This document shows positions 1 to 44,625 of a DNA stretch of 44,625 bases, in pieces. The stretch comes from Candidatus Hydrogenedentota bacterium (GTDB taxonomy: Bacteria; Hydrogenedentota; Hydrogenedentia; Hydrogenedentales; SLHB01). Under the pieces are notes generated by a model. That model had not been told where the DNA came from and ran no database searches. It saw nothing but the letters and a program-made list of their open reading frames with translations. The position numbers and the translations under genes are program-made. The DNA is taken from NCBI GenBank assembly GCA_016215105.1, contig JACRLJ010000073.1:61876-106500 (forward strand), in the 5' to 3' direction. The stretch's first letter is position 1; every line of letters begins with the position of its first letter.

Positions 1-726
1 AGATCGAACTCCAAGACAATGTAGACCTCATGTTCTTCCTTTCGCTCGAGCGGACACCGCATCTCGTACGACGGACGAGTACGAAATGCGGTGTCTGCGT
101 CTCAATGTGTGCACAGGGTCCACTTCCTCACGCAACCTTGCATAAGTTCAGCGCCTCTGCGTCTTTGCGTCCTTGCCTTAGAATTCCGCCTTTCAACCCG
201 GTAGAGAGCCAGTGACCGAAATTGCGGTTCCGTTCACCAAGTTCTTGAATGCTCTCCTGCCCTTCTTAGTCGTCATACGAACGCCTGTAGCGCCTTCGTT
301 GCACTGCGAAAAACACGGATACCTGTAGATCGTTTTCTATCGTCGCTCCTCATCTGCGGACCTCCATAGCATCGGCGGCTGTCCAGATTCTCGACAATGT
401 GCTCAGTTTCTGCGCAAACGCGCAATGTCCACTCCCGGCATAAAATCGAGTTCGGAATCGCGTAAGTAGCTCTTGCCTATTAGGATGCCAATACACTTAG
501 TACACCACAACCAATGTGGCACGCACATTGTTAATGAAAGCGCGTTCGGGGCCAGAGTGGCGCTCAACAAGTAGAATTGCAGAGCGGATATGTCATTCGG
601 TTGTTTCCAAAAGAGACTACAGATGAATTGAGGACATCCAAGAGCCGTTACGGCGTGGCGAATGACGGCGCGAGTTGTCACCAACCGCCACAAGTACCAC
701 TATACATCGGTATCACAAAAAAGTCC
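1..726. other. Gene-poor stretch at the left end
   Basis: I see no convincing gene here. The open frames overlap one another on both strands, lack ribosome-binding sites and encode no recognisable motif. Around 151-177 the text GCGTCTTTGCGTCC appears; its reverse complement resembles the 'GACGCAAAGACGCAGAG' type of low-complexity intergenic filler that recurs near 3490-3530 and, in a related form, at 24940-25130. The region reads as decayed or non-coding DNA of the island. Confidence 0.5.
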
Positions 727-755
727 TTGACAAAAAACAAACGAGCATGTATAAA
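727..755 (+). promoter_or_regulatory. Strong sigma70-type promoter
   Basis: TTGACA at 727-732 and TATAAA at 750-755 are separated by exactly 17 bp, so both hexamers are at or one base from consensus with ideal spacing. Transcription would start near 762 and run toward the small ORF at 849, which has a strong Shine-Dalgarno sequence. It is one of the few clear signals in the first 1.2 kb. Confidence 0.65.
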
Positions 756-848
756 TTGCGCACCGCTTGTAGTAATAGGGCTACACAAGCAGTCCCGTGT
801 GCCCTCCTTTAATTCGGCAATTGGGTTCCGTCATAAGGAGGAAGTACA

Positions 849-971
849 GTGAACAGCACATCTCTAGACCACAATCGTCATGTCGTATTCCTTTATCGCA
901 TTGTAATCTTTCGCGTCTTAGACGAAGCACCTGCAGGTGTCCAAGACTCTATAGGACTGTTCTCGCTTTGA
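849..971 (+). CDS. Possible small protein (40 aa), unknown
   Basis: A GTG start at 849 follows the perfect Shine-Dalgarno AAGGAGGA (836-843) at a suitable distance, and a near-consensus promoter lies about 90 bp upstream (727-755). The frame runs to TGA at 969-971 and would make a 40-residue protein with a hydrophobic centre (HVVFLYRIVIFRVL) and an acidic C-terminal half. I do not recognise it. The pattern Y-R-I-V-I-x-R-V-L vaguely recalls the C-terminal strand of RelE/ParE toxins, so it might be a toxin remnant, but the similarity is too short to rely on. Support rests on the expression signals, not on the protein. Confidence 0.3.
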   Translation: MNSTSLDHNRHVVFLYRIVIFRVLDEAPAGVQDSIGLFSL

Positions 972-1279
972 GTGTGAGTACCGCTTACTGCGCATTAAGA
1001 CGATCTTCGGGCCTGCGTCCAATCGTCCCCAGCTCCTGCGAAGCTAGTCGATGGAAAGTTGCTAATGGATAAGAGTTCGGAGGTTCTTGGGGAGCACTCT
1101 GCTCGTCTAGTGCATCGCGCCTACGTGTTCATTTGTATCTCTGTCAATGGTGAGACATTATTGAGAATGCGATTGCGTTGCTGCTAGGTGGCATTCTTGA
1201 GATTCTTTGATGGTAGCTCTTGACATAGTGTGTTGTTGACTCAAAGTAAAGGCTTTCGACAAACTGATGGAGGTGCTTT
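972..1279. other. Intergenic, nothing recognised
   Basis: I see no gene here. A TTGACA occurs at 1220-1225, but at 17 bp spacing it faces AAAGTA, so a promoter for the lipoprotein at 1280 is only weakly supported. A GGAGG sequence at about 1268-1272 serves as that gene's ribosome-binding site. Confidence 0.4.
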
Positions 1280-1891
1280 ATGTTTCGCATTTGTGCTAAT
1301 CTGACCCTAGGTTTAGTAGTTGTCTCTTGCGCGGGAGGCTGTGCAACCCGGCTGTTTGGAAACGCACAGGACGTTACACTCGAAAATGCCATGAAGTCAG
1401 TGGCCGTGGGCCTACGGGAAATGCATGACGTGACGTACGCAGATGGTCCCGGGGGCACAAAAGCGCCCGGACCGACTGGGCTCCTTCCGACGGAAGCAGA
1501 AGTTACTTTCAATCTCTCGGCGCAAGCCAGTGACAATGCAAAGGTGACTCTTAGCAATAAGGTTACAACCGAAGTATCCAGGTCGACGACCGGGCAAGTA
1601 TCTGGAAGCGGTACGGTCGACAAGGTTTCTGGAAACGGAACGGTAGCAGTAAACAATTCGGACAAATCCGCGGGGGAGAAAGGATTTGGAGCGGAGGCGG
1701 GTACAACGATGAGCGCTACTCGTGGAAACGTTGTGACGGTGAAGTTCAAGAATATCCTCGTGGATCCGGAACTTCGAAACTGGATGGCTAGCGACAACAA
1801 TTTGAAAAAGCTAATTGAGGCTATTCGGCAAAGCGGTCTTAATTTGCCTGCAGCACCAATGGCACCGGTCGTACCTGTGTCCCCTAAGTGA
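1280..1891 (+). CDS. Predicted lipoprotein, trypco2-like
   Basis: This 203-residue protein begins with a hydrophobic signal ending in V-V-S-C17, a lipobox, with a second candidate at Cys21, so it is probably anchored to a membrane. The start is fixed by GGAGG 7 bp upstream. The mature part has an amphipathic helix (TLENAMKSVAVGLREM, about 37-52), a strand-rich segment (TEAEVTFNLSAQASDNAKVTL), a Gly/Ser/Asn-rich middle (about 105-145) and a strand 'VVTVKFKNIL'. The order helix, then E-V-x-F strand pairs, resembles the trypsin-co-occurring domain 2 family known from conflict-system analyses. This is my pattern recognition and untested. The next gene is a metalloprotease, a suggestive pairing. 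Base composition is lower in GC than the core genes further right. Confidence 0.7.
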   Translation: MFRICANLTLGLVVVSCAGGCATRLFGNAQDVTLENAMKSVAVGLREMHDVTYADGPGGTKAPGPTGLLPTEAEVTFNLSAQASDNAKVTLSNKVTTEVSRSTTGQVSGSGTVDKVSGNGTVAVNNSDKSAGEKGFGAEAGTTMSATRGNVVTVKFKNILVDPELRNWMASDNNLKKLIEAIRQSGLNLPAAPMAPVVPVSPK

Positions 1892-1993
1892 ATCTTGCTG
1901 CTTCGCGAACCGAATTGCATAGTTGGCTGCCTGAAGTGATGTTCTTCCCCATCCTGGCACGACGTCGATGCTTGGTGACTGAAAGGGATACCT

Positions 1994-3148
1994 ATGCTAA
2001 CGCGAATTGTAGGAACAATGTCTACCGCGGTATTGGCGGTTGCGGTATACGGGCTGAATTTGGGCCAGGTATCGGATACCTCTGGCCAAGCAACTGCGCA
2101 AAGCGCAGTAACACCGGTTGGCGTATCTTTCCCTGCGGCGATTCCGGAGCCGCCACGGGTGGGAGTCTTAGAAGCGCTACCACAAGACGTCGTGAGTCTA
2201 TTGAGGAACAGAGACGAAGAGAGACGCAGGGAATTACAGGAATTGACCAAGGCCAACCCCGGAGTTGCTAGAGCCTTTAGTTCGGTAATTTACGAGTATT
2301 ACACGTGGATTGAAAGGCTTAAGCAAGGCAAGCCAATCACCGTTGCATTCTTTGGAGGCTCACGAGATGTTCACAGAAAAGTCGCTGAAGCAGCTAGCGA
2401 GTGGATGGGCGCGGGAAACGTTCCGCTCGATTTTGGACTCGACTCGCAGACGGGGGAATACAGGAGGTGGTCTCCGACAGACTTGGCCTATACCGGTGAT
2501 ATCAGGATTTCCTTCGTGCTACCAGGATACTGGTCTCGAATAGGTACTGACTCAATTAGTGAGAGTTGTCCACCAGGAATGGCTTCGATGAACTTTGAAG
2601 GGTTTGACCAAAGACTGCCTGACGATTACGCTGGAACCGTATTGCATGAGTTCGGTCATGCACTGGGATTTGGCCACGAGCACCAAAATCCTTTGGGTGA
2701 TTGCGAGAGTCAGTTTCTGTGGGAAGACGAATGTGGTCCTGACGGGCTGATTACGAGATACGGTATTTATACGACGCTTGCGTTGGCCCCGAATTACTGG
2801 TGTCGTTACAAAGTCGACGAGAATATGCGAAGGCTGCCATATTTTGATGGATTAGTGTTGGCGCCGTTTGATGCGGAGAGTGTGATGATGTATTCGTTCC
2901 CCCAGGAGCAATTCGTAAATCCCGATGCCTCTCCGAGTCAACTCACTTGCCAGACAGCAAAGAACATGCACCTATCGAGGGGTGACAGAGAAGGCGTCAA
3001 CAAGTTCTATCCTAAGGACACCGGGACCCTTCGTAACCTGCTTCACGCGGCAGCTAAGAACTTGAAAGAGCTGAAAGACGAACCAACGCTTTCACCTAAC
3101 GCTCTAAGGAAGGTTCATGAAAGGCTAGATAGTCTGCGGATAAAGTAA
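1994..3148 (+). CDS. Secreted metzincin-type zinc metalloprotease
   Basis: The 384-residue product starts with a hydrophobic segment (MLTRIVGTMSTAVLAVAVYG) likely to direct export. The zinc site is H218-E-F-G-H222-A-L-G-F-G-H228-E, the HExxHxxGxxHE signature of metzincins in the astacin style, with Glu219 as catalytic base. A probable Met-turn, S-V-M-M-Y-S, follows about 70 residues later. Before the site lie D-I-R-I-S-F and a segment typical of the upper subdomain of metzincins. The C-terminal 60 residues (after FYPKD) are charged and helical and not part of the protease fold. Expected role: hydrolysis of protein substrates outside the cytoplasm; the substrate is unknown. It lies 102 bp after the lipoprotein gene and may be co-transcribed with it; a terminator-like hairpin follows. 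Confidence 0.85.
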   Translation: MLTRIVGTMSTAVLAVAVYGLNLGQVSDTSGQATAQSAVTPVGVSFPAAIPEPPRVGVLEALPQDVVSLLRNRDEERRRELQELTKANPGVARAFSSVIYEYYTWIERLKQGKPITVAFFGGSRDVHRKVAEAASEWMGAGNVPLDFGLDSQTGEYRRWSPTDLAYTGDIRISFVLPGYWSRIGTDSISESCPPGMASMNFEGFDQRLPDDYAGTVLHEFGHALGFGHEHQNPLGDCESQFLWEDECGPDGLITRYGIYTTLALAPNYWCRYKVDENMRRLPYFDGLVLAPFDAESVMMYSFPQEQFVNPDASPSQLTCQTAKNMHLSRGDREGVNKFYPKDTGTLRNLLHAAAKNLKELKDEPTLSPNALRKVHERLDSLRIK

Positions 3149-3189
3149 TCTCTTCTTGGTTTTACTATCTGTCGAATTTCCGCTTTGGG

Positions 3190-3222
3190 GCCGACCAGCT
3201 GGCAGGGACCCAGTTGGTCGGC
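3190..3222 (+). terminator. Hairpin after the metalloprotease gene
   Basis: Arms GCCGACCAGCTGG (3190-3202) and CCAGTTGGTCGGC (3210-3222) pair over 13 bp with one G-U wobble around a 7-nt loop, 41 bp past the stop codon. No U-tract follows, so an intrinsic terminator is plausible but not certain. Confidence 0.5.
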
Positions 3223-4049
3223 TTACCGCCTGTCCCATCTCGGGGTACGCGTACTGCAATCAGTCCTACAAGTACTCCGCTTTCGGAAATCGAGGTTGCA
3301 GACGTGTCCAGCCCCGCGAAGGCTGAAATCAAATCGAGCTAGTGTGGTTGATCTAGAGTTGGGGGTGATTTTGTTTACACGTATTCTCGGCTGTTCCGGG
3401 GGTACAGCGATTACTTCCAACTCGGCTTTGGCCGCTTTTCAGTGTCAGGTAAACGCCGATTCCTGTAACGAATAATGATTTATCCGCGAAAATCTAACCA
3501 CAAGGTTTCTCGCGACGCGGAGAAGAAGAGGGCCTTAGATCTACGAGTGGTGCCGAGAAGGCCTGGAGCGCTTCCCTGGTATTGAGTTCATGTTACGGCG
3601 CAGCGAGACCGTATCGTGTCTCGGTCGCGACGTCTGGCACATCGCACGCTAAGGCGTGAGGCCATGGCTCGCGCGTCGCTGCTTCTGGCAGCTGGCGCAA
3701 TCAAGCTTGATCCCCCATCGTATTCGTCAGCCAGACCTACGCTGTGTAGTGAGATTCACCCCCGTGCCACCCGCGAACACCCCAGAACTGCGATTACTGC
3801 CATCCAGTCCCTTTGCTGTCAACTAAACGACCCTTGTTTCGCAAGGAAAACCCTTGCCCCTTTCGTCCCAAATCCGTCCTCGCACCCGAAACGAACGCCC
3901 ATCATATATGGGGGTCTTGTGCGAGACGCTCACATAGGTGGCCTTGCTCAAGACCGCACACACATGCAGATTCTGACGAGTAGGACGCTTCGGTGACGAG
4001 CCGACGCCCGACTCCTCAAGTCTACCGACCAACTGGCCGCCTGCGTGCC
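3223..4049. other. Gene-poor stretch
   Basis: No supported gene. The open frames at 3185-3475 and 3616-3996 have no ribosome-binding site, low-complexity basic products and no recognisable domain. Near 3490-3530 the text AACCACAAGGTTTCTCGCGA, followed by a purine-rich run, resembles the filler-type repeats at 24940-25130. Confidence 0.45.
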
Positions 4050-4063
4050 AAAGGAGTCTAAAC

Positions 4064-5119
4064 ATGGAGATATTATCTCGTTCGTATCGGCTTTCCAATC
4101 GTCCCTTGTCAACTGGAAACTCCAACCCGCCAGCGTTGGTGAAAGCTTTGCAGCGCGATCTACGGGCACTCGGCTACCTAAGCGAGGGCATTGACGGATG
4201 GTATGGACCGGCCACCTGCGCTGCGGTCCGGTCGCTACAATATGACCTGACCCACCCCAAACCTGTACCGGCCGCTGGACCTGTGCGCGTAGCCGACTAT
4301 AGCCGCGAACGGGTCCACGCCGTGGACGGGGCGGTGGATCGAGCGCTGGTCGACTGCATCGCCGAGATGATGGCGGACGACAAGTTTCCTAAGCTTCCGC
4401 GTTCAGCGAACGCTACACAGGAAAACAAACGAGTACTCGCGTCGTTGAAATCGATGGGGTCGTCCGGGGTTCCAGTGCCATTCTTGCTGGCAATACTCGA
4501 GCAGGAGAGTGGCTTTCGGCATTTTAGCGTTCCTCAGGGGCAAGACGAGGACGACTATGTGACCGTAGGGCTGGACCGAAACGACGCCCGAAACCCAGAT
4601 CGAATCACTTCGCGGGGCTACGGAGTGGGACAATACACATTTTTCCATCACCCGCCAACTCCGTCAGAAATAGCCGAGTTCATACTCGATCCTGTCGCGA
4701 ACACTCTACACATAGTGTCATCGTTCAAAGAGAAGTTTGAAGGAGCGGTTCTTGCGTCGGATGCACGGTGTCGCGCGGACGACCGCATTCAGGAAGTTGG
4801 AGAGCAGCCACTCCGGACTTGTCGATACAACGTAGCCGATGCGCGGTACATGACCGACTGCCAAGCGTGTATGCGGCAAGCTGGCCTGCAGACCATCTTG
4901 GCGGGAATCACGGCGCTGTTTGCGGGATCGTCTCAACGGTATCGAGCCACGAAGTATCACCGTGAAACTCGATATATCAACGTTCCCATCCGCGCGAATA
5001 TATTGTGCGACTGGCCGTACGCTGCGCGCCGCTACAACGGTAGCGGGGTTGACTCATATCACTACCAAACCCAGGTGCTGCTTAAGGTGCTTTCTGGCCC
5101 TCAGCTGCCGAATTGGTGA
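4064..5119 (+). CDS. Peptidoglycan-binding, lysozyme/transglycosylase-like enzyme
   Basis: The 351-residue protein starts at an ATG preceded by AAGGAG at 4051. Residues 24-62 form a PG_binding_1-type module (L-x3-L-x3-L-R-A-L-G-Y-L, then I-D-G-W-Y-G-P-A-T-x-A-A-V-x-S-L-Q). Residues 135-335 look like a lysozyme-fold lytic enzyme: F-L-L-A-I-L-E-Q-E148-S-G-F with a candidate catalytic Glu, S-R-G-Y-G-V-G-Q-Y-T (183-192), and A-A-R-R-Y-N-G-S-G near the end, in the order seen in soluble lytic transglycosylases. Four cysteines (236, 253, 266, 269) could form disulphides. No signal peptide is visible, which is odd for a wall hydrolase and resembles phage endolysins or secreted effectors. It heads a run of cell-wall-related genes. 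The function is inferred from motifs; the family is not certain. Confidence 0.7.
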   Translation: MEILSRSYRLSNRPLSTGNSNPPALVKALQRDLRALGYLSEGIDGWYGPATCAAVRSLQYDLTHPKPVPAAGPVRVADYSRERVHAVDGAVDRALVDCIAEMMADDKFPKLPRSANATQENKRVLASLKSMGSSGVPVPFLLAILEQESGFRHFSVPQGQDEDDYVTVGLDRNDARNPDRITSRGYGVGQYTFFHHPPTPSEIAEFILDPVANTLHIVSSFKEKFEGAVLASDARCRADDRIQEVGEQPLRTCRYNVADARYMTDCQACMRQAGLQTILAGITALFAGSSQRYRATKYHRETRYINVPIRANILCDWPYAARRYNGSGVDSYHYQTQVLLKVLSGPQLPNW

Positions 5120-5286
5120 CATAGTAGGCGATTTCCCGTGTTGATTGTGACGTTCACTCTTGCTAGACTCGCGCTACTGATTCCGTCGTAGGTTGTCGGT
5201 AAGGTATGGTTGTATCTATTGACTTCTGACGCCGTCCAAAGGAATACGGCACCACGGGGAGGTCGTTCAGTGAGGAGAAACGGCTG

Positions 5287-6021
5287 GTGACGCTTCAAAA
5301 ATCTTCATGCGATGACCTCCGACAATCGGTCTCTTTGGACGAACTAACTCGGAACGTTCTGAAAACAACGGGACTTCTTTCAGATCGCCTACTGGGGCGG
5401 GCGGTCCGCGCCTCGGCTCGGCATCTCGCCCTCGAGCTTCAACTGCCTCCCCATTTCGTTGAACTGCTTCTGCTCATAGAAGACAAGCGATTCATGTTTC
5501 ATCCTGGTGTTGATCTCATTGCCGTGCCGAGGGCCCTGCTTTTCAATTTTGGAACCGCTGCGAAACGCCCACACGGTGCGAGCACGATCACGCAACAGGT
5601 CTACTCAAGTGCCGCACGACGTAACGGACGTTACCGGTCCACGATCCGGTTCAAGGCGAGGCAGTCCCTATGGGCAATTTGGCACACGATTCTATGTTCC
5701 AAAGCCAGAATTTTGAGGCTGTATTTGGACACAGTTTACTTCGGACGGTCCGGTTATGGTCTTCTCCCTGCGGCCAGGAGATATTGTCATCGTCTTCCGT
5801 CAGAGTTGGGTATTGCGGAGAGTTTTTTTCTCGTTGAGCGCATCGCCAGACCCAATAGGGTAGACCCGATACGCGTAGCAATGCTATCGATGCGTGCTCC
5901 AATCGCTGCTACACTGAGAAAAGACACCAACGTAGTTAGAGAGTTAGCGGCATTGTACGAGAGCCATTTTGGCTTTGGGGAAAGGATTCGTTTATGCCTG
6001 GAGAAGTCTCTCACGAAATAG
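5287..6021 (+). CDS. Stand-alone GT51-like peptidoglycan glycosyltransferase
   Basis: The 244-residue product shows the GT51 motif order: E65-D-K-R-F-M-F-H-P-G-V-D (motif 1, catalytic Glu65), G-A-S-T-I-T-Q-Q (97-104, motif 2), then S-K-A-R-I-L-R-L-Y-L-D-T-V-Y-F-G with G-Y-G-L (motifs 4-5). GT51 enzymes polymerise lipid II into glycan strands at the membrane. Two features are odd. The conserved glutamate of motif 3 (R-K-x-x-E) is Gln126 here, and there is no N-terminal transmembrane helix, which monofunctional enzymes normally have. The GTG start at 5287 has GAGGAG upstream. The end overlaps the next gene by 28 bp, so the two are probably translationally coupled. It may be catalytically impaired or may act on an atypical substrate. 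Confidence 0.75.
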   Translation: MTLQKSSCDDLRQSVSLDELTRNVLKTTGLLSDRLLGRAVRASARHLALELQLPPHFVELLLLIEDKRFMFHPGVDLIAVPRALLFNFGTAAKRPHGASTITQQVYSSAARRNGRYRSTIRFKARQSLWAIWHTILCSKARILRLYLDTVYFGRSGYGLLPAARRYCHRLPSELGIAESFFLVERIARPNRVDPIRVAMLSMRAPIAATLRKDTNVVRELAALYESHFGFGERIRLCLEKSLTK

Positions 6022-6752
6022 GTCGCGCCTACGTCTACGTGCTCGGTGGCTGCCTTGAGAGGGCGGCGAAAGGGTTTAGGCAACTCTTTGACGTCTATAC
6101 GAATCCCGAGAAACTGGCGTTTTCAGGGTTTTCCGGTACGCGGTATTCGTTTGATCTCTCAGGCATGTACGACGCCACTTCCGAAGTCCTAATAGAGTCG
6201 AAAGGGTATAAGGATGGTTCTGGCCTTGTGGACGCGTACAGGGAGTTTTTGGCGAAGGCTTACAGTACGTTTGTCCAGGTTGAGAGACACAGAAACGACC
6301 TTTTCTGGTTCGTGACGAATGTATCATTTGGCTCAAGCATTGGTCGACGGTTGTCGTCACGTGGGTTTATGTCCGAAACACTGAGAGATCAAAAACTGGC
6401 GAAGGTCGCATCGATCATCGGCGACCACGAGGTAGATGAGGGTCATGTGCGCTCACTCAGCGATAGAGTCGCCATTGCGATTTTCACCGACTCATTCATC
6501 AAAGTAATGGGAATACAATACTGCTTTCGGCCCGGAGATAATCTATACAATGTGATGAAACTGATTCACGGGGGACGGATACCGCTAACCTTTTATGATC
6601 CGATCAAGACGCAGGTACGACAGATGAATAACGAAATCAAGGATGTTAATCTCATCCGTTCTGGAAAACGCCTTCATTTGCCGTGGTATGGATTTGCGGA
6701 AAGTGAAGACGACTGCGTCGTGCCTGACTCCGACAAGTACGATCCGGCCTGA
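5994..6752 (+). CDS. Unknown protein, nuclease-like N-term plus LysM
   Basis: This 252-residue protein is not recognised as a whole. Residues 177-230 fit a LysM module (F-R-P-G-D-N-L-Y-N-V-M ... M-N-N-E-I-K-D-V-N-L-I-R-S-G-K-R-L-H-L-P), which binds N-acetylglucosamine polymers. The N-terminal part has Y-S-F-D54-L-S-G-M-Y-D ... V-L-I-E68-S-K70-G-Y, a spacing compatible with a PD-(D/E)XK-type active site, followed by helical sequence. No signal peptide is visible. It overlaps the GT51-like gene upstream (AAGGA before the ATG). Immediately after its TGA the same reading frame continues into a peptidoglycan-binding fragment (6753-7202). The LysM call is fairly firm; the nuclease idea is a hypothesis. 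Confidence 0.6.
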   Translation: MPGEVSHEIGRAYVYVLGGCLERAAKGFRQLFDVYTNPEKLAFSGFSGTRYSFDLSGMYDATSEVLIESKGYKDGSGLVDAYREFLAKAYSTFVQVERHRNDLFWFVTNVSFGSSIGRRLSSRGFMSETLRDQKLAKVASIIGDHEVDEGHVRSLSDRVAIAIFTDSFIKVMGIQYCFRPGDNLYNVMKLIHGGRIPLTFYDPIKTQVRQMNNEIKDVNLIRSGKRLHLPWYGFAESEDDCVVPDSDKYDPA

Positions 6753-7202
6753 CTTGCCGTCAACGTGGCGGGGACCTTGTTTCAACCGGAGTTGTACAAC
6801 GGTTGGGGTTATCGCCTGCGAAATACGGGCGTACACACGCCGTACTTGTGGAGCTACTCGAACCATTACACGAAAGGGAAATTCGTCGCTGACGGGACGT
6901 ACGATCCCGACGCGGTGTCGCGGCAGTGCGGGGCGGCGGTGTTGTTGCGGCGCATGGCGGAGAAGGACCCTTCCAACGTGGTGTTTACGGGCGCGCCGGT
7001 TGGCGGCGCGTTGGACAGATTCGACCAAGTCCGGTATTCGTTGAAAGAGACTCGGGGCGCGGCGGAACTTCAGGAGTTCTTGAACCGGTTTCCGGGGGTT
7101 TGGGTAAACGTGGACGGGAAACCCGGGCCGAAGACCTCGGAGGCCTTCAAGAAGGTGACTGGACACTATCTGGCGGGGACCCGCGTGGGTAGGGGGAAAT
7201 AG
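6753..7202 (+). pseudogene. 5'-truncated peptidoglycan-binding protein remnant
   Basis: From the TGA at 6750-6752 the same frame stays open to TAG at 7200-7202. The product (145 residues if a GTG at 6765 is used) contains Y-N-G-W-G-Y-R-L-R, P-Y-L-W-S-Y-S-N-H-Y-T-K-G-K and D-P-D-A-V-S-R-Q-C-G-A-A-V-L-L-R-R-M, a block I know from the middle or end of longer lysozyme-like proteins. A peptidoglycan-binding-like tail follows (L-Q-E-F-L-N ... V-D-G-K-P-G-P-K-T-S-E-A-F). The expected N-terminal half is missing and there is no ribosome-binding site at the GTG. GC content rises sharply at the junction. The simplest reading is a core gene cut by arrival of the island; stop-codon readthrough from the LysM gene is the alternative. 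Confidence 0.55.
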
Positions 7203-7246
7203 GACCAATGGGACTTATGGGACCTATGGGACCTATGGGACCGATG
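7202..7246. repeat. Five tandem 9-bp repeats
   Basis: GGACCAATG, GGACTTATG, GGACCTATG, GGACCTATG and GGACCGATG follow each other without gaps, starting on the last base of the preceding stop codon. The array is a variable-number-type microsatellite between the island remnant and the exbB operon. Confidence 0.9.
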
Positions 7247-7410
7247 CGGAACCATTTGCTGGCTGGGGGCATCAATGCTCGGATGGTCCTTTGCCTGGAT
7301 TTTCATGTGTGGCCGGGTTTGGACTATAATCGTCCCTGTTGCGCGCTCAAAGTGTGACCCGTGGCCTATGCTATGGGTTGCGGTCTGTCGCGCTTACGCG
7401 GAGCTTTGCT

Positions 7411-7439
7411 ATGCGGAGGCTTTCTGGCCGCGCCTCCAG
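7411..7439. repeat. 29-bp leader element, copy 1
   Basis: A hairpin with GGAGGC (7415-7420) and GCCTCC (7432-7437) arms lies ten bases before the exbB start. A copy with two differences occurs at 19757-19785, ahead of the SGNH hydrolase gene. The shared core is GGAGGCTTTCTGGCCGCGCC. Both copies sit in the 5' region of a plus-strand gene. Confidence 0.7.
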
Positions 7440-7449
7440 GGAGTAGTCA

Positions 7450-8130
7450 ATGGAATTGATGCGTTTTGCGGTCGAGCACGACTGGGCGGTGTTGCTGCCC
7501 ATCGTGTTGTGCTCGCTGTTGGTGGTGGCGGTGGCGCTGGAGCGGTGGCGGTTCTACCGCAAGAACCAGCGCGACGTGGTCGAGTTTTTCCACGCTTTGC
7601 AGCAGGAACTCCAGCGCAACAACCTCAAAGGCGCGCTCGAAATCAGCCGCGAGGCCGGCGGCGTGCTCGGGGAAGTGTCTGAAGAAGGCGTGCGCGCCAT
7701 GGCGGAGCGCCGGGAAGGGTTTGACCGGTCGTTCGACATTGCGGCGGCCCTCGTCGCGCGGAAGCTCGAGCGCAATCTGCCCATCGTTGGCACCATCGCG
7801 ACCATCGCGCCCTACCTGGGCCTCTTCGGGACCGTGGTGCGTATCCTGATGACCTTCGGTGAAATGTCCACCGCGGCGGGAAGCAGCGCGGCCCCGGCGA
7901 TCATGTCCGGGATTGGGTCCGCCCTGATTGCCACGGCGGCCGGCTTGGCGGTGGCGATTTTGGCCGTCGCGCTGAACAATTACTTTCAGACCATCGTTAC
8001 GCGCTTCGAGGACGATTTCCAGTTGCTGAAATTGCTCTTCCTGTCCTTTGTGGACATCGCGCCCAAGCGCACCGAACCGGCCGCCCCCCAGCCGTTCGTG
8101 CGGTCCGCGGCGCAACGTCCCCGCGAATAG
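7450..8130 (+). CDS. MotA/TolQ/ExbB proton channel family protein
   Basis: The 226-residue inner-membrane protein has three hydrophobic segments: about 10-28 (WAVLLPIVLCSLLVVAVAL), about 115-138 (after L-P-I-V-G-T-I-A-T-I-A-P-Y-L-G-L-F-G-T-V) and about 150-178 (I-G-S-A-L-I-A-T-A-A-G-L-A-V-A-I). The L-G-L-F-G-T-V and A-L-I-A-T-A-x-G-L-x-V-A-I signatures are those of ExbB/TolQ. With ExbD it couples the proton-motive force to an outer-membrane or envelope process. Two ExbD genes follow at 12 bp and then with a 4-bp overlap, so this is an operon. No TonB or outer-membrane receptor gene is present here, so the energised partner is not identifiable from context. Confidence 0.93.
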   Translation: MELMRFAVEHDWAVLLPIVLCSLLVVAVALERWRFYRKNQRDVVEFFHALQQELQRNNLKGALEISREAGGVLGEVSEEGVRAMAERREGFDRSFDIAAALVARKLERNLPIVGTIATIAPYLGLFGTVVRILMTFGEMSTAAGSSAAPAIMSGIGSALIATAAGLAVAILAVALNNYFQTIVTRFEDDFQLLKLLFLSFVDIAPKRTEPAAPQPFVRSAAQRPRE

Positions 8131-8142
8131 GACGCGCCCGCC

Positions 8143-8619
8143 ATGCAAGTCGCCTCGGGCGGTTCCAAACGCCGCAGGCCCGTGTTCAACGAGATCAACA
8201 TCACGCCGCTGACAGACATCTTCCTGGTGCTGCTTATCATCATGATGGTGGTGGCGCCCGCGTTGACCCAGGCGCGGCGCGATATCAAGCCGCCGGTGAT
8301 CGAGGGTGGAGGGGGACTGGACCAGCGCAAGCTCACCGTCGAAGTCACGAAAGACGGCGAATGCTATGCGGATGGCAAGGCGATCGCCGTGGACAATCTC
8401 GAGGCGTTTCTCAAAGGGAAATCCGAAACTACGAAGCAGAGTTCGCTCATCGTGCAGGCGGACCGCCTTGCGAAAAACAAGATGACGATGAAGGTGTATG
8501 AGGCGGCGCAGAACGCCGGGTTCAATGAGATTACCATCGCCGGTCAAGCCCTGCCGGAGAGCCGCGCAAAGGAACTCGAGGAACTCAATAAGAAGCCTGA
8601 CGAGGCGGCCGCGCCATGA
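8143..8619 (+). CDS. ExbD/TolR family protein 1
   Basis: The 158-residue protein has a short cytoplasmic N-terminus and one transmembrane helix with the family aspartate: N-E-I-N-I-T-P-L-T-D-I-F-L-V-L-L-I-I-M-M. The periplasmic domain (about 45-145) has the ExbD pattern L-T-V-E-V ... A-I-A-V-D-N-L-E-A-F-L, ending in an L-x-x-L-N-K-K-P-rich tail. The helix Asp is the proton-carrying residue in this family. It follows exbB directly and overlaps the second exbD by 4 bp (ATGA). Confidence 0.93.
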   Translation: MQVASGGSKRRRPVFNEINITPLTDIFLVLLIIMMVVAPALTQARRDIKPPVIEGGGGLDQRKLTVEVTKDGECYADGKAIAVDNLEAFLKGKSETTKQSSLIVQADRLAKNKMTMKVYEAAQNAGFNEITIAGQALPESRAKELEELNKKPDEAAAP

Positions 8620-9098
8620 GCAAGAAGCACCGGCAGGTCTTCAATGAAATCAACATCACCCGACTGACCGATATCTTTCTGGTGCTGTTGATCATCATGA
8701 TGGTCGTGGCGCCCATGCTGGATTACCGGGGGTTGAAGCTGGAGTTCTTTGCCAGCGACACGCGCTCCGAAACCACCGAAGAACCAAAACTGATCAAGCT
8801 GACTATTGGCGCGGACGGCGCATTTACGGTGGACGGCGCGGCAGTCGCGCCCGATGGGTTGGACGCAGGTATCAAGCAGGCCTTGACGCAGAATCCTGAC
8901 GGGATTGTGATCGAGGCGGACCCCGAGTCCTACCACGAGGCCACGACGCTGGCGTTGGACGCCGCGCAGTCCGCGGGCATCACGCGCATCGCCGTCACCG
9001 AGGCCGCGCCGCCAGCGCCCGAGCCTGAGCCACAACCCGCGCCTGAACCCAAGCCGAAGTCAAAACCCAAGGCCGGCGCCAAGAAGCCCGGCGTTTAG
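8616..9098 (+). CDS. ExbD/TolR family protein 2
   Basis: The 160-residue protein is a second ExbD whose membrane segment is almost identical to the first (F-N-E-I-N-I-T-R-L-T-D-I-F-L-V-L-L-I-I-M-M), but with Arg replacing the Pro before L-T-D. The periplasmic part has diverged, and the C-terminus is a Pro/Glu/Lys-rich tail (PAPEPEPQPAPEPKPKSKPK) that may cross the periplasm like the TonB spacer. The pair suggests a hetero-oligomeric ExbD stalk. It is the last gene of the exbB operon. Confidence 0.92.
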   Translation: MSKKHRQVFNEINITRLTDIFLVLLIIMMVVAPMLDYRGLKLEFFASDTRSETTEEPKLIKLTIGADGAFTVDGAAVAPDGLDAGIKQALTQNPDGIVIEADPESYHEATTLALDAAQSAGITRIAVTEAAPPAPEPEPQPAPEPKPKSKPKAGAKKPGV

Positions 9099-9396
9099 GC
9101 TGGCGCCGCAGGAGTATCGTCTCGTCCTGTTTCAAAACGCTACACTCCCCGACCGGTTTTGATATTGTCCTCCGTACCCAGTTCAGGACGCCTCTCCTTC
9201 CATTCGCTGTAATCGGCGTTCACGCAAGCTGTTACAAATGAATCTTCTCGGAATTACGGAACTCCTCCGGGTGGCATAGGCATTGCTTCCATCTCACTGA
9301 AGTGTCGATCCATGAAGCGGCGGAAGCCGTTCCGTGCGTCACATCCCAGACGTGGAAATCTGACAGATGTCATTTGTATAGAGGAGGTAGTGCAGC

Positions 9397-11193
9397 ATGG
9401 GTAAAGTAATCGGCATCGACTTGGGCACGACGAACTCGTGCGTAGCCATAATGGAAAGCGGTGAGCCTACCGTTATCGCGAACACCGAAGGTAACCGGAC
9501 TACGCCGTCCGTGGTCGCCTTTACGCAGGACGGGGAACGTCTGGTCGGCGCGGCCGCGGACTGCCAGGTAGACATCCAAGGCAAGGCGTATCGTCCGCCC
9601 GAGATCTCGGCGATGATCCTGCAAAAGATGAAAGAGACCGCCGAGTCCTATCTGGGCGAAAAGGTGACGCAAGCGGTGGTCACTGTGCCGGCGTACTTCA
9701 ATGACGCGCAACGCCAAGCGACGAAGGACGCGGGCCGCATCGCGGGTCTCGACGTGCTACGTATCATCAACGAGCCGACAGCGGCGGCCTTGGCCTATGG
9801 TCTCGACAAGAAAAAGAACGAAAAGATCGCGGTCTACGACCTCGGCGGCGGCACGTTCGATATTTCGATTCTCTCGATTGGCGACGACAGCTTCGAGGTG
9901 CTCAGCACCAACGGCGACACGCACCTCGGCGGTGACGACTTCGACCAGCGCGTGATCGACTGGCTCGCGGACGAGTTCAAGAAAGAGCAGGCTATTGATC
10001 TGCGCAAAGACGCCATGGCGTTGCAGCGCCTCAAGGAAGGCGCTGAAAAGGCGAAGTGCGAGTTGTCCTCGAGCATGCAAACCGACGTGAATTTGCCATT
10101 CATCACGGCGGACGCGTCGGGGCCAAAGCATCTGAACGTGCGCCTCACGCGCGCCAAACTCGAACAGTTGTGCGAAGAGTTGTTGGAACGCACCAAGGAA
10201 CCGTGCCGGAAAGCGTTGGCAGACGCCGGAATCAAGCCGACCGATATCAACGAAGTAATCCTTGTCGGCGGAATGACCCGCATGCCAGCTGTCGGTGAAA
10301 TTGTGAAGAACTTGTTCGGCAAAGAACCGCATCGCGGGGTAAACCCCGATGAAGTCGTGGCGGTTGGCGCTGCGATACAGGGCGGCGTGTTGTCCGGCGA
10401 AGTGAAGGACGTGCTTCTGCTCGACGTGACGCCTTTGTCGCTGGGCATAGAGACGCTCGGCGGAATCACGACCAAGCTAATCGAGCGCAACACGACGATC
10501 CCGGTGACGAAACGCCAAGTGTTCTCGACCGCCTCGGACAGCCAGACCGCGGTAACGGTCCATGTATTGCAGGGCGAACGCGAGTTCGCGAAGGACAACC
10601 GCACGCTGGGTCAGTTCAATCTGGAAGGCATTCCCATGGCCCCGCGCGGCGTGCCGCAGATCGAGGTCGCCTTCGACATCGACGCAAACGGCATCGTACA
10701 TGTGTCCGCGAAGGATCTCGGCACCGGCAAAGAGCAGAAGATCCGGATCGAATCTTCGAGTGGACTGAGCGAGGCCGAAGTGCAGCGGCTGGTCAAGGAA
10801 GCCGAGAGTCACGCGAAAGACGACCAAGCCCGCAAACACTCCGTCGAACTGCGCAACAACGCGGACGCGCTGATCTACAGCACCGAAAAGATGCTGAAAG
10901 AAAATGCGGACAAGATCGGCGCTGAAGACAAGGCCAACGTCGAGAATGCCCTGAACTCGTTGCGCGATGCAGTGAAGCGCGATGACCTCGAAGGTATCGA
11001 AGCCGCCATGGGCAAAGTGACTGCGGCGTCGCACAAACTCGCGGAGGCGATGTACGCGGCGGCGAAGACCCAGGCCCAACCTGGCCCCGAGGCGGCCGAG
11101 AAGTCCGAGAGTCCCGCGGGTGACCAGGCGGCGGGTCCGCACGCGGACGCCGTGGACGCTGATTTCACGGTGGTCAACGACAAGAACAACTAA
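9397..11193 (+). CDS. dnaK: DnaK (Hsp70) with internal ATPase-domain deletion
   Basis: This 598-residue Hsp70 chaperone has the expected G-I-D-L-G-T-T-N-S phosphate loop, [10 protein letters not shown], the [12 protein letters not shown] block, the inter-domain [12 protein letters not shown] linker, a full substrate-binding domain and a C-terminal lid. The start is supported by GAGGAGGT upstream. The oddity is near residue 57: after [13 protein letters not shown]57 the text continues [14 protein letters not shown]. Relative to E. coli DnaK this skips about 45 residues (A58-W102), including the N-P-x-x-T and I-K-R-L-I-G-R segments with catalytic Lys70. Frame and flanks are perfect. The gene stands alone, with no grpE or dnaJ beside it and no CIRCE element seen. 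Either this is a specialised or inactive paralogue, or an assembly collapse. Confidence 0.93.
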
Positions 11194-11220
11194 GCGGCGC
11201 GGCATCGGTAAACGTAAACC

Positions 11221-11258
11221 ACGCGGGCGCGGGGAGCGAGTCCTCTCCGTGTCCGCGT
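11221..11258 (+). terminator. Hairpin after dnaK
   Basis: ACGCGGGCGCGGGGAGC (11221-11237) pairs with CCTCTCCGTGTCCGCGT (11242-11258), using several G-U wobbles, over nearly the whole length around a 4-nt loop, 27 bp after the dnaK stop. No long U-tract follows, so this is a probable but not certain terminator. Confidence 0.45.
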
Positions 11259-11394
11259 ACTTGCGTTACACAAATCCTCTCAAAGATGCTAGGGTATGCG
11301 ATGATTAGGCGAGGCCGGTGAGAGTATGGTAGACTGTGAAGCATCGTGAGTCCCGGTTCAGGGACGGATGCGGTTCAGAGACGGAAAGTGGCAG

Positions 11395-11808
11395 ATGAAT
11401 ATATCTTCGCGGTGCGAGTACGCGTGCCGGGCGGTGGTGGAACTGGGCAGGCTCCAAAACAACGAGGAGCCTGTTCGCGCGACGGATATCGCCGAAAAGC
11501 GCGGAATTCCCGAGAAATATCTGGTCCACATCATGCTCCAACTCAAGCGAGCGGGCATTGTGAGGAGCGTCCGCGGCGCCCAAGGCGGCTATATGCTTGC
11601 GCAGTCCCCCGAGGATATAACACTATTTAGCATCGTCAACGCCATCGACGGACCGGTACTCGATCCGCTGCCGGTGGAAGATTCTCGGGCGCCCGACCTT
11701 GAGATCTCGTGGAAGGCCGTCGCCAAAGGCATCAACCGGGTTCTCGAGGGCGTGACGGTACGCGACCTGTTGGATAGGGCCGCAAAAGCCGACATGTACT
11801 ACATTTGA
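11395..11808 (+). CDS. Rrf2 family transcriptional regulator
   Basis: I place the start at ATG 11395 because the product then begins M-N-I-S-S-R-C-E-Y-A-C-R-A-V-V-E-L, matching the usual M-K-I-S-x-x-x-x-Y-A-L-R-A-L Rrf2 start (137 residues); upstream starts add unrelated sequence. A winged helix-turn-helix follows (I-A-E-K-R-G-I-P-E-K-Y-L-V-H-I-M-L-Q-L-K-R-A-G-I-V-R-S-V-R-G-A-Q-G-G-Y). The three cysteines that hold an Fe-S cluster in IscR/NsrR, normally in the loop after the wing, are absent; the only Cys residues are near the N-terminus. It is therefore probably a cluster-free member or senses another signal. It stands as a single gene between dnaK and an ankyrin lipoprotein, and its target is unknown. 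Confidence 0.88.
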   Translation: MNISSRCEYACRAVVELGRLQNNEEPVRATDIAEKRGIPEKYLVHIMLQLKRAGIVRSVRGAQGGYMLAQSPEDITLFSIVNAIDGPVLDPLPVEDSRAPDLEISWKAVAKGINRVLEGVTVRDLLDRAAKADMYYI

Positions 11809-11903
11809 GCGTTCGGCGCGCCGGCGTACTCGAACCGTGTCCCGTTCTGATCGACGCCATCAGAATCGGAGTTTTTTGCGATGTGGGGATACACTGAATC
11901 ACA

Positions 11904-12566
11904 ATGCGCGTGACCGCGTTCATACTCGTGACTTGCTTACTCGCCGCCGCGACGGGTTGCGGCTCCTTCGCGCCAAGTTTAGACGCGCATGACGCCGTGT
12001 TTGAAGCCGCCAAGCAGGGTGATCCCGTCAAGCTCGAACACGCACTCAAACAGGACCCGGGGTTGGTCAGCGCGCGCACGGCGGACTTCCAGACCCCGCT
12101 GCACGTTGCCGCCTTCGCAAATCAGGTGGCGGCGGTAGAGACGCTGCTGGCAAATGGCGCCGACGTGGCGGCGGTGGACGATCACCGGCAGACGCCGCTG
12201 CACCTCGCCGCATACCAGGGATATGTCGAGGTAGCCACCGCGCTCGTTGCCCATGGGGCCAACGTTAACGCAAAGAATGACACCGGTCAGGCGCCGCTGC
12301 ATTGGGCCGTCGGGATGAACCAGCCCAAGATGGTGGAATTCCTGCTGTCGAAGAAAGCGGAGGTGAACCTCCGCAACAACGCCGATCAGACGGCGCTGCA
12401 AGGAGCGGCGGCGTTGGGGTTTCTGGACTTGGTGAAACTGTTGGTAGACCGCGGGGCAAACCTGAACTTGAGAGCGCAGAACGGCCAAACCGCGCTGGCG
12501 CTTGCCGTCAAGGCAGGCAAGACGGACGTGGCGGAATTCCTGCGGGGTAAGGGCGCAACAGAATAA
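11904..12566 (+). CDS. Ankyrin-repeat lipoprotein
   Basis: The 220-residue protein has a lipoprotein signal (MRVTAFILVTCLLAAATGC19) and then five or six ankyrin repeats, for example T-P-L-H-V-A-A-F-A-N-Q, T-P-L-H-L-A-A-Y-Q-G and A-P-L-H-W-A-V, each followed by L-L-x-x-G-A-D/N-V. The solenoid fills residues 28-218. Ankyrin repeats mediate protein-protein contacts; here the platform would face the periplasm from a lipid anchor. No enzymatic domain is present. It is separated from its neighbours by about 95 and 45 bp with no obvious operon partner. Confidence 0.88.
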   Translation: MRVTAFILVTCLLAAATGCGSFAPSLDAHDAVFEAAKQGDPVKLEHALKQDPGLVSARTADFQTPLHVAAFANQVAAVETLLANGADVAAVDDHRQTPLHLAAYQGYVEVATALVAHGANVNAKNDTGQAPLHWAVGMNQPKMVEFLLSKKAEVNLRNNADQTALQGAAALGFLDLVKLLVDRGANLNLRAQNGQTALALAVKAGKTDVAEFLRGKGATE

Positions 12567-12611
12567 TTTCGAGTCTCCGGCCTCTGGACACGGTTCCTGG
12601 AAGTGACGCCG

Positions 12612-13772
12612 ATGAATCGCATCAACGTACTGTACTTGATTCGCACGTGGGCTCTGGGGGGATCGCACACCATTGTGCTCCACCTGCTCAAACATCTGCC
12701 CCGAGACCGCTTCAATATCGTCTGTGTTCCCTACGATACGGCTTCGCACAGCGACGACGCGTTTATCGAGCTACTGCGCAAGAATGGCCTGGAGGTAGCG
12801 GAAGAGCGCATTCCCTGGCACGAGCGGTCGAACTGGTTCAGGGCGCGCGACATGATTTCAGCCCTGATCAAGACATATCAGATCGACCTGCTGCACACCC
12901 ACGACCCGCAGTCGGTCGTGCTGGCGGGGTTGGGGCGCAAACGATGGCCCTGCGCGTGCGTGGCGAGCGAATACGGATATTGGAGGCGTCTGTTTCCCCT
13001 TCGCAGTCACGTCTATACGTTCGTCGAGCAGTATATGGCGCTGCCCGCATACGAGCGCGTCATCACCGTATCGGAAGATATGAAGCGTCAGATTCTGGCG
13101 GGCGGCACGCGCAAAAGCCGATTGCGCATCGTGCGTACCGGATTGGATCTCGACATGCTTCAGACTCCCTCCACGCGCGAAACCATGCGGAACCACTTGG
13201 GTATTCCCGAAGACGCCTGTGTTGTGGGAACCGTTGGACGCATCTATTTCGAGAAAGGGCACGCATATCTAATAATGGCGGTGGCGGGCCTCTCCGGCAT
13301 CTATCCTAACGTGCGCCTGCTTGTCGTGGGAACAGGGCCGCTCCTTCCCGGGCTGCGGGCGCTCGCCATCAAGCTGGGTATTGAGGACCGGGTTATCTTT
13401 ACCGGCTATTTCGAGGACTTGGCCGGAGCCTTGTCCGCAATGGATGTCTTCGCATTGACGTCCATTCTAGAAGAGGGTTTCCCGACCGTGCTGCTCGAAG
13501 CCCAAGCCATGGGTCTGCCTGTCGTCGCGTCCGACATTGGCGGTACCCCGGAGACGATCGACCCGGGCCGAACGGGCCTGCTGGCGCCGCCGAAGGATGT
13601 GCAGGCGCTGATGAATGCGCTGGGACAGCTATTGGGTGATCCGGAGCGCCGCCGGACGATGGGTGACGCGGCGCGCGTGTGGCTTCGGGACACCTTCACG
13701 CTCGAGGCGATGATTTCGGGCGTGAGCGCGGTGTACGAGGAAGCGCTCGCCGAGTATCGCGGAACCCCATGA
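12612..13772 (+). CDS. GT4-family glycosyltransferase
   Basis: The product (386 residues from ATG 12612; a GTG at 12603 is possible) is a two-domain GT-B enzyme. The N-terminal half opens N-V-L-Y-L-I-R-T-W-A-L-G-G-S-H and contains D-L-L-H-T-H-D-P-Q-S. The C-terminal half has V-G-T-V-G-R-I-Y-F-E-K-G-H, L-L-V-V-G-T-G-P and the E-x7-E sugar-nucleotide motif in E-E-G-F-P-T-V-L-L-E-A with V-V-A-S-D-I-G-G-T-P-E. It should transfer a sugar from an NDP-sugar to a growing surface glycan at the cytoplasmic membrane face; donor and acceptor are unknown. Its stop overlaps the start of the next glycosyltransferase (ATGA). Confidence 0.9.
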   Translation: MNRINVLYLIRTWALGGSHTIVLHLLKHLPRDRFNIVCVPYDTASHSDDAFIELLRKNGLEVAEERIPWHERSNWFRARDMISALIKTYQIDLLHTHDPQSVVLAGLGRKRWPCACVASEYGYWRRLFPLRSHVYTFVEQYMALPAYERVITVSEDMKRQILAGGTRKSRLRIVRTGLDLDMLQTPSTRETMRNHLGIPEDACVVGTVGRIYFEKGHAYLIMAVAGLSGIYPNVRLLVVGTGPLLPGLRALAIKLGIEDRVIFTGYFEDLAGALSAMDVFALTSILEEGFPTVLLEAQAMGLPVVASDIGGTPETIDPGRTGLLAPPKDVQALMNALGQLLGDPERRRTMGDAARVWLRDTFTLEAMISGVSAVYEEALAEYRGTP

Positions 13773-14878
13773 GAATTGGCATTGACGCGCACGCGCTGGG
13801 CACTGGCGCCGGGGGCAATGAGTCGTACATGCGCTCGCTGCTGCGCGCCTTGGGCCGGCACGCGCCGCAACTTGATGTGGTCGCGCTTGTGGGGCCGGAG
13901 TACGCTGCGGATCGTAGCGATCCCATGCGCCAGACCACCTACACGCTGCCCGTACGATCATCGTATCTCCGCGTCCCGCTCGCGCTGCCGTGGGCAGCGT
14001 GGCGCGCAAGACTCGACCTGTTGCATGTGCAGTTCAATGCGCCGCCATGGTGTCCGTGTCCGTATGTGACCAGTGTGCATGACTTGTGCTGGGAGCGTTA
14101 CCCCGAGTACTTGCCCGCGCGCGATCGCCATCGGCTCACGATGCTGATGCCCGGAACCATACGGCGCGCCGCCCGCATATTCGCTCTGACCCACGCGATA
14201 AAAGACGAGATCGCGGCCGAGTATCGTGTGCCGCCGGACCGCATCGACGTCGTGTCGCCAGCGGCAGACCCGGTCTTTGCGCCCGTTCGTGACGAGGCGC
14301 GGCTCGCGGCAGTGCGGACGAAATACGGGCTGCCCCAGGGTTACGTGTTGTATGTGGGCGCGTTGCAGCCGCGCAAGAATCTGGCGCGGCTCGCGGCGGC
14401 GTTTGCGCGGCTAGAGGACAGAGGGCTTACGCATCGCCTGGTCATCGTGGGAAAACGGGCGTGGCTCTATGGAGATATGTTGGCGCAGATCGAAGCGCTG
14501 AAGCTCGGGGATCGGTTGGTGTTCACCGGATACGTTGACGGCGCAGACCTGCCTGCTTTGTATACTGCCGCAAGCGCGTTCGCCTACGTGTCTTTGTACG
14601 AGGGCTTCGGTATCCCCGTTCTCGAGGCCTTGGCTTGCGCAACGCCCACGCTTATCGGCAATGATCCCGCCGTCACGGAGGTCGCCGGTGACGCCGCGCT
14701 GCCGTGCGACCCGCGTGACATAAGCGCCATCGAAGCGGGCCTTGCCCGCATACTGACGGACGCGTCTCTCCGCGCGGATTTGCGCGAAAAGGGACCACGC
14801 CGCGCTAGCGTCTATTCGGAAGAGGTCATGGCGGCTGGCGCGCTACAGGCCTACGAGCGTCTCTCACTTCGCCAGTAA
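13769..14878 (+). CDS. GT4-family glycosyltransferase
   Basis: Start at ATG 13769, overlapping the previous stop by 4 bp; the 369-residue product then begins M-R-I-G-I-D-A-H-A-L-G-T-G-A-G-G-N-E, the expected GT-B opening. Later motifs: H-D-L-C-W-E-R-Y-P-E-Y, Y-V-L-Y-V-G-A-L-Q-P-R-K-N-L, L-V-I-V-G-K-R-A-W, F-T-G-Y-V and the E-x7-E block S-L-Y-E-G-F-G-I-P-V-L-E-A-L. This composition is typical of mannosyltransferase-like GT4 enzymes of capsule and O-antigen pathways, but the sugar cannot be assigned. Together with 12612-13772 it forms a two-gene operon. Confidence 0.9.
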   Translation: MRIGIDAHALGTGAGGNESYMRSLLRALGRHAPQLDVVALVGPEYAADRSDPMRQTTYTLPVRSSYLRVPLALPWAAWRARLDLLHVQFNAPPWCPCPYVTSVHDLCWERYPEYLPARDRHRLTMLMPGTIRRAARIFALTHAIKDEIAAEYRVPPDRIDVVSPAADPVFAPVRDEARLAAVRTKYGLPQGYVLYVGALQPRKNLARLAAAFARLEDRGLTHRLVIVGKRAWLYGDMLAQIEALKLGDRLVFTGYVDGADLPALYTAASAFAYVSLYEGFGIPVLEALACATPTLIGNDPAVTEVAGDAALPCDPRDISAIEAGLARILTDASLRADLREKGPRRASVYSEEVMAAGALQAYERLSLRQ

Positions 14879-14964
14879 GCTCTGTCAATAACGCGACGAT
14901 GTGATCTGCGAGCGGCGGCCCATCGCCCCATTCTCACCGCGGCGCGAAGGATCTCGCCGGATCA

Positions 14965-14982
14965 CGAAAAACTAGTTTTTCG
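14965..14982. promoter_or_regulatory. 18-bp perfect palindrome before corrinoid operon
   Basis: CGAAAAACTAGTTTTTCG is fully self-complementary. It lies between the glycosyltransferase operon and the corrinoid operon; TACAAT at 14996-15001 could be a -10 element of the latter. A second palindrome, CCGTTAACGG, is at 15003-15012. It could be an operator or a terminator stem for the upstream operon. Confidence 0.4.
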
Positions 14983-15102
14983 CAGCTTAATGAGATACAA
15001 TTCCGTTAACGGTTTGTGCCGGGATCAGTGGGGCGGGGATATGGGAGAGAGCCATCCGGCTGGTTCTCGCAAACGGTACGGTCTTTATTTTCCGCGCGAG
15101 CG

Positions 15103-15117
15103 GACGGCGTAGCCGTC
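15103..15117 (+). other. Hairpin in corrinoid operon leader
   Basis: GACGGC and GCCGTC arms enclose a 3-nt loop, 33 bp before the start codon at 15150. The leader also contains GAGAGCCATCCGGCTGGTTC near 15047-15066, which can pair GCC with GGC. I compared the leader with the cobalamin riboswitch core and did not find the B12 box. Confidence 0.3.
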
Positions 15118-15149
15118 GTGCGCGGCGCCGCCGTATTGGAGAACGCACC

Positions 15150-15857
15150 ATGGGAGTAGGTCCCACCGGAGCCCCGGAGGAACGTAGTTCGCCGTTGTCG
15201 GTGGTGGTAGCCGCCTACAACGAAGCCATCTACGATACGGACCGCGACCGGGCGTTGCATATCGTTCGCTCCGCCGTTGACGGCGGTGTATCTCCCGAAT
15301 CCATCGTATTCGATGTCGTCATGCCTTCGCTGGAAATGATGGTTAAGTCCATTAGCGAGACCTTTGACGCCAACCTGGCCCAGCACTTCATGGCGGCCCA
15401 GATCGCCGAGCAGGTCTCGGACGAGATGATCGCCAAGTTTCGCACCCCCCCTGAATTGCTGGGCCATGTGGTGATCGGAACTTCGCCGGGGGACTTCCAC
15501 GGCTTGGGAAAACGTATTGTGACGGGTTGTCTCCGTTCGCAGATGATCGGGGTGATCGATCTGGGGCTGAATGTCCCGGCCGACCAATTTGTGAATGAGG
15601 CAGTGGCCAGACACTGTCAAGTGATCGCCGTATCGTCAATGATGGTTCACACCGCGATGGGCGAGGGCGGTTGCCTTGGGATTCGCCAAATCCTTCAAGA
15701 ACGCGGTCTCGAGGATCGCATCAAGATCATCGCCGGTGGCGCGCCCTATCGGCATGATCCGGAACTCTACAAGCGGGTAGGCGCCGACGCCTTCTCGGCA
15801 AGCGCGATCGAGGCCGGGGGTGTCGTCAGGGAACTAATTGCAGAGGTCACGCGATGA
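15150..15857 (+). CDS. Corrinoid (B12-binding) protein of methyltransferase system
   Basis: The 235-residue protein has a helical N-terminal cap (about 15-105; E-x-M-M-V-K-S-I-S-E-T-F) and a Rossmann-like B12 domain with the base-off/His-on signature D115-F-H117-G-L-G, His117 being the lower cobalt ligand. S-S-M-M-V-H-T and A-G-G-A-P-Y follow at the expected spacing. Such proteins (MtaC/MtbC/MetH-cap type) carry a methyl group on Co(III) between a substrate-specific methyltransferase and a second transferase. The start has TTGGAG upstream. It overlaps the UroD-family gene by 4 bp, so the two act together. No RamA-type reactivase is present in the window. Confidence 0.88.
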   Translation: MGVGPTGAPEERSSPLSVVVAAYNEAIYDTDRDRALHIVRSAVDGGVSPESIVFDVVMPSLEMMVKSISETFDANLAQHFMAAQIAEQVSDEMIAKFRTPPELLGHVVIGTSPGDFHGLGKRIVTGCLRSQMIGVIDLGLNVPADQFVNEAVARHCQVIAVSSMMVHTAMGEGGCLGIRQILQERGLEDRIKIIAGGAPYRHDPELYKRVGADAFSASAIEAGGVVRELIAEVTR

Positions 15858-16888
15858 TCACGGGATTCGACCGCTTGACGGCAACGGCCAATGGCGCCGT
15901 GCTCGACCGTATCCCCGTATTCTGCAATCTTATCGATCAGGGCGCCAAGGAACTCGGTCTTCCCTTGGAAGAGTACTATTCGAACGGGGAACACGTCGCC
16001 AACGCCCAGCTTCGCATGCGCGAGAAATACGGATACGACAATGTTTGGAGCTTGTTCTACGTTGGAAAAGAAGCCGAACTGCTGGGATGCAAGAAGATCG
16101 TCTTCGCCAAGGACGGCCCGCCGAACGTGGGCGAGATGATCATTCGGACGCATGACGACATTGACCGGCTTCGTATTCCGGACGACATCGCGTCGCACCC
16201 GGCGTTTCAGGAGCAGTTGAAATGTCTGCGCATCCTGCGGAGCGAAGTCGGCGGCCGGTATCCTATCTGCGCGTACGTAACGGCTTCGATGACCTTGCCC
16301 GCGATACTGATGGGTATGGAGAACTGGCTAAACTTGCTGCTCAATGGGCCCGCCGATGCGCGGGACACGTTGCTGGCCAAGTGCTCGGAGTTTTTTCAAC
16401 GGGAGATCGCGGCCCTGCGCCAAGCCGGCGCCGATATTTTCGTCTACTCGAATCCATTCGGCTCGACGGACTTTATCCCGATGAAGATCTTCCAAGAGAT
16501 GTCATTGCCGTGGATGGAGCGCGATCTCGCGGCCGGGGGGACGGACGGCGTGGTCTACTATTGCGGCGGCGCCAGGATGACCACGGTGATTCCGCAGGTG
16601 ATCGAGCGCTTGAAGATCAAGACGTTTTACCTGAGTCCCATGGATGACATCCGGGCCGCCAAAGCGCGAGTGGACGGCCGGGCGTTAAGCGCAGGCGCGT
16701 TCAATGACATCCTGCTAATCGGTTGGACGAAAGAGGAGATTCGAAACGAAGTCCGGCGCATGCTTCAAGAGGGGATGCCTGGTGGACGATTCTTCTTCGG
16801 AACCTTGGTAATGCCGTACAGAATCCCCGAAGAAAATATCCGGGTCATGCTTGAGGCCGTGTATGAGTATGGCAGCCAACCAGCTTGA
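15854..16888 (+). CDS. Uroporphyrinogen decarboxylase (UROD)-family protein
   Basis: The 344-residue TIM-barrel protein belongs to the UROD/MtaA/CmuA superfamily: I-T-G-F-D-R-L near the start, Y-P-I-C-A-Y-V-T-A-S-M-T-L-P, A-G-A-D-I-F-V-Y-S-N-P-F-G-S-T-D and L-S-A-G-A-F-N-D. The adjacent corrinoid gene argues for a methyltransferase rather than haem biosynthesis. In MtaA the zinc is held by H-x-C and a distal Cys. Here the equivalent text is Y235-Y-C237, and the distal G-C is F-F-F-G-T-L, so only one of three ligands is left. The protein may therefore use another mechanism or methyl acceptor. Its substrate is unknown. Confidence 0.82.
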   Translation: MITGFDRLTATANGAVLDRIPVFCNLIDQGAKELGLPLEEYYSNGEHVANAQLRMREKYGYDNVWSLFYVGKEAELLGCKKIVFAKDGPPNVGEMIIRTHDDIDRLRIPDDIASHPAFQEQLKCLRILRSEVGGRYPICAYVTASMTLPAILMGMENWLNLLLNGPADARDTLLAKCSEFFQREIAALRQAGADIFVYSNPFGSTDFIPMKIFQEMSLPWMERDLAAGGTDGVVYYCGGARMTTVIPQVIERLKIKTFYLSPMDDIRAAKARVDGRALSAGAFNDILLIGWTKEEIRNEVRRMLQEGMPGGRFFFGTLVMPYRIPEENIRVMLEAVYEYGSQPA

Positions 16889-16947
16889 TCAATTGGAGTT
16901 CCAGCCGGCCCTAGAATCACGAGAAGTAAAGAGCGTAAGGTAATAGT

Positions 16948-19569
16948 ATGTCCGAAAGAGTAGCGATATCGCGGGAAGCGCTGGCCGGCTTGGAAGCGCG
17001 CGTCAAGAAGCTGGCGATGGAAAAGTCCCGTCTTCAGTTACTCACCGACCTGATGAGCAAGCTTGCCACAGCGGTGGGACTCGACGACACGGTTCAAAGC
17101 ATGCTGCGCCTGGTCTTGGACGCGATTGGCGGCACGAATCTAGTCATCTACTATCTCATCGACGGCAAGGCGCACTGCGCGGACGTGTTCGGCAATAGGA
17201 CGACGCTTGACGACGTATCTGACGAGCGGGTTCGGCAGGCGCTACATACCGGTGAATTCGCCGAATACGAGCACGATTTCGAAGATACGCGCATGCTTAC
17301 CGCGGAGTTCACCAAGGCGTTTACGTGGGTTTACCCGTTGCGCGTGGGGGCAGAAATCATCGGCGTGTTCAAAATGGAGGGTATGCATTTTGCCGCTGCC
17401 GAATTCCAGCCGGAATTGCCGGTTTTCTTCGGCTACGCGGCGCTCGTTCTCAAGAATGAAATCCTCGGGTATACGAGCCTTCGCAAGGCCTACGATCGGC
17501 TTGAACTGGAGATTGAAGAACACCGCCAGACCGAAGAGGAACTGCACGAGGCCAAGAATGCGCTCGAACACCGAGTCGAGGAGCGCACCGCGGAACTTAG
17601 GGAGGCCAACGAGCGGCTCCGAGTCGAATTGGCCGAGCGCCAGAGAAGCGAGGAAGCGCTTCGACGGAGCGAGGAACGATTCCGATTCTTGTTGAAGCAT
17701 TCGCCCGTTCCCATGGGGTTGAGTTCGGCAGACGGCGCAATTGACTACTTGAATGATAAGTTTACGGAAGTGTTTGGATATACCTCAGAAGATATTCCTA
17801 CTCTCGAAGCGTGGTGGGCGCGCGCCTATCCGGACGATGCATACCGCGAGGCGGTCAGAAAGTCATGGTATTTCCGGGCGGAGCGGGCCAAGGAGGACCA
17901 TGGTGACATTGCCTCCGAGGATTACCACGTGACGTGCAAGGACGGGACCGTCCGGATCACCGAAATCGTTGGCAAACTGATTCGGGACAAGTTCCTCGTC
18001 ATCCTGAATGACGTCACCGAACGCAAGCAGGCGGAACAGGCGCTGCGCGAAAGCGAGGAACGGCACCGGACTATTCTCCAGACGGCCATGGACGGGTTCT
18101 GGCAGGCGGATTTGCAGGGTCACCTGCGGGAAGTGAACGAGCGTTATTGCCGGATGAGCGGATACACCGAGCAGGAACTGCTGTCCATGAAGATTCAGGA
18201 TCTCGAGGCCGCCGAGTCGCCTGCCGATACAGCCGCCCACATCAAGAAGGTCTTGGCGGAAGGTGAGGATCGGTTTGACTCCCGGCACCGGCGCAAGGAT
18301 GGGAGCATTCTGGAAGTGGAAGTCAGTGTTCAGTACCAATCTGGCGAAGGTGGTTGGCTGGTAGTGTTTCTGCGTGACATCACGGAGCGCAAGCGGGCCG
18401 AAGCGGAAAGGGAGATGCTGGAAGCGCAATTGGCGCAGGCGCAGAAGATGGAGACCGTCGGGCGGCTTGCGGGAGGCGTGGCGCACGACTTCAACAATCT
18501 GCTCACCGTTATCCTGGGATACTCCGAGGGGATTCTGGAAGAGGAGGCCGGTGTATTGTCTCAGCAGGTGTTGGAGGACATCCGCGAGATCGATAAGGCG
18601 GGCCAGCGGGCTCAGGCGCTTACCCGGCAACTCCTGGCGTTTGGGCGCAAGCAAGTCCTCCAAATCGAGCGTGTCGATCTCAACAACATCGTTCGCGGGT
18701 TCGAAACGATGTTGCGGCGGCTGATTGGGGAGGACATCCGCGTGATCACTCGCACGGACGCGCTTCCGTGCATCGTCAAGGCCGATCCTTCGCAAATCGA
18801 ACAGATTCTGATGAATCTCGGTGTCAACGCGCGTGACGCCATGGCGTCTGGCGGTACGTTGACCATTGAAACGGCGCACATCGAGCTCGGCGCCGAATAC
18901 ACGATGAATCGAGGTGTCGCGCCCGAAGGACCTTACGTGCTGCTGACCGTGAGCGACACCGGGGCGGGAATGGACACGGAAACGCTGAATCACGTCTTCG
19001 AGCCCTTCTTTACCACCAAAGAGAAGGGCAAAGGGACCGGGTTGGGCTTGGCCACGGTGTTTGGAATCGTCAAACAACACGGTGGCGACATCTGGGTCCA
19101 CAGTGAGCCTGGGCGGGGATCCTCGTTCAATATCTACCTGCCAAGGGTCGCGGTAGATTGCTCGCAGGACAAGACCGAGACGTTGGACAGCGGAAAGGCG
19201 TTCGGAAGCGGAACTGTGCTGGTCGCGGAGGATGACGACGCGGTTCGCCGCCTGATCTGCGGAGTTCTATCGAGCCACGGCTATCGAGTGCTGGAGGCGC
19301 GGGATGTGAAGGACGCGCTGCGAATCGCCGCCGAAGTGCGGGATGCTATTGATCTCCTGTTGACTGATATGGTCATGCCGGGTCTCGATGGGCGTCAACT
19401 CTATGAACGAGTCTTGGCGTTCTGTCCGCACGTGCGCTGCATCCTGATGTCCGGCTATACTGAGGATACCGTTGTGCGTGAAGGCGCGCTTGAGAATGGA
19501 AGCATATTCATTCAGAAGCCAGTCCGACCGGACGACTTGATGTCGAAAGTCCGGGCAGTCTTGTCCTAA
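16948..19569 (+). CDS. Hybrid sensor histidine kinase (GAF-PAS-PAS-HisKA-HATPase-REC)
   Basis: The 873-residue soluble protein has, in order, a GAF-like sensor (about 30-180), a coiled coil (about 180-245, Glu/Arg-rich), two PAS domains (about 245-360 and 370-490, each ending in D-V/I-T-E-R-K), HisKA with the phosphate-accepting H513 in G-G-V-A-H-D-F-N-N-L-L, HATPase_c with N-L-G-V-N-A-R-D-A-M, D-T-G-A-G-M-D and G-K-G-T-G-L-G-L-A, and a C-terminal receiver (about 755-873) with E-D-D-D and phospho-acceptor D807 in L-L-T-D-M-V-M-P-G. There is no transmembrane helix, so it senses a cytoplasmic signal. It lies 59 bp after the UROD-family gene in the same direction; a regulatory link to corrinoid methyl transfer is possible but unproven. 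No DNA-binding output domain is present. Confidence 0.93.
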   Translation: MSERVAISREALAGLEARVKKLAMEKSRLQLLTDLMSKLATAVGLDDTVQSMLRLVLDAIGGTNLVIYYLIDGKAHCADVFGNRTTLDDVSDERVRQALHTGEFAEYEHDFEDTRMLTAEFTKAFTWVYPLRVGAEIIGVFKMEGMHFAAAEFQPELPVFFGYAALVLKNEILGYTSLRKAYDRLELEIEEHRQTEEELHEAKNALEHRVEERTAELREANERLRVELAERQRSEEALRRSEERFRFLLKHSPVPMGLSSADGAIDYLNDKFTEVFGYTSEDIPTLEAWWARAYPDDAYREAVRKSWYFRAERAKEDHGDIASEDYHVTCKDGTVRITEIVGKLIRDKFLVILNDVTERKQAEQALRESEERHRTILQTAMDGFWQADLQGHLREVNERYCRMSGYTEQELLSMKIQDLEAAESPADTAAHIKKVLAEGEDRFDSRHRRKDGSILEVEVSVQYQSGEGGWLVVFLRDITERKRAEAEREMLEAQLAQAQKMETVGRLAGGVAHDFNNLLTVILGYSEGILEEEAGVLSQQVLEDIREIDKAGQRAQALTRQLLAFGRKQVLQIERVDLNNIVRGFETMLRRLIGEDIRVITRTDALPCIVKADPSQIEQILMNLGVNARDAMASGGTLTIETAHIELGAEYTMNRGVAPEGPYVLLTVSDTGAGMDTETLNHVFEPFFTTKEKGKGTGLGLATVFGIVKQHGGDIWVHSEPGRGSSFNIYLPRVAVDCSQDKTETLDSGKAFGSGTVLVAEDDDAVRRLICGVLSSHGYRVLEARDVKDALRIAAEVRDAIDLLLTDMVMPGLDGRQLYERVLAFCPHVRCILMSGYTEDTVVREGALENGSIFIQKPVRPDDLMSKVRAVLS

Positions 19570-19667
19570 GGCGGCCCGGCCGCAACGGTAGAGTCATTGG
19601 TATGTCTTCTTTTTCCGCAACATCTACGCGAACAACGTGGAAGTTGAGGACAAAGAAGCTAGGAGTT

Positions 19668-19785
19668 CGGCCAGAAAGCCGGTCAGTTGACGCAGCGCGG
19701 CCAGAAAGCATCTGTAAGTTGTTTAGCACCAGCGCTTCCTTGCGTCGGGTCTTGGTATGAGGAGGCTTTCTGGCCGCGCCTCTAG
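19668..19785. repeat. GGCCAGAAAGC repeats and 29-bp leader element copy 2
   Basis: GGCCAGAAAGC occurs twice in direct orientation (19669 and 19699). The second copy, as GCGCGGCCAGAAAGC (19695-19709), is the exact reverse complement of 19765-19779, giving a 15-bp stem around a 55-nt loop. The right arm is part of the 29-bp element (19757-19785) that also precedes exbB at 7411-7439. It lies in the leader of the SGNH hydrolase gene. Confidence 0.65.
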
Positions 19786-19833
19786 TAGAAACAGGAAATC
19801 CAGCGAAAGAAGACAGCGGCAGGAGACTTAGGC

Positions 19834-21021
19834 GTGGGAAAGGTTACGGTGGCGATGGCGAGTGTGGATTACCACACCGCGCTGGCGGTGTGTTCGTGGG
19901 TGGCTCTGACGTCGATGCTGGTCGGATGCGCGACCGTGCGGCGGGAGCCGCTACAACCGCTGCGGGCCGACACCTTGGAGCGGTTGGATTCGGCAAAGGC
20001 CGAATCCAAGGACGGCCTGCTATGGTATGACCTTAGCGCAATTCCTGTCGAGGGGCAAGGGTGGACCGACACCGCCCATCGCTACGACCGCCTTCCCGCG
20101 CGAGCGAAGGGCGTGGTGCGCGATCCGGTCTGGGATTTGTCCCAACACAGCGCCGGGCTGTACTTGCGTTTTGTCACGGACTCCGACGAGATATCGTTTC
20201 GCTGGTCCTTGCGCTCGAGCGATATCGCGCTGAACCATATGCCGGCCACGGGAGTGAGCGGGCTTGACCTATATGCGCGAGACAAGGGCTGCTGGCGTTG
20301 GGTCGGCTTGGCGCGGCCCTCCCACCAGGAAAACAAAGAGCGCTTAATAGTCGGGGTTCCAACGGAGTTGCACGAGTACTTGGTTTACTTGCCGCTGTAC
20401 AACGGTCTCGACAAGATCTCGGTTGGAGTGAAGCCGTCGGCAGTCGTTGCGAAGACGTCTCCGGCGCCAAAAGCCGCTCCGATTGTCTTCTACGGCACGT
20501 CGATTACACACGGCGGGTGCGCGTCGCGTCCGGGCATGTCGTATCCCGCGATGCTCGGGCGGCGGCTCGAGCGCGCCACCATCAATCTCGGCTTCTCCGG
20601 CAACGGTACGATGGACATGGAAATTGCCGACTTGATGGCGGAGCTGGACCCCGCGGCATATGTCATTGACTGCGTGCCGAACATGACGACGGAACAGGTC
20701 AAGGAACGGACGCAGCCGTTTGTCGAACGGCTACGGAAGGCCCGGCCAAACACTCCCATCGTGCTGGTGGAGTGTCTGGAGCAGTGCAATGCGTGGTTTC
20801 TGCCGGCGCTGCACCGAGGCATTCAGGAACGCAACGCGGAGCTACGGGCGGCCTACGCGCGGCTGAAGGCGGCGGGGACCAGGAAGCTCCATTACGTAAC
20901 GTCCGACAAGTTGATCGATCCCAAGACCGAGTCGGCCGTGGACGGAATCCACCCCACGGACTACGGTTTCGTCCAATATGCGGACGGATTGGAGCCGGCC
21001 CTGCGGTGCGCACTGAAGTGA
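19834..21021 (+). CDS. SGNH/GDSL-family hydrolase lipoprotein
   Basis: The GTG at 19834 is chosen because AGGAG sits 8 bp upstream; ATG 19855 is the alternative. The 395-residue product has a hydrophobic N-terminus ending in S-M-L-V-G-C, a lipobox. An N-terminal beta-rich domain (about 55-205) precedes the SGNH domain: Y-G-T-S223-I-T-H-G-G carries the nucleophile, G-F-S-G-N-G-T is block II-III, and D370-G-I-H373-P-T-D-Y-G is the Asp/His block. This architecture is that of carbohydrate esterases that deacylate polysaccharides. It stands alone, with an inverted-repeat-rich leader upstream and a promoter for the next gene downstream. Confidence 0.85.
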   Translation: MGKVTVAMASVDYHTALAVCSWVALTSMLVGCATVRREPLQPLRADTLERLDSAKAESKDGLLWYDLSAIPVEGQGWTDTAHRYDRLPARAKGVVRDPVWDLSQHSAGLYLRFVTDSDEISFRWSLRSSDIALNHMPATGVSGLDLYARDKGCWRWVGLARPSHQENKERLIVGVPTELHEYLVYLPLYNGLDKISVGVKPSAVVAKTSPAPKAAPIVFYGTSITHGGCASRPGMSYPAMLGRRLERATINLGFSGNGTMDMEIADLMAELDPAAYVIDCVPNMTTEQVKERTQPFVERLRKARPNTPIVLVECLEQCNAWFLPALHRGIQERNAELRAAYARLKAAGTRKLHYVTSDKLIDPKTESAVDGIHPTDYGFVQYADGLEPALRCALK

Positions 21022-21059
21022 TTCTGACGCTCGCGAAGACCACGTGCCCAAGAAAACTC

Positions 21060-21088
21060 TTGACTAACTGCCACAAATTGCGTATTAT
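21060..21088 (+). promoter_or_regulatory. Promoter of the glycan gene cluster
   Basis: TTGACT (21060-21065) and TATTAT (21083-21088) are separated by 17 bp, each one base from consensus. Transcription would start near 21095, about 45 bp before the ATG at 21139, and drive the run of overlapping genes to 24929. Confidence 0.6.
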
Positions 21089-21138
21089 GCGATTATGCTG
21101 GGGTATTCTGACCGCAGTTTTGGGTTCCGGAAGGCCTA

Positions 21139-22236
21139 ATGAAGATCGCTTTTTTGGGGACAAGAGGGATTCCCGCCAACTACGGCGGGTTTGAGACGTT
21201 CGCAGAGCAACTGTGCGTGCGGCTGGCGGAGCGCGGCCATGACGTGTGGGTCTATTGCCGCAGAGGCCAGTATAAGGAACACGCCGCAAGCTACCGCGGC
21301 GTGCGCCTGGTCCATCTGCCCAGCGTCCGGCGCAAGTCGCTAGATACCTTGTCGCATACCTTCTTTTCGACGCTGCATCTCCTTGGACGCCAAGCAGATA
21401 TCGCCTACTACTGCAATTCAGCCAATAGTTGTTTCGCGTGGCTGCCCCGGTTGAAAGGGGTTAAGGTCATCCTGAACACCGACGGCTTGGAGTGGGAGCG
21501 CGCGAAGTGGAATTGGCTGGGCAAGACCTACTATCGGTTCTCGGAATACCTGGCCGCGCTCTTCCCGAATCTTCTGGTGTCCGACTCGCGGGCGATCCAG
21601 TCCTACTATAAGCAGAAGTTCAACGAGGATAGCGCGTACGTGGCGTACGGCGCGGACATCGTCGAGCGGGGCACCGGTCGGGAGCTGTTGGCGGGGCTGG
21701 GATTTGAACCGGAGCGCTACTTCCTGTTTGTGAGCCGTTTGGAGCCGGAGAACAATGCGCACCTTGTAGTGAAAGCCTTCGAGCAGGTAAAGACCGACAT
21801 GAAGCTGCTGATCGTGGGTAGCGCGCCGTTCGCCGACGCCTATATCCGCGAACTGAAGTCCACGACGGACCAGCGCATTCTGTTTCCCGGCGCCCTCTAC
21901 GGCGACATTTACACCGCGTTGCGCGCGAACGCGTACGTCTACATCAACGCGATGGAAGTGGGCGGGACCCATCCGGCCATCCTGGAAGCGATGGGAGCGG
22001 GCAATTGCGTGCTGGTGAGCGACATCATTTACAACGAAGAGGCGGTGGCGGACACGGGGGTTACCTTCAAGAACAAAGACGTGGAAGACCTGCGCAAGAA
22101 GATGCAGTGGCTGGCGGACAATTCGCCGGCCGTGGAGCGCTACCGGAGCGTCGCGGTCGAACGCGTGCGAACGGTATACAATTGGGATCGAGTAACGGAC
22201 GAATATGAGCGAATCTTCTCCCAACTCCTCGGGTAA
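21139..22236 (+). CDS. DUF1972/GT4 glycosyltransferase
   Basis: The 365-residue protein starts M-K-I-A-F-L-G-T-R-G-I-P-A-N-Y-G-G-F-E-T, the hallmark opening of DUF1972 glycosyltransferases (rhamnosyltransferase-like enzymes of O-antigen and capsule loci). Other blocks are D-G-L-E-W-E-R-A-K-W, L-F-V-S-R-L-E-P-E-N-N and M-E-V-G-G-T-H-P-A-I-L-E-A-M-G. It should add a sugar to a lipid-linked glycan at the inner membrane. A promoter lies at 21060-21088, and the gene overlaps the next one by 32 bp, indicating one operon. Donor sugar is unknown. Confidence 0.9.
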   Translation: MKIAFLGTRGIPANYGGFETFAEQLCVRLAERGHDVWVYCRRGQYKEHAASYRGVRLVHLPSVRRKSLDTLSHTFFSTLHLLGRQADIAYYCNSANSCFAWLPRLKGVKVILNTDGLEWERAKWNWLGKTYYRFSEYLAALFPNLLVSDSRAIQSYYKQKFNEDSAYVAYGADIVERGTGRELLAGLGFEPERYFLFVSRLEPENNAHLVVKAFEQVKTDMKLLIVGSAPFADAYIRELKSTTDQRILFPGALYGDIYTALRANAYVYINAMEVGGTHPAILEAMGAGNCVLVSDIIYNEEAVADTGVTFKNKDVEDLRKKMQWLADNSPAVERYRSVAVERVRTVYNWDRVTDEYERIFSQLLG

Positions 22237-22996
22237 ACCAACTCTGGAAATCGACGAGGCGGAATGGCTGGCGCGCATCGGCCCGAAGCGCCACCGTCTG
22301 CTGTGTCTGTGGACGAAGGATGTAGTGGGGAGTATGGACGCCGCAATTGGAAAACACATCATGCCGGATTCGGTGGCGCTGGACGCCGGATGCAGCCGCG
22401 GGGAACAGGATCTGCCGTCGATCTTGCGGGCAGGGCATACGGTCGGGTGCGACGTAGATATGGCGGGGCTGCGCGCAAACCGCCTCGAACGCGACCGGGT
22501 GGCGGCGACGTTGGATGCGCTACCCTTTCCGGACGCTACGTTTCATGTAATCGCGAGCAAGTGGGTTGTGGAGCACCTGAACAACCCGGTGACGACGTTT
22601 CGCGAGTGGTGGCGGGTGTTGCGTCCAGGAGGAGTAGCCGCTATTCTAACACCGAACGCGATGAGCGTTTTTGGGTTAGTCTCGCGAGTAATACCGCATG
22701 GGGTCAAGCAGTGGGTAAAGGAACGTCTATTCGGCGGGCTGAAGGAGGACACGTTTCCGACGCCGTATGCCGCCAACACACCCAGCCGCCTGAACGCCGC
22801 AATGGCGGCGGCGGGGTTCGTTCCCCTCGAGTTCCACATGCTGGCCGGGATGTGGGCGTTCTTTATATTTAGTGATCCGATTGCGCGGATGGTGCGCGCC
22901 CTCGAGCGTGTGCAATCGGGTACACCGGGGCTGCGCGCGACCAGCGCCCACATGCTGGGCGTGTGGCAAAAGCCGCTCATGGCAGAAAGCCATTAG
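22205..22996 (+). CDS. SAM-dependent class I methyltransferase
   Basis: The 263-residue protein contains A-L-D-A-G-C-S-R-G-E-Q (motif I, SAM binding), G-C-D-V-D-M-A-G-L (acidic ribose-binding end of strand 2), D-A-L-P-F-P-D-A-T-F-H-V-I (motif II, typical of Methyltransf_11) and L-R-P-G-G-V (motif III). The C-terminal third contains a hydrophobic segment (GMWAFFIFSDPIARM) that might touch the membrane. Located in a glycan operon, it could methylate a sugar or a terminal group, but this is only context. It overlaps the upstream gene by 32 bp and ends two bases before the epimerase start. Confidence 0.85.
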   Translation: MSESSPNSSGKPTLEIDEAEWLARIGPKRHRLLCLWTKDVVGSMDAAIGKHIMPDSVALDAGCSRGEQDLPSILRAGHTVGCDVDMAGLRANRLERDRVAATLDALPFPDATFHVIASKWVVEHLNNPVTTFREWWRVLRPGGVAAILTPNAMSVFGLVSRVIPHGVKQWVKERLFGGLKEDTFPTPYAANTPSRLNAAMAAAGFVPLEFHMLAGMWAFFIFSDPIARMVRALERVQSGTPGLRATSAHMLGVWQKPLMAESH

Positions 22997-22998
22997 AC

Positions 22999-23985
22999 AT
23001 GGACTGGTCCGGACGCCGAGTGTTGGTAACAGGAGCAGGCGGGTTCATCGGGAGCCACCTGTGCGAACGTTTGTTGCACATGGGGGCCGCGGTGCGCGCG
23101 GTGGTCCACGGCAACATGAAGGGGAACATCGGCTATCTATCCCAGGTACCCGATGACCTGACCAAGAACCTGGAAATCTGCGGCGGTAACATTCGCGACG
23201 GCGCGTTTGTCCGCGACGCGTCCGTGGGGGTGGATACGCTATTTCATCTTGCCGCGATTACCAGCGTGGTGTATTCCTACTCGAACCCGGACGAGACCAT
23301 CATCACCAATGTGCAGGGCACATTGAATGTGTGCAACGCCGCGCGTCACGAGAAGGTGCGGCGCCTGATTCACATTTCCTCGGCAGGCGTGTATGGCACC
23401 GCCGAGGACGGACGGCCAATCAGCGAGACGCATCCGGTACGCGCGCACAATCCGTACACGGCCTCGAAACTGGCGGCGGACAACGTCACGGAAAGTTTCC
23501 ACTTGTCGTATGAATTGCCCGTGGCCACCTGCCGCATATTCAACGTCTACGGTCCCCGCATCAACCGGTTTCTGGTGATTCCGACCATCATCACGCAGTT
23601 GCTGAAGGGCAGCGACCTGAAGATGGGCGACCTATCTCCGACGCGGAATTTCACGTATGTCGACGATATGCTGACGGGTTTTGTTCGCGCGGCGGAAGTG
23701 GACGCCATGGTAGGTCAAATCGTGAACCTCGGCTCGTCGCGCGCGGTTACGATCCGCGAACTCGTGCATATCATTGCTGGATTGATGGGGTGTGAGGTGA
23801 AGCCTCAGGCCGATCCCGAACGTTTTCGTCCCGTGCGCAGCGAGATTCCGCGCGTTGTGGCCGACAGTTCGAAGGCCAAGCAATTGCTGCAATGGGAGCC
23901 GGCGGTCAGCCTTGAAGACGGGTTGCAGCGCACCATCGACTGGATCAAAGCCGGCGGTTACGGCGATTCGGCGAGGGCCTCATGA
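22999..23985 (+). CDS. NAD-dependent nucleotide-sugar epimerase/dehydratase
   Basis: ATG 22999 gives M-D-W-S-G-R-R-V-L-V-T-G-A-G-G-F-I-G-S-H, with the Rossmann G-x-x-G-x-x-G directly after the start; upstream frames only add sequence overlapping the previous gene. The 328-residue extended SDR has H-L-A-A-I-T-S-V, I-S-S-A-G-V-Y-G and the catalytic Y-T-A-S-K (Tyr/Lys). R-x-F-N-V-Y-G-P-R-I and Y-V-D-D-M are substrate-binding blocks of the GDP-mannose dehydratase/UDP-glucose epimerase group. It should modify an NDP-sugar for the glycan made by the neighbouring transferases. It overlaps the next gene by 4 bp. Confidence 0.9.
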   Translation: MDWSGRRVLVTGAGGFIGSHLCERLLHMGAAVRAVVHGNMKGNIGYLSQVPDDLTKNLEICGGNIRDGAFVRDASVGVDTLFHLAAITSVVYSYSNPDETIITNVQGTLNVCNAARHEKVRRLIHISSAGVYGTAEDGRPISETHPVRAHNPYTASKLAADNVTESFHLSYELPVATCRIFNVYGPRINRFLVIPTIITQLLKGSDLKMGDLSPTRNFTYVDDMLTGFVRAAEVDAMVGQIVNLGSSRAVTIRELVHIIAGLMGCEVKPQADPERFRPVRSEIPRVVADSSKAKQLLQWEPAVSLEDGLQRTIDWIKAGGYGDSARAS

Positions 23986-24929
23986 CCAAGAGCAAGTACC
24001 AGGGCGTGATACTGGCGGCCGGCCACGGCACGCGCATGGGACCGTTTGGGGATCTGTTTCCAAAGCCGATTGTGCCCATCTGCAATCAGCCGTTGCTGGT
24101 GTATCAGATCGAGTACATGCGCCAATTGGGCATTGACGAAGTCTTCATCGTGATAGGCCATCGGGGCCACCTTATCAGCCAACTGTTGGGCGACGGCTCG
24201 ACGTGGGGCGTAACGATTCGTTATGTCGAACAGGAGAGGCGCCTCGGAATCGCGCATGCGGTCGGAATTCTCGAGCGCCATCTCGACCGGCCATTCCTAT
24301 TGATGTTGGGCGATATCTTTTTCGAGATGACCGACGTGGGACGGATGGTCCGCGAGTTCGAGGAACACCAGGCGTCCGCGGTGCTCGCGGTCAAGGAAGA
24401 AACCGATCCGGAAGCCGTGAAGCGGAACTTCGCGGTAATTCTCCACGAAGACGGCACGGTGCGGCGTGTAATTGAGAAGCCGCGCCACGTTCCGAATATG
24501 CTGAAGGGGTGTGGCGTATACTTGTTTGACCTGCCGATCTTCGACGCGATACGCAGGACGCCGCGAACCGCAATGCGGGACGAATACGAGTTGACAGACT
24601 CGATACAGATTCTGATTGACTACGACTACCGCGTGCGCGTGGCGCCGGTCGTGGATTGGGATACGAATGTGACGGTCATCGGCGATTTGATCCGGTGCTG
24701 TGTGCACGAACTGAAGAAGCGGCACGCAGCATATGTATTGGGCGAGTCCTGTGCGATTGCGGACGGAGTCGAATTTGTCGAGTCGTGCGTGGGTGATAAC
24801 GTGACGATTAGCCGGCCCGCGCGGTTAGAACGGTGCGTAGTGTTCCCTGGAGCGCGGCTGGACGAAGGCAGGGACTTGACGGACGCCGTGGTAACGCAGC
24901 ACGCGACCTTAAGGGCTGGGCATGACTGA
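23982..24929 (+). CDS. Sugar nucleotidyltransferase (RmlA/GalU-like)
   Basis: The 315-residue protein begins with the NTP-transferase signature G-V-I-L-A-A-G-H-G-T-R-M-G-P-F-G-D-L-F-P-K-P, followed by P-L-L-V-Y-Q-I-E-Y-M, L-M-L-G-D-I-F-F-E (metal-binding Asp) and V-I-E-K-P. The last 60 residues have the irregular hexapeptide character of a short left-handed beta helix (V-E-S-C-V-G-D-N-V-T-I). It would couple a sugar-1-phosphate to a nucleotide, supplying activated sugar for the neighbouring epimerase and transferases. It is the last gene of the operon starting at 21139. Nucleotide and sugar specificity cannot be read from the sequence. Confidence 0.9.
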   Translation: MTKSKYQGVILAAGHGTRMGPFGDLFPKPIVPICNQPLLVYQIEYMRQLGIDEVFIVIGHRGHLISQLLGDGSTWGVTIRYVEQERRLGIAHAVGILERHLDRPFLLMLGDIFFEMTDVGRMVREFEEHQASAVLAVKEETDPEAVKRNFAVILHEDGTVRRVIEKPRHVPNMLKGCGVYLFDLPIFDAIRRTPRTAMRDEYELTDSIQILIDYDYRVRVAPVVDWDTNVTVIGDLIRCCVHELKKRHAAYVLGESCAIADGVEFVESCVGDNVTISRPARLERCVVFPGARLDEGRDLTDAVVTQHATLRAGHD

Positions 24930-25252
24930 GAGATGATCCACAGATTACAACGATTCTCATGGCGCGGCGGAGCCGCAACCAAACCAAGGATGGTTAACCA
25001 CGGAATACACTGAACACACTGAAAAGATCGAGAAGGAAAGAGGCGAAGAGAGAAAAGAACTATCCACAGATTCGCACAGATTTTCACAGATGAAGAAAGA
25101 GAAATCACGACGGGAATTCACGAATTCGCACGTGAGTAGTACAGATTGAAGAAGATTAGGAGAAGGAAGTTAAGTTCCAAGACACCGGCTATTGAGAACG
25201 TATTGCGTGGTTGGTGAAACCGCGCCGTTGTTTTGGAGCGTGACGTGAGAGC
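24930..25252. repeat. Intergenic region rich in 'cacagatt'-type filler repeats
   Basis: No gene is seen. The text is a mosaic of related short phrases: CCACAGATTACAACGATTCT at 24939, AACCACGGAATACACTGAAC at 24995, TATCCACAGATTCGCACAGA at 25062, TTTTCACAGATG at 25081, and a purine-rich GAAGAAAGAG section. I know this vocabulary from gene-free spacers of environmental genomes. The family is related in style to 3490-3530 and the reverse complement of 151-177. Confidence 0.6.
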
Positions 25253-25294
25253 ATGAACGAAATACTTCACGGGAACATAAGAAGAAAGCGACTG

Positions 25295-25981
25295 ATGCGG
25301 GCGAGGAATTCTGTCCGCTACCTGGCGTTGGTTCTTCTGTTTGTTCCGTTAGCATGGAGCGAACCGATTGTGCGGTATCATGGGTTCAAGATGGACCCGC
25401 AGTACCGGCTGGTCATCGAGGAAGAGAACGGCCTGGTAAAGATTGGCTTGCTGTCGCGGGCGCGCGACGAGGGAGGTCCGAATCCGGAGAAGGCCGCCGA
25501 GACTTCGGTTCCGCTGACAAGCGAGCCGAATCCGTTTCGGAGCGCCAAGAAAGAGAATTTGATCGAGGTGCGCGCGGAGGCGCTTCAGGCGTCGGCGCCA
25601 AACGCGTTGAAGAATCCGGCGCAACGTTACCGTATCATTATGCGCGGGGTGGATTTGGAGCCGGAGTACGCGGCGATTATTGAAACAGACGCGTCTACGG
25701 CGCGCGAGAAGTTCTATAAGGAAATGGGAAAGTTGGAGGCCCGGACGGATGGTATCCACCGTCAGGCGCTGCACGACGCGGCGTCGCTGACGCTGGGCGT
25801 ATTGGGCGAGGCGGGCAAGATGCCCGCGGATATAACGGAGACGGTGAAGCATTCGGCGGTCGCGCAGACGCGGGGCCTTGGCCCGACGCTGCAACGCAGG
25901 AGTTTGGACACGGGACGCCGTTTGGACCCGATGGCCGCCCAAAAACCAGAGACATCCGCGCTGCCCGGCGCGCATCGATAG
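25295..25981 (+). CDS. Secreted protein of unknown function
   Basis: From ATG 25295 the 228-residue product has a typical signal peptide (MRARNSVRYLALVLLFVPLAWSEP); an upstream ATG at 25253 would add 14 residues, and neither start has a strong ribosome-binding site. The mature part has a short beta-like opening (Y-R-L-V-I-E-E-E-N-G-L-V-K-I-G-L-L), a segment rich in charged residues, and two helical stretches (about 125-200) with A-R-T-D-G-I-H-R-Q-A-L-H-D-A-A-S-L-T-L. I do not recognise a family. It sits between the sugar-nucleotide operon and the export genes, so a role in the same surface glycan is plausible by position only. Confidence 0.6.
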   Translation: MRARNSVRYLALVLLFVPLAWSEPIVRYHGFKMDPQYRLVIEEENGLVKIGLLSRARDEGGPNPEKAAETSVPLTSEPNPFRSAKKENLIEVRAEALQASAPNALKNPAQRYRIIMRGVDLEPEYAAIIETDASTAREKFYKEMGKLEARTDGIHRQALHDAASLTLGVLGEAGKMPADITETVKHSAVAQTRGLGPTLQRRSLDTGRRLDPMAAQKPETSALPGAHR

Positions 25982-26068
25982 AATATCGTTAGGATAGGGC
26001 GTGGAAGGAGAACTGGGAGTGAACAGCATAGCCCCGGAGTTACATAGACCGTGGGGAGGCAGATCAAT

Positions 26069-27436
26069 ATGAAATCCGGAACGATCAAGACCACGTTACA
26101 CCGCGCAATCGGAGCGCTGGCCATCCTCTTGCTCGGAGCGGGTTGCGCCACCACAAAAGGCATTTCCGTGATGGGTGACGGCGGCAAACCACGGGCCGTG
26201 ACGGCAGACGAGGTCGATACCCTGAGCGGGGGCGATCGCCCCTATCTACTTCAGGTAGGCGATCAGATCGCGTTGGGGTTCAAGCTCCAGACGGTCAAGG
26301 CCAAGGAAACGCCCTGGGACTACCGCATAGAAATTGGCGATAGTATGGAGGTCCGCCTCAGCACGCAGACCGCCAACCGGGACACGTACAAGATCGACGT
26401 CGGCGATGTCATTGGGGTGAGCTTTCTAACGAACTGGCCTTTGAACGTGACGCGCACCGTGCGCCCGGACGGCAGGATCTCGGTGGCGCAGTTGGGTGAT
26501 GTGAAAGCGGCGGGCCTCACCGCGCCGCAACTGCAGTCGGCGCTGACCAGCATGTACGCGAAGTCCGGCCTCGTGCAAGGCAATCCGGATGTCACCGTGA
26601 ACGTGGACTTCGTGAATCTGGACCGTTTGGAAAGCCGCAGCCGGGACGTGGTTGTGCGGCCGGACGGCGCAATAGCGCTGCCGCGAATCGGAAACGCGAT
26701 CCACATCGCCGGGATGACGCTGACGGAAGCGTCGGAAGCCATACGCGCGGAAACAGCCAAGAGTTTGCAGGATGCCCCGCAAGTGAGCCTGGTCGTTTTC
26801 CCCTACGTCAACACCGTTCTGAACGGCATGGGCGCGAATCAGACGATACGTCCTGACGGAAAGATTGCCATCCCCCGGCTGGGCGAGATCCAAGCCGCCG
26901 GTTTCAGCGCCGAGGAGTTGAAACAATCCATCAAGACTCTCTGCGCGGACGTGATTCACAATCCCGTGGACCCGACGGTTGATGTCATCACCGCGACCGG
27001 ATCACGGATTTATGTGGGCGGCGAAGTTGGCGCTCCGGGCGTGTATCCAATCTCGGCGAGCCCCACGGCGCTGCAGGCGATTATTCTCGCGCAGGGCGAG
27101 AAGAACACCGGGCGCTTGAACGGCGTGCTGGTCGTGCGGCGCAATCCCGACGGAAAACCATTTGTGTTCACGGTCAACCTGCACGAAGCGCTGTACCGAG
27201 GCAGCACCGAGAACGACATACGCTTGAGACCATTTGACGTAGTGTACGTGCCGAAGAAACCGATCGCGAAAGCGGATTTGTTTGTGGACCAATACATCAA
27301 CCAACTGGTGCCGTTCGACAACAGTTTGGGCGTGAGTGGATCCTATTACTTGAATAAGCAGCGTGTGGAATCGAAGAGCCGCAACCGGAACATTACGTTC
27401 GGCGCGCAAGCCGTTCCCACGCTTACACTCCCGTAA
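26069..27436 (+). CDS. Wza-like polysaccharide export lipoprotein
   Basis: ATG 26069 follows GGGGAGG by about 10 bp and gives 455 residues with a lipoprotein signal (A-I-L-L-L-G-A-G-C). After an unusual N-terminal extension come three related export-domain segments: Y-K-I-D-V-G-D-V-I-G-V ... V-R-P-D-G-R-I-S-V, then V-V-R-P-D-G-A-I-A-L-P, then T-I-R-P-D-G-K-I-A-I-P, each followed by A-G-x-T/S-x-x-E/Q-L-like text. A SLBB domain (R-I-Y-V-G-G-E-V-G-A-P-G-V-Y-P) and a C-terminal D-V-V-Y-V-P-K-K-P-I segment follow. Such proteins form the outer-membrane channel for capsule or EPS export. The triplication of the export repeat is unusual. It precedes the Wzc-like gene at 52 bp. Confidence 0.9.
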   Translation: MKSGTIKTTLHRAIGALAILLLGAGCATTKGISVMGDGGKPRAVTADEVDTLSGGDRPYLLQVGDQIALGFKLQTVKAKETPWDYRIEIGDSMEVRLSTQTANRDTYKIDVGDVIGVSFLTNWPLNVTRTVRPDGRISVAQLGDVKAAGLTAPQLQSALTSMYAKSGLVQGNPDVTVNVDFVNLDRLESRSRDVVVRPDGAIALPRIGNAIHIAGMTLTEASEAIRAETAKSLQDAPQVSLVVFPYVNTVLNGMGANQTIRPDGKIAIPRLGEIQAAGFSAEELKQSIKTLCADVIHNPVDPTVDVITATGSRIYVGGEVGAPGVYPISASPTALQAIILAQGEKNTGRLNGVLVVRRNPDGKPFVFTVNLHEALYRGSTENDIRLRPFDVVYVPKKPIAKADLFVDQYINQLVPFDNSLGVSGSYYLNKQRVESKSRNRNITFGAQAVPTLTLP

Positions 27437-27488
27437 CGTAGCAGGCGGAAGGCAACTGGGCGCCCTAGGCGCGCACAGGGGATACGAT

Positions 27489-29486
27489 ATGGACCAACGG
27501 CAGCTATTTCTCCGTGACATACTGACAGTCGTCTTTAAGCGATTCTTGCTCATTGTGTCGTTTGCGGCGGCGGTGTTTCTGGTGGTGTACGTCGGGAACT
27601 ACGCGTGGCCCGTCACGTATGAGTCCACCGCGTCCGTGCGGCTGACGCAAGGCCGAGAAGTTTCCACGACCGATCCAACCGTGATGAAATCGGGCGCCGG
27701 TCTGGTTACGATGCAGTTGACACGCGAGGACCTGAACTCCGAGATCGAGTTCATCCGCAGCACGGATGTGCTCAAGGAAGTCGTCCAGAAGTTGGAGCTG
27801 GACAAGGATGTTCCCCTCAACGGGGGCGCGCTCCGCGCGGCGCTTCGGAGCGCCAAGAAGCTCGTTGACAATGCGCAGTACGCGTTAGCCCTGGCCCGGC
27901 GGCCAGACCCCGTCGAGGCGGGCGTCGAATTGCTGCGTGACGCAATCATTGTGAAACCGGTGAAAGATTCCCACATCCTCGAGATCCGGTGCCAAATGGG
28001 TACGGCAAAGCTGGCCCACGACGTGCTCGAGGCGACACTCGAAGCGTACAAGAAGAAGCACCTCGAAGTGTTCTCGACTCCCGAGGGCGACAAGTTTTTC
28101 ACTGAGCAGATGACTCTCGTCGAGGAGAAGCTACGGAAAGCGCAGGAGGCCCTCAAGTCGTTTCGTGACGAACACAAGATTGCCTCCGTGGACATCGAGA
28201 AGAATCTGTTGCTCCAGCAGTATACTGACGCCAAGAAGCTGTTGGCCCAACTGACAGAGAGCGCCGCGGCGACGGAGACTCTCGGACAAGCGGAGCCTGA
28301 CGCCACGCTGGTCGCTACCCTGTCGCGCGCCACGGACAACACCGTGGTCACGGAACTGCAACTGCGGCTGCTGGAGTTGATTCTCGACCGCAACCGGCTT
28401 GTCCAGTCGCTTGGCCCGAAACACCCTCAGGTGCAGGCCATTGCCAGCGAAATTGCGAGCGCGCAGGCGCGGCTCAAGGAGGCAATCGCGAGTAGCAAAG
28501 AAGTTACCGCGGGCAAGATCGCCGAACTCGAAGAGCGCCTAAAGAATTTCCACTCGATCGAGAACCAGATATCCGATCTCGAGCGCGATGTGCGGATCCA
28601 GTCCGCGGCGTACGAGTACTATGCGCAGAAACGCGAGGAGGCTCGCGTCTCCGAGGCGATGGGGGACGCCCAAATATCGAACATTCGGATTACGTCCCAG
28701 CCAGACACGCCGACGAATCCCATTCGGCCGCGTAAGCTCTTCAACTTGGCCTTGGCGCTTATCGCGGGTCTGGTGGGCGGGACCGCGTTGGCGTTCTTCC
28801 TGGAATACCTGGACCACGGCCTAAAGACGCCGGAAGACGTCGAGCACTTCCTCAAGATCCCGCCGCTTGCGTCGTTCTTCCGTTCCGCCAAGGAGCGGCT
28901 CGAGCCGCGCGAAGCGCAACGGCTTACGACGATGCTGGACATGGTGCAATCGGGTACGGCGCACCCGTTCACGCTGATCGCGAGTTCGGTCGCGGCCGAG
29001 GGGTCGCAACGGGTCGCGCGGTCGCTCGCGGAAGCCAAAGCGGAGAATCCGAACGCGAAAGTGTTGCTGGTTGATTTTGTTGGCGCCTCCGATGGCGCGG
29101 GTTTTGTGGATATCCTGCTGGGCAGCAGCACGATGGAAGAGTTGGTGGCGCTGGATGGAAACTTGTACACGCTGGGCCGCGGATCGCACGAGGAGTGCCC
29201 GACGTATCTGTGGACCTCGAAGCAAATGGACGCGCTCGCGAAGGAATTGCGCGATCGATTCGACCATGTTGTATTCCATGTGCCGCCGGTCTTACTGTCC
29301 AACGATGCGCTGAACCTGGCGCGCGCCGTCGACGGGTTGGTTATAGTCGTTCGCGCGGACAGCACGCGCCGTGAAGTGGTACAGCGCGCTATGGACATGA
29401 TTGCCGGCGCCAAGGGCCGTGTCATCGGCGCGGTGCTCACCGAACGCAAACAGGTCATCCCCAGCGCGGTCTACCGCCGCATCTAG
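27489..29486 (+). CDS. Wzc-like polysaccharide co-polymerase, degenerate kinase domain
   Basis: ATG 27489 gives M-D-Q-R-Q-L-F-L-R-D-I-L-T-V-V-F-K-R, with a first transmembrane helix at about 15-38, a Wzz-type periplasmic domain with long coiled coils (about 190-390) and a second helix at about 417-440 (L-F-N-L-A-L-A-L-I-A-G-L-V-G-G) followed by F-L-E-Y-L-D-H-G-L-K-T-P-E-D-V-E. The cytoplasmic C-terminal domain resembles a bacterial tyrosine kinase fold, but its Walker A site is S-S-V-A-A-E-G-S-Q-R-V-A-R-S-L in place of G-E-G-K-S/T, and no Tyr-rich tail is present. It should regulate polymer length and export with the Wza-like protein but is unlikely to phosphorylate. It is convergent with the CPBP gene. 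Confidence 0.88.
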   Translation: MDQRQLFLRDILTVVFKRFLLIVSFAAAVFLVVYVGNYAWPVTYESTASVRLTQGREVSTTDPTVMKSGAGLVTMQLTREDLNSEIEFIRSTDVLKEVVQKLELDKDVPLNGGALRAALRSAKKLVDNAQYALALARRPDPVEAGVELLRDAIIVKPVKDSHILEIRCQMGTAKLAHDVLEATLEAYKKKHLEVFSTPEGDKFFTEQMTLVEEKLRKAQEALKSFRDEHKIASVDIEKNLLLQQYTDAKKLLAQLTESAAATETLGQAEPDATLVATLSRATDNTVVTELQLRLLELILDRNRLVQSLGPKHPQVQAIASEIASAQARLKEAIASSKEVTAGKIAELEERLKNFHSIENQISDLERDVRIQSAAYEYYAQKREEARVSEAMGDAQISNIRITSQPDTPTNPIRPRKLFNLALALIAGLVGGTALAFFLEYLDHGLKTPEDVEHFLKIPPLASFFRSAKERLEPREAQRLTTMLDMVQSGTAHPFTLIASSVAAEGSQRVARSLAEAKAENPNAKVLLVDFVGASDGAGFVDILLGSSTMEELVALDGNLYTLGRGSHEECPTYLWTSKQMDALAKELRDRFDHVVFHVPPVLLSNDALNLARAVDGLVIVVRADSTRREVVQRAMDMIAGAKGRVIGAVLTERKQVIPSAVYRRI

Positions 29487-29504
29487 CTTTGACTTTCGTG
29501 AAAT

Positions 29505-29548
29505 GTGTCCGGCTGGCTGCCGCTACTTTAGCCGAAGCCGCCGGACAC
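29505..29548. terminator. Hairpin between convergent genes
   Basis: GTGTCCGG near 29505 pairs with CCGGACAC ending at 29548 (plus inner GGCT/AGCC pairing), between the Wzc-like gene and the convergent CPBP gene, overlapping the latter's last codons. A bidirectional terminator is plausible. Confidence 0.4.
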
Positions 29549-30220
29549 GGCTTTGTTTAGCAGCGCGGGTTCGATGCAAAGGTTGAGCACGGTGTGGGCG
29601 GCGACGGCCGGCCACACGTTGCCGCGCCAAACGCGGGCCACGGCGAATGTCGCGCCGAGCCCGGTTGTCCACAGCATCCCCCAAGGCCCCCAGAATACGT
29701 GGGCGAGTCCGAATGCGATAGATGTTATCGCAATTTGCGACTTCACCCCGCCACCGGCCCGCGTAATCACCGCGAACAGAAAGCCGCGAAAAAGAAACTC
29801 TTCACAGAATCCCGCGCTGAACGTGGCCGGCAGCGATAGCGCCTTGTCCGTCCGAAACACGAACATGTCGCGGAACGCGACGACGTCGAAGATCCCGTAG
29901 ATGACTACCCAAACGGCGCCAAGGCAGAGACCGTACAGAAGATCCGCCGACAGGTTCAGGGAGGAGGCCGCAAATAGCTCGCTGAAGGCCGCGCGCTTTC
30001 TATGCGCGAGCCAAAACAGGAAGACCGTCGCCCATAGACCAATCGTGATCCCCAGCGGAATGCCCCGCGCCAGCACAGCGGGCAGCGGCGGCCCCTGGTG
30101 CTGAGTTTTGGCGTACCAGAGCCCAATGTAGAAACCTGAACCCATCCATCCAATGATGAGCGGCGTAATGATCGTTGCGGCGGTCCAGGAAATCGCGCGT
30201 GTCTTCGTAATCCGATCCAT
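29528..30220 (-). CDS. CPBP-family intramembrane metalloprotease
   Basis: The start at 30220 is preceded by GAGGAGAAGAA, so I prefer it to longer frames; the product has 230 residues and about seven hydrophobic segments. CPBP (CAAX protease and bacteriocin-processing) motifs are present: E140-E141-F-L-F-R145-G, F170-G-L-A-H174 and a late H209 in A-A-H-T-V-L-N, giving the glutamate and histidine active-site set. These proteases act inside the membrane on prenylated or peptide substrates; the bacterial substrates are mostly unknown. It is a single minus-strand gene. Confidence 0.88.
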   Translation of the reverse strand: MDRITKTRAISWTAATIITPLIIGWMGSGFYIGLWYAKTQHQGPPLPAVLARGIPLGITIGLWATVFLFWLAHRKRAAFSELFAASSLNLSADLLYGLCLGAVWVVIYGIFDVVAFRDMFVFRTDKALSLPATFSAGFCEEFLFRGFLFAVITRAGGGVKSQIAITSIAFGLAHVFWGPWGMLWTTGLGATFAVARVWRGNVWPAVAAHTVLNLCIEPALLNKAVSGGFG

Positions 30221-30450
30221 TTCTTCTCCTCGATAATATCTAACCCAAAAAAGGCGTAATCCTGGCGTGAAGCGCCGCCAGACGGCGCTTGGTCGTCCTT
30301 CCATCCGGACCATTCACTACAAGCATGTTGTCGGAAGCCGCCGAAAGGTGACAGCCGGTTCACGAACGGCGCTGAGACTGCGCGCTCAAGCTTCGCGCCG
30401 AAATAAACCTATCAAGTCGAAATCGGCGGTTGGACCGGCGTGCGCCCCGA

Positions 30451-30562
30451 GTAGTCCGGTTTTTCCAAAACCGGAACATCCCGAACAACAGCCCCCCTTC
30501 GGTCGTCATGTTCCGAAAAGTTCGCAACGCGTCCCATCCGGCTTTGGAAAAGCCGGACTACC
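30451..30562. repeat. Inverted pair of GTAG-headed REP-like elements
   Basis: The left arm starts GTAGTCCGG (30451) with its own stem CCGGTTTTTCCAAAACCGG; the right arm ends CCGGACTAC (30562) with CCGGCTTTGGAAAAGCCGG. The arms are reverse complements over 24 bp with a few compensating changes. A nested pair CGGAACAT (30472-30479)/ATGTTCCG (30508-30515) lies inside. GTAG at the foot of a hairpin is the signature of REP elements mobilised by RAYT transposases, and inverted pairs (BIME-like) are their usual unit. Confidence 0.75.
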
Positions 30563-30593
30563 CATTAGCCATACCGAAGCGTCACTTGCCCAG

Positions 30594-30622
30594 TTGAATA
30601 TCGCCGGCGATGGGAAGATACT
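30594..30622 (+). promoter_or_regulatory. Possible promoter of prepilin-like gene
   Basis: TTGAAT (30594-30599) and GATACT (30617-30622) at 17 bp spacing, four of six matches each, 64 bp before the ATG at 30686. Confidence 0.35.
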
Positions 30623-30685
30623 GTTTGGGTATTCGCGAATGTGGTCGAATTTTTGGCGGGCGCCAATACGAAGCGGGGGTCTGAG

Positions 30686-31570
30686 ATGAAACGAACGGGG
30701 TTCACACTAGTCGAACTGTTGGTGGTGATTGCCATCATCAGTATTCTTGCCGCGCTGCTGCTGCCAGCGTTAAGCCGCGCGCGTGAAAGCGCCCGGCGCG
30801 CCACGTGCGCCAGCAATCTCAAGCAGTTGGGGCTGGTACACAAGATGTTCGCCGACGAGAACAACGGGAATTGGGCTCCGCGCGCGATTGTGTACAAACG
30901 CCCCTACCAGCCGGACCTGGGCTGCTGGAGCAGTTTTGACGGGGTGTACATCTATCCCGAGTATCTGGCCGACCACACCGTTACGTTGTGCCCGTCCGAC
31001 GCCGAATACGCGAATTGGCTGGATCCAAAAACGATCATCTACCCCGTCGATAGTTCCTGGCAGACTGCGCCGGACCCAAATCCGGTGCGCGGCAAGACTG
31101 AGTTTCCGTTGCTGTCTGACCGCTCCTATGTCTACTGGGGATATGTTGTCGAGCCCAGCGACGTAGCCGATCCGGCCGACATGGGGCAATTCGGGCGCAT
31201 CCTTGACAACGTCACGCCCCAGAGCGTGAACGTGGTCACGCGGTTCCAGGATGTAAACATCACCAAACCGAGCAATGGCCAAACGGTTCGGCTGTACCGA
31301 TTCCGGGAAGGCGTCGAGCGGTTTCTAGTCACCGACATCAATAACCCGGCCGGATCGGCCAAGGGTCAGTCCACTATCGCCGTCATGTGGGACACGGTTC
31401 GGACGGACAACGGTGCCCCGGTCCCGAACGAATACAACCATCCCGCCGGCGCCAACGTACTGTTCATGGACGGCCATGCGGAATTCAGCGGCTATTCGCA
31501 ACCCGCGGGAAGCAAGTTCTGGATGCTGACCAAAGTTGCAGCAACTGACGGACTGCCGTCGTTTCCGTAA
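30686..31570 (+). CDS. Prepilin-like protein (DUF1559-type)
   Basis: ATG 30686 gives M-K-R-T-G5-F6-T-L-V-E10[19 protein letters not shown], the type IV prepilin N-terminus: cleavage after Gly5, N-methyl Phe6 and Glu at +5. Then comes [21 protein letters not shown], typical of the large prepilin families of Planctomycetes, Lentisphaerae and Verrucomicrobia. The C-terminal [11 protein letters not shown] is the conserved H/DG motif of this group. The 294-residue protein would be processed by a prepilin peptidase and assembled into a pseudopilus or surface fibre. No pilus assembly genes are nearby, which is common for this family. Confidence 0.92.
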
Positions 31571-31631
31571 CGGTCGTCTTCGCTCCTGCGGACGCGCCTT
31601 CACTCCGGCGCCATGGTCCAATTCACCGACC

Positions 31632-33458
31632 CTAAGCTGGTTCACCTTTTGCGACCAGCAGGTAATGCTGCTGCATGCGGTCCTTGTCGGTCCGCGCAAC
31701 GGGGATGGGGTTGCCTTTGGGGTCGATGCCGGCGTAATACATGGCCGTGGCGACCGCGCCGGGCGTGGGGATGAAGCATTGGACTTGCTGAGGCTTCCAG
31801 CCGCGGCTCTGGAGCCAATCCGCGAGGTCCTGCATGTCTTTGCTGGTGCAGCCGGGAAATGCGCTGATGAGGTACGGAATGACGTACTGCTCTTTGTGCG
31901 CTTCGTGGGATTCGTGCTCGAAGGCGTTAAGAAAGCGTTCAAACTCCTCAAACTTGGGTTTTCTCATCAGCCGAAGCACATGGTCGCTGCGGTGCTCTGG
32001 CGCGATCTTCAATTGTCCTCCGACGAATTCGCGCACCAATGCGCGAAGGTATTCCCCTTGCGTGGCGGCCAGGTCGTAGCGCACCCCGCTGGCCACACGC
32101 ACGTGCTTCACACCGTCCACCGCGCGGAGCGAGCGAAGCAGGTCGACCAACTCGGCCTCCTGCGTCTCGAAGTGGCGGCACACTGTCGGCGTGAGGCAAT
32201 CGACGCGCTTGCACGCGGACGGATCGTCCGCGCAGCGGGCGCCCCACATGTTGGCTGTGGGACCGCCCACGTCGGAGATGCTGCCGGCCCAGTCAGGATG
32301 CTGCGTGAGAGTATGGACCTCGTCCCGCAGCGACTGTGCGCTTCGAGACCGAATCTGGCGTCCCTGGTGCAGTGTGATGGAGCAGAATGTGCAGCCTGCG
32401 GCGCATCCCCGGTGCGAGGTGACGCTGAATTGAATCATGCGCGCCGCCGGAATGGGTTGTGTGTAGGACGGATGGGGCCGGCGGGTGTACGGCAGAGCAT
32501 AAAGCGCGTCCAGCTCGACCGTGCCGAGGGGTTCGGGCGGCGAAGTGAATACAACGTGTCGGCCGCCGCTCTTCTGCGTTGCCCACCGTTTACCCTGGTG
32601 GACTTGCCGTTCCATCGCCAAGGTCGCCTCCATCAGCTTGGCGGGGTCCGCCGCGATGGCGTCGTGCGAGGGCAAGGTGATGATCTCGTCTTCACTTGGG
32701 ACGTGCGGCATGCCTCGCAGCTTTTCGAGCGAGGATACGGCGAAGGCAGTGCCCGGAATACCGCGTAGAGATTCGGACAATCGCCTTGCATGCTCGGAGG
32801 CCGCCTTGGTGTGACTGGAATGAACAGCAGGGAAGTCCTCTGCGGTGTCCAAAGCCTGAAGCCGAGTGGCAATTTCGAGGATGGCCTGCTCACCCATTCC
32901 GTACACCACGAGGTCGGCTTTGCTGTCGAGCAAAATGGAGGGCCGAAGTTTGTCGGTCCAGAAATCGTAGTGCGTGGCTCGTCGCAGCGAAGCCTCGATG
33001 CCGCCGAGGACTATTGGCAGCCCCGGAAACGCGTGGCGCGCCAAACTCGTGTATACGATGCATGCGCGATTTGGCCGCGAGCCTGCGCGGCCGCCGGGTG
33101 TGTAGGCGTCGTCGCTCCGCTTCTTCCGGAACGCAGTGTAGTGCGCCAACATGGAGTCCACCGTGCCGGCGGTGATACCCACGAAGAGGCGTGGACGCCC
33201 CATACGCGCGATGTCCTCCGGACCGGTCCAGCGAGGTTGCGCGACGATGCCCACGCGGAATCCCTTGGCGCACAACCAGCGGCCAAGCAGCGCGACGCCG
33301 AACGAAGGATGGTCCACGTACGCATCGCCCGTGATTAGGAGAACGTCCAACTCCGTCCAGCCACGGCGATCCATCTCCTCGCGGGACATGGGCAAGGCGT
33401 CATCGGTAAAGCACGCCGCCTGTCCCGGTGTATGCTTTGTGGTAGTGCCTGATGACAT
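31632..33458 (-). CDS. ygiQ: YgiQ-family radical SAM protein
   Basis: The product (608 residues from an ATG at 33458; the frame extends further upstream but that part has no support) contains L-L-I-T-G-D-A-Y-V-D-H-P-S-F-G near the start, R-A-T-H-Y-D-F-W-T-D-K-L-R-P-S-I, and the radical SAM cluster site C352-A-A-G-C356-T-F-C359. F-L-N-A-F-E-H-E-S is followed by the Y-L-I-S-A-F-P-G-C-T block. YgiQ (UPF0313) is widespread, but its reaction is not known to me. The gene is convergent with the prepilin-like gene and divergent from the efflux operon. Confidence 0.9.
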   Translation of the reverse strand: MSSGTTTKHTPGQAACFTDDALPMSREEMDRRGWTELDVLLITGDAYVDHPSFGVALLGRWLCAKGFRVGIVAQPRWTGPEDIARMGRPRLFVGITAGTVDSMLAHYTAFRKKRSDDAYTPGGRAGSRPNRACIVYTSLARHAFPGLPIVLGGIEASLRRATHYDFWTDKLRPSILLDSKADLVVYGMGEQAILEIATRLQALDTAEDFPAVHSSHTKAASEHARRLSESLRGIPGTAFAVSSLEKLRGMPHVPSEDEIITLPSHDAIAADPAKLMEATLAMERQVHQGKRWATQKSGGRHVVFTSPPEPLGTVELDALYALPYTRRPHPSYTQPIPAARMIQFSVTSHRGCAAGCTFCSITLHQGRQIRSRSAQSLRDEVHTLTQHPDWAGSISDVGGPTANMWGARCADDPSACKRVDCLTPTVCRHFETQEAELVDLLRSLRAVDGVKHVRVASGVRYDLAATQGEYLRALVREFVGGQLKIAPEHRSDHVLRLMRKPKFEEFERFLNAFEHESHEAHKEQYVIPYLISAFPGCTSKDMQDLADWLQSRGWKPQQVQCFIPTPGAVATAMYYAGIDPKGNPIPVARTDKDRMQQHYLLVAKGEPA

Positions 33459-33729
33459 GCGCTTTGTCTTTCGGTTAGCGGGCACAGACGAAGTAACGTC
33501 GTTCACCCGAATTGCAGCTGAAGCAATGAAAAGGGCCATGCCGGTCTTGACGACCGTCTCGAACCGTCCCGATTTCCGCGGACGCCGCGAACCGCGCTGC
33601 TGTCTGACCGGCTTGATCTACATCGTGTCTCACGACCATTGTCGCACGCTTACCCCTGCCGTTTCGACCTTGCACGGGCTTCCGGGGCGGTCTTGCGCGG
33701 CGCCAATAGTGATCCGAATCGAGCGGGGC
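33459..33729. other. Intergenic, nothing recognised
   Basis: Between the YgiQ start and the efflux-operon promoter at 33730 I see no gene or clear motif. Confidence 0.4.
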
Positions 33730-33778
33730 TTGACAGGACGGGATTTCTAATGTACAATTCAATTAACCAATTGAATTG
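33730..33778 (+). promoter_or_regulatory. Promoter with overlapping operator of efflux operon
   Basis: TTGACA (33730-33735, full consensus) and TACAAT (33753-33758, one mismatch) are spaced by exactly 17 bp. An inverted repeat with perfect 10-bp arms, CAATTCAATT (33755-33764) and AATTGAATTG (33769-33778), separated by AACC, overlaps the -10 box and the expected start site near 33765. That is the classical position for a repressor site, and the first gene downstream is a TetR protein, so this is most likely its autoregulatory operator. Confidence 0.8.
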
Positions 33779-34428
33779 GCCAAAAGGTCCTTGGGGAGGC
33801 TTGTAAGGTCTTCGCCGAAAAGGGCTACCGGGACGCCACCCATGCGGAGATCTGCCGGCGCGCAGGCGCGAATGCGGCGGCCGTCAATTACTATTTTGCA
33901 TCCAAGGAGAGCCTGTACCGGGCTGTTCTCGAGCACTTGATTCAGAAGGCGGAACGGCTATACCCCTTGGACGGAGGGCTGCCCGCGGCGTCTCCGCCCC
34001 AGAAGCGGCTTCACGCCTTTATTCGCGCTCATCTCGGCCGGATGTTTGATCCTGAACTCCTCGGAGACCTCCACCGGATTCGCATGGCGGAGATGTTCGA
34101 CCCGACCGGTCTTCTGGAGGAGTTGCTGGACCGCCAACTGGCGCACGACCGAGAGCACATCCTCAGAGTCCTGCGCGAGCTCATGGGACCGCAGGCGCCG
34201 CGACGGGACGTTGCGTGGTGCGAAATGAGTATTGTCGGCCAGTGCTTTTTGGCAGGGCCTGGACCGTCCGACAAGGGTCCGCGAGACATTTTCGGTCTTA
34301 GCGCGTCCGAAGTGGAACGTCTTGCGGAACACATCCTGACGTTCTCGATGGCGGGGATCGAGGCGGTTCGCCGGAAGAGCAACATGCATTCAAAGGGTGA
34401 ACGGAACAGAACCAGGAACCTGCCATGA
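33775..34428 (+). CDS. TetR-family repressor (CerR-type C-terminal domain)
   Basis: The frame encodes K-V-L-G-E-A-C-K-V-F-A-E-K-G-Y-R-D-A-T-H, a TetR helix-turn-helix (E-I-C-R-R-A-G-A-N-A-A-A-V-N-Y-Y-F-A-S-K-E-S-L-Y) and a C-terminal domain with F-I-R-A-H-L and the R-M-A-E-M-F-D-P-T-G-L block of DUF1956/CerR regulators. No ATG, GTG or TTG precedes the DNA-binding helices: the frame opens after TGA 33772-33774 and the first codon is ATT 33775, about ten bases after the predicted transcription start. Either ATT initiates on a nearly leaderless transcript or the very 5' end is damaged. The first ordinary start (TTG 33937) would lose the HTH. It overlaps the adaptor gene by 4 bp and should repress this operon. 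Confidence 0.7.
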   Translation: MGQKVLGEACKVFAEKGYRDATHAEICRRAGANAAAVNYYFASKESLYRAVLEHLIQKAERLYPLDGGLPAASPPQKRLHAFIRAHLGRMFDPELLGDLHRIRMAEMFDPTGLLEELLDRQLAHDREHILRVLRELMGPQAPRRDVAWCEMSIVGQCFLAGPGPSDKGPRDIFGLSASEVERLAEHILTFSMAGIEAVRRKSNMHSKGERNRTRNLP

Positions 34429-35720
34429 CCGAATCCAACACGGAAAAGAGCCTGGATGTCACCAAGACCCTTGGTCTTGACAAGCCCCGCTCGAGGATGC
34501 GCCGCCTCAGGAACCTTCTGCTGTTCATTTTTGCCGCAGGGGCGCTGGTGGCCGCCGGCATGTTCTGGCTTACGCGGGGCAGGACAAACTCCGTGGCCTA
34601 CGACACACAACCCGCGCGTCGAGGCGACTTGGTGGTCACCGTGAGCGCCACGGGTACCCTTGAGCCGATGAAGAAAGTGGAAGTTGGAATCGAGGTGTCC
34701 GGGACGATCAAGACTGTCGAAGTGGACTACAACGACCACGTGGAAGTAGGCCAGGTTCTGGCGCGGCTCGATACATCGAAGCTCGAAGCGCAGGCCTTGC
34801 AGTCCAGTTCCGCGCTCGAGGCCGCGCGCGCCAAATTGCTGCAAGCCCAAGCGACTGTGCAGGAGACCGAGGCGCAGATGGAGCGCTTGAGCGAGGTCCG
34901 TAAGCTGACCGAGGGCAAGATGCCGTCGCAGAGCGAGTTCGACACGCAAAAGGCCGCGCAGGCTCGGGCTCGGGCGGATGAAGCCAGCGCGAAGGCGTCC
35001 GTGGCGCAGGCGCAGGCCACGCTGGACGCCAATCGGTCGGACTTGGATAAAGCCGTCGTTCATTCACCCATTAACGGTGTCGTCCTGAAGCGCGCCACCG
35101 AGCCTGGCCAGACGGTGGCGGCCATGTTCCAATCGCCGGTGCTATTCACGCTTGCGGAGGACTTGGCGCAAATGGAACTCCAAGTCGACGTGGACGAGGC
35201 GGACGTGGGCCAAGTGAGCGCGGGCCAAGATGCCACGTTCACGGTGGACGCCTATCCGGATCGCCTTTTCCCCGCGCGCACGACCCAGGTCCGCTACGGG
35301 TCTCAGACCGTTGATGGTGTCGTAACCTATAAGGCCGTGCTGAGGGTGGACAACACCAGTCTCACGTTGCGGCCGGGGATGACGGCAACCGCCCTGATTA
35401 CGGTTGATAGCCGGAAAGATGCGCTCCTCGTTCCCAATGCCGCGTTGCGCTTCACGCCGCCGAAAGCGCCGACGGAGAAGAAGTCTGGCGGAGGCGGCAT
35501 CCTCAGTTCGATTCTGCCGCGTCCTCCCGGTCAAGAGTCTACGCCTCGAGAGGAGACGAACGGCAAAGCCAAAGACCAACAGGTATGGACCCTTCGGGAC
35601 GGGCAGTTGACGGCTATCGCCATCACCAAAGGGCTCAGTGACGGCACGATGACCGAAGTGACCAGCGGCGCGATCGAGCCGGGAATGGATCTGGTCACTG
35701 ATATTGCAGCGGCTAAATAA
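34425..35720 (+). CDS. MacA-like periplasmic adaptor (HlyD family)
   Basis: The 431-residue protein has an N-terminal transmembrane helix (about 30-49), a lipoyl-like half (V-S-G-T-I-K-T-V-E-V-D-Y-N-D-H-V-E-V-G-Q), a long helical hairpin (about 115-200, Ala/Glu/Gln-rich), the second lipoyl half (H-S-P-I-N-G-V-V-L-K-R) and a beta-barrel/membrane-proximal domain. A Gly-rich insertion (K-S-G-G-G-G-I-L) is followed by a linker rich in Pro and charged residues (about 360-385) that is longer than usual. It bridges the inner-membrane ABC transporter and the outer-membrane TolC-like channel encoded downstream. It is translationally coupled to its neighbours (ATGA and TAATG overlaps). Confidence 0.9.
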   Translation: MTESNTEKSLDVTKTLGLDKPRSRMRRLRNLLLFIFAAGALVAAGMFWLTRGRTNSVAYDTQPARRGDLVVTVSATGTLEPMKKVEVGIEVSGTIKTVEVDYNDHVEVGQVLARLDTSKLEAQALQSSSALEAARAKLLQAQATVQETEAQMERLSEVRKLTEGKMPSQSEFDTQKAAQARARADEASAKASVAQAQATLDANRSDLDKAVVHSPINGVVLKRATEPGQTVAAMFQSPVLFTLAEDLAQMELQVDVDEADVGQVSAGQDATFTVDAYPDRLFPARTTQVRYGSQTVDGVVTYKAVLRVDNTSLTLRPGMTATALITVDSRKDALLVPNAALRFTPPKAPTEKKSGGGGILSSILPRPPGQESTPREETNGKAKDQQVWTLRDGQLTAIAITKGLSDGTMTEVTSGAIEPGMDLVTDIAAAK

Positions 35721-36457
35721 TGGGTAGCGAAGACTCCAACGGCGCATCACGTCAGCCGATCATCGAGTTGAGCGGCGTAACCAAGGTCTACGGGACCGGC
35801 ACGGCCGCCATGGAAGCGCTTCGCGGCGTGGACCTGCGCATCTACCCCGGCGAGTTTGTGGCGGTGATGGGACCGAGCGGCTCCGGTAAGAGCACGTGCA
35901 TGAACATTGTCGGGTGTCTTGACACGCCCACCTCGGGCGCGTACCGCTTCTGCGGGGTCGAAGTGGGCAAGCTCACACGCAACCAGCGGGCGTTGTTGCG
36001 CCGTCATTACCTCGGCTTCGTGTTTCAGGGGTTCAACCTTCTGAATCGCACCTCCGCATTGGAGAACGTCGAGCTTCCGCTGATTTACCGGGGCGAGGCG
36101 GTCCGAACGAGACATCAACGCGCGAATCACGCCATGCATGCGGTCGGACTGAACGGCTGGGAACATCACACTCCCGGCGAACTCTCCGGAGGCCAACAGC
36201 AGCGGGTCGCCATTGCGCGCGCCATTGTCGCCGAACCCCTTGTGCTGCTCGCGGACGAGCCGACCGGCAATCTGGACTCCGCGCGCAGCGTCGAGATTAT
36301 GGGTCTGCTGACTTCGTTCAACCGCGACCAGGGGATCACTATCGTGATGGTAACTCACGAGCCTGACATGGCCGCGTACGCCAAGCGGACAGTGCATTTC
36401 AGGGATGGACTGATCGCGACGGATCATTCAAACGGAGACAGCCTTCATGTTGGCTAA
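35720..36457 (+). CDS. ABC transporter ATP-binding protein (MacB/LolD type)
   Basis: The 245-residue protein has Walker A (G-P-S-G-S-G-K-S-T), Q-loop, signature L-S-G-G-Q-Q-Q-R, Walker B ([12 protein letters not shown]) and the H-loop (M-V-T-H-E-P) of the MacB/LolD family, with R[14 protein letters not shown]. It powers efflux through the permease that overlaps its end by 11 bp. In MacB itself the ATPase and permease are fused; here they are separate genes, the common split form. Confidence 0.93.
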
Positions 36458-37652
36458 TGCCCTTTTGCTGGCGCTGCGCGAACTTCGCCGCAACGTGATG
36501 CGCTCCTTCTTGACGATGCTGGGCATCATCATCGGTGTCGCCTCCGTGATCATTCTGGTGACGCTCGGCGGCGGAGCGACCCGGCAAGTTACGGAACAGA
36601 TCTCCAGCCTGGGCAGCAACCTGATGATGGTTACGCCGGGCAAGCGCATGGGGCCGGGCCAAGGCTCGAGCGGCGCCCCCTTCAAGATAGCCGATGCGGA
36701 GGCCATCGCACGCGAGATCACTGCGCTGCGGGCCGTCGCCCCAGTAGCGACCAGTCCTGTCACGGCCGTGTTGGGAAACGAAAACTGGTCCAGCACGGTG
36801 ACGGGCACGACGGAAGAATACTTCGACGTGCTCAATCGGCGGGTAAAGGAAGGCCGGATATTTACGCAATCCGAGACGCGCTCCGGCGTAGCGGTCTGCA
36901 TTATCGGGGAAACGATACGGACCAACTTGTTTGGAGGCCAGGACCCTATTGGCAGCAAGATCCGCCTCGGCAAGGTTTCGTGTGAGGTTATCGGTCTCCT
37001 CGAAGCCAAAGGCCAATCCACCATGGGGCAGGATCAGGATGACGTCATCGTCATGCCGCTGCGCGCGTTCCAGCGTCGCATTTCCGGCAAGGACGACGTT
37101 AGCCTTATTCAAGTCTCCGTGAAGGACGGGGTATCCACGGACAAGGTCAAGGTGGATATCGGCCGTTTAATGCGCGTTCGCCGGCATCTGTCCGCCAATC
37201 AGGACGACAATTTCAGCGTGATGGATCTGAAAGAGATCTCGACGATGCTTTCCGGCACGACACGCGTGCTTACCGGCTTGCTGGGCGCCGTGGCTGCCGT
37301 GAGTCTGTTGGTGGGCGGCATCGGCATCATGAACATCATGCTCGTGTCGGTAACGGAGCGTACTCGTGAAATCGGGACGCGCCTTGCCATCGGGGCGCTG
37401 GAACGCGAAGTGCTCTTGCAGTTTCTCGTCGAGTCGGTCGTCTTGGCGTCCTTTGGCGGACTGATTGGCATCGTTGGCGCCCTCGTGGTGTCGCTTGCGC
37501 TGACGGGCGTACTTCAAGTCCCCTTCGTTTTCAACGCCAAGATCGTTCTCGTCGGATTCCTCTTTTCCGGCGCGATCGGGATTGTGTTTGGTTACTTTCC
37601 CGCGCGCAAGGCCGCCAGGCTGGACCCTATTGAGGCGCTACGCCATGAATAA
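36447..37652 (+). CDS. MacB-type ABC transporter permease
   Basis: The 401-residue protein has one N-terminal helix (N-V-M-R-S-F-L-T-M-L-G-I-I-I-G-V-A-S-V-I-I-L-V, interrupted in writing), a large periplasmic domain (about 55-280) and three C-terminal helices with the FtsX-like block G-I-G-I-M-N-I-M-L-V-S-V-T-E-R-T-R-E-I-G and A-R-K-A-A-R-L-D-P-I-E-A-L-R. It forms the mechanotransmission core that pushes substrates from the periplasm through the adaptor and outer-membrane channel. It overlaps the ATPase gene by 11 bp. Confidence 0.93.
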   Translation: MLANALLLALRELRRNVMRSFLTMLGIIIGVASVIILVTLGGGATRQVTEQISSLGSNLMMVTPGKRMGPGQGSSGAPFKIADAEAIAREITALRAVAPVATSPVTAVLGNENWSSTVTGTTEEYFDVLNRRVKEGRIFTQSETRSGVAVCIIGETIRTNLFGGQDPIGSKIRLGKVSCEVIGLLEAKGQSTMGQDQDDVIVMPLRAFQRRISGKDDVSLIQVSVKDGVSTDKVKVDIGRLMRVRRHLSANQDDNFSVMDLKEISTMLSGTTRVLTGLLGAVAAVSLLVGGIGIMNIMLVSVTERTREIGTRLAIGALEREVLLQFLVESVVLASFGGLIGIVGALVVSLALTGVLQVPFVFNAKIVLVGFLFSGAIGIVFGYFPARKAARLDPIEALRHE

Positions 37653-37686
37653 TAGAGGCGTTATGCTGTGCTATAATGCTAACACT

Positions 37687-39306
37687 ATGCAACGTGTAGC
37701 CTGCGGAATCGTACTGTCCTTGCTGCTGGTGTCCTGTACTACCGGGCCGGACTATCGTCGCCCTGCGCTGAATCCGCCAACGGCGTACAAGAGCGCGACG
37801 TCCGCGGAAACGGCCCAACCAGGACTCGGCCAGGATTGGTGGCGCCTTTTCAACGATCCGGAACTCAACGCGCTTGTCGAGGAGGCGCTGAAAGCGAATC
37901 AGAATCTCAAGGCGGCCATGGCGCGGGTGGCGCAGTCGCGCGCTTCCGCACAGTCGGTGAAGAGCGCGTTCTTTCCGGTAATCACGTTGGATCCTTCGGG
38001 CACGCGATCTCGAACTCCTGGCACCGAATCGTCCACCGATTCGCTATCCAGCAAACTCTCCCAGGCTGCCTCGACCATCAACCAGGTGTCGAGCGTATTG
38101 GACGGGATCACTTCGCTGGCGCAGGGCACAAGCGGCAGTTCACAGAGCGCCGGTGCAGCCGGCGCGGGGTCAGGCGCGTCCGCCACGAGCACGGCAATCC
38201 CCGCAACGACAAGCAATCGCCTTCAGGTTCCTTTCGACTTCTCGTACGAGATTGATATCTGGGGCCGCGTGCGCCGCTCCTACGAGTCAGCAACGGCACA
38301 GGCCCAAGCGTCTGTCTATGATCTCGAAGTGGTCCGGCAGACGCTCCTGGCAGATCTTGCCCGCAACTACTTCAACCTTCGTTCATTCGATGCCCAGTAC
38401 GAGCTACTCACGCGAAATCTTGAGTTGTACCACGAACAGGTTGACCTGACTCAAAACCAGCACAAGGCCGGCTTGATCGACGAGAGCAGTGTGCTGCAAG
38501 CCACGGTGCAACTGGAGGCGACACGGGCGCAGGCGGCGGACATCCGGCGGCAACGCGCCGACTTGGAACACGCGATCGCGATCTTGCTGGGATGCGCGCC
38601 GGCGGACTTTTCGTTGGATACGCGGCCGCCCGCCGCAACGCCGCTCGTGATACCCGCGGGACTTCCCGCCGACTTGCTGCGGCAGCGGCCTGACGTGGCC
38701 GAGGCGGAGCAGAATCTCGTCGCGGCCAGTGCGGAGATTGGCGTGGCCGAGGCGGATTTCTTCCCCGCCGTGAAACTCACCGGGTCCGCCGGTTTCCAGA
38801 GTTCCGATCTCGGCAGCGTTCTGGAGTGGAGCAACCGCGCCTGGTCCATCGGGCCCAGTATTTCCGTTCCCATATTCAAGGGCGGGCAGTTACAGGCCAA
38901 CCTGCGGAAAGCCAAGGCGCGCTACGACGAACTCGAGGCAACGTACCGCAACAAGGTGCTGAGCGCGTTCGTTGACGTGGAGGATTCGTTGACCGACCTC
39001 CACATTCGCGCCGATGCGGCCGAAGCGCTGGCGAAGGCAGTCGCCGCGGGCCGGGAAAACCTGCGCCTCACACAGATTCAATATCGCAGCGGCGTTATTG
39101 ACTACTTGCACGTCGTAAACGCGGAACAGACCTTGCTGAGCAACGAGCTTTCCGAGGCCCAAATCCTGAACCAGCGCATGGTCTCCAGCGTCTTGCTGAT
39201 CAAGGCGCTTGGCGGCGGGTGGGAGGCGCAACCTCTCCCGTCCGCGCAAGAACTGAAGTCCTCGGAGGCGCCGGGTACCACAGCGATAAACACGGGTACG
39301 GGGTAG
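37687..39306 (+). CDS. TolC-like outer-membrane efflux lipoprotein (NodT family)
   Basis: I prefer ATG 37687, which places a lipoprotein signal at the start (MQRVACGIVLSLLLVSC); ATG 37645, overlapping the permease stop, is an alternative. The product has 539 residues with the NodT opening G-P-D-Y-R-R-P and Q-D-W-W-R-L-F-N-D-P-E-L-N-A-L-V. It has two helical repeats of the outer-membrane efflux family (L-L-R-Q-R-P-D-V-A-E-A-E; G-V-I-D-Y-L-H-V-V-N-A-E-Q-T-L-L) and L-S-V-P-I-F-like text. An Ala/Gly/Ser-rich insertion of about 35 residues (about 125-160) is unusual. It completes the tripartite pump encoded by the operon. Confidence 0.9.
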   Translation: MQRVACGIVLSLLLVSCTTGPDYRRPALNPPTAYKSATSAETAQPGLGQDWWRLFNDPELNALVEEALKANQNLKAAMARVAQSRASAQSVKSAFFPVITLDPSGTRSRTPGTESSTDSLSSKLSQAASTINQVSSVLDGITSLAQGTSGSSQSAGAAGAGSGASATSTAIPATTSNRLQVPFDFSYEIDIWGRVRRSYESATAQAQASVYDLEVVRQTLLADLARNYFNLRSFDAQYELLTRNLELYHEQVDLTQNQHKAGLIDESSVLQATVQLEATRAQAADIRRQRADLEHAIAILLGCAPADFSLDTRPPAATPLVIPAGLPADLLRQRPDVAEAEQNLVAASAEIGVAEADFFPAVKLTGSAGFQSSDLGSVLEWSNRAWSIGPSISVPIFKGGQLQANLRKAKARYDELEATYRNKVLSAFVDVEDSLTDLHIRADAAEALAKAVAAGRENLRLTQIQYRSGVIDYLHVVNAEQTLLSNELSEAQILNQRMVSSVLLIKALGGGWEAQPLPSAQELKSSEAPGTTAINTGTG

Positions 39307-39447
39307 GATTCCTTGCGGCGCACTGGCCGGGGCAATTGCGGGCTCGTTCGTTCGGGTCTCAGTGCGAATCGTTACACTCCGTTTTGGTCACCAGGGTCTC
39401 GGCCCACGCTCTGAGCAATACAAAGCGCAGCTTTTCAGGCACGCGCA

Positions 39448-39468
39448 TTCCCAAGTACAACTTGGGAA
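39448..39468. repeat. Palindrome TTCCCAAGT/ACTTGGGAA
   Basis: Perfect 9-bp arms around ACA. It lies 141 bp after the efflux operon and may end its transcript. Identical-looking palindromes are familiar to me from spacers of unrelated environmental bacteria, but I cannot check that here. Confidence 0.6.
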
Positions 39469-39566
39469 CGAATCGGGAAAGAAGCAAAGAAAAGCGGGAT
39501 TGGGGCGTTGCCCGTCAATGTGCCTTCGTGGTCGTGATTCATTAACGAGCTCCATATCTTCCAACA

Positions 39567-39638
39567 AGACCTCCGTTCTATCGGATGTAGCGTCGGCATC
39601 TTGTCGGCATCGCTTTGCCGGCTGGAAGCCGGCGCTAC
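39567..39638. repeat. GTAG-type repeat, copy left of the restriction gene
   Basis: The sequence runs from AAGACCTCCG through GGATGTAGCG to TTTGCCGGCTGGAAGCCGGC and GCTAC. Read on the minus strand it starts GTAGCGCCGGC followed by the stem CCGGCTTCCAGCCGG. A second copy lies at 44571-44625 on the other side of the restriction gene. Confidence 0.7.
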
Positions 39639-40222
39639 GTTTCTGCCGACCGCAAATACCCCCCTATATGTAATGGCCAGCTGTTTCGGCTTTTGGGGCG
39701 GCTCTGGGCCCGAAAACCGGGGGAAATGGCGCCGTAACGGGGTCTGGAGCCGGAAGACATTCACGATTGTAACGAGGGCGAAGCGCGGGGCGGGTGCTGT
39801 CGAACGAGGGTAAAGCCGGCGCACGAAACGAGGGTACGCGTGCGTTGCGGTCCGTGTAAGCGCGGCGGGTTGGCACATTTTCGAGACAAGGGGTCAGCGG
39901 GGATAAGTAACGGTTATGTATAGGGTTGTGTCGGTGATCAGGGAATGGGGTGGGGTCCGGGTCTGGCCGGGGTCGGGAGGGGTAACTTGGTGAGACGAGG
40001 GACTCTCAATTGACAAAAATCGCGATTAAAGATAATTCTGTCGAGATGATGAGGGGGCGGGGTATGGGGCGCCACCACGTGATTTCCGGTGAAGGACAGA
40101 GGGAATATTCAATCGGTGGTTGCTCACCTTTGCGCGGTGTTTGGCGCGTGCGCGTTGCTCAGGTGCGACCGCATTCCCGTGGTCTTGACGGCTACCGGGC
40201 GCAGAAAATGCAGTCGTCCTGA

Positions 40223-43200
40223 CTACCCTCCAAAATCCGTTGGGAGGCCGTTGACGATGCGGACGGTGTCGAGGCTGACGCGGATCACTTGGCCGACAAG
40301 GCGGACGATGTATTCGGGGTCGCCGGCGCGGTTGGGATCGGAGACGATACCGGTTCGGGCGTCTTTCTTGACCTGATACTGGTCAATGACCCATTCGAGG
40401 GCGCTTCTGTTGCCGAGGCGGTAGTCGAAGCATTTCGGAGGAATGCCGCTGAGAATCAGGGACTTGTTGACCGTTAGGGACGCCTTGTCCTTGCTTAGGC
40501 GCATTCTGTCCTCGACCCGGTAGGACAAGGGCACGCCTTTGGTTTCGACGTAGGTCAGTTCAAAGGGTTCGATTTGCTCGTAGTCCAGGTGTCCGTGGGC
40601 GAGTTCCTTGCCTGCCTTTGAAAAGGCCCAAAAGTCGGGCGCGAACGGGATGCGCGGGAGTTCGCGTTTCAGGTTATCGGCGTACTTGGTACGGTAGCCG
40701 GGATGGTGCAACAGGCCGTAGACGTAGTAGAAGATGTCCCATTTCGTGATCTTCTTGTCGGTGTATTGCGCGCGAAACTGCTTCAAAGCCCAGTCGGTGA
40801 CGTTTTCGCGGCGATTGGAGCCGTCTTCGTCGTAGACGTAGAAGGGGAAGCACTGAGAACCACCTTGAGGTAGAAGGTCCACAACTTCTTGTGCGGCAAG
40901 CGCAAACATTGGCCATTCTGAGCCGACTTTTAGCCAGAGCAGCTGATTCTCTCCCTCACACTTTTTGGTTGGAGATATTTCTGACATTAGGTAGCGACGT
41001 TCGTTCATCAATGAATCGAAGTAAAGACTTTTTGAAACATAGGGCCTGTACAAAGCGGTCCTGAGCCTGGATACGTCAAAGTCCGCGTAAGTTCCATGAG
41101 TCAACGCGTGCTTAAGAGTGGCACTCCAGTCGACCTTGTCGTAGCGAACGAACTCGTCCACGTTTTTGAGGCCCGTGGCTCTCTTCCAGCGGTCCACCTC
41201 GGCGTTGTAATCGTCGATGAATTGTTTGACGCGTGTGATGAGGGCGTCGCGGTTGAAGTCGTAGACGACATCGTCGCGGTTGGTTTTCACGCCGCCGGAA
41301 AAGAGTTTGAAGATACATTCGACGTCTTGCTCTTCGTCGGATTTGGCGTCTTTGGAGCCGATGGGGACGAAGGTTTGGAAGGCGTCGGCGTTTTCGGGGA
41401 TGAGCCACGTGTGGCGTGGGTCTGGGGTGATTGGGCGCCAGGAGTGTACGGTGAATTTGGAACCGCTTTCGCTCGTGGTGGGTATTGTAGCGCCGGCGTC
41501 CTCGCCGGCTTGGGGCGGGGATGCCGCCGAGACGGCGGCGCTACGAGGGGGCGTTTTGGGACCTGGGGATGCCGCCGAGACGGCGGTGCTACGAAGGGGC
41601 GCTTTGGGACTTGGGGATGCCGCCGAGACGGCGGTGCTACGGTTTAGTGCGTCGGTGGTGGAGTTGGTAGCGTCCTCGCCGGCTTTTGGAGAAGATGCCG
41701 CCGAGACGGCGGCGCTACGTGTTGGAGTAGGGGTTGGAGGGGGCGCTTTGGGACTTGGGGATGCCGCCGGGACGGCGGCGCTACTTGGCGCGCTAGGGGT
41801 TTGAGGGGGCGCGGTGGGACTTGGGGTTGCCGCCGGGACGGCGGCGCTACGGGGCGTTGTGCTGGCAGCGGTACGGGGCGCGGGGGCGGTTTCGGGGAAC
41901 GCGGCTTCATAGAAGTGCGGCGCTCCTTGACCGTCTTGGCCTTCGTAACCGGTCCATGGCCAATCACGGAGGCCGGCCGCGTCGGGATTGCCGATGATGT
42001 AGTTCATGAGGGCGCTGTATTCTTCGGGATCTCGGACGAGATGATCGTAGGATTCTCGTTGCCAGAAGGCGCCTTTGCGTTTGAGAAGGGCGTTGGCTTT
42101 GTGCGCGGTATACGACTTTAGTGAGTGCATGATGTCTTCGAGCTTGTGATGCGGATGGGCTGAAAACAAAAGATGAATGTGGTTGGGCATGATGCACCAC
42201 GCGAGGAGCCGGTAGCGGTCACCATCGAAGAAATGCAGCGCATCACGAACCATTGTGGCAACTACGGTGTCCTTGAGTAGACAGGCGCCGGATCCGGCGT
42301 CGAGGTATTGTTGGATTCTATCGGATTCGTCGAAGGTTGGGTCTTCTTCGCGTTTGGCTTTGAGTTCGGCGAGCACGGATGCGGGTAAGGAATCGGCCAA
42401 ACGGGCGGTAATGAAGTAAATGCCTCCGGGGGCTTCGACGTGAGGCAGATAGCCGCGGGTACGGAGGGTTACGCCTGTGGGAGAATTGGGCGGGGATGCC
42501 TTCGAGCTGACGCGGAAGTTTGTAGCGCCGGCGTCTTCGCCGGCTATTGGAGAAGATGCTGCCGGGACGGCGGCGCTACGAGGTGAGTTTTTAGGAACGT
42601 TGAGACCGCCGACGCTTTTGCGATCTTGGAGCCAGGCTAGCTTTTCTTCCTTGCGCCACATCTCTGGAACGCGGTGGTAAAAGATGTGGCGCCGGGGTAC
42701 GGTTGATGCGTGGTTTCGGATGGCTACGGTGATTCCCACGCCTACCTGGATGCCAAACACGTTGTGGGAAGTGCCGCTAATCTTGGGGTTCTTGCGGACG
42801 TTTCCGTGGAGATCTACGTGGTAGATCGTGGTGAAGTCTTGGGCGAGGTGTTTGCGCACACCGTCAAATGCAAGTTGGTCTACGAAGCTGTTGTTGGAGA
42901 CGTAACAGACGATGCCGTCGCGGCCTTCCAGGCGGTCCACAGCCCAACGGAAGAATTTTACATACGCGTCGGACAGGGCGTTCTTGTTGGTGGCTGCGGA
43001 GTCGTGGGTGTAGGTTTGGCTGATACGTTTGTCTATGACCGGGTATTTGCGGTTCTTGTTGTTATCGTTTTCGTTAAGCTGGCCAACGTTATAGGGCGGA
43101 TTGCCGATGATGACGGTGATGGGCGTCGTCTTCTGCCGCTGAACGCGGGCGGTGTTTTCCTGCGTCATGAAACCAAATTCGGCCTGGGCGTGTTCGGCCA

Positions 43201-44452
43201 TGTCGAGGGTGTCTACGAAGCAGAGCCCTTCAAAGGATTCGTATTCGCCGGTGATCTCGAAGTGGGCGTGTTCGATGTTGAGGGCGGCGATATAGTAGGG
43301 CAGGAGCATGACTTCGTTGGCGAAGAGTTGTTCGCGGTACATGCGCTTGACGTCGCGCTTAGGAATACGGCGGAGGATGTTGACGATAAAGTTTCCGGTG
43401 CCCGTGCAGGGGTCGAGGATATTGACGTCTTTGCTGCCGAGGGTTTTGCCGAACTCCTTTTCGAGGACTTCGGCGACGCTGGCGCACATGAAATCCACAA
43501 TGGGTTGCGGGGTGTAGACGATGCCGTGGGTGTCGGCCAGCTTGACGGAATAACCTTGGAAGAACCGTTCGTAGACCGTATTGAGGAAGTGCTGCTTCTC
43601 AGAGAAATCGGCGAGGCCGCGCGCGGCGTCCTCGATGGCGACGTAGAAGCGGTCGAGGGACTTGAGGAATTCGCGGCGGTTGAAGCTCTTGCTGACCAGG
43701 GCGGAAATGACCTTTTCGACTTCGGCGGCAATGACGTTGCGGGAAGTGAATTCCTCATTGTCGAAGATAGTGCGGATGAGGCGTTCCGTGAGCAGGTGCT
43801 GGACGAGCATTTCGTCCACGGCGGCGCGGCTAATGTTGGGGTTCAAGGAGTGCTGGCAGAGACGGAAGAAATCAGCAAATGCGGCTTGAAACTTGGCGTT
43901 GCTCTTATGGGCTTCCTCGATCTTCAGGGTCAAGCCTTTCGCCAGGTCGGGCACCCGTTCGCGAAACTCCTCGACGGCCGTCTCGAATTTGTCTATGTCG
44001 GGTTCGGTGTGGCCGAAGAACCGGTTGAGCAGGTCGGCGAGTTCCTGCGGCTGGCCGAGGTTCACCCTCAGGACTTCTTCGCCATCCTGGTACAGGACGC
44101 CCTGGCGTGTGTCTTCAAAGATGATGTTCGTGGTGGGATAGCCGCGGGCCAACTTCTTCGCGATTTCCGCGTCCAGGTCGTCTTTGGTGTCTTTTGCCTC
44201 CCAATATCCGCGCGGCAAGAAGTTTACGTCGCGGATCGTGGCGTCAGGGATAACGCGGTTTCCCGCGTGTTTACCGCCCAACTCCGTGAGCACGTCCCAG
44301 TTGCGCGCTTTGGCTAGATCAAATAGGAGCGTCTGAAAAGCCGGACGCGTGGCGGATTCGTGTTCGACGCCTTGCGCGTGAATACGGCCCAAGGTTTCGT
44401 AATAGCGCTTGATGGTGCGGTGGGCCGGTTTGATGGAGGTTATGTTTGACAT
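40223..44452 (-). CDS. Type ISP-like restriction-modification protein with embedded RAYT
   Basis: The 1409-residue product has AGGGG just before its ATG. Residues 1-110 look like a PD-(D/E)XK nuclease (P-D70-A-T ... G-Y-W-E85-A-K87). A helical spacer follows, then an N6-adenine methyltransferase with D347-P-C-T-G-T-G-N-F (SAM motif I) and G-N451-P-P-Y454-N (catalytic motif). The C-terminal part (about 1000-1409) begins I-T-P-D-P-R-H-T-W-L and resembles the specificity domain of type ISP enzymes. No helicase motifs are present, unlike LlaGI. Between them, about residues 618-1000, is a foreign block: a RAYT domain (M-P-N-H758-I-H760-L-L-F; catalytic Y802 in R-E-S-Y-D-H) flanked by translated REP repeats (R-S-A-A-V-P-A-A-S type). 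Without it the protein would be about 1026 residues, a normal size. Whether the host enzyme still works is unknown. Confidence 0.85.
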   Translation of the reverse strand: MSNITSIKPAHRTIKRYYETLGRIHAQGVEHESATRPAFQTLLFDLAKARNWDVLTELGGKHAGNRVIPDATIRDVNFLPRGYWEAKDTKDDLDAEIAKKLARGYPTTNIIFEDTRQGVLYQDGEEVLRVNLGQPQELADLLNRFFGHTEPDIDKFETAVEEFRERVPDLAKGLTLKIEEAHKSNAKFQAAFADFFRLCQHSLNPNISRAAVDEMLVQHLLTERLIRTIFDNEEFTSRNVIAAEVEKVISALVSKSFNRREFLKSLDRFYVAIEDAARGLADFSEKQHFLNTVYERFFQGYSVKLADTHGIVYTPQPIVDFMCASVAEVLEKEFGKTLGSKDVNILDPCTGTGNFIVNILRRIPKRDVKRMYREQLFANEVMLLPYYIAALNIEHAHFEITGEYESFEGLCFVDTLDMAEHAQAEFGFMTQENTARVQRQKTTPITVIIGNPPYNVGQLNENDNNKNRKYPVIDKRISQTYTHDSAATNKNALSDAYVKFFRWAVDRLEGRDGIVCYVSNNSFVDQLAFDGVRKHLAQDFTTIYHVDLHGNVRKNPKISGTSHNVFGIQVGVGITVAIRNHASTVPRRHIFYHRVPEMWRKEEKLAWLQDRKSVGGLNVPKNSPRSAAVPAASSPIAGEDAGATNFRVSSKASPPNSPTGVTLRTRGYLPHVEAPGGIYFITARLADSLPASVLAELKAKREEDPTFDESDRIQQYLDAGSGACLLKDTVVATMVRDALHFFDGDRYRLLAWCIMPNHIHLLFSAHPHHKLEDIMHSLKSYTAHKANALLKRKGAFWQRESYDHLVRDPEEYSALMNYIIGNPDAAGLRDWPWTGYEGQDGQGAPHFYEAAFPETAPAPRTAASTTPRSAAVPAATPSPTAPPQTPSAPSSAAVPAASPSPKAPPPTPTPTRSAAVSAASSPKAGEDATNSTTDALNRSTAVSAASPSPKAPLRSTAVSAASPGPKTPPRSAAVSAASPPQAGEDAGATIPTTSESGSKFTVHSWRPITPDPRHTWLIPENADAFQTFVPIGSKDAKSDEEQDVECIFKLFSGGVKTNRDDVVYDFNRDALITRVKQFIDDYNAEVDRWKRATGLKNVDEFVRYDKVDWSATLKHALTHGTYADFDVSRLRTALYRPYVSKSLYFDSLMNERRYLMSEISPTKKCEGENQLLWLKVGSEWPMFALAAQEVVDLLPQGGSQCFPFYVYDEDGSNRRENVTDWALKQFRAQYTDKKITKWDIFYYVYGLLHHPGYRTKYADNLKRELPRIPFAPDFWAFSKAGKELAHGHLDYEQIEPFELTYVETKGVPLSYRVEDRMRLSKDKASLTVNKSLILSGIPPKCFDYRLGNRSALEWVIDQYQVKKDARTGIVSDPNRAGDPEYIVRLVGQVIRVSLDTVRIVNGLPTDFGG
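41487..41850. repeat. REP-unit cluster inside the restriction gene (RAYT 3' side)
   Basis: Six half-units built on GCCGCCGAGACGGCGGCGCTA (shown here one base short at the end; the last base is C) start at 41521, 41569, 41617, 41695, 41761 and 41827 with small changes. The first three are exactly 48 bp apart. Two are completed to full inverted units: 41487-41544 (58 bp, GTAG at one foot and CTAC at the other) and 41667-41718 (52 bp, 6 bp shorter). Length changes are multiples of three, and all units are read in one frame without a stop. Confidence 0.85.
41930..42470 (-). mobile_element. Embedded REP-associated tyrosine transposase (RAYT) domain
   Basis: Within the restriction gene the block starting R-G-Y-L-P-H-V-E-A-P-G-G-I-Y-F-I-T-A-R-L is the usual Y1_Tnp/RAYT opening. 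It continues to the metal-binding H758-x-H760 and the nucleophile Tyr802, and ends R-D-W-P-W-T-G-Y-E-G. In this family the tyrosine cuts single-stranded REP hairpins headed by GTAG. The usual first Met before T-L-R-T-R-G is replaced by a GTA codon (Val), so no separate start is visible and it would be made only as part of the fusion. Confidence 0.85.
42522..42579. repeat. REP unit inside the restriction gene (RAYT 5' side)
   Basis: A single 58-bp inverted unit: GTAGCGCCGGCGTCTTCGCC at 42522 and GCCGGGACGGCGGCGCTAC ending at 42579. The length and layout equal the unit at 41487-41544, so the RAYT domain is bracketed by two like-oriented units. In the encoded protein it reads R-S-A-A-V-P-A-A-S-S-P-I-A-G-E-D-A-G-A-T. 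Confidence 0.85.
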
Positions 44453-44570
44453 TTTACCCCTGCGGTCTCCGAACAGCCAAAAACAGCGAGGGCATCGTAC
44501 CGAGGCGAGGCAGGTGAACGCAAGCGCACTTGCCGGAGCCGATGGCGCGTCTAGTCTTTCTCTAGATCCC

Positions 44571-44625
44571 CTAGTAAGACCTTCGCTCGTCGGACGTAGC
44601 GACTGAACTTTGCCGGCTGGAAGCC
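44571..44625. repeat. GTAG-type repeat, copy right of the restriction gene (cut by window end)
   Basis: AAGACCTTCGCTCGTCGGAC, GTAGCG and TTTGCCGGCTGGAAGCC follow each other in the same order as at 39567-39638. The window ends inside the CCGGCTGGAAGCCGG stem. The two copies are in direct orientation around the restriction gene. Confidence 0.65.

What the first reader, a model, noticed from the sequence alone, without database searches (positions are those of the whole stretch)
40223..44452. Restriction-modification enzyme carrying an in-frame RAYT transposase domain
One uninterrupted 1409-codon frame encodes nuclease, adenine methyltransferase (D347-P-C-T-G-T-G-N-F; N451-P-P-Y) and a type ISP-like specificity region, with a complete-looking RAYT (H758-x-H760, Y802) inserted at the methyltransferase/specificity junction. 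RAYT proteins are normally free-standing and their REP targets intergenic. Here the insert keeps frame and lacks its own start codon, so a fused polypeptide is the only evident product. It may be tolerated at a flexible linker, or couple a DNA-cutting tyrosine domain to a restriction enzyme. The link to REP biology is established knowledge; fusion function is inference.
Basis: partly seen in the sequence, partly recalled or inferred. Interest (0 to 1): 0.93.

Follow-up and report, generated by a model that had tools for sequence, protein, structure and literature searches.

The report
Transposase translated inside a restriction enzyme
A complete REP-type transposase, together with its own palindromic DNA repeats, sits in frame inside a bacterial restriction-modification enzyme as an extra protein domain, and similar in-frame copies occur inside many unrelated and often essential enzymes of other bacteria, suggesting an undescribed way for a mobile-element gene to live on its host.

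Summary
ORF 40223-44452(-) is one 1409-codon frame encoding a DrdV-like restriction-modification enzyme with a complete RAYT inserted at residues 618-1003, between methyltransferase and specificity domain. All 66 homologues with a readable junction have 0-18 residues there. The insert is a whole REPtron: both outer ends are 58-nt GTAG-type REPIN hairpins, five more REPs lie between, and all are translated. This genome's dispersed REPIN family accompanies no other Y1 transposase in it. HxH is intact; the nucleophile is Y818, not Y802. The host keeps 174 of 175 near-invariant residues. No start codon precedes the RAYT.

It is not unique. The same RAYT clade lies in frame inside at least 31 other proteins of 16 further kinds (LeuRS, ValRS, PriA, ClpB, CarB, MetH, IspG, HsdR, MmeI and others), mostly in Verrucomicrobiota. 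Embedding arose many times, 65 of 67 copies scored as embedded keep the catalytic residues, and same-site pairs show dN much below dS. Ordinary IS200 transposases in that phylum are not embedded.

Intragenic REPs and free REPtrons were known; I found no description of a whole RAYT as a translated domain. Most likely a persistent element expressed through, and frame-protected by, its host enzyme. Expression and activity are untested.

The parts
40223..44452 (-). 1409-codon ORF: DrdV-like single-chain restriction-modification enzyme carrying an embedded REPtron
44192..44245 (-). PD-(D/E)xK nuclease motif of the host enzyme (D70 ... E85-A-K87)
   Evidence: sequence; aligned with DrdV 7lo5
43613..43972 (-). 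ISP_coupler domain (residues 161-280)
42602..43594 (-). N6-adenine methyltransferase region (residues 287-617; motif I D347-PCTGTGNF, motif IV N451-PPY)
41444..42601 (-). in-frame insert, residues 618-1003 (386 codons), absent from all homologues with a readable junction
42522..42579 (-). upstream REPIN: two inverted GTAG REPs, 58 nt, folds as one hairpin (DNA -18.4 kcal/mol, z -3.7); translated SAAVPAASSPIAGEDAGAT
41945..42472 (-). RAYT domain (residues 661-836); no start codon of its own
42173..42181 (-). catalytic H758-I-H760
41999..42001 (-). nucleophilic tyrosine Y818 (in NYIIGNPDAAG)
   Evidence: RAYT NPxxxG motif next to the tyrosine, PMC2817692
41571..41850 (-). array of five further translated REPs (41829-41850, 41763-41784, 41697-41718, 41619-41640, 41571-41592)
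41487..41544 (-). downstream REPIN: 58 nt, full hairpin (DNA -23.8 kcal/mol, z -5.0); translated SAAVSAASPPQAGEDAGAT
40301..41314 (-). Type_ISP_C target recognition domain of the host enzyme (residues 1047-1384)

Best explanation
A whole REPtron, meaning a RAYT gene with its cognate GTAG REPIN hairpins, has become a translated domain insertion at the methyltransferase/specificity junction of a DrdV-like restriction-modification enzyme. The REPINs read in frame as Ala/Pro-rich, stop-free linkers, so the two host halves still fold as in DrdV while the RAYT folds as a tethered HUH domain. The RAYT is expressed only as part of the host protein, and any stop or frameshift in it would cost the cell its host enzyme, so selection on the host protects its frame. 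It presumably still nicks and spreads its REPINs. This is one member of a widespread class of embedded, translated REPtrons. Shown: frame, boundaries, intact host and catalytic residues, REPIN/RAYT association, recurrence, purifying selection in sister cases, gain or loss within one gene. Inferred: that the fused protein is made, that both activities work, and that protection by the host explains its persistence.
For: Empty site in 66/66 homologues with a readable junction; 174/175 near-invariant host residues kept; AlphaFold gives high confidence (mostly above 85) for most of the methyltransferase and specificity halves and low confidence for the REP stretches, and Foldseek's best match is DrdV 7lo5. 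RAYT-alone model: pLDDT 76, best match TnpA_REP bound to a REP hairpin, 4er8, E=5e-8. Both insert ends are REPINs of the genome's dispersed family, found near none of the other 12 Y1 transposases. 33 cases (window included) have domains of one host on both sides of the RAYT, 17 kinds of host. HxH+Y kept in 65/67 sequences scored as embedded; at least 15 changes between embedded and free forced on the tree; dN much below dS. Frames over 500 aa: 52/150 RAYTs versus about 1/157 IS200 transposases in the same phylum, Fisher p about 1e-17. LeuRS orthologues show empty, RAYT-bearing and REP-scar states.
Against: No transcript, protein or activity data. Draft assembly for the window (171 contigs). 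The window's own RAYT has no close relative (best 50% identity), so selection on this copy was not measured. In some same-site pairs the RAYT is more diverged at synonymous sites than its host (rSAM L300/L303, RM L299/L302), which suggests RAYTs are sometimes swapped or re-acquired rather than simply inherited with the host. The order of events (REP first or RAYT first) is unknown. The AlphaFold model of the full construct did not resolve the RAYT because only two related rows covered it.
Confidence: 0.72

Rival explanations
1. Functional coupling: the RAYT was recruited as a working accessory domain of the restriction enzyme, for example a single-strand nuclease acting on invading DNA.
For: Restriction-modification enzymes are a frequent host class: DrdV/ISP, Eco57I-type, MmeI and HsdR make up about a third of the well-supported cases. 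Catalytic residues are kept. A DUF559 protein (a presumed nuclease family) occupies the same junction in L048.
Against: The same clade sits in LeuRS, ValRS, CarB, MetH, IspG, HypF, YgfZ and glycosyltransferases, where a shared function with restriction makes no sense. None of the 66 DrdV homologues with a readable junction has it. RM genes are long and multidomain, so permissive linkers suffice.
Confidence: 0.1
2. Tolerated relic: a one-off insertion into a linker, now inert.
For: Single copy, long branch, no close relative; linker location.
Against: 65/67 copies scored as embedded keep HxH+Y; purifying selection in sister cases; the window's RAYT is complete and its REPIN family is dispersed in the genome.
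Confidence: 0.13
3. The RAYT is released or made separately, by internal initiation or proteolysis at the Ala/Pro linkers, and the fusion is only an expression device.
For: Long low-confidence linkers on both sides. A few copies have starts near the domain, such as L318 ATG -6 and GTG -4 with a Shine-Dalgarno-like motif.
Against: No ATG, GTG or TTG at residues 618-692 in the window; 36 of 41 embedded copies examined lack an ATG within 35 codons of the domain.
Confidence: 0.2
4. Assembly chimera.
For: Draft genome of 171 contigs; the ORF lies at a contig end.
Against: There is no second copy of this RAYT to cause a misjoin (best other 42%); frame kept across both junctions; equivalent fusions in 24 other genomes, one on a 5.68-Mb contig (L338).
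Confidence: 0.02

Closest known systems
REPtrons / RAYT (TnpA_REP) with GTAG REPs and REPINs (Nunvar 2010, PMC2817692; Bertels and Rainey 2011, PMC3116915)
   Same: HUH + Y transposase flanked by GTAG REPs in inverted pairs; REPIN family dispersed in the genome; intact HxH and Tyr; NPxxxG next to the Tyr
   Different: Those RAYTs are described as free-standing genes; here the RAYT and its REPs are translated as an internal part of an unrelated enzyme and lack a start codon
Intragenic GTAG/CGTC REPs and Rickettsia palindromic elements (Di Nocera 2013, PMC3733652)
   Same: Palindromic repeats read in frame inside unrelated proteins, including DNA-repair genes and tRNA synthetases; suggested to sit in flexible linkers or loops
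   Different: Those inserts encode 20-82 aa and contain no gene; here a whole transposase is carried
DrdV (7lo5/7lvv), with LlaGI/LlaBIII type ISP enzymes more distant
   Same: Nuclease, coupler, N6-MTase and Type_ISP_C architecture; closest solved structure over the host part
   Different: No insert in those: DrdV residues 612 and 613 are contiguous where the window has the insert
Inteins
   Same: In-frame mobile-element insert inside conserved, often essential proteins, repeatedly at the same site in orthologues (LeuRS, PriA)
   Different: Intein splicing motifs were not searched for; the element here is REP-bounded and evidently stays in the protein (general knowledge of inteins, not a test)

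Membership tests
RAYT / TnpA_REP | HxH motif and nucleophilic tyrosine | tested here: met
   H758-I-H760 and Y818 align with chain positions 59, 61 and 115 of 4er8; invariant in A1
RAYT / TnpA_REP | HUH fold like TnpA_REP | tested here: met
   AlphaFold model, Foldseek best hit 4er8, E=5e-8
RAYT / TnpA_REP | Flanked by GTAG REPs in inverted orientation | tested here: met
   58-nt REPINs at both ends
RAYT / TnpA_REP | NP(L/V)(R/K)xG motif next to the tyrosine (PMC2817692) | tested here: inconclusive
   NPDAAG: NPxxxG kept, middle residues differ
RAYT / TnpA_REP | NCBIfam NF047646 above cut-off | tested here: not met
   74 bits against 80; it scores 249-255 bits on the clade profile, which was built with it as a member
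RAYT / TnpA_REP | Cleaves REP single-strand DNA | not testable with these tools
   needs purified protein
DrdV-like restriction-modification enzyme | PD-(D/E)xK nuclease, N6-MTase motifs I and IV, specificity domain in one chain | tested here: met
DrdV-like restriction-modification enzyme | No helicase/ATPase region (unlike type ISP) | tested here: met
   Pfam finds none; length minus insert is 1023 aa against 1029 for DrdV and 1578 for LlaBIII
Free-standing REPtron | RAYT has its own start codon | tested here: not met
   no ATG, GTG or TTG in 618-692
Intein | Splicing motifs | not tested
   no intein family among the Pfam hits; no dedicated motif search was made

The most novel reading that the evidence does not exclude
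Translated REPtrons are a distinct life-style of a mobile-element gene: a transposase that persists for long periods as an obligate, in-frame domain of essential host enzymes, obtaining its expression and its protection from frameshift and stop mutations from the host gene, repeatedly colonising the same permissive sites and leaving in-frame REP scars when lost. This would offer one concrete answer to how single-copy RAYTs and REPIN populations persist (the puzzle posed in PMC8049555).
Probability: 0.5. Interest if true: 0.93.

Novelty: new variant of a known kind. Interest (0 to 1): 0.88.

Why it matters
RAYTs are treated as free-standing, single-copy, domesticated transposases, and the long persistence of their REPINs is debated (PMC8049555). 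Here a large clade repeatedly lives inside essential proteins as a translated domain. That makes the persistence question directly testable, may explain long proteins that an earlier survey discarded as gene fusions or annotation errors (PMC6006769), warns annotators about chimeric calls in key enzymes, and maps natural permissive insertion sites in LeuRS, PriA, CarB, MetH, ClpB and restriction enzymes.

Tried and rejected
Mis-assembly (no second copy; 24 other genomes; one on a 5.68-Mb contig). Long frames by chance (Pfam domains of one host on both sides; IS200 control). A phage or plasmid vehicle: no match in 50,697 phage records, two weak plasmid matches annotated simply as transposase, and only two weakly related RAYTs in IMG/VR. 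Y802 as the nucleophile. An internal start for the RAYT. L187 (685-aa frame) was set aside because its upstream part looks like a non-coding open frame. L307, L322, L332, L341, L345-L348 and L351 were not counted because no host domain was shown on the far side.

Full report
1. Observation. The frame at 40223-44452(-) is a single 1409-codon ORF starting at ATG. Pfam and NCBIfam place ISP_coupler (161-280), N6_Mtase (287-473), a Y1/REP transposase (728-833) and Type_ISP_C (1047-1384) along it. The closest solved structure is DrdV (7lo5/7lvv, 1029 aa), aligned as 13-612 plus 1000-1406 with DrdV residues 612 and 613 contiguous; LlaGI and LlaBIII are weaker. So the host is a DrdV-like single-chain restriction-modification enzyme rather than an ATP-dependent type ISP enzyme. 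Its nuclease motif (D70, E85-x-K87), motif I (D347) and motif IV (N451) are present, and over residues 280-1409 it keeps 174 of 175 columns conserved in at least 95% of homologues.

2. Empty site. 80 homologues were fetched. In all 66 whose junction can be read, 0-18 residues separate the equivalents of residues 617 and 1005, against 387 in the window. The insert is residues 618-1003, DNA 41444-42601.

3. Anatomy of the insert. It is more than a RAYT. Its two outer ends, 42522-42579 and 41487-41544, are 58-nt REPINs (two inverted GTAG REPs) that fold as full hairpins (z -3.7 and -5.0). Five further REPs lie between the RAYT and the right-hand REPIN. All are translated, without stops, as SAAVPAAS...AGEDAGAT-type peptides. 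The same REPIN occurs elsewhere in the genome, nine intact dimers among the ten loci read, mostly in stretches without a long frame, and is found near none of the other 12 Y1 transposases. The RAYT inside the enzyme is therefore the likely cognate transposase of this REPIN family.

4. The RAYT. An AlphaFold model of the domain alone (pLDDT 76) matches 4er8, the RAYT bound to a REP hairpin, best. No start codon lies between residues 618 and 692. In the model of residues 280-1409, most of the two host halves have high confidence and match DrdV, the REP stretches have very low confidence, and the RAYT itself was not resolved for want of related rows.

5. It is a class. Searching RAYTs in the window's family turned up a second in-frame case, in an Eco57I/MmeI-like methyltransferase. 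A profile of this RAYT clade (A1) found 5 of 52 strong copies in frames over 900 aa in the window's own phylum, 33 of the 150 best copies in 388 genomes of a second phylum (that of L087, titled Verrucomicrobia), and 13 of 91 in frames over 600 aa in a third (that of L066, titled Planctomycetota; those hosts were not examined). The control, IS200 transposases in the second phylum, has about 1 of 157 in a frame over 500 aa, against 52 of 150 for the clade. I read the fetched loci and scanned them with Pfam. 33 cases, the window included, have domains of one host protein on both sides of the RAYT, in 25 genomes and 17 kinds of host: DrdV/ISP, Eco57I-type, MmeI, HsdR, LeuRS, ValRS, PriA, CarB, ClpB, MetH, IspG, HypF, XseA, YgfZ, a radical-SAM/B12 protein, GT4 and a helicase/NOV_C protein. 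L263, one of the ISP cases, carries a RAYT of another clade. Nearly all inserts are bordered by translated repeat peptides (tgfqpv, tgipac, vaqasrlp/rrdacdt, gtgvppv/grdahat). The lists are truncated and ordered by score, so the fractions describe the best copies.

6. Dynamics. 65 of 67 sequences scored as embedded (a set that includes some without a proven second host half) keep HxH and Y. On a tree of 111 RAYT domains the embedded/free label needs 23 changes, at least 15 forced by well-supported branches; copies in the same host tend to cluster (MetH, RarA, radical-SAM, RM), while LeuRS and PriA need more than one origin or replacement. L185 of the window's phylum groups with Verrucomicrobia copies at a like position in the same kind of enzyme, suggesting transfer of the host gene with its insert. 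Same-site pairs show dN 0.15-0.5 with dS above 1 or saturated. In one family, LeuRS has an empty 19-20-residue loop in most orthologues that could be read, a RAYT-bearing stretch of 232-249 residues in five, and in the closest relative of one carrier (L378, 92% identical in the query segment) a REP-like scar without the RAYT. PriA in another family carries the RAYT in five of six readable orthologues. Most embedded RAYTs have no ATG near the domain.

7. The junction in the DrdV family is a permissive site: L074 has a short repeat-like peptide there and L048 a DUF559 protein between translated repeats; L049 has another HUH transposase with translated repeats further along the enzyme.

8. What is known. 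RAYTs flanked by inverted GTAG REPs are from Nunvar 2010 (PMC2817692). Intragenic in-frame REPs of 20-82 aa, with the linker suggestion, and REPtrons as separate things are from Di Nocera 2013 (PMC3733652). A 2018 survey discarded unexpectedly long TnpA_Y1 proteins as gene fusions or annotation errors (PMC6006769). RAYTs are described as vertically inherited, domesticated, single-copy genes whose REPINs persist for reasons under debate (PMC8049555). Nine searches of an open-licence library found no description of a RAYT living inside another protein; subscription papers and preprints were not searchable, so the novelty is provisional.

9. Mechanism. Best supported: a REPtron that lives as a translated domain, with expression and frame protection borrowed from the host. 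The steps shown are anatomical and evolutionary; production of the fused protein, its two activities and the benefit to the element are inferred.

Noticed in passing
L048:7430-8330: DrdV homologue (Anaerolineae) with a different in-frame cassette at the same junction: a DUF559 protein (E=1e-39) between translated repeats 'DPLPTSPASRGG'. It suggests DUF559 genes may use the same translated-insert habit.
   Followed up: partly
L049:8640-11543: DrdV homologue (Pirellulales) with another HUH-type transposase and translated 'LPYGRGSGTE' repeats in frame inside the specificity region, cut by the contig end.
   Followed up: partly
L263:1135-4554(-): Type ISP-like enzyme of a deltaproteobacterial MAG with a RAYT of another clade in frame near the methyltransferase/specificity junction.
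   Followed up: partly
L378 (LeuRS, G812): Closest LeuRS relative of a RAYT carrier has only a short in-frame stretch 'GGTPELPEASSAPGTAI' at the site: a REP-like scar after RAYT loss, or a REP-first state.
   Followed up: partly
L300/L303 and L299/L302: Synonymous divergence is higher in the embedded RAYT than in the host on either side, as if RAYTs are exchanged at otherwise conserved sites.
   Followed up: no
L314:400-6924(-): The LeuRS frame with a RAYT runs on to 2175 aa; the roughly 1000 aa after LeuRS are unexplained.
   Followed up: no
L126 and L128: Free RAYTs whose own N- and C-terminal ends carry translated repeats (GNADVPVG), a possible launching form for in-frame insertion.
   Followed up: no
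L191 (G000:C107): Two related free RAYTs about 2.3 kb apart in the window's genome, without the window's REPIN family nearby.
   Followed up: no
window 35720-39306: Neighbouring genes look like an ordinary MacB-type ABC transporter (ATPase, permease) and TolC-like outer membrane efflux set on the other strand (read by eye from the translations).
   Followed up: no
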